Origin: Parapedobacter pyrenivorans | GTDB lineage: Bacteria > Bacteroidota > Bacteroidia > Sphingobacteriales > Sphingobacteriaceae | Direction of reading: 5' to 3' | Length of the DNA: 64,000 nucleotides | Assembly: GCF_014636865.1 (NCBI RefSeq) | Contig: NZ_BMER01000001.1 | Span: 856,718 to 920,717 of the forward strand | Shown: piece by piece, positions 1 through 64,000 of the stretch | Numbering within the stretch: position 1 is the first letter of the stretch | Layout: every line of letters starts with the position of its first letter | Position numbers and translations under genes: made by a program | Notes under the pieces: model-generated | Seen by the model: only the letters and a program-made list of their open reading frames with translations | What the model was told of the DNA's origin: nothing | The model's database searches: none

Positions 1-591
1 GGTAAAGCGTTCGCCAAAGACAAACAAGTGGTGGATGATGCGGTAAGGTTTGCCTTGGAACATGATGTCCTACTTATCCATGCAGCGGGAAATGAAGGTC
101 AGGACAACGATGCACATCCGAATTTCCCCAACCGCAACTATGTGGACAGCCTGGGCATTAATAAAGGTGAGGCCGGCGCATGGATTGAAGTTGGAGCAAC
201 CCAGTGGAAAAATGATGGCGAGTTGGTCGCTTCCTTTTCCAACTACGGCCGCCGGTCGGTCGACGTGTTCGCCCCCGGTGTCGCTATTCATTCTACAATG
301 CCCGGATCGACCTACGAAGACCAACAGGGCACCAGTATGGCCTCGCCCGTGGTTGCTGGCCTTGCCGCATTGATACGCTCCTACTATCCACAGCTGCCTG
401 CTTTGGAAGTAAAACGTGTAATCATGCAATCCGTCACAAGGGTAGACCAACGCGTGAAGGTAACAGGACCTGATGGCCGCAATATGCGGGTGTCCATGAA
501 TGACATCTGTGTAACCGGGGGAATCGTGAATGCATATAAAGCCTTGCAGCTGGCCGAACAAAAAGCGTCCGAACTGGCCAAGCAGAAGTAA
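1..591 (+). CDS. S8 subtilisin-like serine protease, C-terminal part (5' end outside window)
   Basis: The reading frame is open from base 1, so the gene begins before the window and only about 196 C-terminal residues are present. The visible part holds the oxyanion-hole region (HAAGNEG) and the active-site serine motif GTSMASP, which define subtilases of family S8. The Asp and His of the triad must lie upstream. A GTG at 28 could be mistaken for a start but falls inside the catalytic fold. After the Ser motif come about 80 residues ending in a charged, Lys/Glu-rich tail. No type IX secretion C-terminal domain is visible, so the protein is probably periplasmic or surface-held by an N-terminal signal. 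Family assignment is secure; the substrate is unknown. Confidence 0.92.
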   Translation, partial: GKAFAKDKQVVDDAVRFALEHDVLLIHAAGNEGQDNDAHPNFPNRNYVDSLGINKGEAGAWIEVGATQWKNDGELVASFSNYGRRSVDVFAPGVAIHSTMPGSTYEDQQGTSMASPVVAGLAALIRSYYPQLPALEVKRVIMQSVTRVDQRVKVTGPDGRNMRVSMNDICVTGGIVNAYKALQLAEQKASELAKQK

Positions 592-666
592 ACGTCGGAA
601 AACGTACTGTCAGGTATACTAATCGCCTATTTACGGCGTTATATACGGTATACACAATAGCTGAAC

Positions 667-876
667 ATGCTTATGATAGAAACTTATACGCTAAAGAACT
701 CCCCCCGAGGGGCCATTAAGAAATTAGATAAAGAGGGTATTCGACTAGATGTCGATGATCAATTGTTTTACGATTTTCTTAAAAACGAGATGGATGCCCT
801 GCTGCGCCAACCGCGATCGGGAAGCATCACCAAGATCACCTCGTATTCCAAAGCTTGGCGCATGCCGTTGATTTAA
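667..876 (+). CDS. Small conserved-looking hypothetical protein upstream of nth
   Basis: A 69-residue protein (or 67 residues from the second ATG at 673) with no signal peptide or membrane segment. It is mixed charged and hydrophobic, with a basic Ser/Lys-rich C-terminus. It ends 10 bp before nth on the same strand, so the two are probably cotranscribed. I do not recognise the family. The close coupling to a DNA-repair gene and the compact soluble composition favour a real gene over a chance frame, but function cannot be inferred. Confidence 0.6.
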   Translation: MLMIETYTLKNSPRGAIKKLDKEGIRLDVDDQLFYDFLKNEMDALLRQPRSGSITKITSYSKAWRMPLI

Positions 877-886
877 AGACTGGGCC

Positions 887-1537
887 ATGCTCAAAAAGGA
901 ACGCTATCAGGCTTTTGTGGCGTATTTCTCTACGCACAGCCCCGATGCCCAGACTGAACTGAATTACAGCAACCCTTTCGAATTACTCGTTGCGGTTATC
1001 CTATCTGCACAATGCACAGACAAGCGGATTAATCAAGTTACGCCACGTTTGTTCAATCGATTTCCTGACGCGGAAAGCCTTGCGGCTAGCACGCCCGATG
1101 AAGTGTATACCTATATCCGCAGCGTAAGCTATCCCAACAATAAAGCCAAACACTTGGTAGGCATGGCCCAAAAGCTGATCAGTGACTTCGGTGGTATTGT
1201 TCCCGAGCGCGTGGACGACCTCCAGAAATTACCCGGTGTGGGCCGTAAAACCGCAAATGTAATTGCATCAGTTGTATATCATGCACCCGCCATTGCAGTA
1301 GACACACACGTCTTCCGTGTGGCCAACCGTATCGGACTAACTAGCAATGCCAAAACGCCCCTCGCCGTTGAGAAGCAACTGGTGAAATATTTACCTGAAG
1401 ATACTTTGGCAATTGCCCATCATTGGCTAATTTTACACGGCCGATATACCTGCGTGGCGCGTAGGCCCAAATGTGAGGAGTGCCCGATTACATGGATGTG
1501 CAAATATTTCGAGCAAGTCGTGAGTCGTACGTTGTGA
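887..1537 (+). CDS. nth: Endonuclease III (DNA glycosylase/AP lyase)
   Basis: Base-excision repair enzyme that removes oxidised pyrimidines and nicks abasic sites. The 216-residue length matches the bacterial family. Visible hallmarks are the helix-hairpin-helix LPGVGRKTANVI at residues 115-126 with catalytic Lys121, catalytic Asp139 in VDTHVFRV, and the C-terminal 4Fe-4S loop C189-x6-C196-x2-C199-x5-C205. All key residues are intact. It follows a small unknown gene by 10 bp and precedes recA, which has its own promoter signature. Confidence 0.97.
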   Translation: MLKKERYQAFVAYFSTHSPDAQTELNYSNPFELLVAVILSAQCTDKRINQVTPRLFNRFPDAESLAASTPDEVYTYIRSVSYPNNKAKHLVGMAQKLISDFGGIVPERVDDLQKLPGVGRKTANVIASVVYHAPAIAVDTHVFRVANRIGLTSNAKTPLAVEKQLVKYLPEDTLAIAHHWLILHGRYTCVARRPKCEECPITWMCKYFEQVVSRTL

Positions 1538-1627
1538 GCCGGCTAATCGGAGGAAGGCAAATATGGGCAACCGCAAACTGGCTGGAATAAAAAGCGAAAA
1601 TAATTAGTAAAATAGAATTAAATAATT

Positions 1628-1635
1628 TACCTTTG
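1628..1635 (+). promoter_or_regulatory. Putative -7 promoter box for recA
   Basis: TACCTTTG matches the Bacteroidota -7 consensus TAnnTTTG and lies 20 bp before the recA ATG, giving a predicted leader of about 14 nt. No clear TTG is seen at the -33 position; the upstream stretch is very A/T-rich. No SOS-type LexA palindrome was recognised. Confidence 0.45.
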
Positions 1636-1655
1636 GCCGAATAATTACTAAATGT

Positions 1656-2663
1656 ATGAGCAACCAAGAAAGACTAAAAGCTTTACAGCTTACGTTAGAT
1701 AAACTAGAGAAGTCCTATGGCAAAGGTACCGTCATGAAATTGGGCGATTCAGCGGTAGAACCTATTGACGCTATTTCCACAGGATCCATCGGATTGGATA
1801 TCGCCTTGGGGATCGGTGGCGTACCAAAGGGTCGAGTTATCGAAATATACGGTCCCGAATCTTCGGGAAAGACGACATTGGCTACCCATATCATTGCGGA
1901 GTCTCAGAAAAAAGGAGGCATTGCAGCGTTTATCGATGCAGAGCATGCATTTGACAAGTATTACGCCAAAAAACTGGGTGTGGACATTGAGAATCTATTG
2001 ATTTCACAACCCGACAACGGCGAGCAGGCACTTGAAATTGCCGATAACCTCATTCGTTCCGGAGCCATCGATGTGATTGTCATCGATTCAGTGGCAGCTT
2101 TGGTGCCAAAAGGCGAAATTGAAGGTGAAATGGGCGACTCGAAGATGGGATTACAGGCGCGGTTGATGTCGCAAGCCTTGCGAAAACTGACCGGCACGAT
2201 CTCCAAGACCAACTGCTGCTGCATCTTCATCAACCAATTGCGTGAAAAAATCGGCGTCATGTTTGGCAACCCTGAAACGACCACGGGTGGTAACGCCCTC
2301 AAATTCTATGCTTCAGTACGTTTGGATATCCGCCGCATGGCACAGATCAAGGATGCCGACGAAGTAGCGGGCAATCGCGTAAAGGTAAAGATTGTAAAAA
2401 ATAAGGTAGCTCCCCCTTTCCGCGTAGCGGAATTTGATGTGATGTTTGGCGAAGGCATCTCCAAAGCTGGGGAAATCATTGATTTGGGTGTCGATTTCAA
2501 TATCATCAAGAAATCCGGATCATGGTTCAGTTATGGCGAAACCAAACTTGGCCAGGGACGTGACGCCGTGAAAACGTTGCTGCTTGACAACCCCGACCTG
2601 ATGGACGAACTGGAAGCAAAAATCAAGGCGGAAGTAACCGCAGAGAAACTGGAGGAGCTGTAA
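1656..2663 (+). CDS. recA: Recombinase RecA
   Basis: Central homologous-recombination ATPase that forms filaments on single-stranded DNA and pairs homologous strands. The 335-residue length is standard. The Walker A loop GPESSGKTT is at residues 66-74, the Walker B stretch is [10 protein letters not shown], and the L2/MAW region ([17 protein letters not shown]) is intact. The C-terminus is short and acidic (EKLEEL), as usual. A -7 promoter box lies just upstream and an intrinsic terminator overlaps the stop codon, so recA is likely monocistronic. Confidence 0.99.
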
Positions 2664-2676
2664 AGGCTCCTTTTTT
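2653..2676 (+). terminator. Intrinsic terminator of recA
   Basis: A 6-bp stem (AGGAGC pairing with GCTCCT, 2653-2658 with 2666-2671) runs straight into a T tract. The left arm lies inside the last recA codons, so the hairpin overlaps the stop codon. Confidence 0.75.
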
Positions 2677-2762
2677 GTTTGTTGGCACCTTTGTATCGAC
2701 AGTGCTGGTATTTTCCACATTTTTAGGGACTAAGTTCCGATGATACCACAAATTATAATACC

Positions 2763-4304
2763 ATGAAAAGCGCAATATATTATACCTGTCTATTAATTGG
2801 ATTTTTTGTTACTATTGCCTGCAGCCAAATCCACGAAGAAAAGAACGCCAGCCACCCCAACATCGTTGTTATTTACCTAGATGACCTCGGCTATGGCGAT
2901 CTCGGTGCCTATGGAGCTACAGCCATAGAAACGCCCAATATGGACAAACTCGCCTTAGCTGGATTGAAGTTCACCAATGGTTACGCTTCGTCATCCACCT
3001 GTACACCCAGCCGTTATGCACTGCTTACCGGTGTATATCCCTGGCGAAATAAAGAAGCCAAAATACTCCCCGGCACCGCTCCCCTGCTAATCGATACCCA
3101 GCAGCAGACACTGCCTAATGTATTGAAGCGCGCCGGCTACCATACAGGCGTGGTGGGCAAGTGGCATTTGGGTCTGGGCAGCGGTTATGTCGACTGGAAC
3201 AAACACATATCACCAGGCCCGAATGAAATCGGTTTCGATTATTCGTTCATCATGGCAGCCACGCAAGATCGGGTACCTACCGTTTACATCGAAAATGGAA
3301 CGGTGGTCGGTACGGATGCCCATGACCCCATTGAGGTGGATTATAATCAAAACTTTGCGGGCGAACCCACAGGACTTGATAATCCGGAACTCCTGCGTAT
3401 GCGCTGGCATCATGGCCATAACAACAGTATCGTCAATGGTATCCCGCGTATCGGTTTTATGAAAGGCGGCGAAAAGGCTAAATGGATAGACGAAAACATG
3501 GCCGATACGTTCCTTGTCAAAGCCCAAAATTATATTAAAGAGAACAAAAAGCAGCCTTTTTTCCTCTACTATGCATTACACCAGCCACACGTACCTCGCA
3601 CACCGCATCCGCGTTTCGCAGGATTGTCAGGCATGGGACCTCGGGGTGATGTCATTGTAGAAGCGGATTGGTGTATAGGCCAGCTTATGGAGACACTTGC
3701 CGATGAAGGATTACTGGAAAACACACTGATTATCTCCTCCAGCGACAATGGCCCGGTCGTTAATGACGGATATTACGACGAGGCTGTGGAATTGTTGGGC
3801 GACCATAAACCGTCCGGTACACTGAGAGGAGGCAAATATAGCCTTTACGAAGCAGGTACACGTGTGCCATTTATTGTGCAATGGAAAGGAAAAATCACGC
3901 CGGGCATCTCAGACGCTCTCGTTTGCCAAATGGATTTGCTTGCCTCTTTAGCCAGCCTGGTGGGCATCGATGTGGAAAACAGCGATAGTCAGAATATGAT
4001 TGAGGTGTTATTGGGCAACAGCAAAAAGGGACGCACCAATGTGGTATTGGAAGCCAGCTCGCGAACGGCATTACGGCAAGGAGACTGGGTGATGATACCA
4101 CCTTATAGCGGTCCTCAGACGAATAAGCAAGTCAACATCGAATTGGGTAATTCGAAAGAATATCAGCTATATAATCTCACAGATGATATCAGTCAACAGC
4201 AAAACCTAGCGAAAATACAGCCAGATAAGCTGCATGAGATGATTGAAGCTTACCGCGCCATCCGAGGCCAATCAGTGGTACAAGAACAGTTAAGACTGGA
4301 ATAG
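2763..4304 (+). CDS. S1-type sulfatase, lipoprotein
   Basis: A 513-residue arylsulfatase-family hydrolase predicted to cleave sulfate esters, most often from sulfated glycans in this phylum. A signal peptide ends in a lipobox with Cys20 (TIACS), so it is probably lipid-anchored. Metal-binding Asp40-Asp41 sit in IYLDDLGYGD. The sulfatase signature C-T-P-S-R begins at Cys80, the residue converted to formylglycine by a maturation enzyme (none is encoded in this window). HKPSGTLRGGKYSLYE further on matches the usual second catalytic region. The gene stands alone between recA and an intergenic hairpin and is not inside either PUL. The substrate cannot be read from sequence. Confidence 0.95.
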   Translation: MKSAIYYTCLLIGFFVTIACSQIHEEKNASHPNIVVIYLDDLGYGDLGAYGATAIETPNMDKLALAGLKFTNGYASSSTCTPSRYALLTGVYPWRNKEAKILPGTAPLLIDTQQQTLPNVLKRAGYHTGVVGKWHLGLGSGYVDWNKHISPGPNEIGFDYSFIMAATQDRVPTVYIENGTVVGTDAHDPIEVDYNQNFAGEPTGLDNPELLRMRWHHGHNNSIVNGIPRIGFMKGGEKAKWIDENMADTFLVKAQNYIKENKKQPFFLYYALHQPHVPRTPHPRFAGLSGMGPRGDVIVEADWCIGQLMETLADEGLLENTLIISSSDNGPVVNDGYYDEAVELLGDHKPSGTLRGGKYSLYEAGTRVPFIVQWKGKITPGISDALVCQMDLLASLASLVGIDVENSDSQNMIEVLLGNSKKGRTNVVLEASSRTALRQGDWVMIPPYSGPQTNKQVNIELGNSKEYQLYNLTDDISQQQNLAKIQPDKLHEMIEAYRAIRGQSVVQEQLRLE

Positions 4305-4671
4305 TGTTGTACCTTTTATCAAGGACTGGACACCTTCTCTCCGGAACGATGGAAAACGACTCGATAAAAATGCGACTGAGGAAAATTGACTGATTTAAAT
4401 AGACGGGGCAAATAACTTACATTCTTTTAACAAAACTTAACAAACGCTAGCTATTTTAGGCATGGAAATTGAATATATCATCATGTAAAATTGTCTTTTC
4501 ATAATTTAGGTTTATAATTGGTTAGTTAGAAGGCCCTGATTCTCCCCGTTTCAGGGCCTTTCTTTTACCATGTAATCCGTTGCGCCTCGCCCTCACGACA
4601 AACTTACCGACAACCTGTCATTTTTTTCGCCCCAACATGTCAGTCGAGAACTGACATCTTGAAATTACTTA
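4305..4671. other. 367-bp convergent intergenic region
   Basis: Lies between the stop codons of the sulfatase (+) and a secreted hypothetical gene (-). The only strong structure is the hairpin at 4530-4566. An A/T-rich stretch at about 4400-4520 has near-matches to -7 boxes but no clean promoter. A 9-codon ATG frame at about 4462 is too short to call. A short independent transcript ending at the hairpin is possible but unproven. Confidence 0.4.
4530..4566 (+). terminator. Strong hairpin, probable terminator
   Basis: A perfect 10-bp stem, AAGGCCCTGA (4530-4539) with TCAGGGCCTT (4551-4560), 11-nt loop, followed by TCTTTTA. The U-rich side is on the + strand, so it terminates + strand transcripts. 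It lies 225 bp after the sulfatase stop, unusually far for that gene's own terminator. Confidence 0.75.
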
Positions 4672-5277
4672 CTATTTCAGCTCCTTGTCGATGCGTTGTA
4701 CAAGTGTTTTCGCGGTCTTGGCAAAACCCTCTGCAATCCGGTCATTGTTATTGGGTATCCCTACAAACGCAATGTCTCCAGGTGCCTTATCTGCTTCAAT
4801 GGCCAATAGTACCTTATCCGGATTGCCGGATTCGACAAACTGCAGTAATGTACTGATTTTGGCATGCTGTTTCATCACACCGCCAAACCAACCCGGGTAA
4901 ATCCATATTGCTTTGACGATAAGTGTATAGGGGGCACTGCCAGTCTTGGTAAATTCGATATTTGCTTTAGAGTTCTCCGTGGCTATTGAAATAAATTTAT
5001 CCAAAAACCGGGTATCCCTAAACGATTTCCAGTCATTTACCCAATTGGCTGATTCACCAGGTTCCTTTTCTTCTATTTCCTTGATGCGCTTGTCGATATA
5101 TTCCTGTTCGGATAGGTTTTCGTTGTAAAACGTGACCTCACTGAAGTCTAATTTTACCATAACGGTCTCCTGACCCTTCAGGAAGTTAAAATCGCCAGAC
5201 AAAACCTTCATCTTTTGGGCAAAGGCCACCGAAGCGACAATCGCTAAAACAACAACAGTTGTAAATAACTTCTTCAT
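4672..5277 (-). CDS. Secreted hypothetical protein
   Basis: A 201-residue protein with a clear Sec signal peptide (MKKLFTTVVVLAIVASVAFA, cleavage before Q). The mature part has a charged helical stretch with many Glu/Lys (residues ~60-85), then a beta-rich region with an aromatic motif (IWIYPGWFGG) and a basic C-terminal helix. I recognise the overall shape as a Bacteroidota periplasmic protein of unknown role but cannot name a family. It is the last gene before a convergent intergenic region; the gene upstream on this strand has its own terminator, so this one is probably transcribed separately. Confidence 0.8.
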   Translation of the reverse strand: MKKLFTTVVVLAIVASVAFAQKMKVLSGDFNFLKGQETVMVKLDFSEVTFYNENLSEQEYIDKRIKEIEEKEPGESANWVNDWKSFRDTRFLDKFISIATENSKANIEFTKTGSAPYTLIVKAIWIYPGWFGGVMKQHAKISTLLQFVESGNPDKVLLAIEADKAPGDIAFVGIPNNNDRIAEGFAKTAKTLVQRIDKELK

Positions 5278-5352
5278 GATGCTTTTTTTATGGTGTATAA
5301 ATATTGTGACACTAAGGTAAACTTTTTTAGGAATAAAATGGGCTTGGTATGC

Positions 5353-5392
5353 GCAAAAACAAAGGCAGCCTCTCCTAACAAAGGGGCTGCCT
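5353..5392 (-). terminator. Intrinsic terminator of the 5422-6006 gene
   Basis: An 8-bp stem, AGGCAGCC (5363-5370) with GGCTGCCT (5385-5392). Read on the minus strand it is followed by TTTGTTTTT. It lies 30 bp after the minus-strand stop codon at 5422. Confidence 0.8.
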
Positions 5393-5421
5393 GGCTATAT
5401 ATAGACTCCGAGGAGGTTTGC

Positions 5422-6006
5422 TTAGCGCGCTGCAATGGTTGTGTCAGCAGTATCGAAACTATTTGCTCGATCAATCGCCTTGGCAAAATGCTGCTCTGCC
5501 TGTTTCAACAATGGAAGGGTCTCATCGTTTACTAACTTGGCGTGTTGTTTCTTCGCTTTCTCGAATCTTTTCTTTTCATTATTCAACTCAGCCCTTAACT
5601 GACCTTGTAAACGAGCTACCTCTGTTCGTTCACGGGTGTCACGCTGGGCATGCTTCTTCTCGTAAGTGGCCTCTATCTCAGCAATTGCTTTTTTGCTTTC
5701 TTTTACACGGATTCCGCGGTCAATATCTTGTTGGTAAACGCCTTTGAAGAATGCCTCATCTCGTTCTAACTCGGCGTGGTTGCCCCGGCTTTCCCTTATG
5801 CGCACTTCGGCCATTTGATACTGTTGCCATAATACATCCACATTCCGCTGGTGGAAAGCAATGACCTGCTTGAACGTCGCGACCGTTTTTTGGTCGCTTA
5901 CGATTTCCTTGTCGGTTTTTACGGAATGGGTGGGCACATACGTGCTTGCGACACTACTTCCTACTGCTGCTGCGCAAATCATGGCGCTTAATACTAACGA
6001 TTTCAT
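5422..6006 (-). CDS. Secreted coiled-coil hypothetical protein
   Basis: A 194-residue protein read from the ATG at 6006. The frame is open 25 codons further upstream, but only the 6006 start places a signal peptide (MKSLVLSAMICAAAVGSSVA) at the N-terminus. The mature protein is almost entirely charged helix, rich in Glu, Lys, Arg and Gln, with heptad-like spacing, so it is probably an elongated periplasmic coiled coil. The family is not recognised. A strong terminator follows. Confidence 0.75.
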   Translation of the reverse strand: MKSLVLSAMICAAAVGSSVASTYVPTHSVKTDKEIVSDQKTVATFKQVIAFHQRNVDVLWQQYQMAEVRIRESRGNHAELERDEAFFKGVYQQDIDRGIRVKESKKAIAEIEATYEKKHAQRDTRERTEVARLQGQLRAELNNEKKRFEKAKKQHAKLVNDETLPLLKQAEQHFAKAIDRANSFDTADTTIAAR

Positions 6007-6166
6007 AACTATTCGATTTTTGTTTTCTTTATTCGCTTTTATGGATAAGACGACAAGCTTCAAAAAACGTTGCACACGCAATGGGCGATAATAGACAAAC
6101 GGGCATCAACAATCGACCAATGGATTGGGGATTAGACGAAACGAGTGTTTTTATAGACGAAAAAGA

Positions 6167-6859
6167 CTACGAGGTAGGCGATATTTTTTGGATGATGTAA
6201 ATAACGACTTCTTTCCTTTTTTCAAAGCCCAAGTTCCGGTATACAGCTATCGCCCTTGAATTTTCTGACTTGACATGGAGAAAAGGGATTTCTCCTGCTG
6301 CTTTGATTCGATGGATCTGCCTAACCAACAACTGGGATGCAAGCCCCCTTCCTAAAAAATCAGGATGGGTACACACCGCACTGATTTCAGCGTACGGCTG
6401 GGGGTGCATCCGTTGTCCTGCCATGGCAATCAACCGGTCACCTTCATAAATACCTTCATAATGACCGAACCGGAGCGTATTGTGTTCAAATGGGCCGGGA
6501 TTGGTTAGTTTTGTCAATTTCAGCATTTCGGGAACATCCGCGCTACCCAACTGTACAACGGATGTAGCTGATGGCAATTTGTGCAGTGGCGCAATATAAA
6601 CCATTTGCCATACAGCTATTTGCTGTATAATGCTCCAAGGAGCTGGTAGCGTAGTCGCTGTAGGCAACACAATTGCTAACGGACTATCAAAGGGAACAAG
6701 CCGAGCCAACTCATCAAACTGCTCAACGGAGTTTTCTTCCAACCCGGCGAAGGGGGACACGTCATTCCAAAAATACCTAACTGGTCCACTTCCGTGGGCT
6801 AAAGATCTGTTGCCCGAAGTCAATGCATGCCATGCCGGATTGTTTAAAATATGTGTCAT
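6167..6859 (-). CDS. GNAT-family N-acetyltransferase
   Basis: A 230-residue protein. The last ~120 residues form a GCN5-type fold: the acetyl-CoA pyrophosphate loop is seen as HPDFLGRGLASQLL and the typical ending as NSRAIAVYRNLGFEKRKE. The N-terminal ~110 residues have no motif I recognise and may set substrate choice. The gene has an excellent Bacteroidota promoter just upstream and diverges from a small lipoprotein gene. The substrate is unknown. Confidence 0.9.
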   Translation of the reverse strand: MTHILNNPAWHALTSGNRSLAHGSGPVRYFWNDVSPFAGLEENSVEQFDELARLVPFDSPLAIVLPTATTLPAPWSIIQQIAVWQMVYIAPLHKLPSATSVVQLGSADVPEMLKLTKLTNPGPFEHNTLRFGHYEGIYEGDRLIAMAGQRMHPQPYAEISAVCTHPDFLGRGLASQLLVRQIHRIKAAGEIPFLHVKSENSRAIAVYRNLGFEKRKEVVIYIIQKISPTS

Positions 6860-6878
6860 TACCTACGATAGCTGAACG

Positions 6879-6910
6879 CAAATGTAAGCAGCACTTCGAT
6901 TGTCGCAAAA
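6879..6910 (-). promoter_or_regulatory. Promoter of the GNAT gene
   Basis: On the minus strand TTTTG is followed after 19 nt by TACATTTG (6879-6886), matching both halves of the Bacteroidota promoter. The ATG lies about 20 bp downstream of the -7 box. Confidence 0.65.
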
Positions 6911-6953
6911 GTTTTTTTATATTCGTCTTTATTAAAAATAACGTGTCATACAT

Positions 6954-7367
6954 ATGAAGAAAGCGTTCGCGTATTTGATGAGTATCGGTGCGGCCCTGAT
7001 TATGTTTGCGTGCGAAAAGCAGTCCATCGTGGGGAATGCCGAAGCGGAAAGTTTGCTGTTGGAAAAGTTATACCAAGAGATAGACTCATTGGCCGCTCTA
7101 CACGCTTGTGAAGACCGTGGGGAATGGCGATTTACCGCTATCGGAGAAAAAGCTTGCGGGGGCCCTGCAGGATATATCGCCTATGCCGCGGAATCGGATA
7201 CTGCCGCTTTCTTGAATAAGGTTGCAACCTATACCACCTTTCAGAGAACTTACAACAAAAAATGGAATGTCGTATCGGACTGCATGTTTGTGGTAGCTCC
7301 AAACCGCGTCGTATGTGAGGACGGCAAACCGAAATTAGTTTGGGATGATCAGCTCATGGGGAAATAA
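6954..7367 (+). CDS. Small cysteine-containing lipoprotein, function unknown
   Basis: A 137-residue protein with a lipobox (IMFACEK, Cys20) and a compact mature domain containing four further Cys, in contexts ACEDRGEW, KACGGPAGYIAY, SDCMFV and VVCEDGK. The ACGGP-x-GYIAY element and the spaced Cys suggest a small disulfide-bonded domain outside the inner membrane. I have seen this pattern in Bacteroidota lipoproteins but cannot attach a function. The gene is flanked by a divergent GNAT gene and a GH-like gene with its own promoter. Confidence 0.8.
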   Translation: MKKAFAYLMSIGAALIMFACEKQSIVGNAEAESLLLEKLYQEIDSLAALHACEDRGEWRFTAIGEKACGGPAGYIAYAAESDTAAFLNKVATYTTFQRTYNKKWNVVSDCMFVVAPNRVVCEDGKPKLVWDDQLMGK

Positions 7368-7467
7368 TACATATCGTTAATTCCATCAACCCCTAAAACG
7401 CAATCCCTAAGCTTCCCATTAATGTATCAGCGTCAGGATGGTACAGGTTACCACAGTATAGTGCGGG

Positions 7468-7498
7468 TTGCCATCGGAAGGTCATCGGGATATATTTG
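7468..7498 (+). promoter_or_regulatory. Promoter of the GH71/99-like gene
   Basis: TTG (7468-7470), a 20-nt spacer, then TATATTTG (7491-7498): a full match to the Bacteroidota -33/-7 layout. The predicted leader to the ATG at 7570 is about 65 nt. Confidence 0.65.
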
Positions 7499-7569
7499 CG
7501 TTATTATAAACCCAGTAAGTATCATCAAATTAGGGCTCACATTCAACTAATTTCTTAAAACGATTGAGC

Positions 7570-9369
7570 ATGTTTGGAAAGAAAAAGATCGCCCCCATAA
7601 TCAACTCAACAAGTATCAGTCGTTGGATGCATTTTATAATGGGCATAGTCGCGATGTTCGTCTTAATCCCTAGGTCCAGTGATGGACAAGTGCTATCGGG
7701 CGTTGACGAATTAGGCAGGATTTTACCGCAGTATGAAGAAACCGGTGCGAAAAAAGCGAACCGCCATGTGGGGCTGTTTTATTTCCTGTGGCAAGGCGAT
7801 AAATCGTCCCCTACCTCGGAACGTCACTGGGATTTGAGCGAACTGTATGCCAAGACACCGGCGGTATTTAAGGATTTTGATCATCCCGGTTGGGGTGGCG
7901 GAGCTGGTCAGCCAGGCAAGTATTACTTTTGGGGCGAATCCATCTACGGATATTACCGGGGTGACGATTATTGGGTACATTTGAAAAACATGCAACTGCT
8001 TACCGACGCGGGCGTTGATTTCCTAGTCATCGATGCCACTAACCGGTTGACCTATCCCAAGCAGTCCGTTGTGCTGATGGAGGCGATCGAAACCGTTCGG
8101 AAGCAGGGTAAGCAACCACCCCAAATCGTCTTTTATACCAATACAGCCTCCGGTGAGGCCATGGAGGAAATCTACAACAATTATTATAAAGACAATGCGC
8201 CGCATCGCTATCCCAATTGCTGGTTTCACCTGGAAGGAAAACCATTGATTATCGGGCTATCCCGGGAGGCCGCAGGTCGTGACTACGCTGACTTTTTCAC
8301 TATCAGAGAGTCCCAGTGGCCCAATGAACCGCAGAAAATCAACGGATGGCCCTGGATTGAGTTCCAGCGACCTCAAAAGGTATATTACAATCACAAAGGT
8401 GAAAAGGAAATCGTCAATGTTTCCACTGCCCAACACCCCAATTTAGAAGCATCCATGGGAGGTTCGGCATTTTACGAACAAGCAGGCAATTGGGGCAGAA
8501 GCTATCGCAACAGTTCTCCCGGCAACCCCACAACCGACCTTTGGCATGGATATAACGTGCAAGAGCAATGGAATTTTGCTCTACAGCAAGATGTCCCATT
8601 CATTTTCATCACCGGCTGGAATGAATGGATTGCTGGCAAATGGCGGCGCAGCACAGGCGACAAGAATCAGGCATTATTTGTTGACCAAGCTAATGCCGAA
8701 TACAGCCGAGACATCGAACCGTCGTTGACCGATGGCCTAAAGGACCATTATTACATGCAAATGGTAGGCAATATACGCCACTATAAAGGAACGGATACGG
8801 TATCCCCGCTCGGTATACGAAGGGTAATTAGCCAATGGTCCGACTGGAAGGAGGTAACGGCCGCCTACACCGACTACGTCGGCGACGTCCTGCATCGCCG
8901 TCATCCCGGAGCGCAGTCTGACCCTGAGATTACCTATATAAATGAAACGGGACGCAACGATTTTGAAACCCTCAAGGTTGCGGCAAGCGATGAGGCGCTT
9001 TATTTTTACGCACAAACAGCAGCTGATATCACCCCCACCTCGGGCGATAATTGGATGACGCTTTGGCTGAATGTCGATCAATCGTATCAATCGGGTTGGT
9101 ATGGTTACGATTTCCGTGTCGTCAATGGCAACGAACTTCAACGCTATGTGAACGGCTTCTGGCGGCACATCGGCGCCCTGAACCATCAACTTTCAGGCAA
9201 TCAATTAATGATCACCGTCCCGCTCACCGTGCTTGGCCTGCCGACGCAGCGTATCAACCTGGAATTCAAGTGGTCTGACAATATGCAGAAAGCTGATCCG
9301 CTGGACTGGTATGTCAATGGAGATGCTGCTCCCGGCGGACGCTTCAATTTATTAATATCATACCCGTAA
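7570..9369 (+). CDS. Secreted GH71/GH99-like protein
   Basis: A 599-residue protein read from the ATG at 7570 (a TTG two codons earlier is in frame but less likely). A long N-terminus with one hydrophobic segment (residues ~18-35) acts as signal or anchor. Residues ~55-400 resemble the TIM-barrel of families GH71/GH99 and related glycan-processing proteins: VGLFYFLWQG near the start, DAGVDFLVIDATN, and FIFITGWNEWIAGKW near the barrel end. The last ~170 residues form a beta-rich domain resembling carbohydrate-binding modules. The likely role is extracytoplasmic glycan hydrolysis, but catalytic residues cannot be assigned by eye. Its last 12 bp overlap the convergent DUF4256 gene. Confidence 0.75.
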   Translation: MFGKKKIAPIINSTSISRWMHFIMGIVAMFVLIPRSSDGQVLSGVDELGRILPQYEETGAKKANRHVGLFYFLWQGDKSSPTSERHWDLSELYAKTPAVFKDFDHPGWGGGAGQPGKYYFWGESIYGYYRGDDYWVHLKNMQLLTDAGVDFLVIDATNRLTYPKQSVVLMEAIETVRKQGKQPPQIVFYTNTASGEAMEEIYNNYYKDNAPHRYPNCWFHLEGKPLIIGLSREAAGRDYADFFTIRESQWPNEPQKINGWPWIEFQRPQKVYYNHKGEKEIVNVSTAQHPNLEASMGGSAFYEQAGNWGRSYRNSSPGNPTTDLWHGYNVQEQWNFALQQDVPFIFITGWNEWIAGKWRRSTGDKNQALFVDQANAEYSRDIEPSLTDGLKDHYYMQMVGNIRHYKGTDTVSPLGIRRVISQWSDWKEVTAAYTDYVGDVLHRRHPGAQSDPEITYINETGRNDFETLKVAASDEALYFYAQTAADITPTSGDNWMTLWLNVDQSYQSGWYGYDFRVVNGNELQRYVNGFWRHIGALNHQLSGNQLMITVPLTVLGLPTQRINLEFKWSDNMQKADPLDWYVNGDAAPGGRFNLLISYP

Positions 9370-9924
9370 CGAGCCACGGAATCCCCGGGCGCCATAATAG
9401 GAGTCTGCGCCATTGTGATAGATGAAGACACGGCCGAAACGCCAGTCACCGAAGATGGCTCCGCCGAGCTTCCTGATATCTGCGGGTGTTTCGACCCAGC
9501 TTGACGTTTTAGCATCAAATTTCCCCAGTTCCTGCAACGCTCGGTATTGTTCTTCGTTTAATAGTTCGATACCCATTTCAGCGGCCATATCCACCGCGCT
9601 ATTCGCTGGCTTATGCATTTTCCTGGCGTCCAGCGCCTCACGGTCGTAACAAAGACTCCTGCGTCCTTTAGGGCTTTCAGCCGAACAATCGTAAAAAATG
9701 AATTCGCCCGTCTTCTTATCAAAGCCGACAACATCTGGCTCACCGCCTGTTACTTCCATTTCATCGAGAACCCATAGTTTCTCGGGATTGGCTTCCAGCT
9801 TGGCTGCCAATTTCGCCCATTCCAGTCCCTTGTGGCGGTGGCTGTTTTTCTCAAAACGAGCTTTCAATGTGCGGAGCAGTTCGTCGCGTTGCTCGGGCAA
9901 CAGCTCTTTTTTATTACTATTCAT
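9358..9924 (-). CDS. DUF4256 domain protein
   Basis: A 188-residue soluble protein matching the DUF4256 family along its whole length (GGEPDVVGFDKKTGEFIFYDCSAESPKGRRS is split here into its features: a GGEPD motif, a central FYDCS motif and a C-terminal HNGADSYYGARGFR). The family has no known activity. It is the last gene of the ArsR-SRPBCC-DoxX cluster, 40 bp after the DoxX start-proximal end in transcription order, and overlaps the convergent GH-like gene by 12 bp. The context suggests a stress- or ligand-responsive operon. Confidence 0.85.
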   Translation of the reverse strand: MNSNKKELLPEQRDELLRTLKARFEKNSHRHKGLEWAKLAAKLEANPEKLWVLDEMEVTGGEPDVVGFDKKTGEFIFYDCSAESPKGRRSLCYDREALDARKMHKPANSAVDMAAEMGIELLNEEQYRALQELGKFDAKTSSWVETPADIRKLGGAIFGDWRFGRVFIYHNGADSYYGARGFRGSLRV

Positions 9925-9964
9925 ATATAAATAATTATCAGTTACATCAGTTACACTACCTCGC

Positions 9965-10354
9965 TTAAGCCACAGACAACGTACTAACTTTCCTCCCGGT
10001 TGGCCGGAAAAACCACGATACTGCTGTTAGCACCAACAGCAACAATGGGCCAAATAGTTCGATAGCAGCACTGCCTGATGCAATATGCGAGAACACTGCT
10101 CCCGTCATGGCAAAGAAAAAGCCTGCATAAGCCCATTCCTTCAGCAAAGGCGATCTAGGAATTAGTATGGCCACAACACCCAGAATTTTCCAAATACCCA
10201 AGAGCGTCAAAAAATAGGCGGGATAGCCTAATTGCGTGATAACCGCTACCTCTTCCTTCATTTTAATTAATTGTACGATCCCGGTCGAAAGCATCCCCAA
10301 CGCAAGCCAAGCCGTGGCAATCCAATAGATAATTTTATCTCGCTTCTTCATCAT
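9965..10354 (-). CDS. DoxX-like four-helix membrane protein
   Basis: A 129-residue inner-membrane protein with four predicted hydrophobic helices (residues ~10-28, 45-65, 73-92, 97-115). The layout and the motif LTLLGIWKILGVVAILIP fit the DoxX-like family. Members sit in small redox- or stress-linked operons; the biochemical role is unsettled. It lies 15 bp after the SRPBCC gene and is therefore in the ArsR operon. Confidence 0.88.
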   Translation of the reverse strand: MMKKRDKIIYWIATAWLALGMLSTGIVQLIKMKEEVAVITQLGYPAYFLTLLGIWKILGVVAILIPRSPLLKEWAYAGFFFAMTGAVFSHIASGSAAIELFGPLLLLVLTAVSWFFRPTGRKVSTLSVA

Positions 10355-10369
10355 TGTATGTTTCGTGAG

Positions 10370-10843
10370 TTAATTTGTTTTTATTTTATTTACGATGTTT
10401 TGCAATAGGTTGTGTGCCATATTGATGCCTTGAGCGAAGGGCAACTGCAATAATTGGTCCCGGAGTGCAACCGACCGGAATACAATTTGCATTTGGAGTT
10501 TACTGGTGTCGTCGGTAAGCCGTTCAAACTCCAAAAACTCAAGTTGTGGCGCAAAGGACGTGTTCTCCATTTCAAATGTCCGGGTGATTTTCTGGTTTGG
10601 AATAAACTCGTGAATGACCCCATTTGACCGAAATACGACGTTTCCCTCCGCATCGGTTGTCTCAAACTCCCATCCGCCGTGGGGCTTGCATTCAAGTTTC
10701 AGCACATTCGTACCCATCCATTGCGCTACAATCTCAGGTTCAACATATGCTTTGAAAAGTAATTCCAGCGGCAGATCAAATTCCCTGGTTATCACTAATT
10801 CTTGTTTACCATCCTCGGCGTGGATTTTTGTTTTCCGTTCCAT
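10370..10843 (-). CDS. SRPBCC/AHSA1-type ligand-binding protein
   Basis: A 157-residue START-like helix-grip protein of the AHSA1 type. It opens with the strand-helix signature TREFDLPLELLFKAYVEPE and has the conserved W-M-G turn (VAQWMGTN) and the long C-terminal helix. It would bind a hydrophobic ligand in the cytoplasm. It is sandwiched 8 bp after arsR-type and 15 bp before doxX-type genes, an arrangement common in Bacteroidota and Actinobacteria. Confidence 0.92.
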   Translation of the reverse strand: MERKTKIHAEDGKQELVITREFDLPLELLFKAYVEPEIVAQWMGTNVLKLECKPHGGWEFETTDAEGNVVFRSNGVIHEFIPNQKITRTFEMENTSFAPQLEFLEFERLTDDTSKLQMQIVFRSVALRDQLLQLPFAQGINMAHNLLQNIVNKIKTN

Positions 10844-10851
10844 ATAGGCTA

Positions 10852-11172
10852 TTATTCTGATTGGTATTTTTTCATTATCGCTTCCAGTTTATTAAACCGG
10901 TCGTCCCACATGTTTCGAAACGGTTCGATAAAATCTGCCACTTCCTTCATCTTTTTTGCATTGATGTGATAGTGAATCTCCCTGCCGTTTTGCTCTTGTT
11001 CGAGTAATTCGCATTCCGTAAGTATTTGCAAATGCTTTGAGACGGTCGGCCTAGCGGTATCGAAGTTTGACGCTATTGCACCCGCGGTCATAGATTGGGT
11101 TGCAACCAATAACAGGATAGCCCTCCTTGTCGGGTCGGCTATGGCTTGGAAAACGTCTCTTCGAATACGCAT
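10852..11172 (-). CDS. ArsR-family winged-helix repressor
   Basis: A 106-residue winged helix-turn-helix protein. The recognition region is seen in [37 protein letters not shown] and following wing, with the typical [10 protein letters not shown] beta-wing. (In short form: TRRAILLLV, then [11 protein letters not shown].) No Cys pair of a metal-binding ArsR is present, so it is likely a non-metal sensor as in the subgroup paired with SRPBCC proteins. It is first in its operon and the palindrome at 11176-11217 overlies its promoter, implying autorepression. Confidence 0.93.
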
Positions 11173-11175
11173 TAT

Positions 11176-11217
11176 GTAGCTATTTGACTACAAATATATA
11201 TGAAGTCATTCAGCTAC
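11176..11217. promoter_or_regulatory. Palindromic operator of the ArsR operon
   Basis: Two 14-bp arms, GTAGCTATTTGACT (11176-11189) and AGTCATTCAGCTAC (11204-11217), are inverted repeats matching at 11 of 14 positions, separated by 14 bp. The -7 box lies in the spacer, so a dimeric repressor bound here would block RNA polymerase. The nearest regulator gene is the ArsR protein starting at 11172. Confidence 0.7.
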
Positions 11218-11221
11218 GCAA
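11191..11221 (-). promoter_or_regulatory. Promoter of the ArsR operon
   Basis: On the minus strand TTG (11219-11221), a 20-nt spacer, then TATATTTG (11191-11198). The transcript start would be only about 10-15 nt before the ATG at 11172. Confidence 0.65.
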
Positions 11222-11264
11222 TTTTTTTAGACAGTTTTTTAAAAAAATGCATTTTTTCCCGATC

Positions 11265-13370
11265 CTATGAGATCTTTTCCCAACTGATGCCTGGCTCCGT
11301 ACGCGTGAGGTATTCACGCAGCCGTACATTTTCAGCGCTGGCAAGCAGCGGGTCGGCAGTGAAGATACCGATAACGCTGTTACGCACTTCGGTCAGTAGT
11401 GTTTGGTCGGTAGTGAGATCGGCTAACTTGAGGTCGAGTACCCCGCTTTGTTGCGTACCGCCGATGTCACCTGGGCCCCGGAGTTTCAGGTCTACCTCGG
11501 CAATCTCAAACCCGTCATTCGTACGGACCATGGTTTCCAGCCGTAGCTTGCTTTCTTTGCCGAGCTTACCGCCGGACATCAGAATACAATAGGATTGCTC
11601 GGCCCCCCGCCCCACGCGCCCACGTAGTTGATGCAATTGCGACAAGCCAAAGCGCTCCGCATTTTCAATTACCATTACTGAGGCATTGGGAACATCCACA
11701 CCGACCTCGATAACCGTGGTAGCGACCATGATTTGTGTTTCGCCCTTAATAAATCGCTGCATCTCGAAATCCTTATCTTTCACCGGCATTTTGCCATGTA
11801 CGATACTGATATGGTAGTGTGGCAGCGGAAATTCCGTCCGCAGCGCGTCCAATCCCGCTTCAAGGTGCAACAAATCCATTTTCTCACTTTCTTTGATCAA
11901 GGGATATACAATGTACACCTGCCTGCCTTTGGTGATTTCATCCTTCATGAATCCAAACATGCGCAACCGGCCACTTTCATAAAGATGCAGCGTTTTAATG
12001 GGCTTTCGACCGGCCGGCAATTCATCGATGACCGAGATGTCCAGGTCGCCGTATAAGGTCATCGCAAGTGTCCGTGGTATGGGAGTTGCCGTCATGACTA
12101 ACATATGCGGTGGCGTGTGATTTTTGCGCCAAAGCTTGGCCCGCTGTTCTACACCGAATCGATGTTGCTCATCGATCACGACAAACCCGAGGTTCTTGAA
12201 GCGCACTCCGTCTTCAATCAATGCATGGGTACCTACAAGGATATCCAATGTGCCGTCTTCCAATTGGGCATGGATAACCCTACGATCCTTCTTGGATACG
12301 GACCCGGTAAGGAGCTGTACAGAAGCAATTTGCCCCCCCAAAAGCTTCTTGATACTCTGGTAATGTTGCTGGGCCAGGATCTCTGTAGGTGCCATCAAGC
12401 ACGCCTGGAAGCCATTATCAACAGCCAGCAACATGCTCATCAGGGCTACTACCGTCTTGCCGCTTCCTACGTCACCCTGCACCAACCGGTTGAGCTGCGC
12501 ACCCGACGCCGTGTCCTTCCGGATTTCCTTAACTACCCGTTTCTGCGCACCGGTGAGCGAAAACGGGAGGTGTTCATTATAGAAGGCATGAAACCGATTG
12601 CCTACGATATCAAACCGATGTCCCTTGAATTTCTGGATGTTCAGCAGCTTGTTTTTCAAGAGTTTCAATTGAATGAAAAACAATTCGTCAAACTTGAGCC
12701 GATGAATAGCCTGTGCAAGTTCCTGTTGGTCACGGGGGAAGTGAATGGCTACCAACGCCCTTGGAAGCGGCATCAGGTGATACTTTCTCGCCACGTAATC
12801 CGGCAGCGATTCCTCCAGTTGGCCGATGATGCTTTCCAGTAAGGCAGCCTGCAGTTTCTGAATACCTCGACTGTCAAGCGCAAATTTTTTTAGCTTCTCG
12901 GTAGCGCTGTATACGGGTTGAAGGCTCATGTTGCCCCGTTGCTTGATACGGGAATTATAAACCTCCATCTCGGGATGCGTCATGGAGAGCTGGTTGTTGA
13001 ATACGCCTGGCTTTCCATAGATGACGTATGCGGCCCCCACTTGCAAGGTCTTTTTCAACCAGCCGATACTTTGGAACCATACCAGTTCCATCGTGCCCGT
13101 GTCATCTTGAAAACGGCCTACCAAGCGTTTGCCCCGGCGTTCGCCCAGCTCTTCCAAATGTACCAATCGACCGATTACCTGCGCGGCGATCATGTCGGCA
13201 TGCAGCTGATTAATCTTGTAATACTGCGTGCGATCGATATATCGGAAGGGATAATGCTTTAACAGGTCGCCAAACGTGTGAATACCCAACTCGCTTTTGA
13301 GCACGTCTGCACGGCTCGGCCCGACACCTTTGAGGTATTCAATGGGGGTTATGGTGCTGAACGATGCCAC
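11265..13370 (-). CDS. recG: ATP-dependent DNA helicase RecG
   Basis: A 701-residue branch-migrating helicase that reverses stalled forks. In order: an N-terminal wedge/OB domain (from EYLKGVGPSRADVLK), Walker A QGDVGSGKTVVALMS (~residue 300), DEQHRFGVEQR as the DExH box, TATPIPRTLAMTLYGDLD as motif III, and a C-terminal helicase lobe with QLRGRVGRG. Length and motifs are complete. It is the last gene of a four-gene run with tight spacing (23 bp after the EamA gene). Confidence 0.98.
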   Translation of the reverse strand: MASFSTITPIEYLKGVGPSRADVLKSELGIHTFGDLLKHYPFRYIDRTQYYKINQLHADMIAAQVIGRLVHLEELGERRGKRLVGRFQDDTGTMELVWFQSIGWLKKTLQVGAAYVIYGKPGVFNNQLSMTHPEMEVYNSRIKQRGNMSLQPVYSATEKLKKFALDSRGIQKLQAALLESIIGQLEESLPDYVARKYHLMPLPRALVAIHFPRDQQELAQAIHRLKFDELFFIQLKLLKNKLLNIQKFKGHRFDIVGNRFHAFYNEHLPFSLTGAQKRVVKEIRKDTASGAQLNRLVQGDVGSGKTVVALMSMLLAVDNGFQACLMAPTEILAQQHYQSIKKLLGGQIASVQLLTGSVSKKDRRVIHAQLEDGTLDILVGTHALIEDGVRFKNLGFVVIDEQHRFGVEQRAKLWRKNHTPPHMLVMTATPIPRTLAMTLYGDLDISVIDELPAGRKPIKTLHLYESGRLRMFGFMKDEITKGRQVYIVYPLIKESEKMDLLHLEAGLDALRTEFPLPHYHISIVHGKMPVKDKDFEMQRFIKGETQIMVATTVIEVGVDVPNASVMVIENAERFGLSQLHQLRGRVGRGAEQSYCILMSGGKLGKESKLRLETMVRTNDGFEIAEVDLKLRGPGDIGGTQQSGVLDLKLADLTTDQTLLTEVRNSVIGIFTADPLLASAENVRLREYLTRTEPGISWEKIS

Positions 13371-13393
13371 AACTGTTCTTTGCTTTCAACGGT

Positions 13394-14293
13394 TCATGCG
13401 AATTTATGCAAAACTTTCCGAAGTGTGCCCCAGTTAAACAGGAATACAGCTACAAACAAAACAAAATAGGCCAGCAATTGATACACATAGATACGTTCAT
13501 GAAAATACACCACAGCTACCACGAATGCAATGATGGGATTGACATAGAGCAAAATACCCACGGTCGACGATGAGATACCATTGAGTGCATACATACTCAT
13601 GTAGAGCGGTATGATGGTAAATATGATTGCAATAACCACGATATTAAGCCAAAATTTGGACTCCAACGGGAGGGGGTGGTGCTGCCATAGCAAAAACGGC
13701 AAAATAAGCAGACTACATATCGTAAGCTGTACGGCGAGGACTGTCAGTTTATCCACCTGCTGAATAACCCGTTGGGCGACTAGATACAGGGCGTAGAATG
13801 AAGCAATGCCTACCGACCAAGAGACTTCATAAAGCGATCCCTGAGCCAGCATCGCTACGCTAATAAACGCAATGCCAATACTGATTTTCTTGATGATGGA
13901 CAAATCCTCCTTCAGGATAAGGAACCCTGCCAAGGTGGTAAGCAACGGGCAAACCAAGTAAGCGAACGCGGCAGACTGGATACTTACATGATTAACCGCG
14001 TAGATAAACGTAAACCAATTACCCACGATAAGTATCGATGCGACCAAGGTGAGCCACATGAGTCGCTTCCGCAAGGAACGGGGCAGGTTTCGAACATGAC
14101 GGAGGTCGGCGCTCAACTGCCTTCTCCGGAAAATAAAAATAAACAGCCAGATCAATATCCCCGAAGCAAAGATCCTGTAATAGAGGATGTCTTCGGCCGG
14201 CCACGCCTTGATCTCGCGCAAAGGGATGGCCATAAAACCCCACAATGCCGCGGCAAAGAAGGCTGCCGAAAAATATTTTAACCGTCCCGACAT
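13394..14293 (-). CDS. EamA/RarD-type permease
   Basis: A 299-residue inner-membrane protein with about ten hydrophobic helices in two halves, the EamA (drug/metabolite transporter) layout. The first half opens with AAALWGFMAIPLREI and the second contains STVGILLYVNPIIAFVVAV, a typical EamA ending. Overall it looks closest to RarD-type members. Its ATG directly abuts the RidA stop codon with no gap, so the two are cotranscribed. The substrate is unknown, perhaps amino acids or metabolites. Confidence 0.9.
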   Translation of the reverse strand: MSGRLKYFSAAFFAAALWGFMAIPLREIKAWPAEDILYYRIFASGILIWLFIFIFRRRQLSADLRHVRNLPRSLRKRLMWLTLVASILIVGNWFTFIYAVNHVSIQSAAFAYLVCPLLTTLAGFLILKEDLSIIKKISIGIAFISVAMLAQGSLYEVSWSVGIASFYALYLVAQRVIQQVDKLTVLAVQLTICSLLILPFLLWQHHPLPLESKFWLNIVVIAIIFTIIPLYMSMYALNGISSSTVGILLYVNPIIAFVVAVVYFHERIYVYQLLAYFVLFVAVFLFNWGTLRKVLHKFA

Positions 14294-14683
14294 CTATGCT
14301 TTCCAGGCGATAACGGAAATCTCCACGTTAACATTCTTTGGCAACCCGACCACAGCAACGGTTTCCCGTGCGGGAGCTTGCTCTTCAAAGTATGTGCCGT
14401 AAACTGCATTAACAGTCCCGAAGTCGTTCATGTCACGAAGAAAAATCGTGGTTTTGACCACGTCGATAAAGGCGTACCCTGCGGCAGCCAGCACGGCCTT
14501 GAGGTTCTCGAGTACCTGTCGTGCTTCGTCAGCTACCGTGCCTTCCACCAGCTCGCCCGTTTCAGGCGAAAGGGCGATTTGCCCAGATATATAAAGCGTG
14601 TTACCGGCTTTTACTGCCTGGTTGTAGGGGCCAATTGGTGCCGGGGCCTGCGCAGTATTAATGATTATCTTGTTCGTTGACAT
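14294..14683 (-). CDS. RidA-family deaminase/endoribonuclease-fold protein
   Basis: A 129-residue protein matching RidA (YjgF) over its full length. Visible features are the opening NTAQAPAPIGPYNQAV, the ISGQIALSP strand, and the C-terminal PARETVAVVGLPKNVNVEI with the conserved Arg that binds the imine substrate. Family members hydrolyse reactive enamine/imine intermediates from PLP enzymes. It is followed without a gap by an EamA transporter. Confidence 0.95.
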   Translation of the reverse strand: MSTNKIIINTAQAPAPIGPYNQAVKAGNTLYISGQIALSPETGELVEGTVADEARQVLENLKAVLAAAGYAFIDVVKTTIFLRDMNDFGTVNAVYGTYFEEQAPARETVAVVGLPKNVNVEISVIAWKA

Positions 14684-14699
14684 GGTTTTCTGTATATAT

Positions 14700-14840
14700 T
14701 CAGTTGAAAAAAAAACGTTCCAAGATTTTGTAAAGGATGGCCAGCAAAAACACGATAATGGCCGTTACGTTAATCACATGCATGATCCGTAAATTGAGGC
14801 TATTCGGTCTGTTTGGGTCTTTTTTCCTAAAAAAATACAT
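14700..14840 (-). CDS. 46-residue single-pass membrane protein
   Basis: A short frame with ATG at 14838-14840 and TGA at 14700-14702. Translation begins MYFFRKKDPNRPNS and contains LRIMHVINVTAIIVFLLAI, one membrane helix (residues ~24-38), then a basic end. The pattern of a cationic N-terminus, RIMH-x-INxTAIIVF helix and short tail resembles small membrane proteins of Sphingobacteriaceae (DUF6728-like, by memory, not checked). It lies 16 bp upstream of the RidA gene on the same strand and likely heads the RidA-EamA-RecG operon. Confidence 0.65.
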   Translation of the reverse strand: MYFFRKKDPNRPNSLNLRIMHVINVTAIIVFLLAILYKILERFFFN

Positions 14841-14853
14841 GACGTACGAAATT

Positions 14854-14888
14854 AAAAAAACCGCCCTGATAGCAACTGTTCAGGGCGG
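14854..14888 (-). terminator. Intrinsic terminator of the cupin/JmjC gene
   Basis: A perfect 9-bp stem, CCGCCCTGA (14861-14869) with TCAGGGCGG (14880-14888). On the minus strand a run of seven T follows. It lies just after the stop at 14915 and separates that gene from the RidA operon. Confidence 0.85.
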
Positions 14889-14914
14889 CGTGTTCATTTT
14901 CTAAAGCGGGTGAA

Positions 14915-15781
14915 TTACTTAACCTTTTTTAGCGCCCTTTCTGCACGCTTATTCGCCGCGTTGATTTTATAATTGAACCAACGGTCTTTGAAGATTCTGC
15001 GCATCGTATTATCAAAGTGCCGGGTAATGACCAAATTCCTGAACCCACGCCATTTGTCATAGACGTTGGATGGCAAAGCCCGTACGCTGATGGAATAGCC
15101 CTCCGTTACGTATTGAATATAGTGCCACCAACCAGAGGGCATAAACAAGGTTTCGCCCGGATGTATCTCCGCCTCGTATCCGCTTAAATGCCTTAATGCC
15201 GGAAACTTCTCAAAATCGGGATTTTTGATGTTGGCAATGCTATGAAAATTATAGGGTAATTTATACATCAAGTCCGATTGCTCTAACGGGAATAACCAAA
15301 CCTTTTTCACCCCTTTGTACTGGGTGATAAACACGTGTGACATGTCGATGTCAAAATGATTACGCGTACTGGACCCTTCACCACCGAAAAAGAGATAGGG
15401 CAACCATTGCAACACTTTTCCCCCAGTCACATCATTGTAAATCAAATCGTGGTTAAGTTCCGGCTTCAACTTCATGAGATTGAACAGAAAAATCCGGAGA
15501 TCGGTCGGTTCGCGCTCAATCAGGTCTAAATACTCGCTGAATTTCATTTTTGCCACAGGGGCACTGGCCGCTCGATCATTCGATGCGTCTTCCCGTCCAT
15601 GTAAAGAAATCATAGCATCTCCGGCCATTTCCTTGAAATAGTCATAACTCCACTTGGTCCACGCAGGACTATCCTTTCTGACGAAATCATCCATGACGAC
15701 GGGCACACCTTTATTCAGGTGATTTTTGATAAAGTCAGCCGAGCTTATCCCGGAGATTTTTTCTACTTTTTTGAGTTGCAC
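14915..15781 (-). CDS. Cupin-like/JmjC-domain Fe(II) oxygenase candidate
   Basis: A 288-residue protein of the cupin_8/JmjC-like type. The metal triad is intact: His142 and Asp144 in NHFDIDMSH and His220 in SGWWHYIQY, with the usual HPGETLFMPSGWWH strand. Family members are Fe(II)/2-oxoglutarate hydroxylases acting on proteins or small molecules, or related binding proteins. The C-terminal ~50 residues are basic and Arg/Lys-rich. It has its own promoter and terminator. Substrate unknown. Confidence 0.88.
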   Translation of the reverse strand: MQLKKVEKISGISSADFIKNHLNKGVPVVMDDFVRKDSPAWTKWSYDYFKEMAGDAMISLHGREDASNDRAASAPVAKMKFSEYLDLIEREPTDLRIFLFNLMKLKPELNHDLIYNDVTGGKVLQWLPYLFFGGEGSSTRNHFDIDMSHVFITQYKGVKKVWLFPLEQSDLMYKLPYNFHSIANIKNPDFEKFPALRHLSGYEAEIHPGETLFMPSGWWHYIQYVTEGYSISVRALPSNVYDKWRGFRNLVITRHFDNTMRRIFKDRWFNYKINAANKRAERALKKVK

Positions 15782-15824
15782 GACTTAATAGCTAGTTTGA
15801 AAACCAATTGTCAATACATTAATG

Positions 15825-15853
15825 CAAACTTAGGAAATCTTCATGTGCCCCAA
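15825..15853 (-). promoter_or_regulatory. Promoter of the cupin/JmjC gene
   Basis: Minus-strand TTG (15851-15853), an 18-nt spacer, then TAAGTTTG (15825-15832), about 44 bp before the ATG at 15781. Confidence 0.55.
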
Positions 15854-15946
15854 TACGCCATAAGCCAATTTTACATTCGCATTATAAAATGGTATATAAC
15901 GATTTGCGTGCCAAAAAGACAAAACGTCACGATATATTTTTAGCCA

Positions 15947-16906
15947 TTAATACGACCAAAGGTCCTGCTCGAAATCAACAAGCTCCTTTTTAATACGCTG
16001 GGCTTCATATAGCCGGTCTATTCCATTGTCGATATAGTCCCTTATACGCACGTCTTCGGGGTTGGACTGTTTGATGATATAACTGGCAAACAACCGTTTG
16101 ATAAATACATCATCGTAGCTCAGCCCCGTAGCGTCGTTGTGTCTGGATGCCACTTCTTTGTTTACCAAGATATGCCTAGCTTCTGGGAAGTAGATCCAGA
16201 ACGCGGGATACGCATCTGCCGCTACCGATGGTGCATTCTCATCTTCCGTCAAACCGGGAATATCATCGACTAGCTCTTCGCCATCAAAACCGCTGGGGCT
16301 TCCGCCCGTGATCTCATCCACCTTAGGCGTAACCAACGGAGCGATACCAATGATGCGGGGTTCAAACACAGCGCGCTGTTTATCGAAAATCCAGTCTTCC
16401 TTAATACGGAATCGAACAACATCATCGGGATTGAACGCTGACGCTTCAAAGTGCGACGCGATTACATTCCCATCCGCATCATATTCCTCTACCAAGGTAC
16501 TATCCGCGCCAAACCTACCCATTACCTGGTCGGGCGCAAGACGAGTCTTAAAGCTGTCACCAGTAGGATCATCTTGGGTAGGGGTAGGGTCATAGGCGGT
16601 AAGCTCTCCGGCCATTACCGCTTCCATAATCACATCGATCAACCGGGATTTGGGTGAGGCATATAAGCTGTTCATTTTCTCCCGCACGTCAAACTCCCGC
16701 CAAATCCGCTTAACATACGCCACATCCGTGGGCCTTATCGTTGAATAGGGCACAACTTCCCTATCCAAAATATCGGATTTTACGTAATAACCGTCCACTG
16801 GTGGCTCCTCAGCGGCAATAGGCGTTGTGCTGTTGGAAAGATTGCCCTGTTGTGCATGGGCTATCAACCCTACACACATGGAAACCAAAAAACCATACAC
16901 TTTCAT
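15947..16906 (-). CDS. gldN: Gliding motility / T9SS protein GldN
   Basis: A 319-residue periplasmic component of the type IX secretion and gliding machinery, partner of the GldK ring. I use the ATG at 16906 because a strong ribosome-binding site precedes it and a signal peptide follows (MKVYGFLVSMCVGLIAHAQ); the frame is open 23 codons further but overlaps gldM. The mature protein has the GldN hallmarks YYVKSDILDREVVPYSTIRP and VAYVKRIWREFDVREKMN near its start. It is last in the gldKLMN operon. Confidence 0.95.
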   Translation of the reverse strand: MKVYGFLVSMCVGLIAHAQQGNLSNSTTPIAAEEPPVDGYYVKSDILDREVVPYSTIRPTDVAYVKRIWREFDVREKMNSLYASPKSRLIDVIMEAVMAGELTAYDPTPTQDDPTGDSFKTRLAPDQVMGRFGADSTLVEEYDADGNVIASHFEASAFNPDDVVRFRIKEDWIFDKQRAVFEPRIIGIAPLVTPKVDEITGGSPSGFDGEELVDDIPGLTEDENAPSVAADAYPAFWIYFPEARHILVNKEVASRHNDATGLSYDDVFIKRLFASYIIKQSNPEDVRIRDYIDNGIDRLYEAQRIKKELVDFEQDLWSY

Positions 16907-16910
16907 CGTG

Positions 16911-16919
16911 ACCTCCTTT
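16911..16919 (-). promoter_or_regulatory. Strong Shine-Dalgarno site of gldN
   Basis: Minus-strand AAAGGAGGT lies 4 nt before the ATG at 16906. Such a strong site is uncommon in this phylum and decides the start codon. Confidence 0.75.
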
Positions 16920-16928
16920 CTAACTATT

Positions 16929-18455
16929 TTAATTGACCCGGAATGAGATCGGATCCAATTCTTGTTGTATTCCATCAGGCCCTACGGCGATAATATTATA
17001 AAAAAACACAAAAGAGCCGGGCGAGATCGAGCCGAGCGCGTTCTGCATTGGGCCTGAGAACGTACCGTTCGTACCTTGGTATGGCCCCATGGGATCGACC
17101 CGTGGTTTCTGTATCAACAAGGAAAAACGGGAAATGTTGAACTTAGCATCAAATTCGAAATCCTCCAGCGCAGCAAAAATGCGGTCCTGCCCCTTAATCT
17201 GTGCAGCCGCCACGGCGCCCCCAGACCGGCCGGCCACGCGGGCCTGCGGTTTCGGAATACGCTTTACACGAAAATCGGTAGAACTTAATGCTTGAGTCTG
17301 CTCGCCCATCCGCGCCGACACGTTTATCTTAGCGGTGCCCGGTTGGGTCACTCGAGCTACATATTTGCCCCCGGACCCGGATATACTTACACCCTGACCG
17401 CTTACGGACAAACTTTCTTTCGGAATGCCAGGAGCTGATACCGAAATGGGGTTATCCACACCTATGTACAAGACATTCATGGCGTCCGGTGAAACTACCG
17501 CAGAAGGCCGCGCTACCTGATAGGTTTGTGGCTCGGTCATGTATTCTTTGACCGTCCCGTCTGTTTGCTTTACACGGATGGTACCCGTCCAATTGAAAAC
17601 GCCTTCACTGCCCGTGTTTATGGAATACGTAGCTTGCCCGTCGGTGACGGGAAGCGTATTGCCCCCTACAGTGATTTCCGGATTGGATTTAGAGTCATAG
17701 GCCGTGAGAAATACTTTCGCCGTATAAGGCTGTCCCTGGATGACGTAAGACGACGGCGCAACGGCTACCGCTGCAAAACGATCGAGGTTCACCACAGCCA
17801 TATCCATCTCGCCGAAAACGTGCTTCACAACGGCTGCCTCAGCATTCTTTACGTCCGCTTTTATTTTTTCCAACGCTGTGATGGCAGCGGTCAATGGGAT
17901 GCCATCACCAAAATTAGCCTGTTCCCATGATTTCTGGATACCCCCGCGCGCAGGCGGATCTTGAGCATCCAATGAAAAAGCCACTTCATTCTTCGATAGT
18001 TCCAGCAGCTGTTGCCGGGTCTCATTAATGAGATCCCGCAGCTTTTCCGCACGCTTTTCCTTTTGCTTAATCATGATGCGTGGGCTGATACTCAGGTTGT
18101 CACGTTTCCGAATATCACCCGTCGATTCATTTTGGCCGCCGCCTTCCTGTTCGAGCAATATTTTAAGCGAATCGATATAACTGGAAAGGTTACTGGCTAA
18201 CTGACTGGCTTGTTCGGCGCGATCCAATATCGGTTTGGCTCTTTCGGGCTCGTCTTTTAACTTAGTGGCCCTAAAGGCATTAAACATATTATCTATACCG
18301 GCTTGTGTATTTTGGGTAGACGTACCTAAGCTTGTCGCGAGATTCTTAAAGGCATCGAGTACGGAGTCACTTACATTCAATGCTACCAATCCCAACAACA
18401 CCAGGTATAGGATACCCATCATTCGTTGCCTTGGAGTCTGTTTTCCTGCTGCCAT
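16929..18455 (-). CDS. gldM: Gliding motility / T9SS motor protein GldM
   Basis: A 508-residue inner-membrane-anchored protein that spans the periplasm and, with GldL, forms the proton-driven motor of type IX secretion. The N-terminus has a cytoplasmic start and one membrane helix (MMGILYLVLLGLVALNVSDS), followed by a helical periplasmic domain and beta domains up to the C-terminus (FNISRFSLLIQKP, then FVFFYNIIAVGPDG). Length and layout are typical. It is followed 22 bp later by gldN. Confidence 0.97.
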   Translation of the reverse strand: MAAGKQTPRQRMMGILYLVLLGLVALNVSDSVLDAFKNLATSLGTSTQNTQAGIDNMFNAFRATKLKDEPERAKPILDRAEQASQLASNLSSYIDSLKILLEQEGGGQNESTGDIRKRDNLSISPRIMIKQKEKRAEKLRDLINETRQQLLELSKNEVAFSLDAQDPPARGGIQKSWEQANFGDGIPLTAAITALEKIKADVKNAEAAVVKHVFGEMDMAVVNLDRFAAVAVAPSSYVIQGQPYTAKVFLTAYDSKSNPEITVGGNTLPVTDGQATYSINTGSEGVFNWTGTIRVKQTDGTVKEYMTEPQTYQVARPSAVVSPDAMNVLYIGVDNPISVSAPGIPKESLSVSGQGVSISGSGGKYVARVTQPGTAKINVSARMGEQTQALSSTDFRVKRIPKPQARVAGRSGGAVAAAQIKGQDRIFAALEDFEFDAKFNISRFSLLIQKPRVDPMGPYQGTNGTFSGPMQNALGSISPGSFVFFYNIIAVGPDGIQQELDPISFRVN

Positions 18456-18509
18456 GGTGTAATATTACTTTTTTAAGGTTGAAGGGTTGTTAATTTCTTA
18501 AAGAATAAA

Positions 18510-19307
18510 TTACACACGGGGTTGGTTCATGGCGGCCAACATATTTCCATATACCGCATTGAGCGATGCCAGATTCTTATTGAGATGAGCTACCTGTTCC
18601 CGGAATTGCTGCGTATCGACGACAGACTCATTGAAGTTTTGCAGGGTGTGCGCAATACTGTCATAGTGTTGAGAAATGGTTTGCAGCTTTTTGCCAGTAT
18701 CCTTTAATTCCATTTCGTAAACGGCATTAAGGTGTTGCAAGTTACTTGCTAACTTGTGCACTTGCTCATGGTACGCATTGACATCAGACCCGCTCGAACT
18801 GATATTGGCCAAATCGTTTGACGCTTTCTCAAAAGCCACATTGAGTTTATCGAAGCTAATAGTCGCTCCCTTCACCTTTTCAGTGAATTGGCTAGTGGCA
18901 ATTGACGCATCGGACACATTGGAAATAGCGGATACCTTATCGCCAAAGGTACGTAAGCCATCACCGAGTTTTCCGATCAGATCGGGGCTTATATGCGCAT
19001 CCTGCAGCATCTTATCAAGCGCGGCGGTGGTACCGACATTAGCTACTGGCCGGGCTGTGGCTTTTGGCAGTTCTCCGGAATAGTCATCAGCCAATTCGGG
19101 ATATACCTTAGTCCAATCCACATCTTTATCCTCGCTTTGGAAACCAAGCAATAAGAATAACAACGCCTCCGTGCCGAGACCGGCAATGATGAGCCAATCT
19201 CCTGCAGGCCAGTGTTGCAACTTAGCCATCAGTCCGATGATGACCACCGTGGCTCCCCAAGAGACGACGTTATTGATACCTACTTTGAATTTGCGTTGTG
19301 CTGCCAT
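18510..19307 (-). CDS. gldL: Gliding motility / T9SS motor protein GldL
   Basis: A 265-residue inner-membrane protein. Two membrane helices near the N-terminus (residues ~10-28 and 35-55, VVSWGATVVIIGLMAKLQHW and WLIIAGLGTEALLFLLLGF) carry the conserved motor glutamate in GTEALLF. The remainder is a cytoplasmic helical coiled-coil rich in Asn, Ser and His. Forms the motor with GldM. Order and spacing within gldKLMN are canonical. Confidence 0.97.
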   Translation of the reverse strand: MAAQRKFKVGINNVVSWGATVVIIGLMAKLQHWPAGDWLIIAGLGTEALLFLLLGFQSEDKDVDWTKVYPELADDYSGELPKATARPVANVGTTAALDKMLQDAHISPDLIGKLGDGLRTFGDKVSAISNVSDASIATSQFTEKVKGATISFDKLNVAFEKASNDLANISSSGSDVNAYHEQVHKLASNLQHLNAVYEMELKDTGKKLQTISQHYDSIAHTLQNFNESVVDTQQFREQVAHLNKNLASLNAVYGNMLAAMNQPRV

Positions 19308-19348
19308 AGTCTATAAGCTAAATGTTTAAGTGTTGATTGATACGTCTA

Positions 19349-20656
19349 TTAATTATTCATGGGATCTACTCCCGGAAATGCGGATACGCTCCTGAAGCCA
19401 ATGTAAGATTTAGCGGTATCTTGGTATTCGTAGGCACGGGCGGAATTCTGCAAAAAATACCCAATGTCTTTCCAAGAGCCCCCTCTTACGACCTTGCGTT
19501 GCAGCGATTGGGGATCTCCGGGCTTTGAATCGTATCGGTAAGTTGGATTCATATCATGGACAAATGATGATGCAGATTCGTTGAAGGATGACGATGTCCA
19601 TTCCGCCACATTTCCGGCCATGTTATACAGGCCGAAGTCATTGGGGAAATAAGAATAGACGGGTGCTGTATAAGCGGCACCATCATCGATATAATTTCCC
19701 CTTCCGGGTTTGAAATTGGCCATCAGACAACCTTTCGCATTCCGTGCGGACGGTCCGCCCCACGGGTATTGCGACCCTACCCTGCCGCCACGCGCGGCAT
19801 ATTCCCATTCGGCTTCGGAAGGGAGCATATAGGGCTGGCGGATTTCGCGGCTTCCAGATTTCCGGCTACGCTGATGATTTTCAAATAGGCGAGAGCGCCA
19901 TGTGTTAAACGCCTGGGCCTGCCGCCAAGTGATACCTACAACTGGATATTCATCAAAAGATGGATGGGAAAAGTACCCTTCCACCATCGGTTCATTTTGC
20001 GCATAGCTAAAATCGTTGAGCCACACCGTTGTGTCGGGATAGACCAAAATGGTGTCACGCCGGATAAAGTCCGACCGCGTCTTGGCAGGATCGTTTTTTG
20101 CCGCCGTGGCGGCACGCAGGTCATACCATTCGTAATGGTAGCGCAGCAGTCGTACATCGAGTTCGTCTTTTCCAAAAATACGATCTTCTCCTTGGTAATA
20201 CATCTGGCGCGTGCGCTCCCTAACGGCCTGGTCTTTCGAATTCCATAGCGAACGCTTACCTCCATTTACTTTAGACCAATCGATATATCGCTCGTTGGAG
20301 CCTTCCACCTGTACAAAATAATTGTCGTCTTGCAGGTAATTGTAAATCAATATGGAATCACGAATCCAATTGACAAACTGCCGGTATTCACTATTGGATA
20401 TCTCGGTTTCATCCATATAAAACGATGAAATAGTGACCTGCCTATTTTGGGCCACCTGGGCGAATGTAATGTCCTGATCGGATTGTCCCATAATAAACGT
20501 ACCCCCTGGTATGAGCACCATACCATGCGGCACTTTATTGGTTTTAAGGCGTTCCCGTTTGACACCTACGAGCTCCCCCCCACCAGACTTGCTGCAGCCG
20601 GTTAAGAAAACAGCGAATATAATTACGGATAGTATAGGTAAACAATTTCTATTCAT
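19349..20656 (-). CDS. gldK: Gliding motility / T9SS lipoprotein GldK
   Basis: A 435-residue outer-membrane-associated lipoprotein (lipobox LTGCSKS, Cys21) with an FGE/sulfatase-modifying-factor fold that forms the periplasmic ring with GldN. Hallmarks are GMVLIPGGTFIMGQSDQD near residue 45, the MLPSEAEWEYAARGG motif, and NVAEWTSSSF and KVVRGGSWKD near the end. The catalytic Cys pair of true FGEs is not evident, as expected for GldK. It heads the operon behind a good promoter. Confidence 0.97.
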   Translation of the reverse strand: MNRNCLPILSVIIFAVFLTGCSKSGGGELVGVKRERLKTNKVPHGMVLIPGGTFIMGQSDQDITFAQVAQNRQVTISSFYMDETEISNSEYRQFVNWIRDSILIYNYLQDDNYFVQVEGSNERYIDWSKVNGGKRSLWNSKDQAVRERTRQMYYQGEDRIFGKDELDVRLLRYHYEWYDLRAATAAKNDPAKTRSDFIRRDTILVYPDTTVWLNDFSYAQNEPMVEGYFSHPSFDEYPVVGITWRQAQAFNTWRSRLFENHQRSRKSGSREIRQPYMLPSEAEWEYAARGGRVGSQYPWGGPSARNAKGCLMANFKPGRGNYIDDGAAYTAPVYSYFPNDFGLYNMAGNVAEWTSSSFNESASSFVHDMNPTYRYDSKPGDPQSLQRKVVRGGSWKDIGYFLQNSARAYEYQDTAKSYIGFRSVSAFPGVDPMNN

Positions 20657-20997
20657 TTAGATATATCTATGGCTACGAAAGCACATGCAATGGTTAGCCT
20701 ACCTCCCCGATTCCGACAATCACCCCATTGCTTTTCTCAAAAGCCCGTGATTAATAACCCGTTACGGCAGCAAATTTCAGACCAAACCTTCTATGAGTGC
20801 CATCTGCTTGACTAAGCAAATGTAACTATCTTTCTCGCACGTTCAAAATAGCGTTTCTCCTTATGTAGATAAATACTTAATTTATTCCTCCTCGGAATAG
20901 CGGCCATAAATTTATCAAAAGAAACGGTATTTCTTTAAAGAAGGTGAAGATATTTAAAAAAATTGTTCCCGGGATGGCGAGGCACATGTCAAATCGC
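20657..20997. other. 341-bp intergenic region between hemD and gldK
   Basis: Holds the gldK promoter at 20817-20848 and a roughly 160-nt leader before the gldK ATG. The rest is A/T-rich with no reading frame or hairpin I can support. Confidence 0.5.
20817..20848 (-). promoter_or_regulatory. Promoter of the gldKLMN operon
   Basis: Minus-strand TTTTG, a 19-nt spacer, then TACATTTG (20817-20824). The -7 box and spacing are identical to those of the GNAT promoter at 6879. Confidence 0.6.
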
Positions 20998-21771
20998 CTA
21001 CTTATTTACCGCTTTGATGTACTGCTCAACAGCCATAGTCATACTGGGTGCTTCCGGTGTCGGGGCGGCAATATCCAATAGGAGCTCCCGGTCTAAGATC
21101 GCTTGGTGGGTAGTGGGCCCAAAAGCGGCAAGCCGTGTATCGTTTTGCTTAAAATCTGGAAAATTCTCAAACAGGGACTGAACACTGGACGGGCTGAAGA
21201 ATACGATTATATCGTAAAAAACATCCTTCAGGTCGGAAAGATCACTGACCACCGTACGGAAAAGCACCGCAGGCGTAACATTATAACCATGATCCTGAAG
21301 CCAATTATAGGTCTCTTCGTTGGCAACGTCCGAGCAAGGGTAAAGAAACTTTTCCTTGGCGTGTTTTTTCAACACATCGGCCAAATCCTTTGCGGTTTGT
21401 TTACCGAAAAATATCTTGCGTTTACGGTATTGGATGTATTTTTGAAGATAGAGGGCAATGGTTTCTGACAGACAGAAATATTTGAGATCTGCCGGCACCT
21501 CGTAACGCATTTCCTCACAAATGCGAAAGAAATGATCAGCCGCGTTTCGACTGGTGAAAATGACGGCAGTAAAATCGGAAAGATTGATCCGCTGTTCTTT
21601 GCGTACGTCACGCGCTGGCACTCCTTCAACATGGATGAAAGCCCTGAAATCAAGCTTTAGATTATACTTCTGTGCCAGCGCGAAGTAGGGTGATTTTTCG
21701 TTTTCTGGCTTAGGCAACGTTACTAAAATGCTTTTTACTTTCTTTGCTCTATCTGCTTCTGACACTTGCAT
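20998..21771 (-). CDS. hemD: Uroporphyrinogen-III synthase
   Basis: A 257-residue two-lobe cytoplasmic enzyme that cyclises hydroxymethylbilane in heme/siroheme synthesis. Typical landmarks are the opening VKSILVTLPKPENEKSPY, the DFTAVIFTSRNAADHFF lobe motif, VFFSPSSVQSLFE and FGPTTHQAI near the end. HemD sequences diverge strongly, so the call rests on overall pattern. It follows the DUF4271 gene by 10 bp, a pairing I recall as common in this phylum. Confidence 0.88.
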   Translation of the reverse strand: MQVSEADRAKKVKSILVTLPKPENEKSPYFALAQKYNLKLDFRAFIHVEGVPARDVRKEQRINLSDFTAVIFTSRNAADHFFRICEEMRYEVPADLKYFCLSETIALYLQKYIQYRKRKIFFGKQTAKDLADVLKKHAKEKFLYPCSDVANEETYNWLQDHGYNVTPAVLFRTVVSDLSDLKDVFYDIIVFFSPSSVQSLFENFPDFKQNDTRLAAFGPTTHQAILDRELLLDIAAPTPEAPSMTMAVEQYIKAVNK

Positions 21772-21781
21772 GTTTCTTACG

Positions 21782-22759
21782 TTAATTCCCCAATACTTTT
21801 ACCAAAATAAGTACGGGAGCGATTTCGAGGCAACAAAGATACATAAATAAATAAAATTTCGAAAACCGATGATTCGTAAGCAGGTTACTCGCGGTCTTAG
21901 CAAACCGAAAAGCAAACAAACCGAATACAATAAATAGCGCTATCGGGATAATCCAAATCGTGTAGTTGTGCGGAACCAAGCTCAACACCAACACAATAGG
22001 AAGAAATACTAATGCTGCATTAAAATAACTCAAATATAATATGGATACATATTCGCGCACGATACGTTGCAAGTCGAAGACAAACCCCAGGAATCGGGTG
22101 ACAATGATTTTCAGAATGAACAAAAGCATCACGAAAAGCGATATCCCCAAGAAGTCCCCTATGCCACCACTGCCGCTACTCCGCGTGTAATACATGCTGC
22201 ATAGGTAGATGAACAGCCCAACAGTAAAACCGAATACAATGTATAAGAAAACAAAGGGCCAGGAGCTATATAGCGTATCTTCCTTGTTGATCTGCAGCAA
22301 GATCCGGTCGTTGTAAAATGCTTGGATGATGGAAAGCACTTCAGTGGGAAACGCAATCCTGACAATGCCGAGCAGCAATAGCAGGAGGCCTATCGCACCG
22401 ACAACCCATCGCTCGCGACTCACTTTTTCAGCATCTGTTTTGATATCCTTTTCCAACGTACGGGCAAATGCCAGCCAGCCCATGAAATCACCGTTTTCTA
22501 CAACCAGGTGGCTCCGCAAACTATCGGCAAATTGGTTGGGCCGATCCGGATCCGGCAGGCCGATGTATTGCATCGTCAGCGAATCCTGTACACGAGCGAT
22601 CGAATCAGCCAATCGCTTCTTCTCCACCAATTGCGCCTGTCTGGTCGAATCCCGCAAAGCGAGGTAGCGCGTTTGCTGCACAGGTAGATGAGCAAACACC
22701 GTAGTTGCTATGGCCAAACAAGACATAACGCCTACTACCAGTAAAAATAAATGCTTCAT
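21782..22759 (-). CDS. DUF4271 membrane protein
   Basis: A 325-residue integral membrane protein read from the ATG at 22759, which places a signal/first helix at the start (MKHLFLLVVGVMSCLAIATT); a further ATG at 22792 is in frame. After a charged periplasmic segment with QDSLTMQYIGLPDPDRPNQ it has about seven hydrophobic helices. The pattern fits DUF4271, found beside hemD in Bacteroidota. Function unknown; coupling to hemD suggests envelope or heme-related physiology, as inference only. Confidence 0.8.
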   Translation of the reverse strand: MKHLFLLVVGVMSCLAIATTVFAHLPVQQTRYLALRDSTRQAQLVEKKRLADSIARVQDSLTMQYIGLPDPDRPNQFADSLRSHLVVENGDFMGWLAFARTLEKDIKTDAEKVSRERWVVGAIGLLLLLLGIVRIAFPTEVLSIIQAFYNDRILLQINKEDTLYSSWPFVFLYIVFGFTVGLFIYLCSMYYTRSSGSGGIGDFLGISLFVMLLFILKIIVTRFLGFVFDLQRIVREYVSILYLSYFNAALVFLPIVLVLSLVPHNYTIWIIPIALFIVFGLFAFRFAKTASNLLTNHRFSKFYLFMYLCCLEIAPVLILVKVLGN

Positions 22760-22803
22760 CTGCCCACTCAATGTGCCCGTAAAGGTAGGCAAAATCGCTT
22801 TTT

Positions 22804-24195
22804 TTATAGCGATTTAATTTTCAGGTTCCGGAAACTCACACGATCCCCGTGATCTTGCAGTAAAAGATGGCCCTGTGCTGCTTGGCCAAAATTGTCCCAA
22901 TTTTTATATTTGCTATCGCTTACCAGCTTCTTGTAGGCATCCGAGCCGCGCTCGTACTGCAATACTTTTTCACCATTCAGGTAATGTGTCACGATATTAT
23001 CGGGCTGCACAACAATCCGCCCCTTATTCCATTCACCTATTTTGCGCAGCGAGCGATTGGTTTTTTGGGCTACAATCAAATCATAAAGTGAGGCCAACGT
23101 GCGGTTGCCATCTTTCCCCATTTTCGCATCTGGGTGCCGCTCGTCATCCAGTACCTGGTATTCCAGCCCGATAGCCGAACCCGTGTTATGCTCGTCCAGC
23201 GTTACGAAGTACTTTACACCGCTGTTGCCCCCCTCGGTGAGCTTGAACTCAAACGAAAAATCAAAAGCACCATATTGCTCGGTCGTCACAATATCACCGC
23301 CATTGGTAGATTCACCACCATCAGCGGGCAATACGGAAATAATGCCATCCTTGATTTCCCATCCCTTGGCAGGGAACGCATCTTTATAAGCACCTACCCA
23401 GCCGGCGTTGCTATGTCCGTCAAAAAGCAATTGGTAACCGCTCTGCTGTTCATACGCCGTGAGGCTATTCGGAGTGAGGTTTACTACATAGATGCCCAAT
23501 GGGAAATCTTGCTGTTTCAGGTTTTCGGTTTGTATCCGTATATTTTTGAAATATACTTTTTTCCCAGCCAGGGCTTCATCACCAATGCTGTGCACTTGCA
23601 AACCGATGAAACCCGTGGCATCTAAGGTATCGACCACATAGGCGGTCGGAATGCCGTTTATCCATGTCTTGGTTTCATTACCAATGGCTTCGATACGGAT
23701 ATGGTTATATTCTTCTTTTTTATAAGCCGCCTTAGCTTCCTCGTTGAGATCAAGCGGGTAAAGCCATCCTCGACGGGCTTCATCGTAAATTCCACCGGTC
23801 CATGCCCGTGTACCCGGGTCTATTTCCACTTGTCTACCGTAAACGCGGCCACGGCCGTCATTGGCCGCCTCATCCAAATGGCTACGCGTCTGAATGCCCG
23901 AATTTGTCGCTTCCCCTTCCAGTTTGACCTCCAACTCGAGGATGAAGTCACCATATTCCTTTTCGGTGACCAAAAAAGAATTCGGTGTTCCTGAAGTCAT
24001 TGTTCCAACGATTGCGCCGTCCTCAATGGCATACGGGGCCTCCCCTCCAACGCGCTTCCATCCATTGAGGGTTTCTCCGTCGAATAACGGCTCCCAATTA
24101 TCGGTTGCGGTGGTACATGAAGTGAATGCAAGGCCCGTCAGTAAGACCACCATTATCGCATAACGTTTTTGGATGTATGTATGTGTTTTCATCAT
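22804..24195 (-). CDS. Lipoprotein with two DUF1080 (3-keto-disaccharide hydrolase-type) domains
   Basis: A 463-residue lipoprotein (lipobox LAFTSCTTA). Two concanavalin-like DUF1080 domains follow one another: the first from WEPLFDGETLNGWKRVGG (residues ~35-230), the second from YQLLFDGHSNAGWVGAYK (~255-460). Each has the conserved strand pattern ending in RI..KNIRI or RNLKI. DUF1080 proteins are linked to 3-keto-glycoside hydrolysis and glycan binding. It lies 44 bp upstream of the DUF4271 gene and may be cotranscribed with it. Confidence 0.88.
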   Translation of the reverse strand: MMKTHTYIQKRYAIMVVLLTGLAFTSCTTATDNWEPLFDGETLNGWKRVGGEAPYAIEDGAIVGTMTSGTPNSFLVTEKEYGDFILELEVKLEGEATNSGIQTRSHLDEAANDGRGRVYGRQVEIDPGTRAWTGGIYDEARRGWLYPLDLNEEAKAAYKKEEYNHIRIEAIGNETKTWINGIPTAYVVDTLDATGFIGLQVHSIGDEALAGKKVYFKNIRIQTENLKQQDFPLGIYVVNLTPNSLTAYEQQSGYQLLFDGHSNAGWVGAYKDAFPAKGWEIKDGIISVLPADGGESTNGGDIVTTEQYGAFDFSFEFKLTEGGNSGVKYFVTLDEHNTGSAIGLEYQVLDDERHPDAKMGKDGNRTLASLYDLIVAQKTNRSLRKIGEWNKGRIVVQPDNIVTHYLNGEKVLQYERGSDAYKKLVSDSKYKNWDNFGQAAQGHLLLQDHGDRVSFRNLKIKSL

Positions 24196-24358
24196 GTTGT
24201 TATTGAGTGATTCAAGAAAAGAACAAAAAGCGTCGATTTGTCTACTATATTAGTTAGTTTTGTTCATCAAATTACAATTGATTAAAGGCCAATTATACTG
24301 ATTTTTATAAGTATCGACACAATTGGCGTTTGTTTTTTTACGAAAACGATATCGTAAG

Positions 24359-24712
24359 ATGGCGAGTGAGACGGATAAAACTGCTAATTTTTTCGAGCAA
24401 GTATACCAGCTCGTAAGGCAAATCCCCGAAGGACGAGTCACTTCCTATGGAGCTATAGCACGGGCGCTAGGCACCGCGGGATCGTCGCGTATGGTTGGTT
24501 ATGCCATGCGGGCAGCGTCACGCGCTAATCCGCCTGTCCCTGCTCACCGGGTAGTTAACCGCGTAGGTCTGTTGAGCGGTAAACGGGCATTTGGCGGCCC
24601 TACACTAATGCAGCAATTACTAGCGAATGAAGGGGTCATGGTCATTGATGACCAAGTGGTCGATTTTGACCGGACCTTTTGGGATCCCCAAAGCTTGGGC
24701 GATGACGAATAG
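24359..24712 (+). CDS. Alkyltransferase-like protein (MGMT fold without catalytic Cys)
   Basis: A 117-residue protein read from the ATG at 24359 (a TTG at 24323 is in frame but would add a basic extension). It has the MGMT wHTH signature GRVTSYGAIARALG and the active-site region reads VPAHRVVN, so the alkyl-accepting Cys of PCHRV is Ala. This places it with alkyltransferase-like proteins, which bind O6-alkylguanine and recruit nucleotide-excision repair without repairing it themselves. It is 3 bp from the convergent CBS gene. A true Cys-type MGMT is at 48041-48535. Confidence 0.9.
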   Translation: MASETDKTANFFEQVYQLVRQIPEGRVTSYGAIARALGTAGSSRMVGYAMRAASRANPPVPAHRVVNRVGLLSGKRAFGGPTLMQQLLANEGVMVIDDQVVDFDRTFWDPQSLGDDE

Positions 24713-24715
24713 GTA

Positions 24716-25132
24716 TCAATGCGCTTTGAGCAGAAAAAGCACGATGTCGTTGATATAAATAAGTCCGACCAGTTTACCCTCTTCGACAACGGGCAAGGCA
24801 GCGAAATCCCGTATTGCCATCAATTCTGCAACTTCCCAGACTATAGCGTCCAAGGCTACCAAGGGCAAATCTCTATCCATTACCTGGTCGACCTGCAGCA
24901 TGTCGAGCATGCCTATTTCGATATCTTCCCGCCCCTCATAAGTATAACCGAACCCCAACCGCAGCATATCTTTACGGCCGATGATACCGATGACCCTGTC
25001 CTGGTCCATGACGGGAATATGCTGGAGCATATTACTTTTCATTAATCGATAAGCAACACTTATCCGATCCTGCGCATGTACAACGATATCGCTTTTGCGA
25101 ACGATTTCGGTGATTGGAATATTTTCTCTCAT
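24716..25132 (-). CDS. Two-CBS-domain protein
   Basis: A 138-residue stand-alone CBS pair read from the ATG at 25132; a TTG at 25174 could add 14 residues. CBS 1 covers VRKSDIVVHAQDRISVAYRL onward with HIPVMDQDRVIGIIGRKDM; CBS 2 covers VMDRDLPLVALDAIVWEVAE with ALPVVEEGKLVGLIYINDI. Such modules sense adenine nucleotides or related ligands and act on partners. No effector domain is attached. The stop is 3 bp from the convergent ATL gene. Confidence 0.9.
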   Translation of the reverse strand: MRENIPITEIVRKSDIVVHAQDRISVAYRLMKSNMLQHIPVMDQDRVIGIIGRKDMLRLGFGYTYEGREDIEIGMLDMLQVDQVMDRDLPLVALDAIVWEVAELMAIRDFAALPVVEEGKLVGLIYINDIVLFLLKAH

Positions 25133-25240
25133 TCCGAGCGAATAATGTTCCTTGGAATACAATATTTGTTCCAACTTTCTTTATAAAAAAATGAGTCCTT
25201 CACTGAAGGTCAAAGAAAGCTGTTTAACAGCGGGTTATAC

Positions 25241-25303
25241 GGGATGTTGATCAGCATTCGTAGTGATATCCGTCATTTTCCAGTATGGCCTCTCGATAGA
25301 CAC
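25241..25303. repeat. Left copy of a direct repeat flanking the SusCD cassette
   Basis: Bases 25241-25279 are identical over 39 bp to 34750-34788, in the same orientation. Similarity continues more weakly to about 25303 (matching to about 34813) with a 1-bp indel and scattered substitutions. In the right copy this extension is the end of hpt. Confidence 0.85.
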
Positions 25304-25414
25304 CTTCCAATACGCGCAAAGCAAGAGGGGGCGTACATCGTGCCCATAAGGTGAGCTAGCCCGAGGAACAGGGTCTGCAATTGGAAAGAGCAACGCCACA
25401 GCATTTAAGTTTTA

Positions 25415-25455
25415 AATGAAAAAGAAAATGCCAGGAATTGATCTACCTGGCATTC
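25415..25455 (-). terminator. Terminator of the SusCD cassette
   Basis: An 8-bp stem, ATGCCAGG (25428-25435) with CCTGGCAT (25446-25453). Read on the minus strand it is followed by TTTTCTTTTTC. It lies 25 bp after the last cassette gene's stop at 25479. Confidence 0.8.
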
Positions 25456-25478
25456 ATTTAAATTTAGGGGGGTTATCA

Positions 25479-26543
25479 CTATTTTTTGAAAAAGCGCATA
25501 CCCCGTAGGTTGAAGCCCGATTGTTCGGTAAATATCCTCACCTTGTGCTTGCCTGCCGTGAAATTGATTACCAATCTTGGGTCTGGGAACCAGCGCCAGT
25601 CGGCCCAGGAGCCGTTGTTCGGAACATCGACGGTACCGGTTACATTCACGCCATCCACTTCAACCCTTAACTTGGCGTCGCCGGCGGCCGACAATCCCAA
25701 ATCAAACCAATATTCGCCAGCATCCTGTACGTATACGGTGTATTGCCACCATTCGCCACCATTGATATAGCCAATATTGTTGCCGTCGCCCTCAATTTCT
25801 ACCGCGAAGCTTTCGGTATCACCTTTACCACGGCGGTAATTGTCATTACCAATCGCGCTGGTGGCATCCGCGTCGTGAAATGCAAGACCTTCACCACCAT
25901 AATCAAAATCGGCAGCATAAATAATTCGTTCCGCTGCTGCCGAGAGGATGTGTGGACCATTGAACGGACTGGTGAAGCTTACGTCCACGACAGCGCGTTG
26001 TTCCACGGTGCCTGCCCGGTAGACAATATGTGTAATCCCCTCACCTATGGCCGTGATTTCGCCGTTTTCGCTAACGGTTGCGATTTCCGGATTCTCCGAA
26101 ACCCACTGCCAATCCGGGATATCATTCGCCGTCGCAGGTATAAAGGTAGCCAAAAGCGTCTTTTGTCCGCCGGGCATCAACTCGATGTTGTTCTCACTTA
26201 AGATAACATCTTCAAGCGGAATCCGCGTAATGGATGTAATCGGCACAAGTGTTTTCGCGGGGCCTCCGGTTACTATGACATTCGTGAAGCCTGAACTTAT
26301 TGCCTGGACCAACCCGCTGCTGCTAACCGTAGCAATGGCAGGATCTTCACTCGTCCATTGGTAGTTGTAGGTGCCGTCTGTAGGGCTGACTTTCAGTTGC
26401 ATCTGTTCGCCTACGAAGAGCGATAAGGACGCTTTGTCGACGTAGATGTTTTTCGGGATATCTTTTACCTCATAGTCGTCGCAGCCCATTGTGCACAGCG
26501 ACAATAAGATGCCTAGGGCAAGGTAATTAAATTTATTTTTCAT
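25479..26543 (-). CDS. Lipoprotein with Ig-like (BIG2) domains and a CBM6-type domain
   Basis: A 354-residue lipoprotein read from the ATG at 26543, which gives a lipobox (LCTMGCDDY, Cys~21); earlier ATGs overlap the upstream gene. Two bacterial Ig-like domains follow (one with WTSEDPAIATVSSSGLVQAI, one with WVSENPEIATVSENGEITAI). The C-terminal ~140 residues resemble CBM6/CBM35 carbohydrate-binding modules: YINGGEWWQYTVYVQDAGEY and VDGVNVTGTVDVPNNGSW. Likely a surface glycan-binding protein of the SusCD cassette. It is the last gene in the unit. Confidence 0.88.
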   Translation of the reverse strand: MKNKFNYLALGILLSLCTMGCDDYEVKDIPKNIYVDKASLSLFVGEQMQLKVSPTDGTYNYQWTSEDPAIATVSSSGLVQAISSGFTNVIVTGGPAKTLVPITSITRIPLEDVILSENNIELMPGGQKTLLATFIPATANDIPDWQWVSENPEIATVSENGEITAIGEGITHIVYRAGTVEQRAVVDVSFTSPFNGPHILSAAAERIIYAADFDYGGEGLAFHDADATSAIGNDNYRRGKGDTESFAVEIEGDGNNIGYINGGEWWQYTVYVQDAGEYWFDLGLSAAGDAKLRVEVDGVNVTGTVDVPNNGSWADWRWFPDPRLVINFTAGKHKVRIFTEQSGFNLRGMRFFKK

Positions 26544-26571
26544 TTCAACACAGTTAAAAGGACAAAATCTA

Positions 26572-27510
26572 TTACAATCTGGTTTCCTCATCCGGATCAA
26601 ATTCCAGTCTTAGCTCTTCTTTCATTTGATAGACTACACCATCCATGCGGAAATAATAGTTGAGCAGGAATGTTTTGTAGGTTTTAAACCCGTCGTCCTC
26701 AATGGCAAAAGTATTCGGGTAGTCGCTATCCCCATCGATCTGCTGGACTTCTACATCTTTGTAGGGGCGAATGGTCACCTTGTTATCCTCGCCGATCAGT
26801 AAGGTAATCGCCGCGCGGTTAAACACGTTCACATTTGAAGAGTACGCCTCGTTACCTACCATGATCCGGACCTCGCGCTCGCCGATGGGATGCATGATTT
26901 TGGTACCGGGCAGCTGCAATTCAAATGCGGAGCCATCCTGACGTAGCCGTGCACGCATGCTGTAGATGGTGTTTCCGTCGGCACGTGCCCAATAGTTTTT
27001 GATCCGTACGCGGTACAGCAGGAAGCTCTTCTCTGGATTGACTTCGTAAGACGAATGCGACTCGACCCGCAACGGAATAAAGTAAGACGAATCGGGCGAC
27101 AGTCCATCCGGCCTGATCCGTATCGGAAGGCGTCCGCCGATGTCTCCCGCTGGGATTGTAAACGAGTACTTTTCGATGTCATATTTGCTTGTCGGCAGTG
27201 GTCGGACGTATTTGGAATGATCTACATCAAAATTGGTGCGATTGTACTCATCGATCAATGTCGGGTCTTCAATCAGATTTACCTCAATGGGTTTGTTCGT
27301 CGGCGTTGTTCCACCCAATGAAGCGGCAACATAGCCTATTGTTTCGCTTCCCAAATCGTGGAATTTGGATGATACGTTGTCATTTTCACTAATTAGAGCG
27401 AATACATTTTTATACTGTTCGCGTTCAAAGATTTCATCCCTTTCGCACGATAAGTTTATCACGGCGAAAGCGGCTAAGGCCGAATATTTTATATATGAAA
27501 ATTTTTTCAT
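26572..27510 (-). CDS. DUF1735-type surface lipoprotein
   Basis: A 312-residue lipoprotein from the ATG at 27510 (lipobox VINLSCERD). Residues ~40-160 match the DUF1735 beta domain seen beside SusD (YSFTIPAGDIGGRLPIRI, then YFIPLRVESHS). A second domain, possibly DUF4361, starts near YWARADGNTIYSMRARL. These proteins sit on the cell surface and are thought to help capture glycans. The start lies 11 bp after the SusD stop. Confidence 0.85.
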   Translation of the reverse strand: MKKFSYIKYSALAAFAVINLSCERDEIFEREQYKNVFALISENDNVSSKFHDLGSETIGYVAASLGGTTPTNKPIEVNLIEDPTLIDEYNRTNFDVDHSKYVRPLPTSKYDIEKYSFTIPAGDIGGRLPIRIRPDGLSPDSSYFIPLRVESHSSYEVNPEKSFLLYRVRIKNYWARADGNTIYSMRARLRQDGSAFELQLPGTKIMHPIGEREVRIMVGNEAYSSNVNVFNRAAITLLIGEDNKVTIRPYKDVEVQQIDGDSDYPNTFAIEDDGFKTYKTFLLNYYFRMDGVVYQMKEELRLEFDPDEETRL

Positions 27511-27521
27511 GCTCGGATTTA

Positions 27522-29525
27522 TTAATTTTCCCAACCTGGATTTTGATCCAACGAAGGCAGCAACCGCACCTCTTCAAGCGGAAGCGGCAGTAATGCCAGC
27601 CTTCTATTTACAATACGCGCCCCGATTCGTGACGTATTTGGTACAACCCGTGTATAGTACACGTCTTTCGAACCTTCAATGTTCATACCACGGATGGGTT
27701 CACTCTCTGTCTGCTCGTAAATACCCCATCTCCGCACATCGAAATAGCGGCGATTCTCGAACAGAAACTCAATCATACGCTCCTTTTCAAGTAATTGCTG
27801 TATGGTTTCGACACTTTCATCACCAGTAATGCCCGGCAATCCAGCCCGGTGGCGCACCTGATTGAAGGCTTTGCGAATCTCTTCCGTGTCTCGGCTTAAA
27901 GTAAGTTGTCGCCCATCCACATCAATGGTGTGGCTACCAGTCAAATTGTTTAACGCTTCAGCATAGGATAACAGGATTTCGGCATACCGAATGATTGGGA
28001 AGGCCTTATCCATACGGCGCGCATTGGTTCCGCCAAAGGCATCGGTGGGATGAATGAATTTTTTGATCACGTAGCCCGTTACGGGAAAGTCAGTCGGGCT
28101 ACTTACACCACCTTTCCCATTGGGAGAATCGTAATAATAGGAAATCGTTTGATTATAAAAGCCCGACGAGGTTGAAGAGCTCATTGGCCAATAGCATTCG
28201 CTGAAGCCAATGGAGGCGTAAAACCGGGCTTCGCGATTCACATACATGTTGCTCACCCCGGCATTCAGCCGATAACCGGAGAATAATTTAGCGGATCCCG
28301 CAAAACCGGTTTCCGTATAGGGATATTCCTGGCTCGAATTGTCAATGGTCCGACCATCAATCATACGGTAATTGTCAATGATCTTTTGTGTAACGCTCAA
28401 TCCGTTCCAGCCACTCTGCTTTTCCGGGAAAGCCATTTGCGTATTGGCTTGAACAACACTGCTTCTGCGTCCCCAAACATATTCGGGGTTTGTAGGAATA
28501 ACTGATTCGCCGGTAAACATATCCGAATAAGACTTGTAGTGGTCGATGCCCGCAGCTCCTTCCGGCCAAGGCTTGTAGTAATCAGGATCGGAGATTATTC
28601 CTGAAGGAAGAGGTGGGGTATCCGAATCTGCTGCTACTGTATGTAAGCGATAAGAAACACCGCCAGCCAGACTCAGATCCATCACCCGCTTTGCGGCAGC
28701 CGCCGCCAATGCCCAGCGCCGCTCGTCGTAGGTTTGAGAAACATATTGTGCATTATCTGTAGAGCGCCGCCAATTGCCGAAAAACGAACGGGCTGCCTGG
28801 CCGCCGTTGTATAATGGGCTGGCGTGTGTAAGCCGGAGACGGGCTATCAAACCATAGGCGGCACCTTTTGTCGGAAGGCCAAACTCCATCAGGCTCCCTG
28901 AAGCTGGCAAAGCGATTGCAGCTGTCTCGAATTCTGCACAAATGTATTCCACCGCCTCATCATACGTGGTACGTGCGCGATCATAATCGGCCAATGGTGC
29001 ATTGGATTCGATAATCTCGTCACCAAGTAGGATTGGAGGGCCATAATCTACAAGAATACTGTAATATGCATACGCCCGGATGAACCGCGTATAGGCAAGA
29101 ATCTCATAACGCTCGTTTGCTGTCAGATCTCTTGCCTCATCAATCCGGGTGAATATAGTATTGCACTTGCGGATTATGCGATAATAGTTCCCCCATCCTG
29201 CTGAGCCAACATTGGCTGCAGTAATTTCACCGAGGACAAAGCGCATCCCGTTGTAGTTATGCAGTGTTAAAAATGCGGTGAATGCCTCATCCGTGGCCAG
29301 CGGCCCCGGCGTAATATTATTCTGGAAAAAATTGGCTTCGTCGGGAAACATGCCTGCCGCTCCCCACAAGTACGCTTCCAAATGACGTTTCTCAGCGAAA
29401 ACCGAATCAAGCTTCAGCTCTTCGCTGAAGTAATTGTCTACGCTCAAAAAGTCCTTACAGGCCGATCCGGTAAGGCATAGACCTGCCGAAAGCACCAACC
29501 ATTTACCTAATTTCATTAGTTTCAT
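27522..29525 (-). CDS. RagB/SusD-family nutrient-uptake lipoprotein
   Basis: A 667-residue outer-membrane lipoprotein (lipobox LTGSACKDF) forming the lid of the SusC transporter. TPR-rich helices fit SusD: YTRFIRAYAYYSILVDYG near the N-terminal part and FAEILLSYAEALN-like sequence (RYAEILLSYAEALNNL) near the C-terminal part, ending in FENRRYFDVRRWGIY and a typical C-terminal proline-rich loop. It is longer than average SusD (about 500-550), with extra loops in the middle. It pairs with the SusC 14 bp upstream. Confidence 0.95.
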   Translation of the reverse strand: MKLMKLGKWLVLSAGLCLTGSACKDFLSVDNYFSEELKLDSVFAEKRHLEAYLWGAAGMFPDEANFFQNNITPGPLATDEAFTAFLTLHNYNGMRFVLGEITAANVGSAGWGNYYRIIRKCNTIFTRIDEARDLTANERYEILAYTRFIRAYAYYSILVDYGPPILLGDEIIESNAPLADYDRARTTYDEAVEYICAEFETAAIALPASGSLMEFGLPTKGAAYGLIARLRLTHASPLYNGGQAARSFFGNWRRSTDNAQYVSQTYDERRWALAAAAAKRVMDLSLAGGVSYRLHTVAADSDTPPLPSGIISDPDYYKPWPEGAAGIDHYKSYSDMFTGESVIPTNPEYVWGRRSSVVQANTQMAFPEKQSGWNGLSVTQKIIDNYRMIDGRTIDNSSQEYPYTETGFAGSAKLFSGYRLNAGVSNMYVNREARFYASIGFSECYWPMSSSTSSGFYNQTISYYYDSPNGKGGVSSPTDFPVTGYVIKKFIHPTDAFGGTNARRMDKAFPIIRYAEILLSYAEALNNLTGSHTIDVDGRQLTLSRDTEEIRKAFNQVRHRAGLPGITGDESVETIQQLLEKERMIEFLFENRRYFDVRRWGIYEQTESEPIRGMNIEGSKDVYYTRVVPNTSRIGARIVNRRLALLPLPLEEVRLLPSLDQNPGWEN

Positions 29526-29539
29526 ATGCTGGATTGTTA

Positions 29540-32500
29540 TTATAAGTTAATGTAAAGTTGGAGGATAAAGCTTGACGGAATCGGATAGACTTCTCCATTT
29601 CGTTGTGCCTGTTCGGGGTCGAAAATCTTAACCCTATCCCAAATAGCTAAGTTATTGCCTGTTAGCTGAAAGTCAATGGATGTGATTTTCAGCCGTTGCA
29701 GAAATGCCTTGCGCAAGTTGTAGTTTAACGTGACCTCCTGCAGCCGAATATAACGTGCATCGCCTTTCCAGTAGTCAGAAAGCCGGGTATTGTTCTCATT
29801 GTATCCGTAAGTGAGCCTGGGAAAGCGCGCGTTTGGATTTTCGGCTAATGCCGGGTCGATGCCTTGGGCAATTGCATACTCCCGTGGTATCCATCGGTTA
29901 GATGGGTCATTGATGAGGGAAAGTACGTTGCCATTAACTCCGTTATAGAACGGCACGTAGCCGGTGGCATTGACGCCATAACCTGGAACAAATTGCCCAA
30001 CATGAAAGAAATCCGTTTTACCTGTACCTTTGAATAGTACACCGACGGTAAAGTCTTTATAGCGGAATTCGCCACCAAAGCCAAACATCAACAGGGGATA
30101 TGTCGCATACGACAACGGCACTTGGTCATCGGTATTGATGACTCCATCGCCGTTGATGTCTCGGTATTTGATGTCGCCGGGCATCACCTGACCAAACTGG
30201 GCAGGGCTGTTATCCACATCGTCCCAATCTTTGAATAGACCTAACGACTGATAACCCCGTATCGCACCGTGGGGGAACCCGGAGATTTCCTGGTATCGGT
30301 ACCTCGGGTTAGCTTCTTCCCAGTTCTGTACATCGTTCTTGGAGTAGGTAAAGTTTCCCCTTACCGTAAAGTTCATATCGGCATTCAATTTCTGGGTAAA
30401 GCTGGTGCTTCCGTCTGCTCCATAGCTCCTCATCTTACCCACGTTGCCAAAAGGCATATTCACCAGACCTGCATAGGAAGGCACCTGCACACGTTGCATA
30501 AAGATGCCGTTTCGCTGGTCATTAAACAAGTCAAACACAAATTGTACTTTGTGGTCGAAAAGTGTGCCTTCAATACCCAGGTTGGATTTGATCGCTTTTT
30601 CCCACTCCAGGTTGTCGGCTCCTACAACCCCTTCGTTAACCGCATCATTGATCTGACTGGTACCCCATGGGCTGACAGTGTATTGATTCACCAGTGTAAG
30701 GTATGGGAATCTGCGCGAACCGATCCGGTCGTTACCCACGGTACCGTATGATCCACGGAACTTCAAGAAGTTAATCCAAGACATATTGTCTTTTACAAAC
30801 TCATAATTTGAAGGTACCCAACCGCCCGCTACAGAAGGAAAGAAGCCGTACTGCCTACCCGGCTGGAAGTTTTCGGAGCCCGTGTATCCGAAGTTAAAGT
30901 CAATCATATACGTGTCCCGGAACCCATATGTAAACCGGCTGGAAACACCTTGATAGCGGATCGGGATAGCCCTTAAATTGTTGGGAGCCGGTTGACCAGG
31001 TTCTTGCGCCCACTTTTGATCACTGATGTAATAATAAACTAATGCTGACGCACGGTGAGCCCCATCTCCGCCGAACACTTTGTCGTAGTTGAGGGTGGTT
31101 TCAAAATGGTACCGCCGATATTGGTTAGTGCTATGCCCATAGGATATCGCGCCTTTCTGTACGCGTTCGATGGTAATGAGATCGCCTTGCTGGTCGCGGC
31201 CTACAGCTTGGTGAAGGGCAGGATACGTCATCCGGCTTTCGTTAAAATGGCTGATCAGGTCATAAGCGCCTTGCCCCCGGATTTTCAGGCCTTCGAGAAA
31301 CATCGATAGGTCCTGATCAAGCTGTAGGGTGAATTTGCCGCGATATTCCTGATCGGTACGCCGCCCCATGTTATTGATCATCACATTTGGTGACCGGAGC
31401 GAAGCGGTTTCCGATGTCGCCGGAAACTGTCCGTTCGAGTACATGGTTGGTAGCAATAATGGATTCAGATTAGATTGGGCAAACCAGATATAATCGGTAT
31501 TGGCTACACCCGGATTATTTCGGATGGCCAAAAAGCCATCCGTCCCGAAAAATAGGCTGGTGGAAGGGGAGAGTTCGAGATCGATGTTCGTTCGGTAGTT
31601 GTAGGTCTTAAAACCGGTATTGGCCGAATACACACTGGTTTTATCGTAGTTATAAGCGGCTTGGTCGTTGGTGAACCCAAGACTTAGAAAGTAACGGGCC
31701 ACCTGTGCACCACCACGTGCACTAGCGTAGTAACCCTGGCGCAAGCTCTGCTTACGCAACACTTCATCCTGCCAACTTACATCGGGATAGATGTCTGGAT
31801 CAAGACCGTCCTGAATGATATCCAGTTCCACGTCGGAATAGATTTCACTTTCGCCGCGAAGTACCCGCGCTTCATTGGCGAGCCTCGCATAGTCATAGGC
31901 CCGCAAATAAGTGGGAACCCGGTTTAGATAAGACAGCGTTGAATTGACCCGCCCAGTAATGCTTAGCCTGCCGGATTGACCGCGCTTGGTGGTAATCAAC
32001 ACGACCCCATTCGCTCCGCGAACGCCATATACCGCCGTTGCTGATGCATCTTTCAGAATGGAAAAACTTTCTATGTCTGCCGGATCAATCGTGTTGATAT
32101 TTCCTTCCAATCCGTCAATCAGTACCAGGGCGCTGGCATTTGCCCCAAAAGTGCCAATGCCTCGAATCCAGAACTCGGAAATGTTTTTCCCCGGTTCGCC
32201 ACTGGTCTGCATGGAGATTACCCCTGCCGCACGCCCGCCCAACAGGTTAGCTATGGAGGGTGCTGGCGTCTGTAGATCCTTCGGGTCGACTGTAGTAATC
32301 GCTGCCACGGAAGAGATTTTACGTTGTGTCCGGCCTAAACCTGTCACCACGACTTCATCAAGCGCTTCTGCTTTTTCGGTGAAGCGGACCACGACATCCT
32401 TCTTTTCCTCGGTTACCAAGTATTCGAATTTTTCGTATCCAACGTAGTTAAAAACAATCATATCGCCCCGGGATGCCCGGATGGTGAAACTGCCGTCGTC

Positions 32501-32674
32501 GGCAGACGCCGTTCCGATGGTGATCTTATCCCGCAGGTAGATCGAAACTCCTGCCAAAGGTTTCTCGTTCTCATCATACACCACGCCCTGCATGGTATAG
32601 GCACTCTGCTCCTGTGCGCGGGCAATGAAGGATACTGATAACAGTACCCCCAGTAAGTAGGTTAAATACTTCAT
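29540..32674 (-). CDS. SusC/RagA-family TonB-dependent transporter
   Basis: A 1044-residue outer-membrane barrel. A signal peptide (ends at IARAQEQ) precedes a carboxypeptidase-D regulatory-like domain (VVYDENEKPLAGVSIYLRD), a TonB-box-like stretch ALDEVVVTGLG, and the plug (PSIANLLGGRAAGVISMQ, LVLIDGLEGN, SILKDASATAVYGVRGANG). The C-terminus ends in the aromatic FILQLYINL expected for barrel insertion. With the SusD it would import an oligosaccharide or peptide-linked nutrient through TonB energy. No glycosidase accompanies it. Confidence 0.97.
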   Translation of the reverse strand: MKYLTYLLGVLLSVSFIARAQEQSAYTMQGVVYDENEKPLAGVSIYLRDKITIGTASADDGSFTIRASRGDMIVFNYVGYEKFEYLVTEEKKDVVVRFTEKAEALDEVVVTGLGRTQRKISSVAAITTVDPKDLQTPAPSIANLLGGRAAGVISMQTSGEPGKNISEFWIRGIGTFGANASALVLIDGLEGNINTIDPADIESFSILKDASATAVYGVRGANGVVLITTKRGQSGRLSITGRVNSTLSYLNRVPTYLRAYDYARLANEARVLRGESEIYSDVELDIIQDGLDPDIYPDVSWQDEVLRKQSLRQGYYASARGGAQVARYFLSLGFTNDQAAYNYDKTSVYSANTGFKTYNYRTNIDLELSPSTSLFFGTDGFLAIRNNPGVANTDYIWFAQSNLNPLLLPTMYSNGQFPATSETASLRSPNVMINNMGRRTDQEYRGKFTLQLDQDLSMFLEGLKIRGQGAYDLISHFNESRMTYPALHQAVGRDQQGDLITIERVQKGAISYGHSTNQYRRYHFETTLNYDKVFGGDGAHRASALVYYYISDQKWAQEPGQPAPNNLRAIPIRYQGVSSRFTYGFRDTYMIDFNFGYTGSENFQPGRQYGFFPSVAGGWVPSNYEFVKDNMSWINFLKFRGSYGTVGNDRIGSRRFPYLTLVNQYTVSPWGTSQINDAVNEGVVGADNLEWEKAIKSNLGIEGTLFDHKVQFVFDLFNDQRNGIFMQRVQVPSYAGLVNMPFGNVGKMRSYGADGSTSFTQKLNADMNFTVRGNFTYSKNDVQNWEEANPRYRYQEISGFPHGAIRGYQSLGLFKDWDDVDNSPAQFGQVMPGDIKYRDINGDGVINTDDQVPLSYATYPLLMFGFGGEFRYKDFTVGVLFKGTGKTDFFHVGQFVPGYGVNATGYVPFYNGVNGNVLSLINDPSNRWIPREYAIAQGIDPALAENPNARFPRLTYGYNENNTRLSDYWKGDARYIRLQEVTLNYNLRKAFLQRLKITSIDFQLTGNNLAIWDRVKIFDPEQAQRNGEVYPIPSSFILQLYINL

Positions 32675-32695
32675 CCTAAGTTTGAGGTTTGATGA

Positions 32696-34018
32696 TTAAT
32701 TGACTGACAATTTTCTTACCCGGTTGTTATCGAAATCGGCCACATAAACCGAACCGTCGCTGCTGATACCAATACCGGTTGGATTGTTAAACAGCGCTTC
32801 CTCGCGCCCGCCATCCCGCCAGCCCGCAGTACCCGGCATGCCCAAAACGGTCTCCACCATACCTTCTGGCGTAATCCGACGGATGCAGTGATTACTCCGG
32901 TCCGCGACAAAGATATTGCCGTCCTGATCACAGAAAATCTGGTCCGGGTTACGGAATTGCGCCACTTCTAGGCGGCCGTCACGATGTCCGCCAGCTGTTG
33001 AACTGTTGAGTTTTTTGAAGGTATTGTCCGGATCGGTTACATCAATGCTACAGATGCTGTTCGCATTGACACCCGCATTGCCGAAAAATGACATATAAAG
33101 AATGTTGGGTTCTAGGGGACTAAACGTCATTCCATAACTATCTCCCTGTTCGGTCTTAAAGATCGTTTCGACTTCGTACGTTGTTGGGTGGATTTTTACA
33201 ATGTGACCATGATAATAACGCGTATAGATATAGCCGTCGGAAGGATTGAACACCATACTGTGCTTCCAACCCGCCTCCGGCCGGTCACCCGTGGCGGGCC
33301 ATTTCATTTCCCGGATTCGCGGTGCCCAGAACTCTTGTGGATCAAGCGTATAGAATGATCCGATCGTGGTTTCGGTCGGAAAGCTGATCAGTCCGCTGAC
33401 CGGGTCGGCCGCGGGCACATTGCCCACGACGTCACGTGCCACTGTAATTAGCTCGTTGGCTTCTTCGTCTATACGGGCTACATGGTAAAGGCCGGCCTCT
33501 CGGTTGATCATAAAGATATTGTCGTCCTTATCCACGCAAAGAAACCTCGGTGTTACGATGGATTGGGTTAGGTCACCATCCCGGTACTCAGATCGACTAC
33601 CATTTCCGGCAATTGTTGTAACAGTCACCGAGGTGTGATATAGAAATTTCTTTTGGAATACGACCGAATCAGAGCCGACCGCCACTGAAATGACACATGT
33701 GTCGCCTGGTAGGCGTGGTGCCATCACATACATGCGTTCGCCCGTGGAACCAATGACTGGCGCCCTACGTTGATTGAACCAAACGCGGATTTGCTTCGGA
33801 TCAGATCCGAAGTTTTTTCCAATCAACATTACTTTTTCCTGGAATATCCCGGAATCTGGATAGAAAGATGTCAGTTCGATTGGTAACCCAGGATCATACT
33901 CGCTCCCGGATTTCGTCAGTTCTTTGTCCTTACAGGACTGAATGGCAAGCATACTTATCAGCGCAGGCATCAACATCCCGCAAGATAAAAGCCAAGTGTT
34001 TTTGTTTTTTATACCCAT
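32696..34018 (-). CDS. IPT/TIG and NHL-repeat lipoprotein
   Basis: A 440-residue lipoprotein (lipobox IQSCKDK) and first gene of the cassette. An IPT/TIG Ig-like domain spans ~45-125 (ELTSFYPDSGIFQEKVMLIG, then GKNFGSD). The rest is an NHL-type beta-propeller with repeats such as FLCVDKDDNIFMINREAG, QIFCDQDGNIFVADRSN and GIGISSDGSVYVADFDN. Such proteins accompany SusCD pairs and probably bind glycans at the surface. A palindrome lies 69 bp upstream. Confidence 0.9.
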   Translation of the reverse strand: MGIKNKNTWLLSCGMLMPALISMLAIQSCKDKELTKSGSEYDPGLPIELTSFYPDSGIFQEKVMLIGKNFGSDPKQIRVWFNQRRAPVIGSTGERMYVMAPRLPGDTCVISVAVGSDSVVFQKKFLYHTSVTVTTIAGNGSRSEYRDGDLTQSIVTPRFLCVDKDDNIFMINREAGLYHVARIDEEANELITVARDVVGNVPAADPVSGLISFPTETTIGSFYTLDPQEFWAPRIREMKWPATGDRPEAGWKHSMVFNPSDGYIYTRYYHGHIVKIHPTTYEVETIFKTEQGDSYGMTFSPLEPNILYMSFFGNAGVNANSICSIDVTDPDNTFKKLNSSTAGGHRDGRLEVAQFRNPDQIFCDQDGNIFVADRSNHCIRRITPEGMVETVLGMPGTAGWRDGGREEALFNNPTGIGISSDGSVYVADFDNNRVRKLSVN

Positions 34019-34781
34019 GTAATTTTAACTTGAATGTATTGTTTTTATTTATTCATTATTGGTTTTTTCGCAAAAGCATAGCTTTGTATGGTCTTATATA
34101 AACCAGACCATAACCGTTTACAGCTATCCGAATGAATCAGCGTTGCCAGCTAACTTGCTTTCCGTTTTTAATCGCGGAGTTTTAGATCCTAATTTGTTAG
34201 GCCGACCGCAGCCTAATCAATGTCAACCACGTTGGTAAAGGAGATGATACCCGTTACTGGCTAGGGGCATAAGGGTTTGGTAAATGAGAGCGAGTAAGTG
34301 TTCCTTTCATAGCATGAATTTAAGTTATAAAATAATCGCATTGGCGTCTTATCAAATAAAGATACGATTTACTTGAATTGCAACCTGTACTATCCTGCAT
34401 CGATTTTTGCTGCATAAAACCTTTTAGCCAGCTATTTTCTTGTTTATACAAGTATTTGGTCAAGATAGGATAATCTAGAAAATAGGCGAATTTTCACTAC
34501 TTCTATTAAAAATTATCACAAGTTTCTCTTCTTTTCAAACATTTACGCCGAATGGGATAGGGTTCAACTATTAAATGGTTTTGATTGAAAATCTGTTGCG
34601 TTGAGCACATCATATATTAAAGCCGATAAAGGGTTAAAGCGCTAAGCCTTTCGTTGATTTCGGCCTTACCCGCTTTCTGGATGTCCGCTTTCTCGGTCAG
34701 CCAGTTAAAAAATCCTATTGAAACGATATGAAACAGTCGGGACTATTAGGGGATGTTGATCAGCATTCGTAGTGATATCCG
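34019..34781. other. 763-bp intergenic region upstream of the SusCD cassette
   Basis: From left to right: the leader of the TIG/NHL gene, a palindrome at 34087-34112, A/T-rich sequence without a clean promoter match, a minus-strand frame of about 40 codons at 34617-34742 with coding-like composition but no start (includes NWLTEKADIQKAGKAEINER), and the right direct repeat. No tRNA or RNA gene was recognised. It may hold a decayed gene. Confidence 0.45.
34087..34112. promoter_or_regulatory. Perfect 8-bp-arm palindrome, candidate operator of the SusCD cassette
   Basis: TATGGTCT (34087-34094) and AGACCATA (34105-34112) are exact inverted repeats with a 10-bp spacer that is itself A/T-rich. It lies 69 bp before the ATG of the first cassette gene. 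No regulator is encoded in the cassette. Confidence 0.5.
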
Positions 34782-34813
34782 TCATTTTTCAGGTATGACC
34801 TCCCGATAGATAT
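34750..34813. repeat. Right copy of the direct repeat, overlapping the 3' end of hpt
   Basis: Bases 34750-34788 are identical to 25241-25279. The hpt stop codon (34782-34784) lies inside the repeat, and the weaker extension covers the last eight codons. An ATGA overlap at the hpt stop would open a 26-codon frame through the repeat. Confidence 0.85.
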
Positions 34814-35327
34814 CCGGCAAGGTCCGCCCCATGCCTTGATAGTCCAATCCGTAACCCACCACGAAATCGTTGTCGATTTCGAACCCTACATAGGCAATAT
34901 TGTCAAATATATGGTTTACGGCTTTCGGTTTGAGCAGCAGGGTACATACAGCTACCGAAGCCGGGTTTTGGGCGTTTACCAGATCAAGTGTATGTTTCAA
35001 TGAGTTGCCGGTATCCACGATATCTTCTACAATGACCACTTCCCGATCTGCAAGGTCACAGTCAAGGCCAATCAATTCGTCTACCTGCCGACGTTGGGAA
35101 ACGCCGTCATAAGATGAGAGTTTAACAAAAGACAGCTCGTTGGCAATATGGATCTGTTTCATCAAGTCTGCCATGAACATGAAGCAGCCATTAAGCACTC
35201 CGATGAAAACCGGGTGTTGCTTTTCGTAGGTTACATTGAGCTGTATGCCGATAAGCCGGATACGTTTCTTTATCTGGTTATAGTCTATGATACGCTCAAA
35301 CTCTTTGTGGTTTATTGTAATTTTCAT
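34782..35327 (-). CDS. hpt: Hypoxanthine phosphoribosyltransferase
   Basis: A 181-residue purine-salvage enzyme converting hypoxanthine/guanine plus PRPP to IMP/GMP. The PRPP-binding motif VVIVEDIVDTGNSL (~residues 95-108) is intact, with VFIGVLNGCFMFMADL for pyrophosphate binding and the base-stacking region FVVGYGLDYQG. The last ~8 residues (YREVIPEK) fall within the repeat extension and may not be ancestral. It follows the GT51 gene by 7 bp and is cotranscribed with it. Confidence 0.95.
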   Translation of the reverse strand: MKITINHKEFERIIDYNQIKKRIRLIGIQLNVTYEKQHPVFIGVLNGCFMFMADLMKQIHIANELSFVKLSSYDGVSQRRQVDELIGLDCDLADREVVIVEDIVDTGNSLKHTLDLVNAQNPASVAVCTLLLKPKAVNHIFDNIAYVGFEIDNDFVVGYGLDYQGMGRTLPDIYREVIPEK

Positions 35328-35334
35328 CCGTTAG

Positions 35335-37404
35335 CTATTGGTTTTCTTCTTCTTCGGAGCTGTTGAAGATACGGTCCAGCAAACCCCGTACCTGCTGCAA
35401 TTCCGTTTCGAAATCCGTGGGCGGCATTTCCAACTGTAACGTATCCGCGGCGACAGGCTTGTCCGGACGTAGTGCTTCCCGGAGACTCACCGCATAAAAC
35501 CCATAACTTCCCGATGAATCAGCCGGAGCCAAACCACGTCTGGCCATAATATTGCCGATATAACTAAAATACGGTGCGATGTACGATTTGAGGCCACCTT
35601 CATAATTAAACGAATACAAGCCTGTTTTGGGCCGGGGGACAATGCTTGCCAAGTAGATACTTTCCCCGAGCGTGAGTTGAGCGGGATGCTTGCTGAAATA
35701 ATAACGGGCGGCCTCGTTGATACCATAGACATTGTGTCCCCATTCAATAACATTGAGGTACACTTCATACATCCGTTCTTTACTCACAGCCCGTGTACTT
35801 TCCATTAACCAAACGATCAATATTTCCTCCAGCTTTCGCACAATGGTCTTGTTCCGGTTGAGGAATACGTTTTTGACCAATTGCATGGAAATGGTGCTGC
35901 CACCACGTTTGAATGCCTTTTCTTTGAAATTGATAGCAATCGATGTACGTATCGCTTCTTCCACAAATCCGTTGTGGCTGAAAAACGAGGGGTCTTCCGT
36001 TGTGAGGATCGCATTCCGCAGGTCGGGTGATATTTGGGCGAGCGGTATAAAGTTCGGGTTCTCGGGGCCTACCACAATATCACGCACGGGTTTTTCATCC
36101 TCATAGGGGGTGTATACAAACGTCTTGTTGATTTTCGGGATATTCGCATTGCCCCATGCATTCACTTTAAAATCCTTTTGTTCCATGTTGGAGTCGAACT
36201 GTACACTGTCCGGATTGGCGGTGTCCAGAAAAGCATCCAGCTTATATTGGATTTTACCCGATACACGTATACCTTCCAGCGATTCGAAAAGCCCCTTTGG
36301 GAATGCGTCAAAAAGGTCTTGAGCTTCCATTTCGGGTGTCTCCAGACCAAATGCATAGGTCTTGTCCGGCACGGTGGTATAGCGAATAAAAGGATGTACC
36401 ACAAGTTTTTTGACCGTTACAGCCGATGTTTTGGAAAGTTCGATATGGCTGTTGCCGACAATCACTTCGGCGTCTACATGGGCATCGGGCACTACGACAT
36501 CCTTTTGGGCAATGCGCCAATGGTTGATCGTCAGGTTTTTGACTGCCCATTCCCCTTTGAAATGCAAAAATTCGTTGTTGGTCCAGTAAACTTCGCGAAG
36601 ACGGGTCTCAATCGTATCAAAGCTGAGTTTCAATCCAAGTTTGCGTTCAAGCAGTGGTATCGCGATTTTCTGACCATTGGCATGTACCTTTACATACAGT
36701 TGGCGTTTATGGGGGTTTAATTTGCCCGAGACCTGCCAGGCCGCTTCGTTGTCATTAAGGAATACGGCGGATGTGAGGTAACCGTTGTCAATATCGGCGT
36801 TTGGCACACTGATGCGTTGGCTAATACTATCGTCACGGTACGTCAGTATGAAGTCACGTAGCTCCATATCCTCGGGTATTTTGTAGAGCACACTGTTGAG
36901 CATGCGGTTTGCCGCTTGGGCCATATTGACACTTGCCTCATCAGGCTGTTCCGCCAGCCCCTCTTCGGCAGTATCTACCGTATCCAGACCTTTGAAAACG
37001 AAATCATAGTTGCTGATGCTGTCTTTCTTGATCAGCTGGATCTGAGCGTCGTGTACGCGCAGACGTCCAAACCTCACATCGCCGGTAAGTAGCGGAAAAA
37101 GCTTGATGCTAACGGATACTTCCTCCACACCGGCCAATTGCTCCCGGTCATGCGGTAAAACCTTCACCTCTTCAAGGGTCACCGTGGTCATCCCCGAAAA
37201 ATAAGCCTTCCCGATGGCGAGGTCGATTTGGTAATCTGCAGCCATCCTGGATTGGATACGCGCAATAGTCGATGCCAGCAATGCCTCCCGCTTATGGTAT
37301 GCAACCACGCATGCAATAAGGCCAGCCAATACCAGTATTCCCAGTACAACACCGCCGATGACAAGTTGTCTTTTGGTGATTCTGCTTAATAGCTGCCTAA
37401 ACAT
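35335..37404 (-). CDS. GT51 peptidoglycan glycosyltransferase with long AsmA-like N-terminus
   Basis: A 689-residue inner-membrane protein. One membrane helix near residues 14-36 is followed by ~370 residues of beta-rich periplasmic sequence resembling AsmA-type proteins (AIGKAYFSGMTTVTLEEV onward). The GT51 domain starts near residue 420: TTEDPSFFSHNGF carries the catalytic Glu, RGGSTISMQLVKNVFL and YEVYLNVIEWG are the standard motifs. No penicillin-binding transpeptidase domain follows, so it is monofunctional. It would polymerise lipid II. The fused N-terminal half is unusual relative to proteobacterial MtgA. Confidence 0.9.
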   Translation of the reverse strand: MFRQLLSRITKRQLVIGGVVLGILVLAGLIACVVAYHKREALLASTIARIQSRMAADYQIDLAIGKAYFSGMTTVTLEEVKVLPHDREQLAGVEEVSVSIKLFPLLTGDVRFGRLRVHDAQIQLIKKDSISNYDFVFKGLDTVDTAEEGLAEQPDEASVNMAQAANRMLNSVLYKIPEDMELRDFILTYRDDSISQRISVPNADIDNGYLTSAVFLNDNEAAWQVSGKLNPHKRQLYVKVHANGQKIAIPLLERKLGLKLSFDTIETRLREVYWTNNEFLHFKGEWAVKNLTINHWRIAQKDVVVPDAHVDAEVIVGNSHIELSKTSAVTVKKLVVHPFIRYTTVPDKTYAFGLETPEMEAQDLFDAFPKGLFESLEGIRVSGKIQYKLDAFLDTANPDSVQFDSNMEQKDFKVNAWGNANIPKINKTFVYTPYEDEKPVRDIVVGPENPNFIPLAQISPDLRNAILTTEDPSFFSHNGFVEEAIRTSIAINFKEKAFKRGGSTISMQLVKNVFLNRNKTIVRKLEEILIVWLMESTRAVSKERMYEVYLNVIEWGHNVYGINEAARYYFSKHPAQLTLGESIYLASIVPRPKTGLYSFNYEGGLKSYIAPYFSYIGNIMARRGLAPADSSGSYGFYAVSLREALRPDKPVAADTLQLEMPPTDFETELQQVRGLLDRIFNSSEEEENQ

Positions 37405-37462
37405 ACGAACTGCAATGCTGACTTTATTTTGAGCCTAAATACGGGATAATTATCATTAAAAA

Positions 37463-37503
37463 CAAAGATATGACAAGTTTGTGTTTCGCTTTCTTTAGTT
37501 TTG
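37463..37503. promoter_or_regulatory. Divergent promoter region between the GT51 and mrp genes
   Basis: Minus-strand TATCTTTG (37463-37470) faces the GT51 gene and plus-strand TAGTTTTG (37496-37503) faces mrp. Both fit TAnnTTTG. Neither has a well-spaced TTG at -33. Confidence 0.45.
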
Positions 37504-37536
37504 TAATCGTTGAAATTGCAAACAGATAAAGGAGCG

Positions 37537-38610
37537 ATGATTACCAAAGAACAAGTGCTGCATGCGCTAAGCCATGTAGACGACCCCGACCTTAAGAAAG
37601 ATTTGGTGACCCTTAATATGATAAAGAACGTGGAAATCACCCCATCAAAAATCCGTTTTGATGTGGTACTTACCACGCCAGCTTGTCCATTAAAAGGGCA
37701 TATCGAGCATGCTTGCCGTAACGCCATCGCGTTGTTTGTGGATAAAAACATTGCCGTAGATATCAATATGACTTCCCATGTGGCTGGTCCGAAAGGGGAC
37801 CAACTGCCCAATATTAAAAATATTATTCTCGTTGCATCGGGTAAGGGGGGCGTAGGCAAATCCACCGTTGCCGCTAACTTGGCCCTGGCTTTACATGCTA
37901 AAGGAGCCAAGATTGGCCTAATCGATGCAGATATCTACGGACCCTCCGTGCCCATTATGTTTGGGTTGGAGGGCGCACGACCCAAAGCCTCCAAAACCTC
38001 AGATGGCAAGACAAAAATCGAACCGATAACGAAATATGGTATAAAACTGCTGTCCATCGGATTTTTCACCGACCCTAACCAGCCTGTTCCTTGGCGTGGC
38101 CCAATGGTAAGTACAGCCGTTAAACAGTTGTTCAATGATGCGGAGTGGGGCGAATTGGATTATTTAATTGTGGATTTACCTCCGGGGACGGGGGACGTGC
38201 ACATCACTGTGGCCCAAGGCTTTCCCATTTCGGGGGCCGTTGTGGTAACTACCCCACAAAACGTGGCATTGTCTGATGCCGTACGGGGGATTGGCATGTT
38301 CCTGATGGATTCGATCAACATCCCGCTTTTGGGTGTCGTAGAAAATATGGCTTATTTCACTCCGGCAGAATTGCCCGACCATAACTATTACATCTTCGGC
38401 AAAGATGGGGGAAAACGGCTGGCGGAACGCTTTAATGCGCCATTCCTTGGTGAGATTCCTTTGGTGAAAAGCATCAGTGATTCCGGAGACAACGGATTGC
38501 CCGTAATGATGGACGAAGACAATCCCGCACGTACTGCATTTCTGGAAATCGCCGGGAAGGTTGCGCAGCAGTTATCGATCGAGCAAGCAAAAGTAAAAGT
38601 GGTTTCCTAG
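37537..38610 (+). CDS. mrp: Mrp/ApbC-type P-loop ATPase, iron-sulfur carrier family
   Basis: A 357-residue protein from the ATG at 37537, which follows AAAGGAG; a TTG at 37510 is in frame but lacks that context. An N-terminal MIP18/DUF59 domain (residues ~5-80) precedes the ATPase with the deviant Walker A GKGGVGKST and IDADIYGPSVP. Family members transfer Fe-S clusters. The CxxC usually found after VENMAYF is absent: the sequence reads FTPAELPDHNYY. The stop codon overlaps the convergent nuclease gene by 3 bp. Confidence 0.93.
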   Translation: MITKEQVLHALSHVDDPDLKKDLVTLNMIKNVEITPSKIRFDVVLTTPACPLKGHIEHACRNAIALFVDKNIAVDINMTSHVAGPKGDQLPNIKNIILVASGKGGVGKSTVAANLALALHAKGAKIGLIDADIYGPSVPIMFGLEGARPKASKTSDGKTKIEPITKYGIKLLSIGFFTDPNQPVPWRGPMVSTAVKQLFNDAEWGELDYLIVDLPPGTGDVHITVAQGFPISGAVVVTTPQNVALSDAVRGIGMFLMDSINIPLLGVVENMAYFTPAELPDHNYYIFGKDGGKRLAERFNAPFLGEIPLVKSISDSGDNGLPVMMDEDNPARTAFLEIAGKVAQQLSIEQAKVKVVS

Positions 38611-41516
38611 GTTTCGTCATCCGATAGCGGTTGCAACTGGTTTAAAAATTCGCTGTAGGGGTCATTGGGATACAACACCGCATCCGGGTTATGACGGAAC
38701 GGAACATCAGGATTGAACAACTCCTCCAACGTCTGGCGCAGGAACGTCACAAATTGACTTTTGATATCTTCCAGGGCAGCGCCTTCGGCAACAAGCTTGC
38801 CTCCCCGCCCACTGGTATAAAATAACGTACCCTCCGCACGAAGTTTGCGGGCAATGTATAGGTTGGGCTCTACCCCACGGCTACCAGTTACCTGCTCATA
38901 TACATACGTGTAAAACAGCGTCTGTATCATTGCCTTATTGCTCTTCGCCGATGCGGGAGCAAACAGGGTATCCAGTCCGTTGAACTTCACTTCGTCGCGC
39001 CCGGTTTTGTAGTCCACGATGCGCATTTTACCATTTACTTCATCCACCCGGTCAATAATGCCATAGAGCTTAACCGTCTGAGGTTCGCCCTGTACGGCTA
39101 TGGGAAAGGCCACGGAATAATCCCGCTCGTTTTCCAGCTCCACGATGCGCAAAGGGGCTATTTGCGCCGCATCGTAATGGAGGAACACCGCTGCATACTC
39201 TTCGGCCACCTTGAGCAGGATACGCTGCATACTATTGGGCATCCTGATCCTATTGGCTTCGCCGTGCAGTTCTTTCGACAACGCCTGTAGGCAAATGTGT
39301 GGGAGCAGACTGATTTTCTGCCGGATGCGCTGTGCCGTGATCATATCGTCATTCATTTTCAGCTGCTCATACACATCCTGCATCACTTGGTGTACAACCG
39401 AGCCCAGCCGGTTCATTTCGAACTCCTCGGTTAACTTGGGTGGCTCCTTGATGCCAGCAATATACTTGAGGAAAAATAGGAGCGGCGATTGCAAGTACGT
39501 TGTCAACGCCGAAGCCGACAATTTCGGGCGATCCGGGTTTGTGTCGTCTAAATAACGGCTCAGTTTATGCCATACCGCTCCGGTTTTGGACAAGGTGAGC
39601 GAAGGAGACGCAGGGATAGTCTTGATAGGTTGCTGTTGGCTGCGATACTGGAATGTAAACCGGCTTTCGAAGGCCAATTGCCTTACAAATCGGCTTACCT
39701 CGCCATTGTTGCTATCGTCTACGACCGTGTTGTACACTACCGAGATATGCTGGGGATGTTGCAGTAGCCGGTAAAACAAGTATGCAGACAACGCATCTTG
39801 ATTTTCCAGTACCGGCAGGCCGTGGACGCGCCGGATGGAGTCGGGGATAAAAGTCGGTGCAGCGGTGATGTTGGGTAGCTTTCCCTCATTAGCCCCAATG
39901 ATATAAACCTCCTCAAAGTCGAGGCAACGGCTTTCAAGCAAGCCCATGATCTGCACACCCTTCAGCGGCTCACCTTCGATTGGAGCCGATATCCCTTTGA
40001 GGGCTTTACGGATCAGTGCACAAAGAAAAGGCATCGACAGCTCAGGATAATGCATCAGCCCGTCTTGCAATAAGTTAAGTGCTTTCTTCACGGCAAGGAT
40101 CAGCACCGCCTCGATATGCCGAAGACTATGGGAGTTTTGACGATAATCAAGCACCCCGTCTAATAGGACATGCAAGGCTTGGAGCAATCCCTCACCACCG
40201 CTCCGCGGAACAAAAAAATGAGGGTAACTTCCAGACTTCAACAAGAGTTCCGCAACGGGTACCTCCAGCCATTCGTTGGCATTAATGGTTTGCTGCAACA
40301 CATCCCGCTCTTCGGGCAATATGCCACTTAGTGGATGGCTGAGGATAGCTTCTACGTCGAGGTGATGTACGTATCGCCCCTGATTAGCAGCCAACTGTTG
40401 CTGGACGCTCAGCCAACCGTCGATGAATCCGAAAAGCGTGGATTGCGTTAACGGATAACCCATGGTCACGTTAAAATCGAAGCCATCAGGCAGGCTTTGC
40501 AGTACCGGCACGAGCAGGCTTTCATCGGCCAGGATGATGGCCGTGTTTGTTGGAGTACCCCGTTCGGCTGGTCGATCGGCCAGCAATTTCGACAACAGCT
40601 TGGCTTGCGCTACTTTACCTGAAGTCGAAATCAATTCAATGCGGTTGGTTTTTGACGCCAACGTGACCGGAAATTCCCCCAAGGTATTCTTCAGCCCGTA
40701 CTGCAGGATGTTTTTCCGAAGAAAGAGTCCTGCCTCTTGCAGGTCGTCGTCGAGGTAGTAGCTGTCTGCATCAAAGTAGAAGCGTGTCCTTTGGGCTTCC
40801 TGCCATTGTGTGAAGAGCTTCACCTCGCATTGGTTGAGTGCGTTGAAGCCTACAAACGCAACTTGCTTGTATGCGTCGATGAAGCCGGGATTGTCCGCAC
40901 GACCCTCCGCAAGCGTGCGGTAGATTCCCGCCGTGGTAGTCAGCTTCTGCAGAGCCAGTTCGGCTTTGAACCGTTGGTAAAGCGTGGGTAATCGCCCCCA
41001 CAGCTGGAGGAATTTTTGCTGGATAGCCGTCTGTTTGCCCACCGAAAAAGACTCCCAAAATTGGCGCATGAAGCGTTGCTGATCGACAGAGAGATGGGGG
41101 AAACGTTGTTGGAGGAGGGCGATGTCGCGTAATTCAGCATAAACTTCTTCCGGTGCTACCAGGTCATAGTCCAACTGGGCAAAATCGCTCAAGATGATCT
41201 CAGCCAAGGGATAGAACTCATCCGGTATTTCCTCCGGTCGTCCTTCCTCGCGGAGCAACGTGTTGTGTAGCCGGTGCAGAATAAAGAACTGTGCCAAGGG
41301 GCTCGCCTCTGGCACCGTGGCCGACTGACGAAGGAATTCCTGTACCGTAAAAAATGAAGGGCTCCATAAGGGTTTACCAACCAGCTCAGCCAGGTGTTTG
41401 CGCAGGAAAACGATCGGTCGCTTGTTAGTCAGCACCACGCCCACGTCTTTCAAATCGTCGCCAAACCGGGACAATAGATCTGCTGCAACTTGTCGGAGGA
41501 ATGGATCGGTTCTCAT
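38607..41516 (-). CDS. AddB-like PD-(D/E)XK nuclease subunit
   Basis: A 969-residue protein. The C-terminal nuclease has the RecB-type core IVDYKTGRDEVKF and the entry motif LSASALTTYLQSPLLFFLKY. The N-terminal part resembles an inactivated helicase lobe (no Walker A seen), as in AddB. It would act with the neighbouring AddA-like helicase in double-strand-break end resection. Its ATG overlaps the stop codon of that gene (ATGA), so the two are translationally coupled. Confidence 0.88.
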   Translation of the reverse strand: MRTDPFLRQVAADLLSRFGDDLKDVGVVLTNKRPIVFLRKHLAELVGKPLWSPSFFTVQEFLRQSATVPEASPLAQFFILHRLHNTLLREEGRPEEIPDEFYPLAEIILSDFAQLDYDLVAPEEVYAELRDIALLQQRFPHLSVDQQRFMRQFWESFSVGKQTAIQQKFLQLWGRLPTLYQRFKAELALQKLTTTAGIYRTLAEGRADNPGFIDAYKQVAFVGFNALNQCEVKLFTQWQEAQRTRFYFDADSYYLDDDLQEAGLFLRKNILQYGLKNTLGEFPVTLASKTNRIELISTSGKVAQAKLLSKLLADRPAERGTPTNTAIILADESLLVPVLQSLPDGFDFNVTMGYPLTQSTLFGFIDGWLSVQQQLAANQGRYVHHLDVEAILSHPLSGILPEERDVLQQTINANEWLEVPVAELLLKSGSYPHFFVPRSGGEGLLQALHVLLDGVLDYRQNSHSLRHIEAVLILAVKKALNLLQDGLMHYPELSMPFLCALIRKALKGISAPIEGEPLKGVQIMGLLESRCLDFEEVYIIGANEGKLPNITAAPTFIPDSIRRVHGLPVLENQDALSAYLFYRLLQHPQHISVVYNTVVDDSNNGEVSRFVRQLAFESRFTFQYRSQQQPIKTIPASPSLTLSKTGAVWHKLSRYLDDTNPDRPKLSASALTTYLQSPLLFFLKYIAGIKEPPKLTEEFEMNRLGSVVHQVMQDVYEQLKMNDDMITAQRIRQKISLLPHICLQALSKELHGEANRIRMPNSMQRILLKVAEEYAAVFLHYDAAQIAPLRIVELENERDYSVAFPIAVQGEPQTVKLYGIIDRVDEVNGKMRIVDYKTGRDEVKFNGLDTLFAPASAKSNKAMIQTLFYTYVYEQVTGSRGVEPNLYIARKLRAEGTLFYTSGRGGKLVAEGAALEDIKSQFVTFLRQTLEELFNPDVPFRHNPDAVLYPNDPYSEFLNQLQPLSDDET

Positions 41517-44500
41517 ACGGCCACCAATTTCTTCAATTCTCCATAATACACATACCCACTGACGTTTGGCATGCCCATCTCACGGAGCACCAGTTGATAG
41601 TCGGCTACCTGCCTGAGGTGGGATTCATCCTCGTGCTGCGTGAATTTGAAGTCCAGTACGATGGTCTCATACGCGCCCACCAAAACTTTATCTGGGCGCA
41701 GTGTCCTACCGCTGGATAGGATAATACTCCGTTCATTCCAGTGCGAATAGGCGCCATTAAACCACTTCGCCAACTGCGGATGGCTCCAGGTATCCATAGC
41801 CATGGCCAACACGTCGGCTCGCTCTTCTCCCTGAAGCAATCCCTGGGCCTGCAAAGCATCCAACCGAACATCTAAATCCGATTCGGAATCCGCTTCAGCC
41901 ATCAATTCGTGCAATAATTGCCCATGGCGTTTGGCCGCATCCAACCGCACGATATCCAATTCGGTCTGTATTTCTGGGCGGGCCAACTCCTCCTTCATCC
42001 GGGCGGAGGCCGGATAATGATCGAACGTCCACCCAGTTGCTACTGGTTCACGCGCGCCATGGATATCCATTATGGGTACGTCTCCCAACCACATACCCCC
42101 GTTGCAAGCCACATTCAACGCACCGGCAACATCAGGTAATATGTCAAGGAGTAGGTCGCCGGCAAGCAACGAACTGATCTCCCCGTCACCTTTTTTCCCA
42201 GGCGCGGTGATATAAAGGTGCTTGCGTGTCCGGGTATTGGCTACATAGAGTGTATTGAGGGCATCCATATAGTTAAACAACATTTCTTCGAAATATGCCC
42301 GGTAAAGACGCGACTTGCCGAGATCACTTTTATATTTCACGGGTGTTTTGCGGAGGAGTGCATATGGTGTATCTTCGGTATTTACCCAGAAATTGCCGTT
42401 GATGCGCCCATCGATGGGCCAGCTGCAAAACGGAATCATCACGACATCAAACGCCAGTCCCTTAGACTTGTGGATGGTAAGGACCTCCACAGCGTCCGTT
42501 TCGCCTGCAGCCGGCAATGCCCGATCGCTCCCTTCCTCTTCCCAATACGTTAAGAACGCATGGATTCCCCGTTCGCCGTTGGCGGTGAACGTGGCAACGA
42601 GATCGCGGAATGCAAGGAGATAAGGCAGGCTTTCTTCATTCGTTTGGAGTCCGTAAGCCACGATCAGCGACTCTACGAGTTCGGCCAGCGGCAGCTGGGA
42701 CCACGAAGCCCAATTGCTGCAAAGCGGCTCAGGCAGTAGTCCGGCCAGTTGAACGGGCTGGCACGTGCTTATACGCATCCAATCATCGGGTGAGACTGCC
42801 TCTCCCTTACCCTGCAACTGGTGAAATAAGTAGATGCAATTGGCCGTATACAACGCCGAATCGGGCAGTCTTCCCACCAATGCGTGTAGCGTATCGATCA
42901 GTAGCCGGATGGCGGGATGGCTGCCCAAAACCAATGCATCACCCGAAATGATATCGAATGCGACCTCAGATTCACGCTGCCGATCAAGCAGGTATTGGAT
43001 AATCTCTCGCGCCTCGTTATTGGTACGCACGAGAATACCGACCTGGCCGGGGTGGTACGTGCCCGCCGCGACCCAGCCCATGAGCGTGTCAGCCAACCGG
43101 GTCAGTGCTTCCTCTTTTACTGCACTAGCCCGGTGGTTATTGCTTTCCACTTCGATGAAATCTACCTGCACGGTGCCACCCGCCTTCCGCGCATTGGGAG
43201 GAAATTGCTGGCGGCTATCCTCATACGCCCGGATAATCGTATCGTGGTAACCCGAGGGTTTCCACCAGTGTTCGTAGTGTTCATTGCCCAGTTCGGTCAG
43301 GATGCGGTCGTTCAGCCTGCGTTGCAATTGCGAGGGAGCATATTCAAAAATCAGATTATTGAAGGCCACGATGTTTTCATGGCTGCGGTAGTTGGTCTCC
43401 AATGTCTCGTTCTGGATGAGTGATGATGTATCCATCGTATTAAAAGCCGCGCCGATTTGCTGCTCGCCCCGATCCAATAGGATACGCCAGTCGCCATTAC
43501 GCCAGCGGTAAATGCTTTGCTTCACATCGCCCACGATGAGATGCTCAACGGCCCTGCCGGAGGCATTGCCTATCGCATTGATGAGTAGCGGGCGCAGGTT
43601 GTCCCATTGCTTGCGAGAAGTATCCTGAAACTCATCAAAAAGGAAATGCCGGAAACGATTGCCTGTCTTTTCCCAGATGAAGGTAGGATCGCCCGACTCA
43701 TTGATACCGATATTGTTCAGAAGAATCTGTGCATCACTGATAAGCTGAGCGCCATTATCCATTCGCCATTCGGCTAGCAACGCGCTCATTTCTTTGAGTA
43801 GGCGCAAGTAATAGAGGTTCTCATCGATGGCTTTGGCAAGGTAGTAATCCGGGCCTTGTGCGGTATAAAAGTCGTATAGCTGCTCCAATAACGGATTCAA
43901 ATCGCCATATAACAGGGCGATCTGACCAATAAGCCCGCCTTTCTGCCATTCGTCCGGCGCGTGGATGTATTTCTCCAATTTTTTGACCACATCATGTGGG
44001 TTTTGGGCAGACAGATTGCCTAACTTGCCCAGTTGATTGCGCGACTTTCCCGCCAAATCCGTGATATCTACCCCGGAGGAAACGAATAGCTCAGTGGCTG
44101 TTTTGAGCAACTGCTCGAATGCTTCTTCAAACTGTTTGATGGTTTCCTTGCAATAGTTGTCGAGGTTCTCAAAAAGCTCCCGTTCGGGAATACCGGAGAC
44201 AGCTTTGTCGAAGTCCTGAAAATCTTCTTTGAAAATCTCGGCCGCTAGATCGCTCAATGCCCAGCGATAATTCCAGTTTTCATCCCGCTCGATCTTAGCT
44301 TGCGCATAATCCATAATCCAGTTCAATAGTTCAGGTCGCTCATCGAGCCTTCGGTTAAGCCGCAATACGAGGTCTGCCTTTACTTTGCGAATGTTCATCT
44401 CCAGCTTGTATCCGGCGTCGATCCCCAGCTCAAAGGTAAAGCCACGGATGACCTTCTGTGTGAAACCGTCTATGGTACTTACGGCAAAACGGCTATAATC

Positions 44501-44821
44501 ATGCAGGATCCTGCGGTATATCGCTGCCGCGCGCTGGCGCAAGATTTGAGCATCCCACGACGGGAAGGCTTCCAACAGGATTTCACGATACGCACCGGCC
44601 CTGTTGTCGGTCGATCCATCTTCTATCGCCAGCGCCTCCAACACCTCCAAAATACGCCCTTTCATCTCGGCCGTCGCTTTGTTGGTAAAGGTAATAGCCA
44701 ATATCTCGCGGTATTTACTGTCTCCCGAAAATAGCAGCGTGAGGTAATGTGCCGTGAGGCTGAAGGTCTTGCCAGACCCGGCCGATGCTTTGAGTATTTT
44801 TAGTGGTGGTACAGGCATCAT
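41513..44821 (-). CDS. AddA-like UvrD-family helicase/nuclease
   Basis: A 1102-residue SF1 helicase. Walker A (ILKASAGSGKTFSL) is at the N-terminus, motif II is DEFQDTSRKQWDNLRP, motif IV region ETNYRSHENIVAFNNL, and motif V/VI VLTIHKSKGLAFDVV. The C-terminus has a PD-(D/E)XK-like end (HGQLLHELMAEADS, then VLDFKFTQHEDE). Together with the downstream nuclease it forms an AddAB-type resection enzyme; no third RecD/RecC subunit is present. Confidence 0.92.
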   Translation of the reverse strand: MMPVPPLKILKASAGSGKTFSLTAHYLTLLFSGDSKYREILAITFTNKATAEMKGRILEVLEALAIEDGSTDNRAGAYREILLEAFPSWDAQILRQRAAAIYRRILHDYSRFAVSTIDGFTQKVIRGFTFELGIDAGYKLEMNIRKVKADLVLRLNRRLDERPELLNWIMDYAQAKIERDENWNYRWALSDLAAEIFKEDFQDFDKAVSGIPERELFENLDNYCKETIKQFEEAFEQLLKTATELFVSSGVDITDLAGKSRNQLGKLGNLSAQNPHDVVKKLEKYIHAPDEWQKGGLIGQIALLYGDLNPLLEQLYDFYTAQGPDYYLAKAIDENLYYLRLLKEMSALLAEWRMDNGAQLISDAQILLNNIGINESGDPTFIWEKTGNRFRHFLFDEFQDTSRKQWDNLRPLLINAIGNASGRAVEHLIVGDVKQSIYRWRNGDWRILLDRGEQQIGAAFNTMDTSSLIQNETLETNYRSHENIVAFNNLIFEYAPSQLQRRLNDRILTELGNEHYEHWWKPSGYHDTIIRAYEDSRQQFPPNARKAGGTVQVDFIEVESNNHRASAVKEEALTRLADTLMGWVAAGTYHPGQVGILVRTNNEAREIIQYLLDRQRESEVAFDIISGDALVLGSHPAIRLLIDTLHALVGRLPDSALYTANCIYLFHQLQGKGEAVSPDDWMRISTCQPVQLAGLLPEPLCSNWASWSQLPLAELVESLIVAYGLQTNEESLPYLLAFRDLVATFTANGERGIHAFLTYWEEEGSDRALPAAGETDAVEVLTIHKSKGLAFDVVMIPFCSWPIDGRINGNFWVNTEDTPYALLRKTPVKYKSDLGKSRLYRAYFEEMLFNYMDALNTLYVANTRTRKHLYITAPGKKGDGEISSLLAGDLLLDILPDVAGALNVACNGGMWLGDVPIMDIHGAREPVATGWTFDHYPASARMKEELARPEIQTELDIVRLDAAKRHGQLLHELMAEADSESDLDVRLDALQAQGLLQGEERADVLAMAMDTWSHPQLAKWFNGAYSHWNERSIILSSGRTLRPDKVLVGAYETIVLDFKFTQHEDESHLRQVADYQLVLREMGMPNVSGYVYYGELKKLVAV

Positions 44822-44939
44822 CTGGTATTTCCTGGGTGAAGATAGGAAAATCTGAACCCGGAATCCAAATGATGCTTGCTAAATTTTTCAACGCAGGCCT
44901 TGATGGTCTGCGCTAGCTTGAGCAGGAAATAGCGGCCAG

Positions 44940-45803
44940 CTATTTTTTCAATGCAAGTGATTTGAACTCCCTCGTTAGGGTCTCAAGGGAACGCTCCACA
45001 CCCATCCGTTCCAGCGAGGAAGCCCCAACGAATCCGTGGGCATCTGTCCGATCGAGCACCATGCGTACATCCTCAGGGCTCATGATTGGGCCACCATGCG
45101 CAAGGAAGAAAATGTCGGGATTGCCTTCCTTTCCGGCTTCAACAATCTCTTGTGTCCTTTCGATGGCTTCATCCATGCTACAGGTTGCCCCTGTTACGCC
45201 AATGGAGCCACCGATGGTCGTCCCGACATGTGAAATAATTGCATCTGCCCCCACATGTGCCATCTGGCGCGCCTCTTCTGCTGTAGCCACATATACAATC
45301 GAGAAAAGATCCATTTTTGTAGCCAGGTCTACCATCTCCACCTCCTTATGGAAACCCATTCCCGTTTCTTCCAGAACACGGCGGAAATGACCGTCTACAA
45401 CGCAATGTGTCGGAAAGTTATTGACACCGGAGAATCCCATATCTTTCACTTTCAGCAGGTGATGCCACATCCTTCTACGGGGATCCGAACCATGCACGCC
45501 ACACACCACTGGAATCTCGTCAACCACCGGGAGCACCTCAAACTCTCCGAGATCCAAGGCTTCCGCATTCGCATCACCATAAGCCATCAGACCCGCTGCC
45601 GAGCCATGGCCAGCCATACGGAAACGACCCGAATTGTAGATGATGATCAAGTCTGCGCCGCCACGTTCAATAAATTTTGCACTGATACCGGTGCCTGCAC
45701 CAGCGGCGATAATCGCCTTTCCGTCGTTCACCGTTTTCTGAAACCGGTCTCTTACTTCCTGTTTTGTATAGGGGTTTCCTTTTCCCGTCCATTGATTAGC
45801 CAT
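44940..45803 (-). CDS. PEP-hydrolase-family TIM-barrel protein
   Basis: A 287-residue TIM barrel of the family named phosphoenolpyruvate hydrolase-like. Visible strands include AIIAAGAGTGISAKFIERGG, LIIIYNSGRFRMAGHGS, PVVCGVHGSDPRR and FFLAHGGPIMSPEDV. The enzymatic reaction is not firmly established for this family. It lies last in a three-gene operon after a Tm-1-like gene, a pairing widespread in bacteria and fused in some fungi and plants. Confidence 0.88.
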   Translation of the reverse strand: MANQWTGKGNPYTKQEVRDRFQKTVNDGKAIIAAGAGTGISAKFIERGGADLIIIYNSGRFRMAGHGSAAGLMAYGDANAEALDLGEFEVLPVVDEIPVVCGVHGSDPRRRMWHHLLKVKDMGFSGVNNFPTHCVVDGHFRRVLEETGMGFHKEVEMVDLATKMDLFSIVYVATAEEARQMAHVGADAIISHVGTTIGGSIGVTGATCSMDEAIERTQEIVEAGKEGNPDIFFLAHGGPIMSPEDVRMVLDRTDAHGFVGASSLERMGVERSLETLTREFKSLALKK

Positions 45804-45860
45804 ACTGTTATTATAAATATTTCTGATGTCTGAAATTTCGTTAATTATTCGGCGACCTAT

Positions 45861-47117
45861 TTAATTTGCCGTATCGCCACCAATTAAGCCCAGCATCGTA
45901 TTGACAGCAGCAGCTGCAAATCCCTGATCATTGATGTGAAATGGAATATCCAATATGTTGATATTGGGGTCCAGGTTTTCACGGATGGATTTGAATAATA
46001 CCTGGTTCACCAACGGACGATAAAAAAGACCGCCTTCAGCATCTAATTGTGAGACTCCATTTAATGGGAGCATTACAATGGTGCTTTTTGAGGATGCATT
46101 TGCCTTCAATGCAAGCTGCTCCCCAAGCTGCTGGTTCTCCACCTCATCGGTACGCATCAGCGTTACATCAGGTGCCCAACTGTAAAGGAATCGATCGCGG
46201 TATTGCGTGGGCACACTATCCAGTGTCCCGAAGTTGACCATATCCAGGCAGCCGGGCACGACTACCTGCGGGATACCATGCTTGGCAGCAGCCGTCATTC
46301 GGTCTGGCCCTGCACTGCACACACCGCCACATAGTTCGTCTGCCAGCTCTGTGGTCGTAATATCAAGCACACCATCAAAGTACCCTCCGGCAATCAGCGA
46401 CTCCATCGTACGCCCGCCAGCACCGTTGGCATGGAACGAAAAAACCTCGTAGCCTCGTTCACGCAACAGTGCTGTACACGCCGTAACGCAGGCAGTCGTA
46501 TTGCCAAACATACTAATGGCAATCCGCCCTTTACCTTCACCGCCTTCATCCTCCCCAGACTCCCAGCTGGCCTGCACCATCCCGCAAATAGCAGCTGCCG
46601 CATGGCCAATAGTAATCCGGCTGATACTATTTACACCACCGATATCCACTACCGACGGTACCAATACGATGTCGGCACTGCCCACCTGCATGCTCACGTC
46701 TCTGGTCGCAATCGTGCTTAGGCACACCTTCGGTACGCCGAAGGGAATCGTCTGCATGGCCGTCAACGCCATGTGGGTGCCACCGCCACCGCCCATCCCG
46801 ATGACCCCTGCCACCTGTCCTTTATCAAACAGTTTTTTCAAAATATTAGCCGCACCACGCCCCATCTCCGCCACAGCAAAGCCGCGATCACCAAGCGACC
46901 GCAATCCATCCAATGTACGACCTGCCGCCACAGCGACCTGATCGGCCTCAACAGCTACCGGGAAAAGTGTTGTGGTCCCTTTGACGCCTACATTAATACT
47001 TAAAACGGGTTGACCCAACTTGATGATGCGTTCCCTAAGCAGCGAAAAATCCTCGCCCTTGGTATCAAAACATCCGATCATCACGACCGCCCGGCGATCC
47101 ATATACGTCACATCCAT
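45861..47117 (-). CDS. Tm-1-like ATP-binding domain protein (UPF0261)
   Basis: A 418-residue cytoplasmic protein of the Tm-1-like/UPF0261 family. Features are the N-terminal VVMIGCFDTKGEDFSLL, the Gly-rich GVIGMGGGGGTHMALTAMQT nucleotide-binding region, DIVLVPSVVDIGGVNSIS, and the C-terminal half with FSFHANGAGGRTMESLI and VVPGCLDMVNF. The plant Tm-1 homologue inhibits viral replication, but the bacterial role is unknown. It is followed by the PEP-hydrolase-like gene 57 bp later and preceded by a Dabb gene 2 bp earlier. Confidence 0.93.
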   Translation of the reverse strand: MDVTYMDRRAVVMIGCFDTKGEDFSLLRERIIKLGQPVLSINVGVKGTTTLFPVAVEADQVAVAAGRTLDGLRSLGDRGFAVAEMGRGAANILKKLFDKGQVAGVIGMGGGGGTHMALTAMQTIPFGVPKVCLSTIATRDVSMQVGSADIVLVPSVVDIGGVNSISRITIGHAAAAICGMVQASWESGEDEGGEGKGRIAISMFGNTTACVTACTALLRERGYEVFSFHANGAGGRTMESLIAGGYFDGVLDITTTELADELCGGVCSAGPDRMTAAAKHGIPQVVVPGCLDMVNFGTLDSVPTQYRDRFLYSWAPDVTLMRTDEVENQQLGEQLALKANASSKSTIVMLPLNGVSQLDAEGGLFYRPLVNQVLFKSIRENLDPNINILDIPFHINDQGFAAAAVNTMLGLIGGDTAN

Positions 47118-47119
47118 AG

Positions 47120-47419
47120 CTATTTCACCACAAAGTCAAAGACAATCGCGCGCTCCAGACGGGGAACAACCACGTCTTTCGCTTGCTCATGGATGGGGTG
47201 CGGGAGATAAGCATCTCGGGACTCCTCGCTGTCGAACGTGATTAAAAACCCATGTGTAAAGCCATCATTCATCCCTTCAGGGCTGCTGTAAGGACCGTAT
47301 TCCATGTCCAGCAGGCCAGGGATTTGCAAAACCAGCGCTTTCATCATGCGAAGACTTTCTTCAATCTCAGCCTCGCTGATTTCCTTCTTAAACACCAAAA
47401 CACCAAAATGTCTGACCAT
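47120..47419 (-). CDS. Dabb-family alpha/beta-barrel protein
   Basis: A 99-residue stress-responsive A/B barrel (Dabb) protein: opening VRHFGVLVFKKEISEAEIEE, central IPGLLDMEYGPY, and the ending FDSEESRDAYLPHPIHEQAK. Dabb proteins form small dimeric barrels, some catalytic. It overlies the start of a three-gene operon with the Tm-1-like and PEP-hydrolase-like genes. Confidence 0.9.
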   Translation of the reverse strand: MVRHFGVLVFKKEISEAEIEESLRMMKALVLQIPGLLDMEYGPYSSPEGMNDGFTHGFLITFDSEESRDAYLPHPIHEQAKDVVVPRLERAIVFDFVVK

Positions 47420-48040
47420 AATTTATTGTCTATTTGATTTTACTCGCACATTCGGTTGAGCCCTTTGCCTGAAAAATCGATACCCTCCATCGCAAACACA
47501 ACTTAACTGGAGTCAAAAGGTCTATAACAAACAAAAATAAACTAAAATCCCACCTAAACCCCTTAGGATATTGTCTTATTTTGGCTCTATTATATCCTTC
47601 TTTCTCAAAGGCTAGCCTAACCCAACAATCAAATTCGTTTGTCTATCCCGACAGTTTACCCCTATCAATTGCTCATGTATCAGATATCAGCGCGAAGCGC
47701 CTCCTGGAAGCCGTGTGAGCCCATTCCAATTAGCCCAGTCTTAGGTCAGGAAAAACGCAATCGATCTGGACAATGAGCGGAAGCCGTTCGCCAATCAGTC
47801 AATTGACCATCCGTTGGGACCACTCCGGCCAGGCAAGTGGTTCTGATCGGTTGATGCTGTTGCTATATGATGGTGAGATCTTCCGCTACTTCCGAGAGAT
47901 CGGAACGATGTAAAGAAATGGAGACCTTGGAGGTAAAGCTGTTGCATTTCATGGAAAACCCCGGTCCACGTGTATGCCGCGTTCCGAAATACGATGTTTG
48001 ATAAAATTTCCGATAGTGTGCATTGCGGTATCCTAGCACC
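47420..48040. other. 621-bp intergenic region
   Basis: Contains a candidate -7 box on the minus strand (TATTTTTG, 47532-47539) for the Dabb operon. The rest, 47600-48040, has only short frames such as 44 codons at 47867-48001 on the plus strand. No repeat, hairpin or RNA gene is clear. It may be decayed sequence. Confidence 0.4.
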
Positions 48041-48535
48041 CTAAAATAAGGATTGCTGCTTATAGGGGCTTTCATGCTCCAACAGCCATTTCTTACGCCA
48101 TAGTCCGCCGGCATATCCAGTGAGCGACCCATCACTGCCGATGACGCGGTGGCAGGGCACGACAATCCAGAAGGGGTTTTGGCCGTTGGCTGCGGCCGCA
48201 GCGCGGATGGCCTTCATGTCGCCCAGCCTCCTAGAAAGCTCTAAGTAAGAAATGGTCTTTCCATAGGGGATGTTGAGCAATTCCTGCCAAACGCTTTTCT
48301 GGAAATCTGTGCCTTTAAGGTTGAGCTTCAATTCGAATAGCCGCCGTGTTCCGGAAAAATATTCCTGAAGCTGCACCACCGCCTCTTTCAAACAATCGGG
48401 AATTTCTACCGACGGGGCAACCGTATCTGATTTTAAGACCTGAACAGAAACAATGCCGGTTGCATCGCCTTGGATGGAGGTTACGCCAAGCGGTGTTTGG
48501 ATGAACGCTTCTTGTGTTGCTGTGGTGTTTTTCAC
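48041..48535 (-). CDS. ogt: Methylated-DNA--protein-cysteine methyltransferase
   Basis: A suicide DNA-repair enzyme removing O6-alkyl groups from guanine. The active-site motif VPCHRVIG is intact, followed by TGYAGGLWRKKWLLEHE, and the wHTH region IPYGKTISYLELSRRLGD is present. I use the GTG at 48535, giving 164 residues, the usual Ogt size; the frame is open to 48625 but that would overlap the bestrophin gene. It diverges from bestrophin over 39 bp. Confidence 0.93.
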   Translation of the reverse strand: MKNTTATQEAFIQTPLGVTSIQGDATGIVSVQVLKSDTVAPSVEIPDCLKEAVVQLQEYFSGTRRLFELKLNLKGTDFQKSVWQELLNIPYGKTISYLELSRRLGDMKAIRAAAAANGQNPFWIVVPCHRVIGSDGSLTGYAGGLWRKKWLLEHESPYKQQSLF

Positions 48536-48541
48536 GTCATT

Positions 48542-48570
48542 CAAAGATACAGATTCTTTCGCTATGTTTG
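48542..48570. promoter_or_regulatory. Divergent -7 boxes between ogt and bestrophin
   Basis: TATCTTTG on the minus strand (48542-48549) and TATGTTTG on the plus strand (48563-48570) sit within 10 bp of the two start codons. If used, both messages would be nearly leaderless. No -33 TTG is seen, so confidence is modest. Confidence 0.35.
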
Positions 48571-48574
48571 TGTT

Positions 48575-49456
48575 ATGATTGTATACAACCCTAAGGATTG
48601 GATCCATGCTACGTTTACCCTGCATCGTTCGGATACGGTGCGCAAGCTATTCCCACTGATGGTGGTTATGGCGCTCTATTCTTGGGGTATTGCCTATTGG
48701 GAGTTGGAATACCTGAAGCTTTCCGAAAGGAGCTGGATAAGAAATATCACCATCCTCCATAACCTATTGGGATTTGTCATGTCGATCCTATTGGTATTCC
48801 GCACGAATACGGCGTATGATCGTTGGTGGGAGGCGCGCAAACAATGGGGGATGCTTACCAATGTGAGTCGTAATCTTGCCATCAAGGTGAACGCATTCCT
48901 CGCGCCGCAGGACGAGGCCAATCGGGATTTCTTTGAAAAAACCATCCCCATGTATGCCCACACGCTATTTGAGCACCTACGCTCCAATAAAACCCGGTTT
49001 ATGTTGGACGAAAAAGCCCACCCCGAATTTGAGCATCTAGACAACAGGAAACATGGACCCAATCAGGTGGCATCCCTGATGTATAGCCGTACCAACCGAT
49101 TGTATAGGGATGAGGTGCTTACGGGCGACCAATTGATTGTAATCAATAATGAACTGCTAGCACTAACGGATATCTGCGGTGCGTGTGAACGGATAAAGAA
49201 CACACCGATTCCGTGGTCCTATAGTTCGTTTATCAAGAAATTCATCATCGTCTACGTGCTTACGCTGCCTATAGGATATGTATTTTCTATGGGATATTTC
49301 GTAATTGCAGCCGTACCGTTTGTATTTTACGTCATGGCATCCTTGGAGTTAATTGCGGAATCTATTGAAGATCCTTTTGGCAATGACCCCGACGACCTCC
49401 CGATAGACAAAATCAGCGAGAACATACGCAAACATATAACAGAAATAGTTCGCTGA
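48575..49456 (+). CDS. Bestrophin-family anion channel
   Basis: A 293-residue inner-membrane channel protein from the ATG at 48575. Hydrophobic helices occur near residues 27-48, 58-75 and at 215-260; the family features FRTNTAYDRWWEARKQWG and IPWSYSSFIKKFI are visible, and it ends with the typical ESIEDPFGNDPDDLPID. Bacterial bestrophins conduct ions, some cations. It converges with lipA, with 15 bp between the stops. Confidence 0.95.
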   Translation: MIVYNPKDWIHATFTLHRSDTVRKLFPLMVVMALYSWGIAYWELEYLKLSERSWIRNITILHNLLGFVMSILLVFRTNTAYDRWWEARKQWGMLTNVSRNLAIKVNAFLAPQDEANRDFFEKTIPMYAHTLFEHLRSNKTRFMLDEKAHPEFEHLDNRKHGPNQVASLMYSRTNRLYRDEVLTGDQLIVINNELLALTDICGACERIKNTPIPWSYSSFIKKFIIVYVLTLPIGYVFSMGYFVIAAVPFVFYVMASLELIAESIEDPFGNDPDDLPIDKISENIRKHITEIVR

Positions 49457-49471
49457 AAGAGCGCGATTTTA

Positions 49472-50350
49472 TTACATATCAAACAAGTGCTTCTCGGCAT
49501 GATAGGATGAACGCACCAGCGGACCACTTTCCACATACTTAAAGCCCATCCGCAGTCCGATTTCTTGATAATAGTTGAACTGGATGGGGGTAATCCACTC
49601 CACTACGGGATGGTGGGCTTTCGTTGGTTGAAGATATTGTCCGAGCGTGAGGATGTGCACACCCGCTTCATATAGGTCGTTCATCGCCTCGATAACATCG
49701 GCTTCCGTTTCGCCAAACCCAAGCATGATGCCCGACTTAGTACGCAATCCGGCGGCGGATATGCGGCGCAGGCATTCCAGGCTACGGTCATATTTAGCCT
49801 GTATGCGCACTTCACGGGTGAGGCGACGCACGGTTTCGAGATTATGGGACACGACCTCCGGGCGTACCGCCAGTACGCGTTCGAGGTTTTCCCATTGACC
49901 CTTGAAATCCGGGATCAGGGTCTCCAATGTGGTATCGGGGCTTTCCCGGCGGATGGCATTGACCGTTTCCGCCCAAATTATAGATCCGCCGTCCTTCAGG
50001 TCATCGCGGTCTACCGACGTGATGACACAGTGCTTCACCTCCATGAGTTTGACGGACTGGGCTACCCGATTGGGCTCGTCCAAATCGACCGCCAAGGGCC
50101 GTCCGGTAGCCACAGCGCAAAACGAACAGGAGCGCGTGCAGATGTTGCCCAATATCATGAATGTCGCTGTACCCGCTCCCCAGCATTCGCCCATATTCGG
50201 GCAGTTGCCACTCTCGCAAATGGTATGCAGCTTGTGTTCGTCTACCAAACTGCGCACATGCCGATATTCCTTGCCTACGGGGAGTTTTACGCGCAACCAA
50301 TCGGGCTTGCGCTGCAATTGGTTCGCCGGTATCACGGGGAGTTCAATCAT
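49472..50350 (-). CDS. lipA: Lipoyl synthase
   Basis: A 292-residue radical-SAM enzyme that inserts two sulfurs into protein-bound octanoyl groups. The auxiliary-cluster motif [12 protein letters not shown] and the radical-SAM motif CTRSCSFC are both intact, with the C-terminal [11 protein letters not shown] serine ligand motif. Length is normal. A possible -7 box lies only 5-12 bp before the ATG, too close for an ordinary leader. Confidence 0.98.
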
Positions 50351-50433
50351 AAAGCAAAGTTAGGGATTAATATTGAATTTCCTGACAGCCGGATGATGCC
50401 CTGCATTAATCTGACGTTCCTTAAACATTCATG

Positions 50434-51513
50434 TTAGCGCTTCCCGATTTCAGCAAACAGCGCCTTGAAGCAAGCGGTTTCACTTTCCGCCGCCGGCGGC
50501 TTAATGCCGTAAAATTCATCGAGAAACGAATCGGCACCAGACCAGACGGTTTGCATCAGGCCACCGAAACGGGGGGCCATCTCTGTAGTTGCCTGCTGCC
50601 TGAAACTGACCATATCCTGCAATTGTGCCGTCGCTACAGCTCCCTTTTTCCAAGGGCAGGTTACCACAGAAAAACCCTTCATGGCAAAATATACGGCAGT
50701 CTGCAGGGGTTGATCGTAATGCCAGTCGCAGATCATCACTCCCTTATTGATCAGGTCTATCGCCCGATGGGTATTGTTCATGCTGGCTTCCCACATGCCG
50801 ATTCCGGTCATCTTGCCGTCGATGAGGCGGTCGCCCCACATCCAGAGCTGGCGATCCGTCCTCGCCAAATGGTCCGCAATCTTGTTGACCTCGTTGGCAT
50901 ACAACTCAGCCTTATCCCTACCCGCACAACGCGCGCAGCTATCATGGCCGATATAAAACACTTCATCCATGCCCGCATGGAAGGCGTCGGTTTCGAAAAC
51001 ATCGCAGATTTCATCGACCAAATCAAAGACCACGTCGTGCACTTCGGGGTGCAGCGGGCAATAGCTCTTACAGTACAGCCCATCGGCGTTAGGCCACTCG
51101 TACTCCACAGGCATTTCCACATGGGGGGTCTCATCAAACTGTGGATATACCGTGAGTAATTTCCCGGCTTTACCGGCCCAGGATTGGTGGCCAAGCAGAT
51201 TGATCTGTGGGATGATGCGAATGGCGTTTTTCTGGCAGACCGCCACCAGTTGTTTAACCTCCGCTTTGGATAATGCAGCTTCATCACGCAGTTCGGGCCG
51301 ACTTTCAAACTCGTAATTGTAGTCTATCCGTAACACCAACGTATTCACCCCCCTTGGCGCCAGTTCCTCATCAATGAAGTTAACAAATTCGAGCAACCGA
51401 TCAGGGCTCGGTGCAGCGATACAAAAACCCCTGACGGAAAGCTGGCTTTGGCCGTAAGCGATTTGACAAACAAACAAAGCCAAGCATACGAAAGTAGAAT
51501 TGATTATATGCAT
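50434..51513 (-). CDS. GH20-like secreted glycoside hydrolase
   Basis: A 359-residue protein with a signal peptide (ends IAYGQ). The TIM barrel resembles GH20 hexosaminidases: NTLVLRIDYNYEFE, IRIIPQINLLGHQSWAG, and FHAGMDEVFYIGHDSC, which carries the Asp-Glu pair typical of the family. It is shorter than classic GH20 because the usual N-terminal domain is missing. It lies 2 bp after the hybrid regulator of PUL 2 and is probably its last gene. Family fit is good, enzyme specificity unproven. Confidence 0.8.
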   Translation of the reverse strand: MHIINSTFVCLALFVCQIAYGQSQLSVRGFCIAAPSPDRLLEFVNFIDEELAPRGVNTLVLRIDYNYEFESRPELRDEAALSKAEVKQLVAVCQKNAIRIIPQINLLGHQSWAGKAGKLLTVYPQFDETPHVEMPVEYEWPNADGLYCKSYCPLHPEVHDVVFDLVDEICDVFETDAFHAGMDEVFYIGHDSCARCAGRDKAELYANEVNKIADHLARTDRQLWMWGDRLIDGKMTGIGMWEASMNNTHRAIDLINKGVMICDWHYDQPLQTAVYFAMKGFSVVTCPWKKGAVATAQLQDMVSFRQQATTEMAPRFGGLMQTVWSGADSFLDEFYGIKPPAAESETACFKALFAEIGKR

Positions 51514-51515
51514 AG

Positions 51516-54500
51516 TTAAAACGAATTGATTTTCTGTGTGAGTACCTGCTGTTGTTCATCGGTATCCAGCGCGGCATACTCGCTTGGCGACTTGCCAAAA
51601 TAGTTTTTGAATGATTTTCCAAAATATTTCGGGTCGCTAAATCCGACTTGATAAGCTATCTGGCTCACGGGAAGGGTGCCTTGGACAAGAAGTTGAGCTG
51701 CTTTCCTAAGCCTGAGCACGTTGATGAGTTCAATAACGCTCAGGTCAGTCATCTGTTTCAATTTGCGGTACAATACAGGTCGGCTCATACCCAATTCACT
51801 GGCCAATGCATTGACGTTGAACTGGGGCTCCGCCAGGTTGTCTTCGATTAGCCTGACGACTTTCCCCAAAAATTGCTGGTCAGTGTCTGGCTCGTGGAGG
51901 GCCTGACGCGGCATAAGCACATAGTCACGGATGAATTTCTTACGGAAGCGTTCGCGCGCCGCTAAACTGTTGCGGATTTTGAGGGAAAGCACGTCGAGAT
52001 AGAAGGGTTTGGTGATGTAATCATCGCTGCCATACCGCAATCCCTCGATGATACTTTCCACGGAAGTCCGCGCTGTGAGCAGCAATACCGGAATGTGATT
52101 GGTAGCTACATGTTGTTTGATTTGCTTCAATAACGATATGCCGTCCGACACAGGCATCATGATGTCGGTAATCACCAAATCGGGCAATTCGGATTTGACC
52201 AACTGCCAACCCTGCAGGCCGTCGGCCGCTTCCATTATGGCATAATCGGTTTCGAGACTACCGGCAATGAGTGTTCGTATCTCGGCATTGTCTTCTACAA
52301 CAAGGATAAGCGGGCGATGTGCGCCCACGCGGTTATCTGCCACCTCATCGGCAATGGCCAGATCAGACACACTGCGATCAGGGAGTGGGGTAGCTCCGCG
52401 ATGGGGGTCTTCGGTATGGCGGCATACGACGTGTCGCTCATCCAGGTATGCGTTGCCCAGTGGAAGCTGTACGGTAAAACAGGTGTATGTGGGCTTGTCA
52501 CTACCATAATAGCTTTCTACAGCAATTTCACCCCCATGCATTTCCGTGACATTTTTTGCGAGCGCTAAACCTATTCCAGAGCCCAAATGCCCCCGCCTTT
52601 GCTCATTACCCGTATGGAGTTGATAGTAAAACTCAAAAATAGATGCCAGTTTGTCATTGGGAATCCCCTTGCCATTATCCCATACGCGAACGATGACTGA
52701 ACCTGCAGCATATTTATCTGTGGGTTCGATTTTTTCGATCGACAGTCTCACGTTACCCCCTACGGGTGCAAATTTGAACGCATTGGAAAGCAAATTGTAA
52801 ATCACCTTTTCCAATTGGTCGACATCGAACCATGCCGCTATGGCTGTAATCGGTTTACTATAATCAAAACGGATATGTTGTTCTTCAGCATAATGTCTAA
52901 ATTCGGCAGCAATCCGGTCAATAAATACGACGAGGTCATGTGATGATACTGCCAGCTTGAAATTACCGCTTTCCTGCTTACGGAAGTCCAGCAATTGATT
53001 GACCAGATTGAGCAGCCGCAGAGAGTTATTTTTCACCGTAACCATCATCGTCCGCGCGTTTTCCTCCAACTTCATATGGGCAAGCAAGTGCTGCACAGGG
53101 GCGAGAATAAGGGTAAGTGGTGTACGGAATTCATGGGAGATACTGGTAAAAAAATTGAGTTTGATTTCGTTGATCTCCTGCTGTCTTTCATTCTCGAGGT
53201 GTTCTAACTGCAATTGATGTTCCAGCCGGCTCCTGATCTTGGTAAACCGGACAATCACATACAAGGCGGTTGTTACCAATGCTGCATAGCAAAGATATGC
53301 CCACCAGGTTTTCCATGGGGGAGGTAATATTTTAATCGTCAACCTGTTCGGCACTTCATTCCAAATGCCATCGTTGCTGGAACCCTTTGCCAACAGGGTA
53401 TATGTACCTGCATGTAGGTTGGTGTAAGTAGCAAAAGGGACATCTACATAGTTCCATTGATTTTCCAATCCATCCAGGCGGTAAGCGTATCTATTCTTTT
53501 CGGGGAGCACAAAGTTGAGTGCCGAAAATTCTACGGTAAAGATATTTTGAGCATGGTTGAGTACAATTGTATCGGTTATCGAAATGGGCTTTTCCAAGAT
53601 GGTGCTACTCCCCGGCACCACCGATTGGTTGAACAATCGAAAATCGGTAAACACAATCGGTGGGATGTAGCTGCTTACACTGAAATCCCGCGGATGAAAA
53701 GAAGTAAGTCCATGTGAGCCGCCAAAAACCAGCTGGCCATCCGAGGTTTTGCAGTAAGCACCGATGGAAAATTCATTGCCACCGATACCATCCTTGGTAT
53801 TGTAGGATTTGACAACACCGGATATGGGGTCAAAGCAACAGATGCCGTTATTGGTACTCAGCCATAGTTGGCCGCGATTGTCCTCCAAAATACCGAAAAT
53901 ATTATTGCCGGGTAGGCCCTCCCGGTCTGAAATACGATTGAATTCCCCCGTATCAAAATGATATTGATTCAATCCATTTTTATAGGTACCAAACCACACC
54001 CGGCGTTGACTGTCTTCGAAGATACTGATGATGATATTGCCGCTGATACTTTTGGAGTCGTCAAGCGAAAACCGAAAAACCTCAAAGTGGTCTGTCCCTG
54101 CCCGCCTAAGGTTTAATCCATCCTCTGTGCCTACCCACAGGTTGCCACGGCTATCTGTGAAAACGGTCCGTACCAGATCGGAGCTGATGTGGTAACGGCC
54201 TGTCTTGGCCGCTCGGTAGCTCTCAAATTGCAGATTACGGCCCGGTTTTTTTAGATTAAGCCCCCCACCGTACGTGCCAAACCACAGATTTCCCTGTCCA
54301 TCTTCTTTTATTGCATAGACGTTGTTGTTAGATAGCGAATGAGAGACCGACGGATCATGCCGAATATGCTGGAATATTTGGGTTCCTTTCTTTAGCAAAT
54401 TCACTCCTCCGGCATAGGTACCTACCCACAAATTGCCTTGCGTGTCGAGATGCAAGGATTTGACGTGATTGTGGCTTAGTGAGCCCGGATCCTTTGGATT

Positions 54501-55757
54501 GTGTTTGAAATGATAGGATACCTGGCCAGAACGGTTCATGTAATTCAATCCGCCACCTTCGGTACCTACCCATAGATTTTGATTATTATCCTCCAAAATG
54601 CCGCTCACTACATTATAGCTCAAGCTGCTCACGTATGGACTGTGGGTGTAGTTTTGGAAAGTGGGAATATGCCGATCAAAGACACATACACCACCATAAT
54701 AAGTACCTATCCAAACTGATCCGCGCGTATCTTGAAAAATGGGCCTTATGGAATTGTTGCTGAGTGAAAACTGGTCGTAATCATTGGCCAGATAGGTTAA
54801 GAATCCATTTTCTTTCGTGTAATAGTTCAGACCATTGATGGTGCCTATCCAGTAGCCGCCGAAGCGATCTTTAAGAATCGACCGCACGTCGTTGCTGGCC
54901 AGCGACAGCCCGTTGGCTTGTGGCTGATGGGTAAGGTATTCAAACCTACCGGTATGGGTATCGTACACGTTGATGCCGCCCTCCTTGGTTCCAAACCAAA
55001 AAATACCGTCGGCGACTTCTTGTACAACCCGCACGTCATCGCTATTCAACTCGCCGGTACGATGCCGGAAGTGACGGGTAAGCCTCAGCGAACGCCCGCG
55101 CTGATACGGGTCAAAAATCAATACACCATTAACCGTGCTTAGCCAAATGTTCCCATCATCATCTTCGTAGAATGACTGGACATTATTACATCCCATCGGC
55201 ACATGTTGTTCGCTGTACATAGTGGCATCGAAGACCAGTGTGAGCTGCCCGGGGCTTGCTTTGTCATCGAGGCAATACAACCCTTGAGAGGTAGCAAACC
55301 ACACCCGCCCCCGACGGTCCTCAACGATAGCCGATACGATCGGTTCCGACAGGCGGTTGCCTGATTGATTGTTGACGAGCGGAAACCGCACGAAGCGGTC
55401 CCGGTTCCTATCGTAACAATTAACGCCAGCGCTGGTGCCCACCCATAACCGCTTTTTGCTATCTTCCAGGAGTGACAGGATGTAATTGTCGGTGAGCGAG
55501 GTAGTATCCGACGGGGTATTCCGATAGGTAATAAACGTTCGCGCATCGTACCGGTTCAGTCCATCTCTTGTGCCCACCCACATGAAGCCGAGGTAGTCTT
55601 GGCAAAGTGAGAACACACTGCTTTGCGACAGCCCCTCCCGAAGCCCGATGCGTGTAAACTTCGCAGGTCCTTCCACGGTTTGGCCAAATCCCAGGCTTCC
55701 GTACAACAACAGCGCGGCAAGAAAGCAGAAACGTACGGCAACGGCGTGCATCGTCAA
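51516..55757 (-). CDS. Hybrid two-component system (propeller sensor, kinase, receiver, AraC)
   Basis: A 1413-residue one-protein signalling system. After a signal peptide come ~14 two-component propeller repeats (for example LCQDYLGFMWVGTRDGLNRY) up to ~residue 720, then a Y_Y_Y domain, one membrane helix (~815-835), HisKA (ISHEFRTPLTLILAP), HATPase (NLLSNAFKFAP, GSGIGLALAKNV), a receiver with phospho-Asp in DLVITDIMMPVSDG, and a C-terminal AraC-type HTH. It senses an oligosaccharide in the periplasm and activates the neighbouring PUL. It lies within the PUL transcript order, 40 bp after GH88. Confidence 0.97.
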   Translation of the reverse strand: MTMHAVAVRFCFLAALLLYGSLGFGQTVEGPAKFTRIGLREGLSQSSVFSLCQDYLGFMWVGTRDGLNRYDARTFITYRNTPSDTTSLTDNYILSLLEDSKKRLWVGTSAGVNCYDRNRDRFVRFPLVNNQSGNRLSEPIVSAIVEDRRGRVWFATSQGLYCLDDKASPGQLTLVFDATMYSEQHVPMGCNNVQSFYEDDDGNIWLSTVNGVLIFDPYQRGRSLRLTRHFRHRTGELNSDDVRVVQEVADGIFWFGTKEGGINVYDTHTGRFEYLTHQPQANGLSLASNDVRSILKDRFGGYWIGTINGLNYYTKENGFLTYLANDYDQFSLSNNSIRPIFQDTRGSVWIGTYYGGVCVFDRHIPTFQNYTHSPYVSSLSYNVVSGILEDNNQNLWVGTEGGGLNYMNRSGQVSYHFKHNPKDPGSLSHNHVKSLHLDTQGNLWVGTYAGGVNLLKKGTQIFQHIRHDPSVSHSLSNNNVYAIKEDGQGNLWFGTYGGGLNLKKPGRNLQFESYRAAKTGRYHISSDLVRTVFTDSRGNLWVGTEDGLNLRRAGTDHFEVFRFSLDDSKSISGNIIISIFEDSQRRVWFGTYKNGLNQYHFDTGEFNRISDREGLPGNNIFGILEDNRGQLWLSTNNGICCFDPISGVVKSYNTKDGIGGNEFSIGAYCKTSDGQLVFGGSHGLTSFHPRDFSVSSYIPPIVFTDFRLFNQSVVPGSSTILEKPISITDTIVLNHAQNIFTVEFSALNFVLPEKNRYAYRLDGLENQWNYVDVPFATYTNLHAGTYTLLAKGSSNDGIWNEVPNRLTIKILPPPWKTWWAYLCYAALVTTALYVIVRFTKIRSRLEHQLQLEHLENERQQEINEIKLNFFTSISHEFRTPLTLILAPVQHLLAHMKLEENARTMMVTVKNNSLRLLNLVNQLLDFRKQESGNFKLAVSSHDLVVFIDRIAAEFRHYAEEQHIRFDYSKPITAIAAWFDVDQLEKVIYNLLSNAFKFAPVGGNVRLSIEKIEPTDKYAAGSVIVRVWDNGKGIPNDKLASIFEFYYQLHTGNEQRRGHLGSGIGLALAKNVTEMHGGEIAVESYYGSDKPTYTCFTVQLPLGNAYLDERHVVCRHTEDPHRGATPLPDRSVSDLAIADEVADNRVGAHRPLILVVEDNAEIRTLIAGSLETDYAIMEAADGLQGWQLVKSELPDLVITDIMMPVSDGISLLKQIKQHVATNHIPVLLLTARTSVESIIEGLRYGSDDYITKPFYLDVLSLKIRNSLAARERFRKKFIRDYVLMPRQALHEPDTDQQFLGKVVRLIEDNLAEPQFNVNALASELGMSRPVLYRKLKQMTDLSVIELINVLRLRKAAQLLVQGTLPVSQIAYQVGFSDPKYFGKSFKNYFGKSPSEYAALDTDEQQQVLTQKINSF

Positions 55758-55797
55758 TCAATTAATAGCTATCCATTGGAATTGCAATATCGAAAAA

Positions 55798-56988
55798 TTA
55801 GTCGAGTTTACGCAAACCTGAAAGCTCCCGCCTCCGCAAGAGCGCCTCCAGAAAGTAGTAATCGGCATAAATCAGTGGCACATCAACCTCCGAATCCGCA
55901 GGCTTCGACCCGGTACTGTGTAGCAAGATAAATCCGCTGTGGGTACCTGTACGAGCGGTAGAGGCCGCGGCAAGGTTACGGACAATACCGTCCGCAAAGC
56001 TGTGGAATGTGTCAGCTGCTGAATCGAAGGTGCTAAGCTCATATAGCGCTGAAGCGATAACGGCTGCCGCAGAAGCGTCTCGGGGTTCATCAGGAATGCC
56101 CGGTGCGTCGAAATCCCAATAAGGAATACCATCTGACGGCATATGGGAATGCGTCATCAGCCATCGGGCAACGGCTATCGCTTTGTCCAGATAACGCTTA
56201 TCTTTCGTTTCCCGATAACACATCGTATAACCGTATAATGCCCATGCCTGTCCCCTTGCCCATGTCGATTCGTCGGCATAGCCCTGATGGGTATTACGGT
56301 GTTGAATCTCGCCCGTTTGAGGATTGTAATCGATAACATGGTATGTACCGCCATCGGGGCGAAAGTGATTTCTCAACGTGGTATTGGCATGCGACACGGC
56401 GATATGATAGAAGGAGGAATCCCCTGTAAGCCGTGTAGCCGCGAACAGCAACTCCAGGTTGAGCATATTATCGATGATGACGGGGAAGTCCCAACGGTGG
56501 CTGTTGTGATCCCAGGACCTGAGGCAACCCACTACGGGATTGAATCGCGTAGACAGTGTCTGCGCCGCCTGAATGATGACTTTCCGGTACGCGCTGTCGC
56601 CGGTGAGGTGATAACCGTTACCGAAGCTGCAATAGATTTTGAACCCCATATCGTGGGTACGCCCGTTGTATTTTTCACTTTCCAGCTTCGTTGTAGCTTC
56701 CCGTGCCGCCTCCAGCCATTTGCCATCGTTCGTAGTTGCATATAACTGCCACAATATTCCCGGGAAAAAGCCACTCGTCCAGTCGCTGGCCGGCACCAGC
56801 ACCAACCGGCCAGCGGTATCCAATGTACGGGGAGACACCCGGCCATCGGCGGCGAGCCGCTGGGTTTCCGCCAACAGCAAGGTGACCTGTTCTTCACTGT
56901 AGCGGATGATCCGATCCACGTCGACCTCCTGTGAGCGGCCAACGTGGGTGAGGAGCAACGCGATTCCCATGATGAGTGTTGTCTTCAT
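55798..56988 (-). CDS. GH88 unsaturated glucuronyl hydrolase
   Basis: A 396-residue secreted enzyme (signal peptide ends GRSQ) of family GH88. It hydrates the C4-C5 double bond of terminal unsaturated uronic acid left by lyases. Catalytic-region motifs are DWTSGFFPGILWQLY, THDMGFKIYCSFG and FPVIIDNMLNLELL, with WARGQAWALYGY near the end; the conserved Asp residues of HDMGF and IIDN are present. It sits between the PUL lipoprotein and the hybrid regulator, in keeping with a lyase-based pathway. Confidence 0.96.
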   Translation of the reverse strand: MKTTLIMGIALLLTHVGRSQEVDVDRIIRYSEEQVTLLLAETQRLAADGRVSPRTLDTAGRLVLVPASDWTSGFFPGILWQLYATTNDGKWLEAAREATTKLESEKYNGRTHDMGFKIYCSFGNGYHLTGDSAYRKVIIQAAQTLSTRFNPVVGCLRSWDHNSHRWDFPVIIDNMLNLELLFAATRLTGDSSFYHIAVSHANTTLRNHFRPDGGTYHVIDYNPQTGEIQHRNTHQGYADESTWARGQAWALYGYTMCYRETKDKRYLDKAIAVARWLMTHSHMPSDGIPYWDFDAPGIPDEPRDASAAAVIASALYELSTFDSAADTFHSFADGIVRNLAAASTARTGTHSGFILLHSTGSKPADSEVDVPLIYADYYFLEALLRRRELSGLRKLD

Positions 56989-57000
56989 AGATCAAGATCG

Positions 57001-57516
57001 CTATTCAATGGTTAATGTTCGCCTGAAAGCCGTTGAGAAGATATCGACGCGGTAATCCGGCGTGATATTATCCTCAAAATTGATTTCGACCACGCGTGTC
57101 CCCGGTTCTGGATTGTTGAGCAATTTCACATACACCGCGCCCGTAGCTTTTTTGGCTTGTGGGAACGTGATGGAATATTTGCCGTCGCTATTGGGCTGTA
57201 TGGTATTTCCATCACTGTCTACTAGCTCGAAATCCACGCCCAAGACGGCCGGATTGGGTACATCGGGTGTCACCACAGCATAGTGGGCCACGGCATCGTA
57301 GCCCCGTGTGAATGACGAATAAAATTGTACCGGGAATTTCACCAATTCGGCCTGACTTCTATTCACCGTCACTGCACTGTTATTATTGGGCACATACACG
57401 ATGTAATAATGGTGTTCGTATTCCGGCAGACCCGCGGGATAATCCTTGTCCTCGCAGGCAAAAAACAATCCGCCTGCCACCATGAGCAAAGTAATCAATA
57501 TATTTCGTGTTTTCAT
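57001..57516 (-). CDS. Small PUL-associated lipoprotein
   Basis: A 171-residue lipoprotein from the ATG at 57516 (lipobox LFFACEDKD). It is mainly beta: a first half with HHYYIVYVPNNNSAVTVNRS and a second with KYSITFPQAKKATGAVYVKL, resembling the DUF1735/DUF4843-like group that accompanies SusD. It lies 12 bp before GH88 and 8-20 bp after SusD and is probably a surface glycan-binding protein. The exact family is not certain. Confidence 0.75.
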   Translation of the reverse strand: MKTRNILITLLMVAGGLFFACEDKDYPAGLPEYEHHYYIVYVPNNNSAVTVNRSQAELVKFPVQFYSSFTRGYDAVAHYAVVTPDVPNPAVLGVDFELVDSDGNTIQPNSDGKYSITFPQAKKATGAVYVKLLNNPEPGTRVVEINFEDNITPDYRVDIFSTAFRRTLTIE

Positions 57517-57535
57517 TGTCGTTATCATTTTATGG

Positions 57536-59200
57536 TTATTGCCAATTTGGATTCTGTACTACGCTTCCACCACTTAGTGTAATCTCATTGAATGGTATCG
57601 GGTAGCGGTAGTCCCGATCAGTATTAAACGAGCGGACATTGGTATCTTCGACAATCAATACGCCATCATCGTTGATATTCAACGTGGACGGATCGGCTCC
57701 CACCCAATCTTCCGCGTCAAACTTGGCGCCGAGCAATTGCCCACCCAACTGAACCTCGGCCGTTTTCCAGCGGATAAGGTCGTCGTAACGGAATCCCTCC
57801 AAGGCGAGTTCAACGGTCCGCTCGCGGCGGATCTCTTCACGCATATCCAGGTTGTTGGCCTCAGCAAACGCGTTGGTCAAACGCGCTTCGAAACCAGCCC
57901 GCTGCCGTAGCGCATTGATGGTGAGGTCGAGGTCGGCATCGCTGATGGCGCCGTCCAATTCGTATTTCGCCTCGGCGTAGATCAATAACACCTCCCCATA
58001 GCGGATGAGGATTTTATCTACCGTACCTGCGCCATTGGTTTGCCAATCTTCGACATTGAACCCCTTCTTGGCGGCATAGGCCGAACGCGAACCGAGAGTG
58101 GTTGTCGGCACCCATGGTCCTTTGTACGCCTGCTCTTCAGCTTGGAAAAGCGTCATGGCCAAGCGGGGGTCGCGGTTTTCGAAGATGGCATTATAGCTAT
58201 CTTCTTCGCCTTCTTCCACGAAATGCACAGAACGTGTTGCCGAGGGTTGGTTTTGCCCATTAAAGGCCGGCAAGCCATCCGTATAGAGGTATTGGCGTAC
58301 CAGATTCCGTGTCGGTGCATTCCGCCCATTTTCCATGTCGCGGGAATAGTTGTGGCCCACAATCAGGTTGGAAGGGCTCACGCCATAGGTTTTCACGAAG
58401 ATGTTTTCCGTGTTGGAAGGCCCTTCGGCTTCATGCTGGAAAAGCCCGTCATACGTGGGATAAAGTTGATGGCCCTCGGCCATGACCGCCTGCGCGGCCT
58501 GTACAGCATTATTGAGGTGCGGCTGCCAATCGCCATCGTTGTGGAATTTGGCACGTGTACCCACATATAGCGCCACGCGTGCCTTTAATGCCAGCGCACT
58601 GCTTTTGGTAGCCCGGCCATATTGGTTTCCGGGCAGTTCATGATGGCTGGGTAACCATTGGGCGGCAAAATCGAGGTCATCATAGATCGCTTGGATAACT
58701 TCGGCCTTGGGCGTACGTGGCATGGTCAGCTCCGGCGCATCGGTATCCAGTGTTTTCAGCAGCAGGGGTACATCGCCGTACTTCTGCACGAGACCGAAAT
58801 AGGCACTTGCCCTGAAAAAGCGGGCTTCACCGAAATAGCGGTTTTTGACTTCGTCGGAAACCTGCGCCTTTACGCCCTTCTCCAGGATGTTGTTTGCGGT
58901 AAAGATATCGCGGTATGGGTCGCTCCAATCGCCGCTCGTATTGGGTATGGTGCGGGTGCCATTGCTGACACTATTGGCGGTTTGGTTCACGTTATCATCG
59001 CCACGCGCATCCAGTTGAAATCCGGCCAATAGCTGATAATGCCGGTTGGTTGCATTCATCAGATCGGTTTCCGTGTTCCAGAAATCCACATCGCTAAACT
59101 GCGTTTCCGGGAAGCGATCCAAGCTACAGCTGCCAACAAGCGATAGCGCACATAAGGATGAAATCCAGATCAAACTTTTGGTCTTATTGGGATAATTCAT
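57536..59200 (-). CDS. RagB/SusD-family lipoprotein of PUL 2
   Basis: A 554-residue lipoprotein (lipobox LVGSCSLDRF) of standard SusD length. Typical motifs are FFRASAYFGLVQKYGDVPL near residue 135, RYGEVLLIYAEAKYEL toward the C-terminus, and ERTVELALEGFRYDDLIRW near the end, closing with a WQ terminus. It caps the SusC barrel located 12 bp upstream. Binding specificity is not visible. Confidence 0.96.
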   Translation of the reverse strand: MNYPNKTKSLIWISSLCALSLVGSCSLDRFPETQFSDVDFWNTETDLMNATNRHYQLLAGFQLDARGDDNVNQTANSVSNGTRTIPNTSGDWSDPYRDIFTANNILEKGVKAQVSDEVKNRYFGEARFFRASAYFGLVQKYGDVPLLLKTLDTDAPELTMPRTPKAEVIQAIYDDLDFAAQWLPSHHELPGNQYGRATKSSALALKARVALYVGTRAKFHNDGDWQPHLNNAVQAAQAVMAEGHQLYPTYDGLFQHEAEGPSNTENIFVKTYGVSPSNLIVGHNYSRDMENGRNAPTRNLVRQYLYTDGLPAFNGQNQPSATRSVHFVEEGEEDSYNAIFENRDPRLAMTLFQAEEQAYKGPWVPTTTLGSRSAYAAKKGFNVEDWQTNGAGTVDKILIRYGEVLLIYAEAKYELDGAISDADLDLTINALRQRAGFEARLTNAFAEANNLDMREEIRRERTVELALEGFRYDDLIRWKTAEVQLGGQLLGAKFDAEDWVGADPSTLNINDDGVLIVEDTNVRSFNTDRDYRYPIPFNEITLSGGSVVQNPNWQ

Positions 59201-59211
59201 GGTCGTACAGA

Positions 59212-62200
59212 TTAAAAGGTGAGGTTTAAACCAAAGGAAAATGAACGATAAAACGGATAGGTAGTCGCGCCTGTGTTATTGCCCACTTCCGGATCGAATA
59301 CACGCAACACATCCGTTTTTTCCCAGAGGTCCTGCCCAGAAAAATAAATCCGCAACCGTTGGATACCAGTCCATCGGATCGGCACGGTGTATCCCAGTTG
59401 GAGGTTCTTCAGCCGGATATACGTACCGTTTTGTGCCCAACGATCGGACGATCGGTAATTGTGTGCACTGGTCTGGTACATCCGCGGGAAATAGGCATCC
59501 GGGTTTTCGGGTGTCCACCGATCCATGTGGATGGTCCAGGGCATATCTGCTGTACCCAACATCGGGGAAAGCGTGCCTTCGTTGATGAGAAAGCTGCGCT
59601 TCGCGGCACCTTGGAAAAATATGGAGAAATCGAAGTTTTTCCAGTTGAAACCTAAGTCCAGGCCATACGTATAACGCGCATTGGTGGTACCCAGATACAC
59701 CAAGTCGCCCGGATTCTCGGGTGTGCCTTCGCCGGCATTGATGCTACCGTCACCGTCGACATCCAGGTACTTAATATCTCCTGCGCCGGCATTCCCTGGA
59801 AAAAAGGGTGTGGTAACTTGCTGTTTATAAGCTTCATATTCTTCGTTGGTTTGGAAAAAACCATCCGTGCGGTATCCCCAAACGCTATTGAGCGGATACC
59901 CTTCCAATAAATTGACGACACCGCCATTACCGATGGAGTTACGGCCGTCATACCGCACAAGTTCATTTTGGTTGTCTGAAATATTAAAGCCGATCCGGTA
60001 ATCGAAACTATTGATCCGATCCCGCCACCGCACATCAAACTCCCACCCCCAACTTTTCAGCTCACCGATGTTCATGGAGGGCACGTTCACGCCGATGAGG
60101 TTAGGGAGGTTTAATTCAGCCAACATATCCTTATTCCGTTTTACATAATAATCGGCCGTAAGCGTTAATCGATCACGTAGGAATCCGGCGTCTACACCGA
60201 TATTAGACTGTTGTACCGTTTCCCACGTCTTTTGGGGTGAGGCTAGCTGATTTTGGAAGAAATACTGTGTACGAATATCGTTGAACACCAAGTTGGATTG
60301 GTTAGTAACGGTGAGCCCGCTGGTTAAGAGTGCGATGTAGTCATACAGCCCCAGCACGGCCCCATTGCCTAATTGGCCCCAAGAGCCCCGGAGCTTAAGT
60401 GCGGAGATTACCGACTGATTTTGCATAAAATCTTCCTGATCGATACGCCAAGCCGCAGAAAACGAAGGAAACAATTGCCACCGGTTTTCAGGTGCTAATC
60501 GTGAGCTGCCATCATGCCGGAAAGAGGCCTCCAGTAGGTATTTTTCCCGAAAGTTATAGTTGAGGCGACCAAAGAACGAGCCGATTGCCCAGGTTTCCAC
60601 CAGATCCTTATTGGTCTTTGTCAACGGGTCTGCGAAGTTAAAGCTGAAGAAATCATTGGTAATCATCGACTGCGCACCTGCCGAAAACTCGTCCTTGCGG
60701 TACTCTTCAAAGGAAGCACCGCCCAGTAGGGTAAAGTGATGTGCATCGGCTAATGACAGGTTGTAGGTAAATACACCTTGAAGGTTATTGTGGTATCCCC
60801 GGTTTTTCACCATGGCCTTGGTGTTTGGGTCGTGAATGCGGAACCGCACGGTATTGGTACTCCGTCCATACCAAAGCAAGGTACGGCTGTCGTTCTCCAT
60901 GGAGTAATAGTCCTGGTTACGCCAGCCGGACAAGTCGAATGTCAGCCCTTTAACAAGGTTTTGCACTTTGAGATTCAGCCGTCCGGTAAAGGATTCATAA
61001 TACCGTTGTTCCAAACCGGCATTTTTCTCGATATCCACCGCATTGATCTGGAGGTCGCCGTTGTAAGGCTGGCCAGTAATGTCCTCTTCGGGCACATACA
61101 GGCTTTGGCGGGCCCGGCTGCGGTAAAGACGATTGATGATCTGGTCGGTACCATAGGCATTTTCATTGACGATGGAGCCGATATAGCCCGCCACGACCTC
61201 TACACTTAGGTACTTGTTGAGCTCGGCATTAATGTTGGCTTTCAGGTTATATCGCGAATTATCATCAGGCCCGTAGCGAAGTACTCCATCGCGCTTATAA
61301 TAACCGCCGGACACCAGGTAATTCATCTTATCCGTGCCGCCACCCAAAGAAAGGGTATGGTTTTGCATGGAATTTACTTTGTCCATCCCTTCTTTCAGCC
61401 AATTGTTGTTGCCAAAGTATTCCCAGCGGTCCTGTGTGGGGTTGGGACGTACGGAGAAGTTGGGATTGCTCACCCACTCCAGTTGCTCTTCGCTAAACTC
61501 GGGGTTTCCGGTGGCGTTCCGGCGTGATTCATCGATGAGAATCTGCTCGTCCCATGAATTAAGTCGCTCGGGTTGGCGGGCGGTCACGTTGATTCCATAG
61601 TAGCTATTGAAATTTATGCGTGTTTTTCCAGCGGTACCCTTTTTGGTAGTGATTAAGACAACGCCTCCTGCAGCCCGTGCACCGTAGATCGCGGAAGCTG
61701 AAGCATCCTTCAACACCGAAATGGATTCGATGTCATCTGGGTTCAGCAGGTTCATGTCCATTTGGATGCCATCCACCAGCACCAATGCATTGGTGGCATT
61801 GGATGAGGAGAATCCACGGACGCGGATACCATAACCCTCTGCTCCAGGCTTACCGCTGCCCCTTACCACGGTTACTCCAGGGGCAACACCCTGCAAAGCG
61901 CCAGTGACATTGGCTACCGGTCTGTTCATCAAGGCATCTCCACTGATTTGTGCCACCGCACCGGTGAGGTTTACTTTCTTTTGTGTGCCGTAACCGACCA
62001 CGACCACTTCATCCAAAGCCGACACATCCTCCTCGAGGATGACGTCGATGGTTGCGCGGTTGTTGATGGCGATTTCCTGCGGCGCACTGCCCAACAAAGT
62101 AAACACCAGTACGGCATCGCCCGCGGTGCCGATTCGGTAGTTGCCTTGGGCATCCGATGCCGTAGCCGTACCGGCACCTTTTACCGTCACACTGACGCCC

Positions 62201-62337
62201 GGCGCAGGCGTGCCGTCTTGGAAGCGGACTTTTCCGGTCACGGTGATGGGCGATTGTGCGTAGGCCAAGCCAGCCCAACCTACCAACAGCGCGATTACGA
62301 AACCGTAGCTTCGTCTTTTTGTAAAACGTTTGCTCAT
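59212..62337 (-). CDS. SusC/RagA-family TonB-dependent transporter of PUL 2
   Basis: A 1041-residue outer-membrane barrel. Signal peptide (ends AYAQ), regulatory-like domain (GKVRFQDGTPAPGVSVTVKG), TonB-box-like ALDEVVVVGYGTQKKVNLTG, plug motifs LVLVDGIQMDMN and SVLKDASASAIYGARAAGG, and an aromatic C-terminus FGLNLTF. All SusC features are complete. A -7 box TACTTTTG lies 42 bp before the ATG. Confidence 0.97.
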   Translation of the reverse strand: MSKRFTKRRSYGFVIALLVGWAGLAYAQSPITVTGKVRFQDGTPAPGVSVTVKGAGTATASDAQGNYRIGTAGDAVLVFTLLGSAPQEIAINNRATIDVILEEDVSALDEVVVVGYGTQKKVNLTGAVAQISGDALMNRPVANVTGALQGVAPGVTVVRGSGKPGAEGYGIRVRGFSSSNATNALVLVDGIQMDMNLLNPDDIESISVLKDASASAIYGARAAGGVVLITTKKGTAGKTRINFNSYYGINVTARQPERLNSWDEQILIDESRRNATGNPEFSEEQLEWVSNPNFSVRPNPTQDRWEYFGNNNWLKEGMDKVNSMQNHTLSLGGGTDKMNYLVSGGYYKRDGVLRYGPDDNSRYNLKANINAELNKYLSVEVVAGYIGSIVNENAYGTDQIINRLYRSRARQSLYVPEEDITGQPYNGDLQINAVDIEKNAGLEQRYYESFTGRLNLKVQNLVKGLTFDLSGWRNQDYYSMENDSRTLLWYGRSTNTVRFRIHDPNTKAMVKNRGYHNNLQGVFTYNLSLADAHHFTLLGGASFEEYRKDEFSAGAQSMITNDFFSFNFADPLTKTNKDLVETWAIGSFFGRLNYNFREKYLLEASFRHDGSSRLAPENRWQLFPSFSAAWRIDQEDFMQNQSVISALKLRGSWGQLGNGAVLGLYDYIALLTSGLTVTNQSNLVFNDIRTQYFFQNQLASPQKTWETVQQSNIGVDAGFLRDRLTLTADYYVKRNKDMLAELNLPNLIGVNVPSMNIGELKSWGWEFDVRWRDRINSFDYRIGFNISDNQNELVRYDGRNSIGNGGVVNLLEGYPLNSVWGYRTDGFFQTNEEYEAYKQQVTTPFFPGNAGAGDIKYLDVDGDGSINAGEGTPENPGDLVYLGTTNARYTYGLDLGFNWKNFDFSIFFQGAAKRSFLINEGTLSPMLGTADMPWTIHMDRWTPENPDAYFPRMYQTSAHNYRSSDRWAQNGTYIRLKNLQLGYTVPIRWTGIQRLRIYFSGQDLWEKTDVLRVFDPEVGNNTGATTYPFYRSFSFGLNLTF

Positions 62338-62378
62338 CTGTATAGGTTTATATGAGTTTATAAAATAGTTACCGGTAG

Positions 62379-62386
62379 CAAAAGTA
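62379..62386 (-). promoter_or_regulatory. Putative -7 box upstream of the PUL 2 SusC gene
   Basis: Minus-strand TACTTTTG fits TAnnTTTG and gives a leader of about 35 nt. No -33 TTG at the usual spacing, so activation by the hybrid regulator may be needed. Confidence 0.4.
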
Positions 62387-62443
62387 CCCGCGGGTAAGCC
62401 TTGTAATGGGGTAATTATCGGTTGAATGTGGGGTAAAAAATGT

Positions 62444-64000
62444 TCAGAACCATAATAGTGGATGGCGTAAGGGAAGATTCCGTATCACTTCCGTCTCGGA
62501 GGGGTGGTGTTCCAGCGATGACCAGGTATTCAGCAACTCCCTATTGCCATAGGCCAGGGCACCCAAAAGGAGAAATGGCTGCGCAACGGGCCAGTTATCC
62601 CAATACATTACGTCCTGCCCGTGTGGCCACTTGCCTTTGTGTTGCATGTAGGGCAGCATATATTGGATTCCTTTTTTTATGGAACGGTCGTTTTCCGTGG
62701 CATAGGTCCAGAGATTTTCCTCCGGACTGGAAAGCAGGTGGCAGATGGTCGCCATCGCGTCGAGGTTAAAGAGCGAATAACCATAAGGCTTGGTGCGTTC
62801 GGTTTCCAATGGAAAGCTTCCGTCATCGGCCATCTGTTTAGGGAGGAGTACCGTTTTATATCGTTCGGCACATTGATGCAGGATGATTTCATTTCCGGTA
62901 TACCGGGCGAAGGCTGCCACTTGCATCACCCAACAGGTTCCATGGTTGTTTTCAGCATTCATTTCTTCGATCCCGTACGGATGGGTGGTGAGCCATGTGA
63001 GGTAGTCTCCGAACCACTGTTTGGTACCCTGAAGCGTCTCGACATTTAGTAATCCCGCATCGGCCAGTATTTTCAGTGCCTGAGCTACCTCAATCAGATG
63101 AATCGTATCGATAATGCCTATCCCTCTTCCGGTGACACGGCCCTTGATGGCTTGGGCGTATGGGAGCGAGGGGTTCATCCGGGTATCGGGGTCGACGAAC
63201 CAAGCCACTATATGCCGCAGGGCGTGGTGGACGTACGTTTCGTCACCCGTGAGTTTCCATGCCGATACCAAGGCACCTACAACGCGGCTGAAACGGATCA
63301 TGGCCAGGCGATGGTCCACAAAATTGTCGGGGTTGGTAACGCCATCCCGACGGATATAAGGCCCATCCGGATTATCTGGATCGGGCCACCAGTAGTCGCC
63401 TTCCGAGTAGAAATCGTGCTTGCTTCCTGCACTGCGTTTGGCGGTGCTGACCGTGACCGTTTCGGGCTGTTGCGAAAGCGCCCATTGCGCATCTTGCAAG
63501 GTTTTTTCGCGTAGCGTTTCGACAACCACGGTTTCGACGGAATCTTGTGGCAATGGTGCGTCTGTGAGCTGCAACACCGACGTTTCCAAGCCATCCACCG
63601 CTGCAGCCACCGCGAGGTTGCTTCCTGTCTGTTTCAACCGGATCATGGCCCTGCCATTATAGGCTTGCACCGTCCGTGAACCATCCGAAGTACCGAGGTC
63701 GGCCAGCATTTTACCATCACCAGCGAGGGAGAAACGGATGTAATCTGCTGCATCCAAGCACAATACACCATTTTCATCGCGCAGCGTTGCCTGGAGGGTA
63801 AGCGTATCGGCATTCGTGCACAATACGTCGAGGTGTATGGTAGCGGGCCTAGACCATTTGGCAGTCTGGTAAACCTGGGTTATGCTGTCTTTTACGGTAA
63901 TGTCCCCTCTTTTTGCGACCACCTCCAATTTATTTTGACCTTCCCGGAACACGACCATCCAACGTAAACCTGCCGCAGGAAAATCCTGGCTGTTGCGCTT
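62444..64000 (-). CDS. GH2-like C-terminal domain fused to an alginate-lyase-type domain (5' end outside window)
   Basis: The frame is open to base 64000, so the protein starts beyond the window; about 518 C-terminal residues are visible. The first ~130 resemble the C-terminal Ig-like part of GH2 beta-galactosidase-type proteins (DFPAAGLRWMVVFREGQN). The rest (from about QDAQWALSQQPETVTV) fits the alginate-lyase-type (alpha/alpha) domain: GDYWWPDPDNPDGPYIRRDG, NAENNHGTCWVMQ and TKPYGYSLFNLDAM, with the usual Asn-His and Tyr. It likely cleaves a uronic-acid polymer by beta-elimination. The upstream GH2 catalytic part must be checked. Confidence 0.85.
   Translation of the reverse strand, partial: KRNSQDFPAAGLRWMVVFREGQNKLEVVAKRGDITVKDSITQVYQTAKWSRPATIHLDVLCTNADTLTLQATLRDENGVLCLDAADYIRFSLAGDGKMLADLGTSDGSRTVQAYNGRAMIRLKQTGSNLAVAAAVDGLETSVLQLTDAPLPQDSVETVVVETLREKTLQDAQWALSQQPETVTVSTAKRSAGSKHDFYSEGDYWWPDPDNPDGPYIRRDGVTNPDNFVDHRLAMIRFSRVVGALVSAWKLTGDETYVHHALRHIVAWFVDPDTRMNPSLPYAQAIKGRVTGRGIGIIDTIHLIEVAQALKILADAGLLNVETLQGTKQWFGDYLTWLTTHPYGIEEMNAENNHGTCWVMQVAAFARYTGNEIILHQCAERYKTVLLPKQMADDGSFPLETERTKPYGYSLFNLDAMATICHLLSSPEENLWTYATENDRSIKKGIQYMLPYMQHKGKWPHGQDVMYWDNWPVAQPFLLLGALAYGNRELLNTWSSLEHHPSETEVIRNLPLRHPLLWF

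Follow-up and report, generated by a model that had tools for sequence, protein, structure and literature searches.

Gene content of the hpt locus

The DNA analysed is a window of 64,000 nucleotides from Parapedobacter pyrenivorans, in which a cassette of five minus-strand genes stands behind hpt (Table 1). A first-pass annotation made from the letters alone had described these genes as a single SusCD-type unit, and both gene and Pfam reading bear this description out. The cassette contains an adjacent SusC/SusD pair, as expected of a polysaccharide utilisation locus (PUL); from their signal sequences, read directly, SusD and the other three non-barrel proteins are lipoproteins. No carbohydrate-active enzyme or regulator, the further mark of a PUL, is found among the five genes, whose neighbours are hpt and a CBS-domain gene. 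The cassette is located between core genes, carries no mobility genes, and yielded neither a transposase nor terminal inverted repeats. A scan of its two non-coding ends for relic genes gave no Pfam family at meaningful E-values, and searches with these ends elsewhere in the genus returned only noise. The terminator with which the cassette had been credited is a likely hairpin, found by eye: its stem (25427-25435 with 25446-25454) is followed by a T-rich stretch on the minus strand, and its loop of 10 exceeds the limit of the terminator scan, which therefore passed over it.

Table 1. Features of the hpt locus, in coordinates of the window.
Feature	Position	Strand	Remarks
hpt, hypoxanthine phosphoribosyltransferase, intact target gene	34782-35327	-	NCBIfam TIGR01203 above cut-off; Pfam Pribosyltran
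39-bp direct repeat, copy A	34750-34788	+	last ~7 bases of hpt and 32 bases after
AT-rich non-coding leader between hpt and cassette	34019-34749	.	GC 36.5%; without recognisable gene remnant
TIG and NHL-repeat surface lipoprotein	32696-34018	-	Pfam NHL, TIG; PDB 3hrp, 2.3e-31; lipobox read directly
SusC/RagA-type TonB-dependent outer-membrane transporter	29540-32674	-	NCBIfam TIGR04056, 927 bits
SusD-type lipoprotein	27522-29525	-	Pfam SusD_RagB, 2.9e-57; PDB 7bll, 3qnk, 5cjz
DUF1735 (BT_3987-like N) and BT_3044-like C lipoprotein, SusE position	26572-27534	-	
Lipoprotein with two Big_2 domains and CBM6	25479-26600	-	
Putative cassette terminator	25427-25454	-	9-bp stem, 10-nt loop, T-rich tail; read directly
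hpt-like remnant beside copy B	25280-25300	-	diverged match to hpt C-terminal codons, p = 0.0006
39-bp direct repeat, copy B	25241-25279	+	
Pair of hairpins, with a T-run after the second	25197-25231	-	probably the original hpt terminator, displaced
CBS-domain gene, native neighbour after hpt	24716-25174	-	same order in three congeners

A direct repeat with diverged flanks

The cassette is bounded by two copies of a 39-bp sequence in the same orientation, and sequence comparison returned the exact identity, at the same coordinates, that had been claimed for them. The match widens to 46 bp at 96% identity, and a BLAST alignment across both repeat regions covers 79 nt at 88.6%. The number of chance matches expected within the window for a repeat of 39 bp is 0.00. 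A scan of the 744 kb of continuous sequence that surround the window found only two pairs of exact direct repeats, 24 bp or longer, at spacings of 0.5-60 kb, and the pair flanking the cassette is the longer, the other measuring 24 bp. A genome-wide count, which the first-pass annotation had proposed as a check, gave exactly two copies in the 5.9-Mb genome with up to 3 mismatches allowed; the sequence is absent from 400 other genomes of the family, and the viral contigs searched gave no match. The placement of the repeat at the 3′ end of hpt holds for the roughly 7 of its 39 bases that cover the last codons and the stop; the remaining 32 are intergenic sequence, which is not conserved across the genus.

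Past the 39 bp, the two regions remain weakly alike on either side (chance p = 0.006 and 0.0006), with changes at about one position in four of these flanks, whereas the block itself has none. Beside copy B, direct reading reveals a remnant in frame with the hpt end (RVLEGVYREAILEN versus RTLPDIYREVIPEK). Little similarity to hpt is left past the first 20-35 bases outside the block.

The empty site and the native flank

Comparison with relatives, another of the checks proposed, revealed an empty hpt site in all of the Parapedobacter congeners compared (8/8): no SusCD genes lie between hpt and MGMT. The order hpt, (CBS), MGMT is kept in all eight, and DUF1080 follows the same order in seven of them. 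The insertion is thus derived in the lineage of this species. Many copies of the repeat elsewhere without cassettes, or relatives all carrying the five genes at hpt without repeats, had been named in advance as evidence against a cassette inserted at hpt; neither was found.

The CBS-domain gene follows hpt in only three of the eight congeners and is strongly diverged (43-61% identity). The 30 bases before this gene match P. defluvii at 97%, which marks the flank beyond copy B as native. When the flanks are rejoined in silico, the paired hairpins before the CBS gene would fall about 50 bases after the hpt stop codon. The cassette has therefore probably parted hpt from its putative terminator, which now lies 9.5 kb off.

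A portable module in other genomes

The same five genes are found well beyond this locus. Among 36 loci found with SusD, the full or near-full gene order recurs in most, as far as contigs or similarity allow it to be judged, and these loci come from several Bacteroidia families. No fixed set of enzymes accompanies the module across Sphingobacteriales, Bacteroidales, and Marinilabiliales, and its neighbours vary, including purH, citrate synthase, gcpE, rhamnosidases, GH20, GH43, and a hybrid two-component regulator. The five genes are a portable module. The other module boundaries tested show no comparable repeat. The module often lies tail to tail with a convergent gene, for example purH, citrate synthase, or gcpE, with the two 3′ ends facing each other (loci L056, L074, L068, and L050).

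SusD shares 72-75% identity with several Bacteroidales and Marinilabiliales copies, compared with only 47-49% for Mrp in the same genomes, a disparity that points to transfer between orders. A tree of all five proteins pairs P. pyrenivorans with P. defluvii (98/98) within a group that mixes orders. The five genes taken jointly thereby overturn the SusD-only tree, in which P. defluvii and A37T11 appeared as sisters. As for a source, no donor paralogue was seen in the genome itself, where the next SusD reaches 37% over part of its length, and plasmids hold no close SusD (best 45%).

The two congeners carry the module at different sites. In P. defluvii, it adjoins a TonB-receptor gene; the orthologue of that gene in P. 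pyrenivorans (84%) lacks the module and has another gene upstream. Third-position divergence from P. defluvii is 56-62% for the module and 52-60% for ordinary orthologues, and the base composition of the module is native. Such native-like composition and ortholog-level divergence give no evidence of a foreign origin in this species; on these grounds, the module could have been in the genus for long and changed its place, instead of being a newly acquired foreign element. At the same time, a perfect and mostly non-coding 39 bp would hardly outlast divergence at the level of P. defluvii. The separation from that species therefore probably long predates the arrival of the cassette at hpt, or else the event that last made the two repeat copies identical.

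Recombinases and hpt as an integration site

Consistent with the earlier remark that no integrase was visible, neither an integrase nor a remnant of one is present in the 9.5-kb element. Genome-wide, the tyrosine recombinases number two, namely XerD, above its curated cut-off, and an XerC-like protein whose best family is XerC at a score below the cut-off; no serine recombinase is found in the genome. For a genome of 5.9 Mb, this set was judged small. To place hpt in a wider context, 25 loci from other genera were surveyed with XerC/XerD seeds over 1.5 kb, and neither an integrase-like match nor a cassette gene was found behind hpt; a different conserved gene often comes next. The notion of hpt as a hot spot in the family was accordingly dropped.

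How the cassette may have reached hpt

Taken as a whole, the locus is a real insertion, probably a fairly recent one, of a mobile SusCD module that lacks enzymes; its general kind is known, and its footprint is unusual. As to the route, a Campbell-type single crossover may well have placed the five-gene uptake module after the stop codon of hpt and ahead of its putative terminator, a reading that claims about half of our confidence. The incoming DNA, presumably circular, would have brought the module together with a diverged copy of the hpt-end region, and the crossover would have fallen in the 39-bp block, within a longer imperfect match of about 80 bp on the incoming DNA. The junctions are indeed hybrid. 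Copy A joins native hpt on one side to the cassette on the other; towards the cassette, copy B adjoins a diverged end resembling that of hpt, and away from it the native sequence of the CBS side. Mismatch repair in the joint could render the central block identical. The agent of the crossover might have been RecA, acting on short homology, or an integrase since lost. The repeat is missing at the other sites of the module that were tested; this route is thus not a general one.

Alternatively, a staggered break behind hpt could have been filled in on either side of the inserted cassette. About 80 bp of the host would thereby have been duplicated, with later decay of one of the copies. The diverged match does span about 79 nt, and copy B is, by eye, nearer to the hpt end of P. 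pyrenivorans itself than to those of the congeners. Decay after such a duplication should nevertheless be even, yet the middle 39 bp are unchanged between flanks of which roughly a quarter has changed; a perfect block within diverged flanks fits a single crossover better than a clean target-site duplication. Moreover, the cassette lacks the transposase and terminal inverted repeats of a transposon or composite IS element. We therefore consider this origin unlikely, with some appreciable weight left to it.

A more doubtful proposal is that a tyrosine integrase acted at an attachment site in the 3′ end of hpt and that the element later lost its integrase gene. Direct repeats, one of them at the 3′ end of an intact gene, and an empty site in relatives are the textbook outcome of such integration and are shared with integrase-borne islands, ICEs, and IMEs. 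The 9.5 kb without any integrase, a genome whose recombinases are of the XerC/XerD types alone, and the absence, among the genomes compared, of another with the same site occupied speak against it, as do the unconserved intergenic bases that make up most of the repeat, its lack of a match in the family genomes and viral contigs, and the 25 hpt loci of other genera. Of the earlier suggestion on how the cassette came to hpt, arrival as a unit is supported by the empty sites, the module elsewhere, and the displacement of the putative hpt terminator; arrival as a standard integrase-borne element is not.

It is improbable that hpt was duplicated in tandem and that the cassette took the place of most of the second copy, sparing its last codons and the sequence downstream. 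The in-frame resemblance of the remnant by copy B to the hpt end would suit such a history, but no congener has two hpt genes, and the similarity to hpt fades soon after the block. We find it very improbable that the 39-bp block serves as a functional site of recombination, through which the integrase-less cassette would exit and re-enter by means of host XerC/XerD or an outside enzyme; repeated crossover would then hold the block identical while the flanks diverge. Finally, the alternative raised by the first-pass annotation, a dispersed repeat or regulatory element independent of the insertion, is rejected as scarcely credible: both copies do lie in mostly non-coding sequence beside genes, but there are only two of them in the genome and none in the 400 others, with no unusual fold and no Rfam match as an RNA element.

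Recombination between the repeats could possibly lead to loss or duplication of the cassette.

Function and comparison with known systems

Sus-type uptake complexes can include accessory surface lipoproteins. The BT_2264 complexes (5fq6-5fq8) resemble the cassette in joining a SusC/SusD pair to such lipoproteins; unlike theirs, the accessory proteins here are of the NHL/TIG, DUF1735, and CBM6 types. The five proteins, a SusC barrel with its SusD lid and three lipoproteins of the surface, most likely work together as a complex in the outer membrane that imports a glycan or glycoconjugate, the breakdown enzymes being encoded elsewhere, and CBM6 suggests a carbohydrate ligand. The enzymes adjoining the module in other genomes are too varied to name that ligand. 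In seven Bacteroidales loci (L066, L068, L070, L076, L077, L080, and L084), the module adjoins a protein related to the endonuclease/exonuclease/phosphatase family and bearing a BACON domain, at 26-57% identity to the copy in L084. This neighbour may be a hint of a phosphate-linked ligand. For DUF1735, a role as a spacer bound to the membrane has been proposed (PMC11216935).

Among Bacteroidota, the movement of PUL-like clusters that carry no mobility genes has no settled explanation (PMC8845570). Because its junctions can still be read, the hpt locus provides one specific example where the point of crossover can be identified, and the conserved five-gene module is a candidate stand-alone importer with a testable ligand. 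Within the literature library covered, no report on hpt-linked islands or NHL/TIG-SusCD modules was found.

Several known systems share features with the locus. Genomic islands at gene 3′ ends are inserts flanked by direct repeats, one of them at an intact gene end. Unlike these, the hpt cassette has no integrase, and its repeat lies mostly outside the gene in unconserved sequence. PULs for porphyran, agarose, and carrageenan ride integrative conjugative elements, according to work cited in PMC8845570, and SusCD loci also occur on gut MGEs (PMC6907783). In both cases, as here, SusCD genes have moved horizontally between Bacteroidota; in contrast to both, the hpt cassette has no integrase, relaxase, or conjugation gene. 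Closer still are the PUL islands of Bacteroides ovatus/xylanisolvens, which lie between core-gene nodes, lack mobility genes, differ among relatives, and have been explained by homologous recombination between the flanking core genes (PMC8845570). Like those islands, the cassette is a SusCD-bearing cluster set precisely between core genes; unlike them, it has a 39-bp direct repeat and a partial gene end at its junctions and no CAZyme. The hpt cassette is thus a variation on a known pattern, in which such cassettes move between core genes, and it is the junction that differs.

Follow-up and report, generated by a model that had tools for sequence, protein, structure and literature searches.

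A predicted two-site enzyme joining a GH2 β-glucuronidase-type half to a PL38-type lyase half in a small polysaccharide utilization locus of Parapedobacter pyrenivorans

The window analysed here is a stretch of 64,000 nucleotides from P. pyrenivorans (contig NZ_BMER01000001.1, positions 856,718 to 920,717), and a gene that runs across its right-hand edge was found to encode a GH2 hydrolase and an alginate-lyase-type domain fused in one protein. In the explanation that we consider probable, which is drawn from sequence comparison, the product is a two-site periplasmic enzyme that would act on fragments of a glucuronic-acid glycan, and the fusion would have a single origin.

The minus-strand frame at 62444-64000 was open up to the window edge, and the preliminary description had read it as the end of a GH2 enzyme joined to an alginate-lyase-type domain. 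This reading was borne out when the continuation of the contig was fetched (L002). Neither a stop codon nor a separate gene start was present close upstream of the edge, and the frame ran without a stop until a GTG at L002:5743, equivalent to window position 66025. The fused protein is thus 1193 aa long in a single frame with a GTG start, and reading past position 64000 showed a full GH2 catalytic domain in frame, the complete GH2 part covering residues ~23-821. Across the whole chain, Pfam gave the GH2 N-terminal domain, the GH2 middle domain, the GH2_C TIM barrel, DUF4982 and GH2_C5, followed by Alginate_lyase (PF05426) at residues 862-1133 with an E-value of 2.7e-90. The N-terminus, VKSIRFITALLPLFVVTISLAQQ, was judged by eye to be signal-peptide-like. 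The parts of the gene were located as follows.

L002:3719-5743, minus strand, outside the window: remainder of the GH2 half (residues 1-675), with the GTG start at the equivalent of 66025
63563..64000, minus strand: C-terminal part of the GH2 half (residues 676-821), from Pfam, the frame and the model alignment
63548..63562, minus strand: linker, about residues 822-826 (~4-5 residues), with pLDDT under 50 at 822-825
62447..63547, minus strand: PL38-type lyase domain (residues 827-1193), from PF05426, phmmer and the model alignment
62942..62944, minus strand: codon of His1028, counterpart of His243 in the Bacteroides ovatus PL38 alginate lyase BoPL38 by alignment; His in 100/100 rows
62777..62779, minus strand: codon of Tyr1083, counterpart of BoPL38 Tyr298 by alignment; Tyr in 100/100 rows

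An assembly error or a missed stop was ruled out because three other genomes of the genus, each a separate assembly, carry the full-length fusion, and the same frame was found in eight genomes of a second genus. The joining is also taken to be real and heritable because many relatives hold both parts as neighbouring genes.

The hydrolase half is supported as a predicted enzyme of the β-glucuronidase kind, because its nearest solved structures are glucuronidases and because it keeps an Asn-x-Lys pair. Its best match in the PDB was the gut GH2 β-glucuronidase of Parabacteroides merdae (6d7j, 6dxu; 1223 bits, ~61% identity, same fold), and β-glucuronidase 3 of B. uniformis (6d1p), also a GH2 enzyme, showed ~57% identity over the whole half and the same fold. 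Both solved enzymes stop where the fused protein continues into the lyase. When residues 23-822 of a predicted model were superimposed on P. merdae 6dxu, 757 residues were aligned with a Z-score of 44.8 and an rmsd of 2.4. GH2 membership was evident from N-terminal, middle and C-terminal Pfam domains above cut-off and from two catalytic Glu residues. In a BLAST alignment, Glu426 paired with Glu413 of E. coli UidA, and Asn606-Gln-Lys608 paired with UidA Asn566-Lys-Lys568; the same alignment leaves Glu510 unpaired, and we take Glu510 to be the nucleophile from its position and general knowledge of GH2 enzymes. The Asn-x-Lys pair binds the carboxylate and is a mark of glucuronidases. Glu426, Glu510, Asn606 and Lys608 were kept in 113/113 GH2 rows, where the same gene is present twice in some cases.

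The lyase half is supported as PL38-type, with a predicted activity. In phmmer searches it matched BoPL38 (8bdq) at 5.4e-38 and 3nfv at 1e-63, and at E ≤ 0.01 no solved chain was matched other than 3nfv/3nnb, BoPL38 and BoPL38 variants. The 3nfv/3nnb protein, a single-domain chain deposited as an alginate lyase, is the nearest solved sequence; no paper naming 3NFV was found in the open-licence literature searched. Model residues 827-1193 aligned with BoPL38 9fi0 over 339 residues (Z 31.4, rmsd 3.1). The catalysis of BoPL38 is reported to use Tyr298 and His243 (PMC13169297), and the fused lyase has both the fold and the catalytic His/Tyr of that enzyme (8bdq, 9fi0 and others), so that similarity to a characterised PL38 member and the catalytic pair are found together. 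In contrast, BoPL38 is a single-domain protein with 24% identity in the structural alignment, and it acts on alginate, whereas the cluster of the fused gene points to glucuronic acid. The NNHGTCW motif that had been noted in the C-terminal part lies at residues 1026-1032. Asn1026, Asn1027, His1028, Arg1077 and Tyr1083 were kept in 100/100 lyase rows; the alignments therefore gave no sign of a loss of catalytic residues in the lyase or in the GH2 half. At E ≤ 1e-5, PF05426 has no match in the source genome other than the fused lyase.

The whole protein was modelled with AlphaFold2 from 64 aligned rows, giving a mean pLDDT of 79.6 and a pTM of 0.65. In the model, the last GH2 strand spans residues 816-821 and the first lyase helix residues 827-850, with a pLDDT under 50 at 822-825, so the link between the halves is predicted to be very short. 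At a pTM of 0.65, the model gives no reliable orientation of one active site relative to the other. The rows returned by the structure search were mostly GH2, and further families may lie beyond those listed. Judging the signal peptide and the location by eye, we consider the fused enzyme most likely exported and periplasmic. We also considered whether fusion had moved a lyase that was once a surface lipoprotein into the periplasm; this does not hold in general, since just 9 of the 84 unfused lyases had a lipobox-like start when scored by a crude pattern.

The fused gene leads a cluster on one strand in the order fusion, SusC, SusD, small lipoprotein-like protein, GH88 and a hybrid two-component sensor-regulator (HTCS), as listed here with the gene that follows.

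59212..62337, minus strand: SusC-type TonB-dependent transporter (TIGR04056, 854 bits)
57536..59200, minus strand: SusD-type glycan-binding lipoprotein (PF07980, 1.4e-39)
57001..57528, minus strand: small protein (175 aa) that by eye starts like a lipoprotein and has no confident family
55798..56988, minus strand: GH88 unsaturated glucuronyl hydrolase (PF07470)
51516..55757, minus strand: HTCS (Reg_prop, Y_Y_Y, HisKA, HATPase_c, Response_reg, HTH_18)
50434..51513, minus strand: GH20-like gene, 2 bases past the HTCS (PF00728, 1.8e-14)

Since it combines a SusC/SusD pair with degrading enzymes and with a regulator, all encoded on the same strand, this is a small polysaccharide utilization locus. 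The preliminary description had set a hydrolase-lyase chain next to GH88; the shared cluster is seen in the sequence, but the genes do not adjoin, GH88 being three genes away. The nearest solved chain to this GH88 was 3wiw (1.8e-102), followed by the unsaturated glucuronyl hydrolases 1vd5/2ahf, and its motifs THDMGF and VIIDNM are common to fused GH88 domains. The 175-aa protein keeps its position across the fused clusters examined, and its place after SusD suggests a putative surface glycan-binding protein. The cluster order was constant in the other fused genomes, with GH88 present in 7/12 clusters and absent from 5/12; each of the five genomes with a GH88-less fused cluster had GH88-type genes elsewhere. 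The GH20-like gene lies outside the conserved core, as it had no match downstream of the HTCS in 9/9 other fused clusters examined.

In a phylum sample the fusion was found in 1/395 genomes, the source genome only, and within the genus in 4/9 genomes, the other three (Parapedobacter koreensis, P. defluvii and P. indicus) having proteins with 78-80% identity to that of the window. In the family, where scoring was limited to two candidates per genome, a fusion without a stop was present in 12/399 genomes: the source, three Parapedobacter and eight Sphingobacterium, of which the named ones were S. arenae, S. phlebotomi and S. micropteri. Among named records, the best 80 of at least 588 relatives, which do not sample the whole set, included six fusions. 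Two further kinds of family candidate were rejected. In-frame pairs with one TAA were not taken as read-through fusions, as the GH2 frame stops and the lyase then has its own signal-like start, and among the 8+2 fetched open frames of 1219-1286 aa, GH2 and lyase were separate frames.

In a lyase tree of 88 rows, the 12 fused rows formed one side of a branch with an SH-aLRT of 87. In a GH2 tree of 100 rows, the fused rows and the unfused GH2 of P. soli formed one group with a support of 94, and the P. soli sequence fell among the fused Parapedobacter rows, so that this tree needs two changes. Both were quick trees without bootstrap, and the lyase tree was flagged for long branches meeting. The two trees would be accounted for most simply by a single fusion, with the lyase half lost afterwards in P. 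soli; multiple independent GH2-lyase fusions are unneeded, as the trees fit a single origin. The fusion may have happened in a common ancestor, or may have arisen once and then been transferred between Parapedobacter and Sphingobacterium, and its precursor would be the two genes that stand side by side in many Bacteroidota.

Such neighbours were common. In the phylum sample, 17 other genomes had a lyase with at least 48% identity, and a GH2 homologue lay within about 10 kb in 14 of them; none was found within that distance in G190, G150 and G384. A set of 101 loci, counted after the removal of 13 that repeated another place, comprised 12 fused loci, 75 with both genes unfused on the same strand, 13 with GH2 only and one with the lyase only; the loci were chosen for likeness to the fusion, and the linkage is overstated accordingly. 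The two genes lay within 300 bp of each other in 43 of the 75 unfused loci, and in 19 there was a single in-frame stop between the frames. GH88 was a frequent third partner beside the unfused GH2 and lyase.

These arrangements bear on whether the fusion brings any gain. Both halves could be active and yet have been joined by the accident of one deletion, which we consider somewhat unlikely. One origin is enough for such an event, the 19/75 loci with one stop between the frames make it an easy step, and the unfused GH2 of P. soli inside the fused group shows that the lyase half can be lost. However, both halves are under purifying selection across two genera: in pairs with unsaturated synonymous sites (saturated pairs were left out), the GH2 half had a dN/dS of 0.025-0.118 and the lyase half one of 0.028-0.098, compared to 0.019-0.034 in two unfused control pairs, and these low values indicate that selection still acts on both. 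Partners from the same neighbourhood have also been fused in other combinations elsewhere, which again speaks against an accident. GH88-GH2 fusions were found in five phylum-sample genomes from a different part of the phylum, with the GH88 and GH2 catalytic motifs kept.

L015:1429-5010, minus strand: GH88-GH2 fusion
L017:223-3777, plus strand: GH88-GH2 fusion
L019:301-3852, plus strand: GH88-GH2 fusion
L020:1444-4998, minus strand: GH88-GH2 fusion
L027:217-3327, plus strand: GH88-GH2 fusion

These proteins have the same kind of GH2 and a partner from the same neighbourhood, but their GH88 partner is N-terminal, whereas the lyase partner in the fusion of the window is C-terminal. A bolder proposal, which we regard as doubtful, is that GH2, a PL38-type lyase and GH88 form an old glucuronic-acid unit that selection has repeatedly welded in varying pairs (GH2 with the lyase, GH88 with GH2, and the lyase or GH88 with GH31 or GH29), because it would pay off if one site passed the end it has just exposed or made unsaturated directly to the other; a fusion would then outpace its separate halves, perhaps on a glucuronan-like substrate.

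Several other arrangements were observed in the surveyed loci. A GH31 is fused to the same kind of lyase in Pseudoflavitalea sp. (L144:14043-17306, plus strand), a GH29-type domain is fused to a GH88 domain with 55% identity to the GH88 of the window in G033 (L085:4686-7871, minus strand), and the same kind of GH2 is fused to a DUF4861 domain in G064 (L008:589-3879, minus strand). Sphingobacterium has a GH88-type protein of 922-930 aa (L151:15178-17964, plus strand, with likes in L149, L155, L159, L160 and L172), and the C-terminal ~480 residues of the L151 protein were without a Pfam match. In L040, L041, L042, L043, L048 and L057, a further lyase of this broad kind lies on the other, upstream side of GH2, and a second lyase flanking GH2 at L111:19276-20478 gave a PF05426 match.

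Returning to the two-site enzyme that we favor, we infer both activities, the cell location and the substrate, and the two halves may cut a shared glycan. SusC/SusD would import glycan fragments, which the HTCS would sense. The PL38-type half would carry out β-elimination at a 4-linked uronic acid, leaving a 4,5-unsaturated uronate that the GH88 of the cluster would remove, and the GH2 half would take saturated β-D-glucuronic acid off non-reducing ends. The five fused clusters in which GH88 is absent count against this scheme, although their genomes have GH88-type genes at other loci.

The leading guess for the substrate, and a tentative one, is a simple β-1,4-glucuronan-like chain, since the conserved fused cluster holds no glycosidase other than GH88. 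PL38 members are reported to act on alginate, on glucuronan, or on hyaluronan and chondroitin (PMC13027841, PMC11790493, PMC11381880), and with such diverse substrates family membership does not single one out. GH29, GH31, GH95, GH10, GH3, GH18 or GH30 genes are also present in some unfused clusters, and these extra genes suggest branched, more complex glycans there, which argues against plain glucuronan. The latitude of such guesses is illustrated by the glucuronomannan predicted for a cluster with GH2, GH3 and GH88 (PMC6298971).

A hyaluronan- or chondroitin-like target is unlikely. The lyase would then cut at glucuronic acid, GH88 would take the unsaturated and GH2 the saturated glucuronic acid, and the GH20-like enzyme would take the amino sugar, as the presence of a GH20-like gene behind the HTCS could suggest. 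Activity on hyaluronan and chondroitin has been published for one PL38 enzyme (PMC13027841), and an Akkermansia PL38 is described as assayed on glycosaminoglycans (PMC11790493), but the GH20-like gene is unmatched beside the HTCS in all nine other fused clusters examined. Very unlikely is an exo-acting C-terminal domain, be it an exo-lyase or a dehydratase of oligosaccharides that makes the terminal glucuronic acid unsaturated and so provides two routes for one residue: ulvan dehydratase is reported to act before GH105 on saturated terminal glucuronic acid (PMC8511951) and the five GH88-less fused clusters would fit an exo-lyase that frees unsaturated monomer, but the fold and the catalytic residues match those of BoPL38, an alginate lyase.

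Natural enzyme fusions in such clusters are already known. The open-licence literature that was searched yielded no natural fusion of GH2 with PL38, or of a glucuronidase with a lyase, which is weak evidence that it is unpublished, and the GH2-PL38 pairing may be new. A related case is an engineered Trichoderma chimera of a glucuronan lyase and a chitinase, reported to have lyase and hydrolase both active in a single chain (PMC7601620); in contrast to the fusion described here, it is man-made and its partners are different.

When a hydrolase and a lyase are naturally fused, this points directly to a substrate common to both, and with so small a cluster a trial of a few polymers should suffice to find it. 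The fusion could thereby aid substrate assignment for the thinly characterised PL38 family and for the many unfused pairs in Bacteroidota, and the fused protein is a candidate two-activity enzyme for glucuronic-acid polymers.
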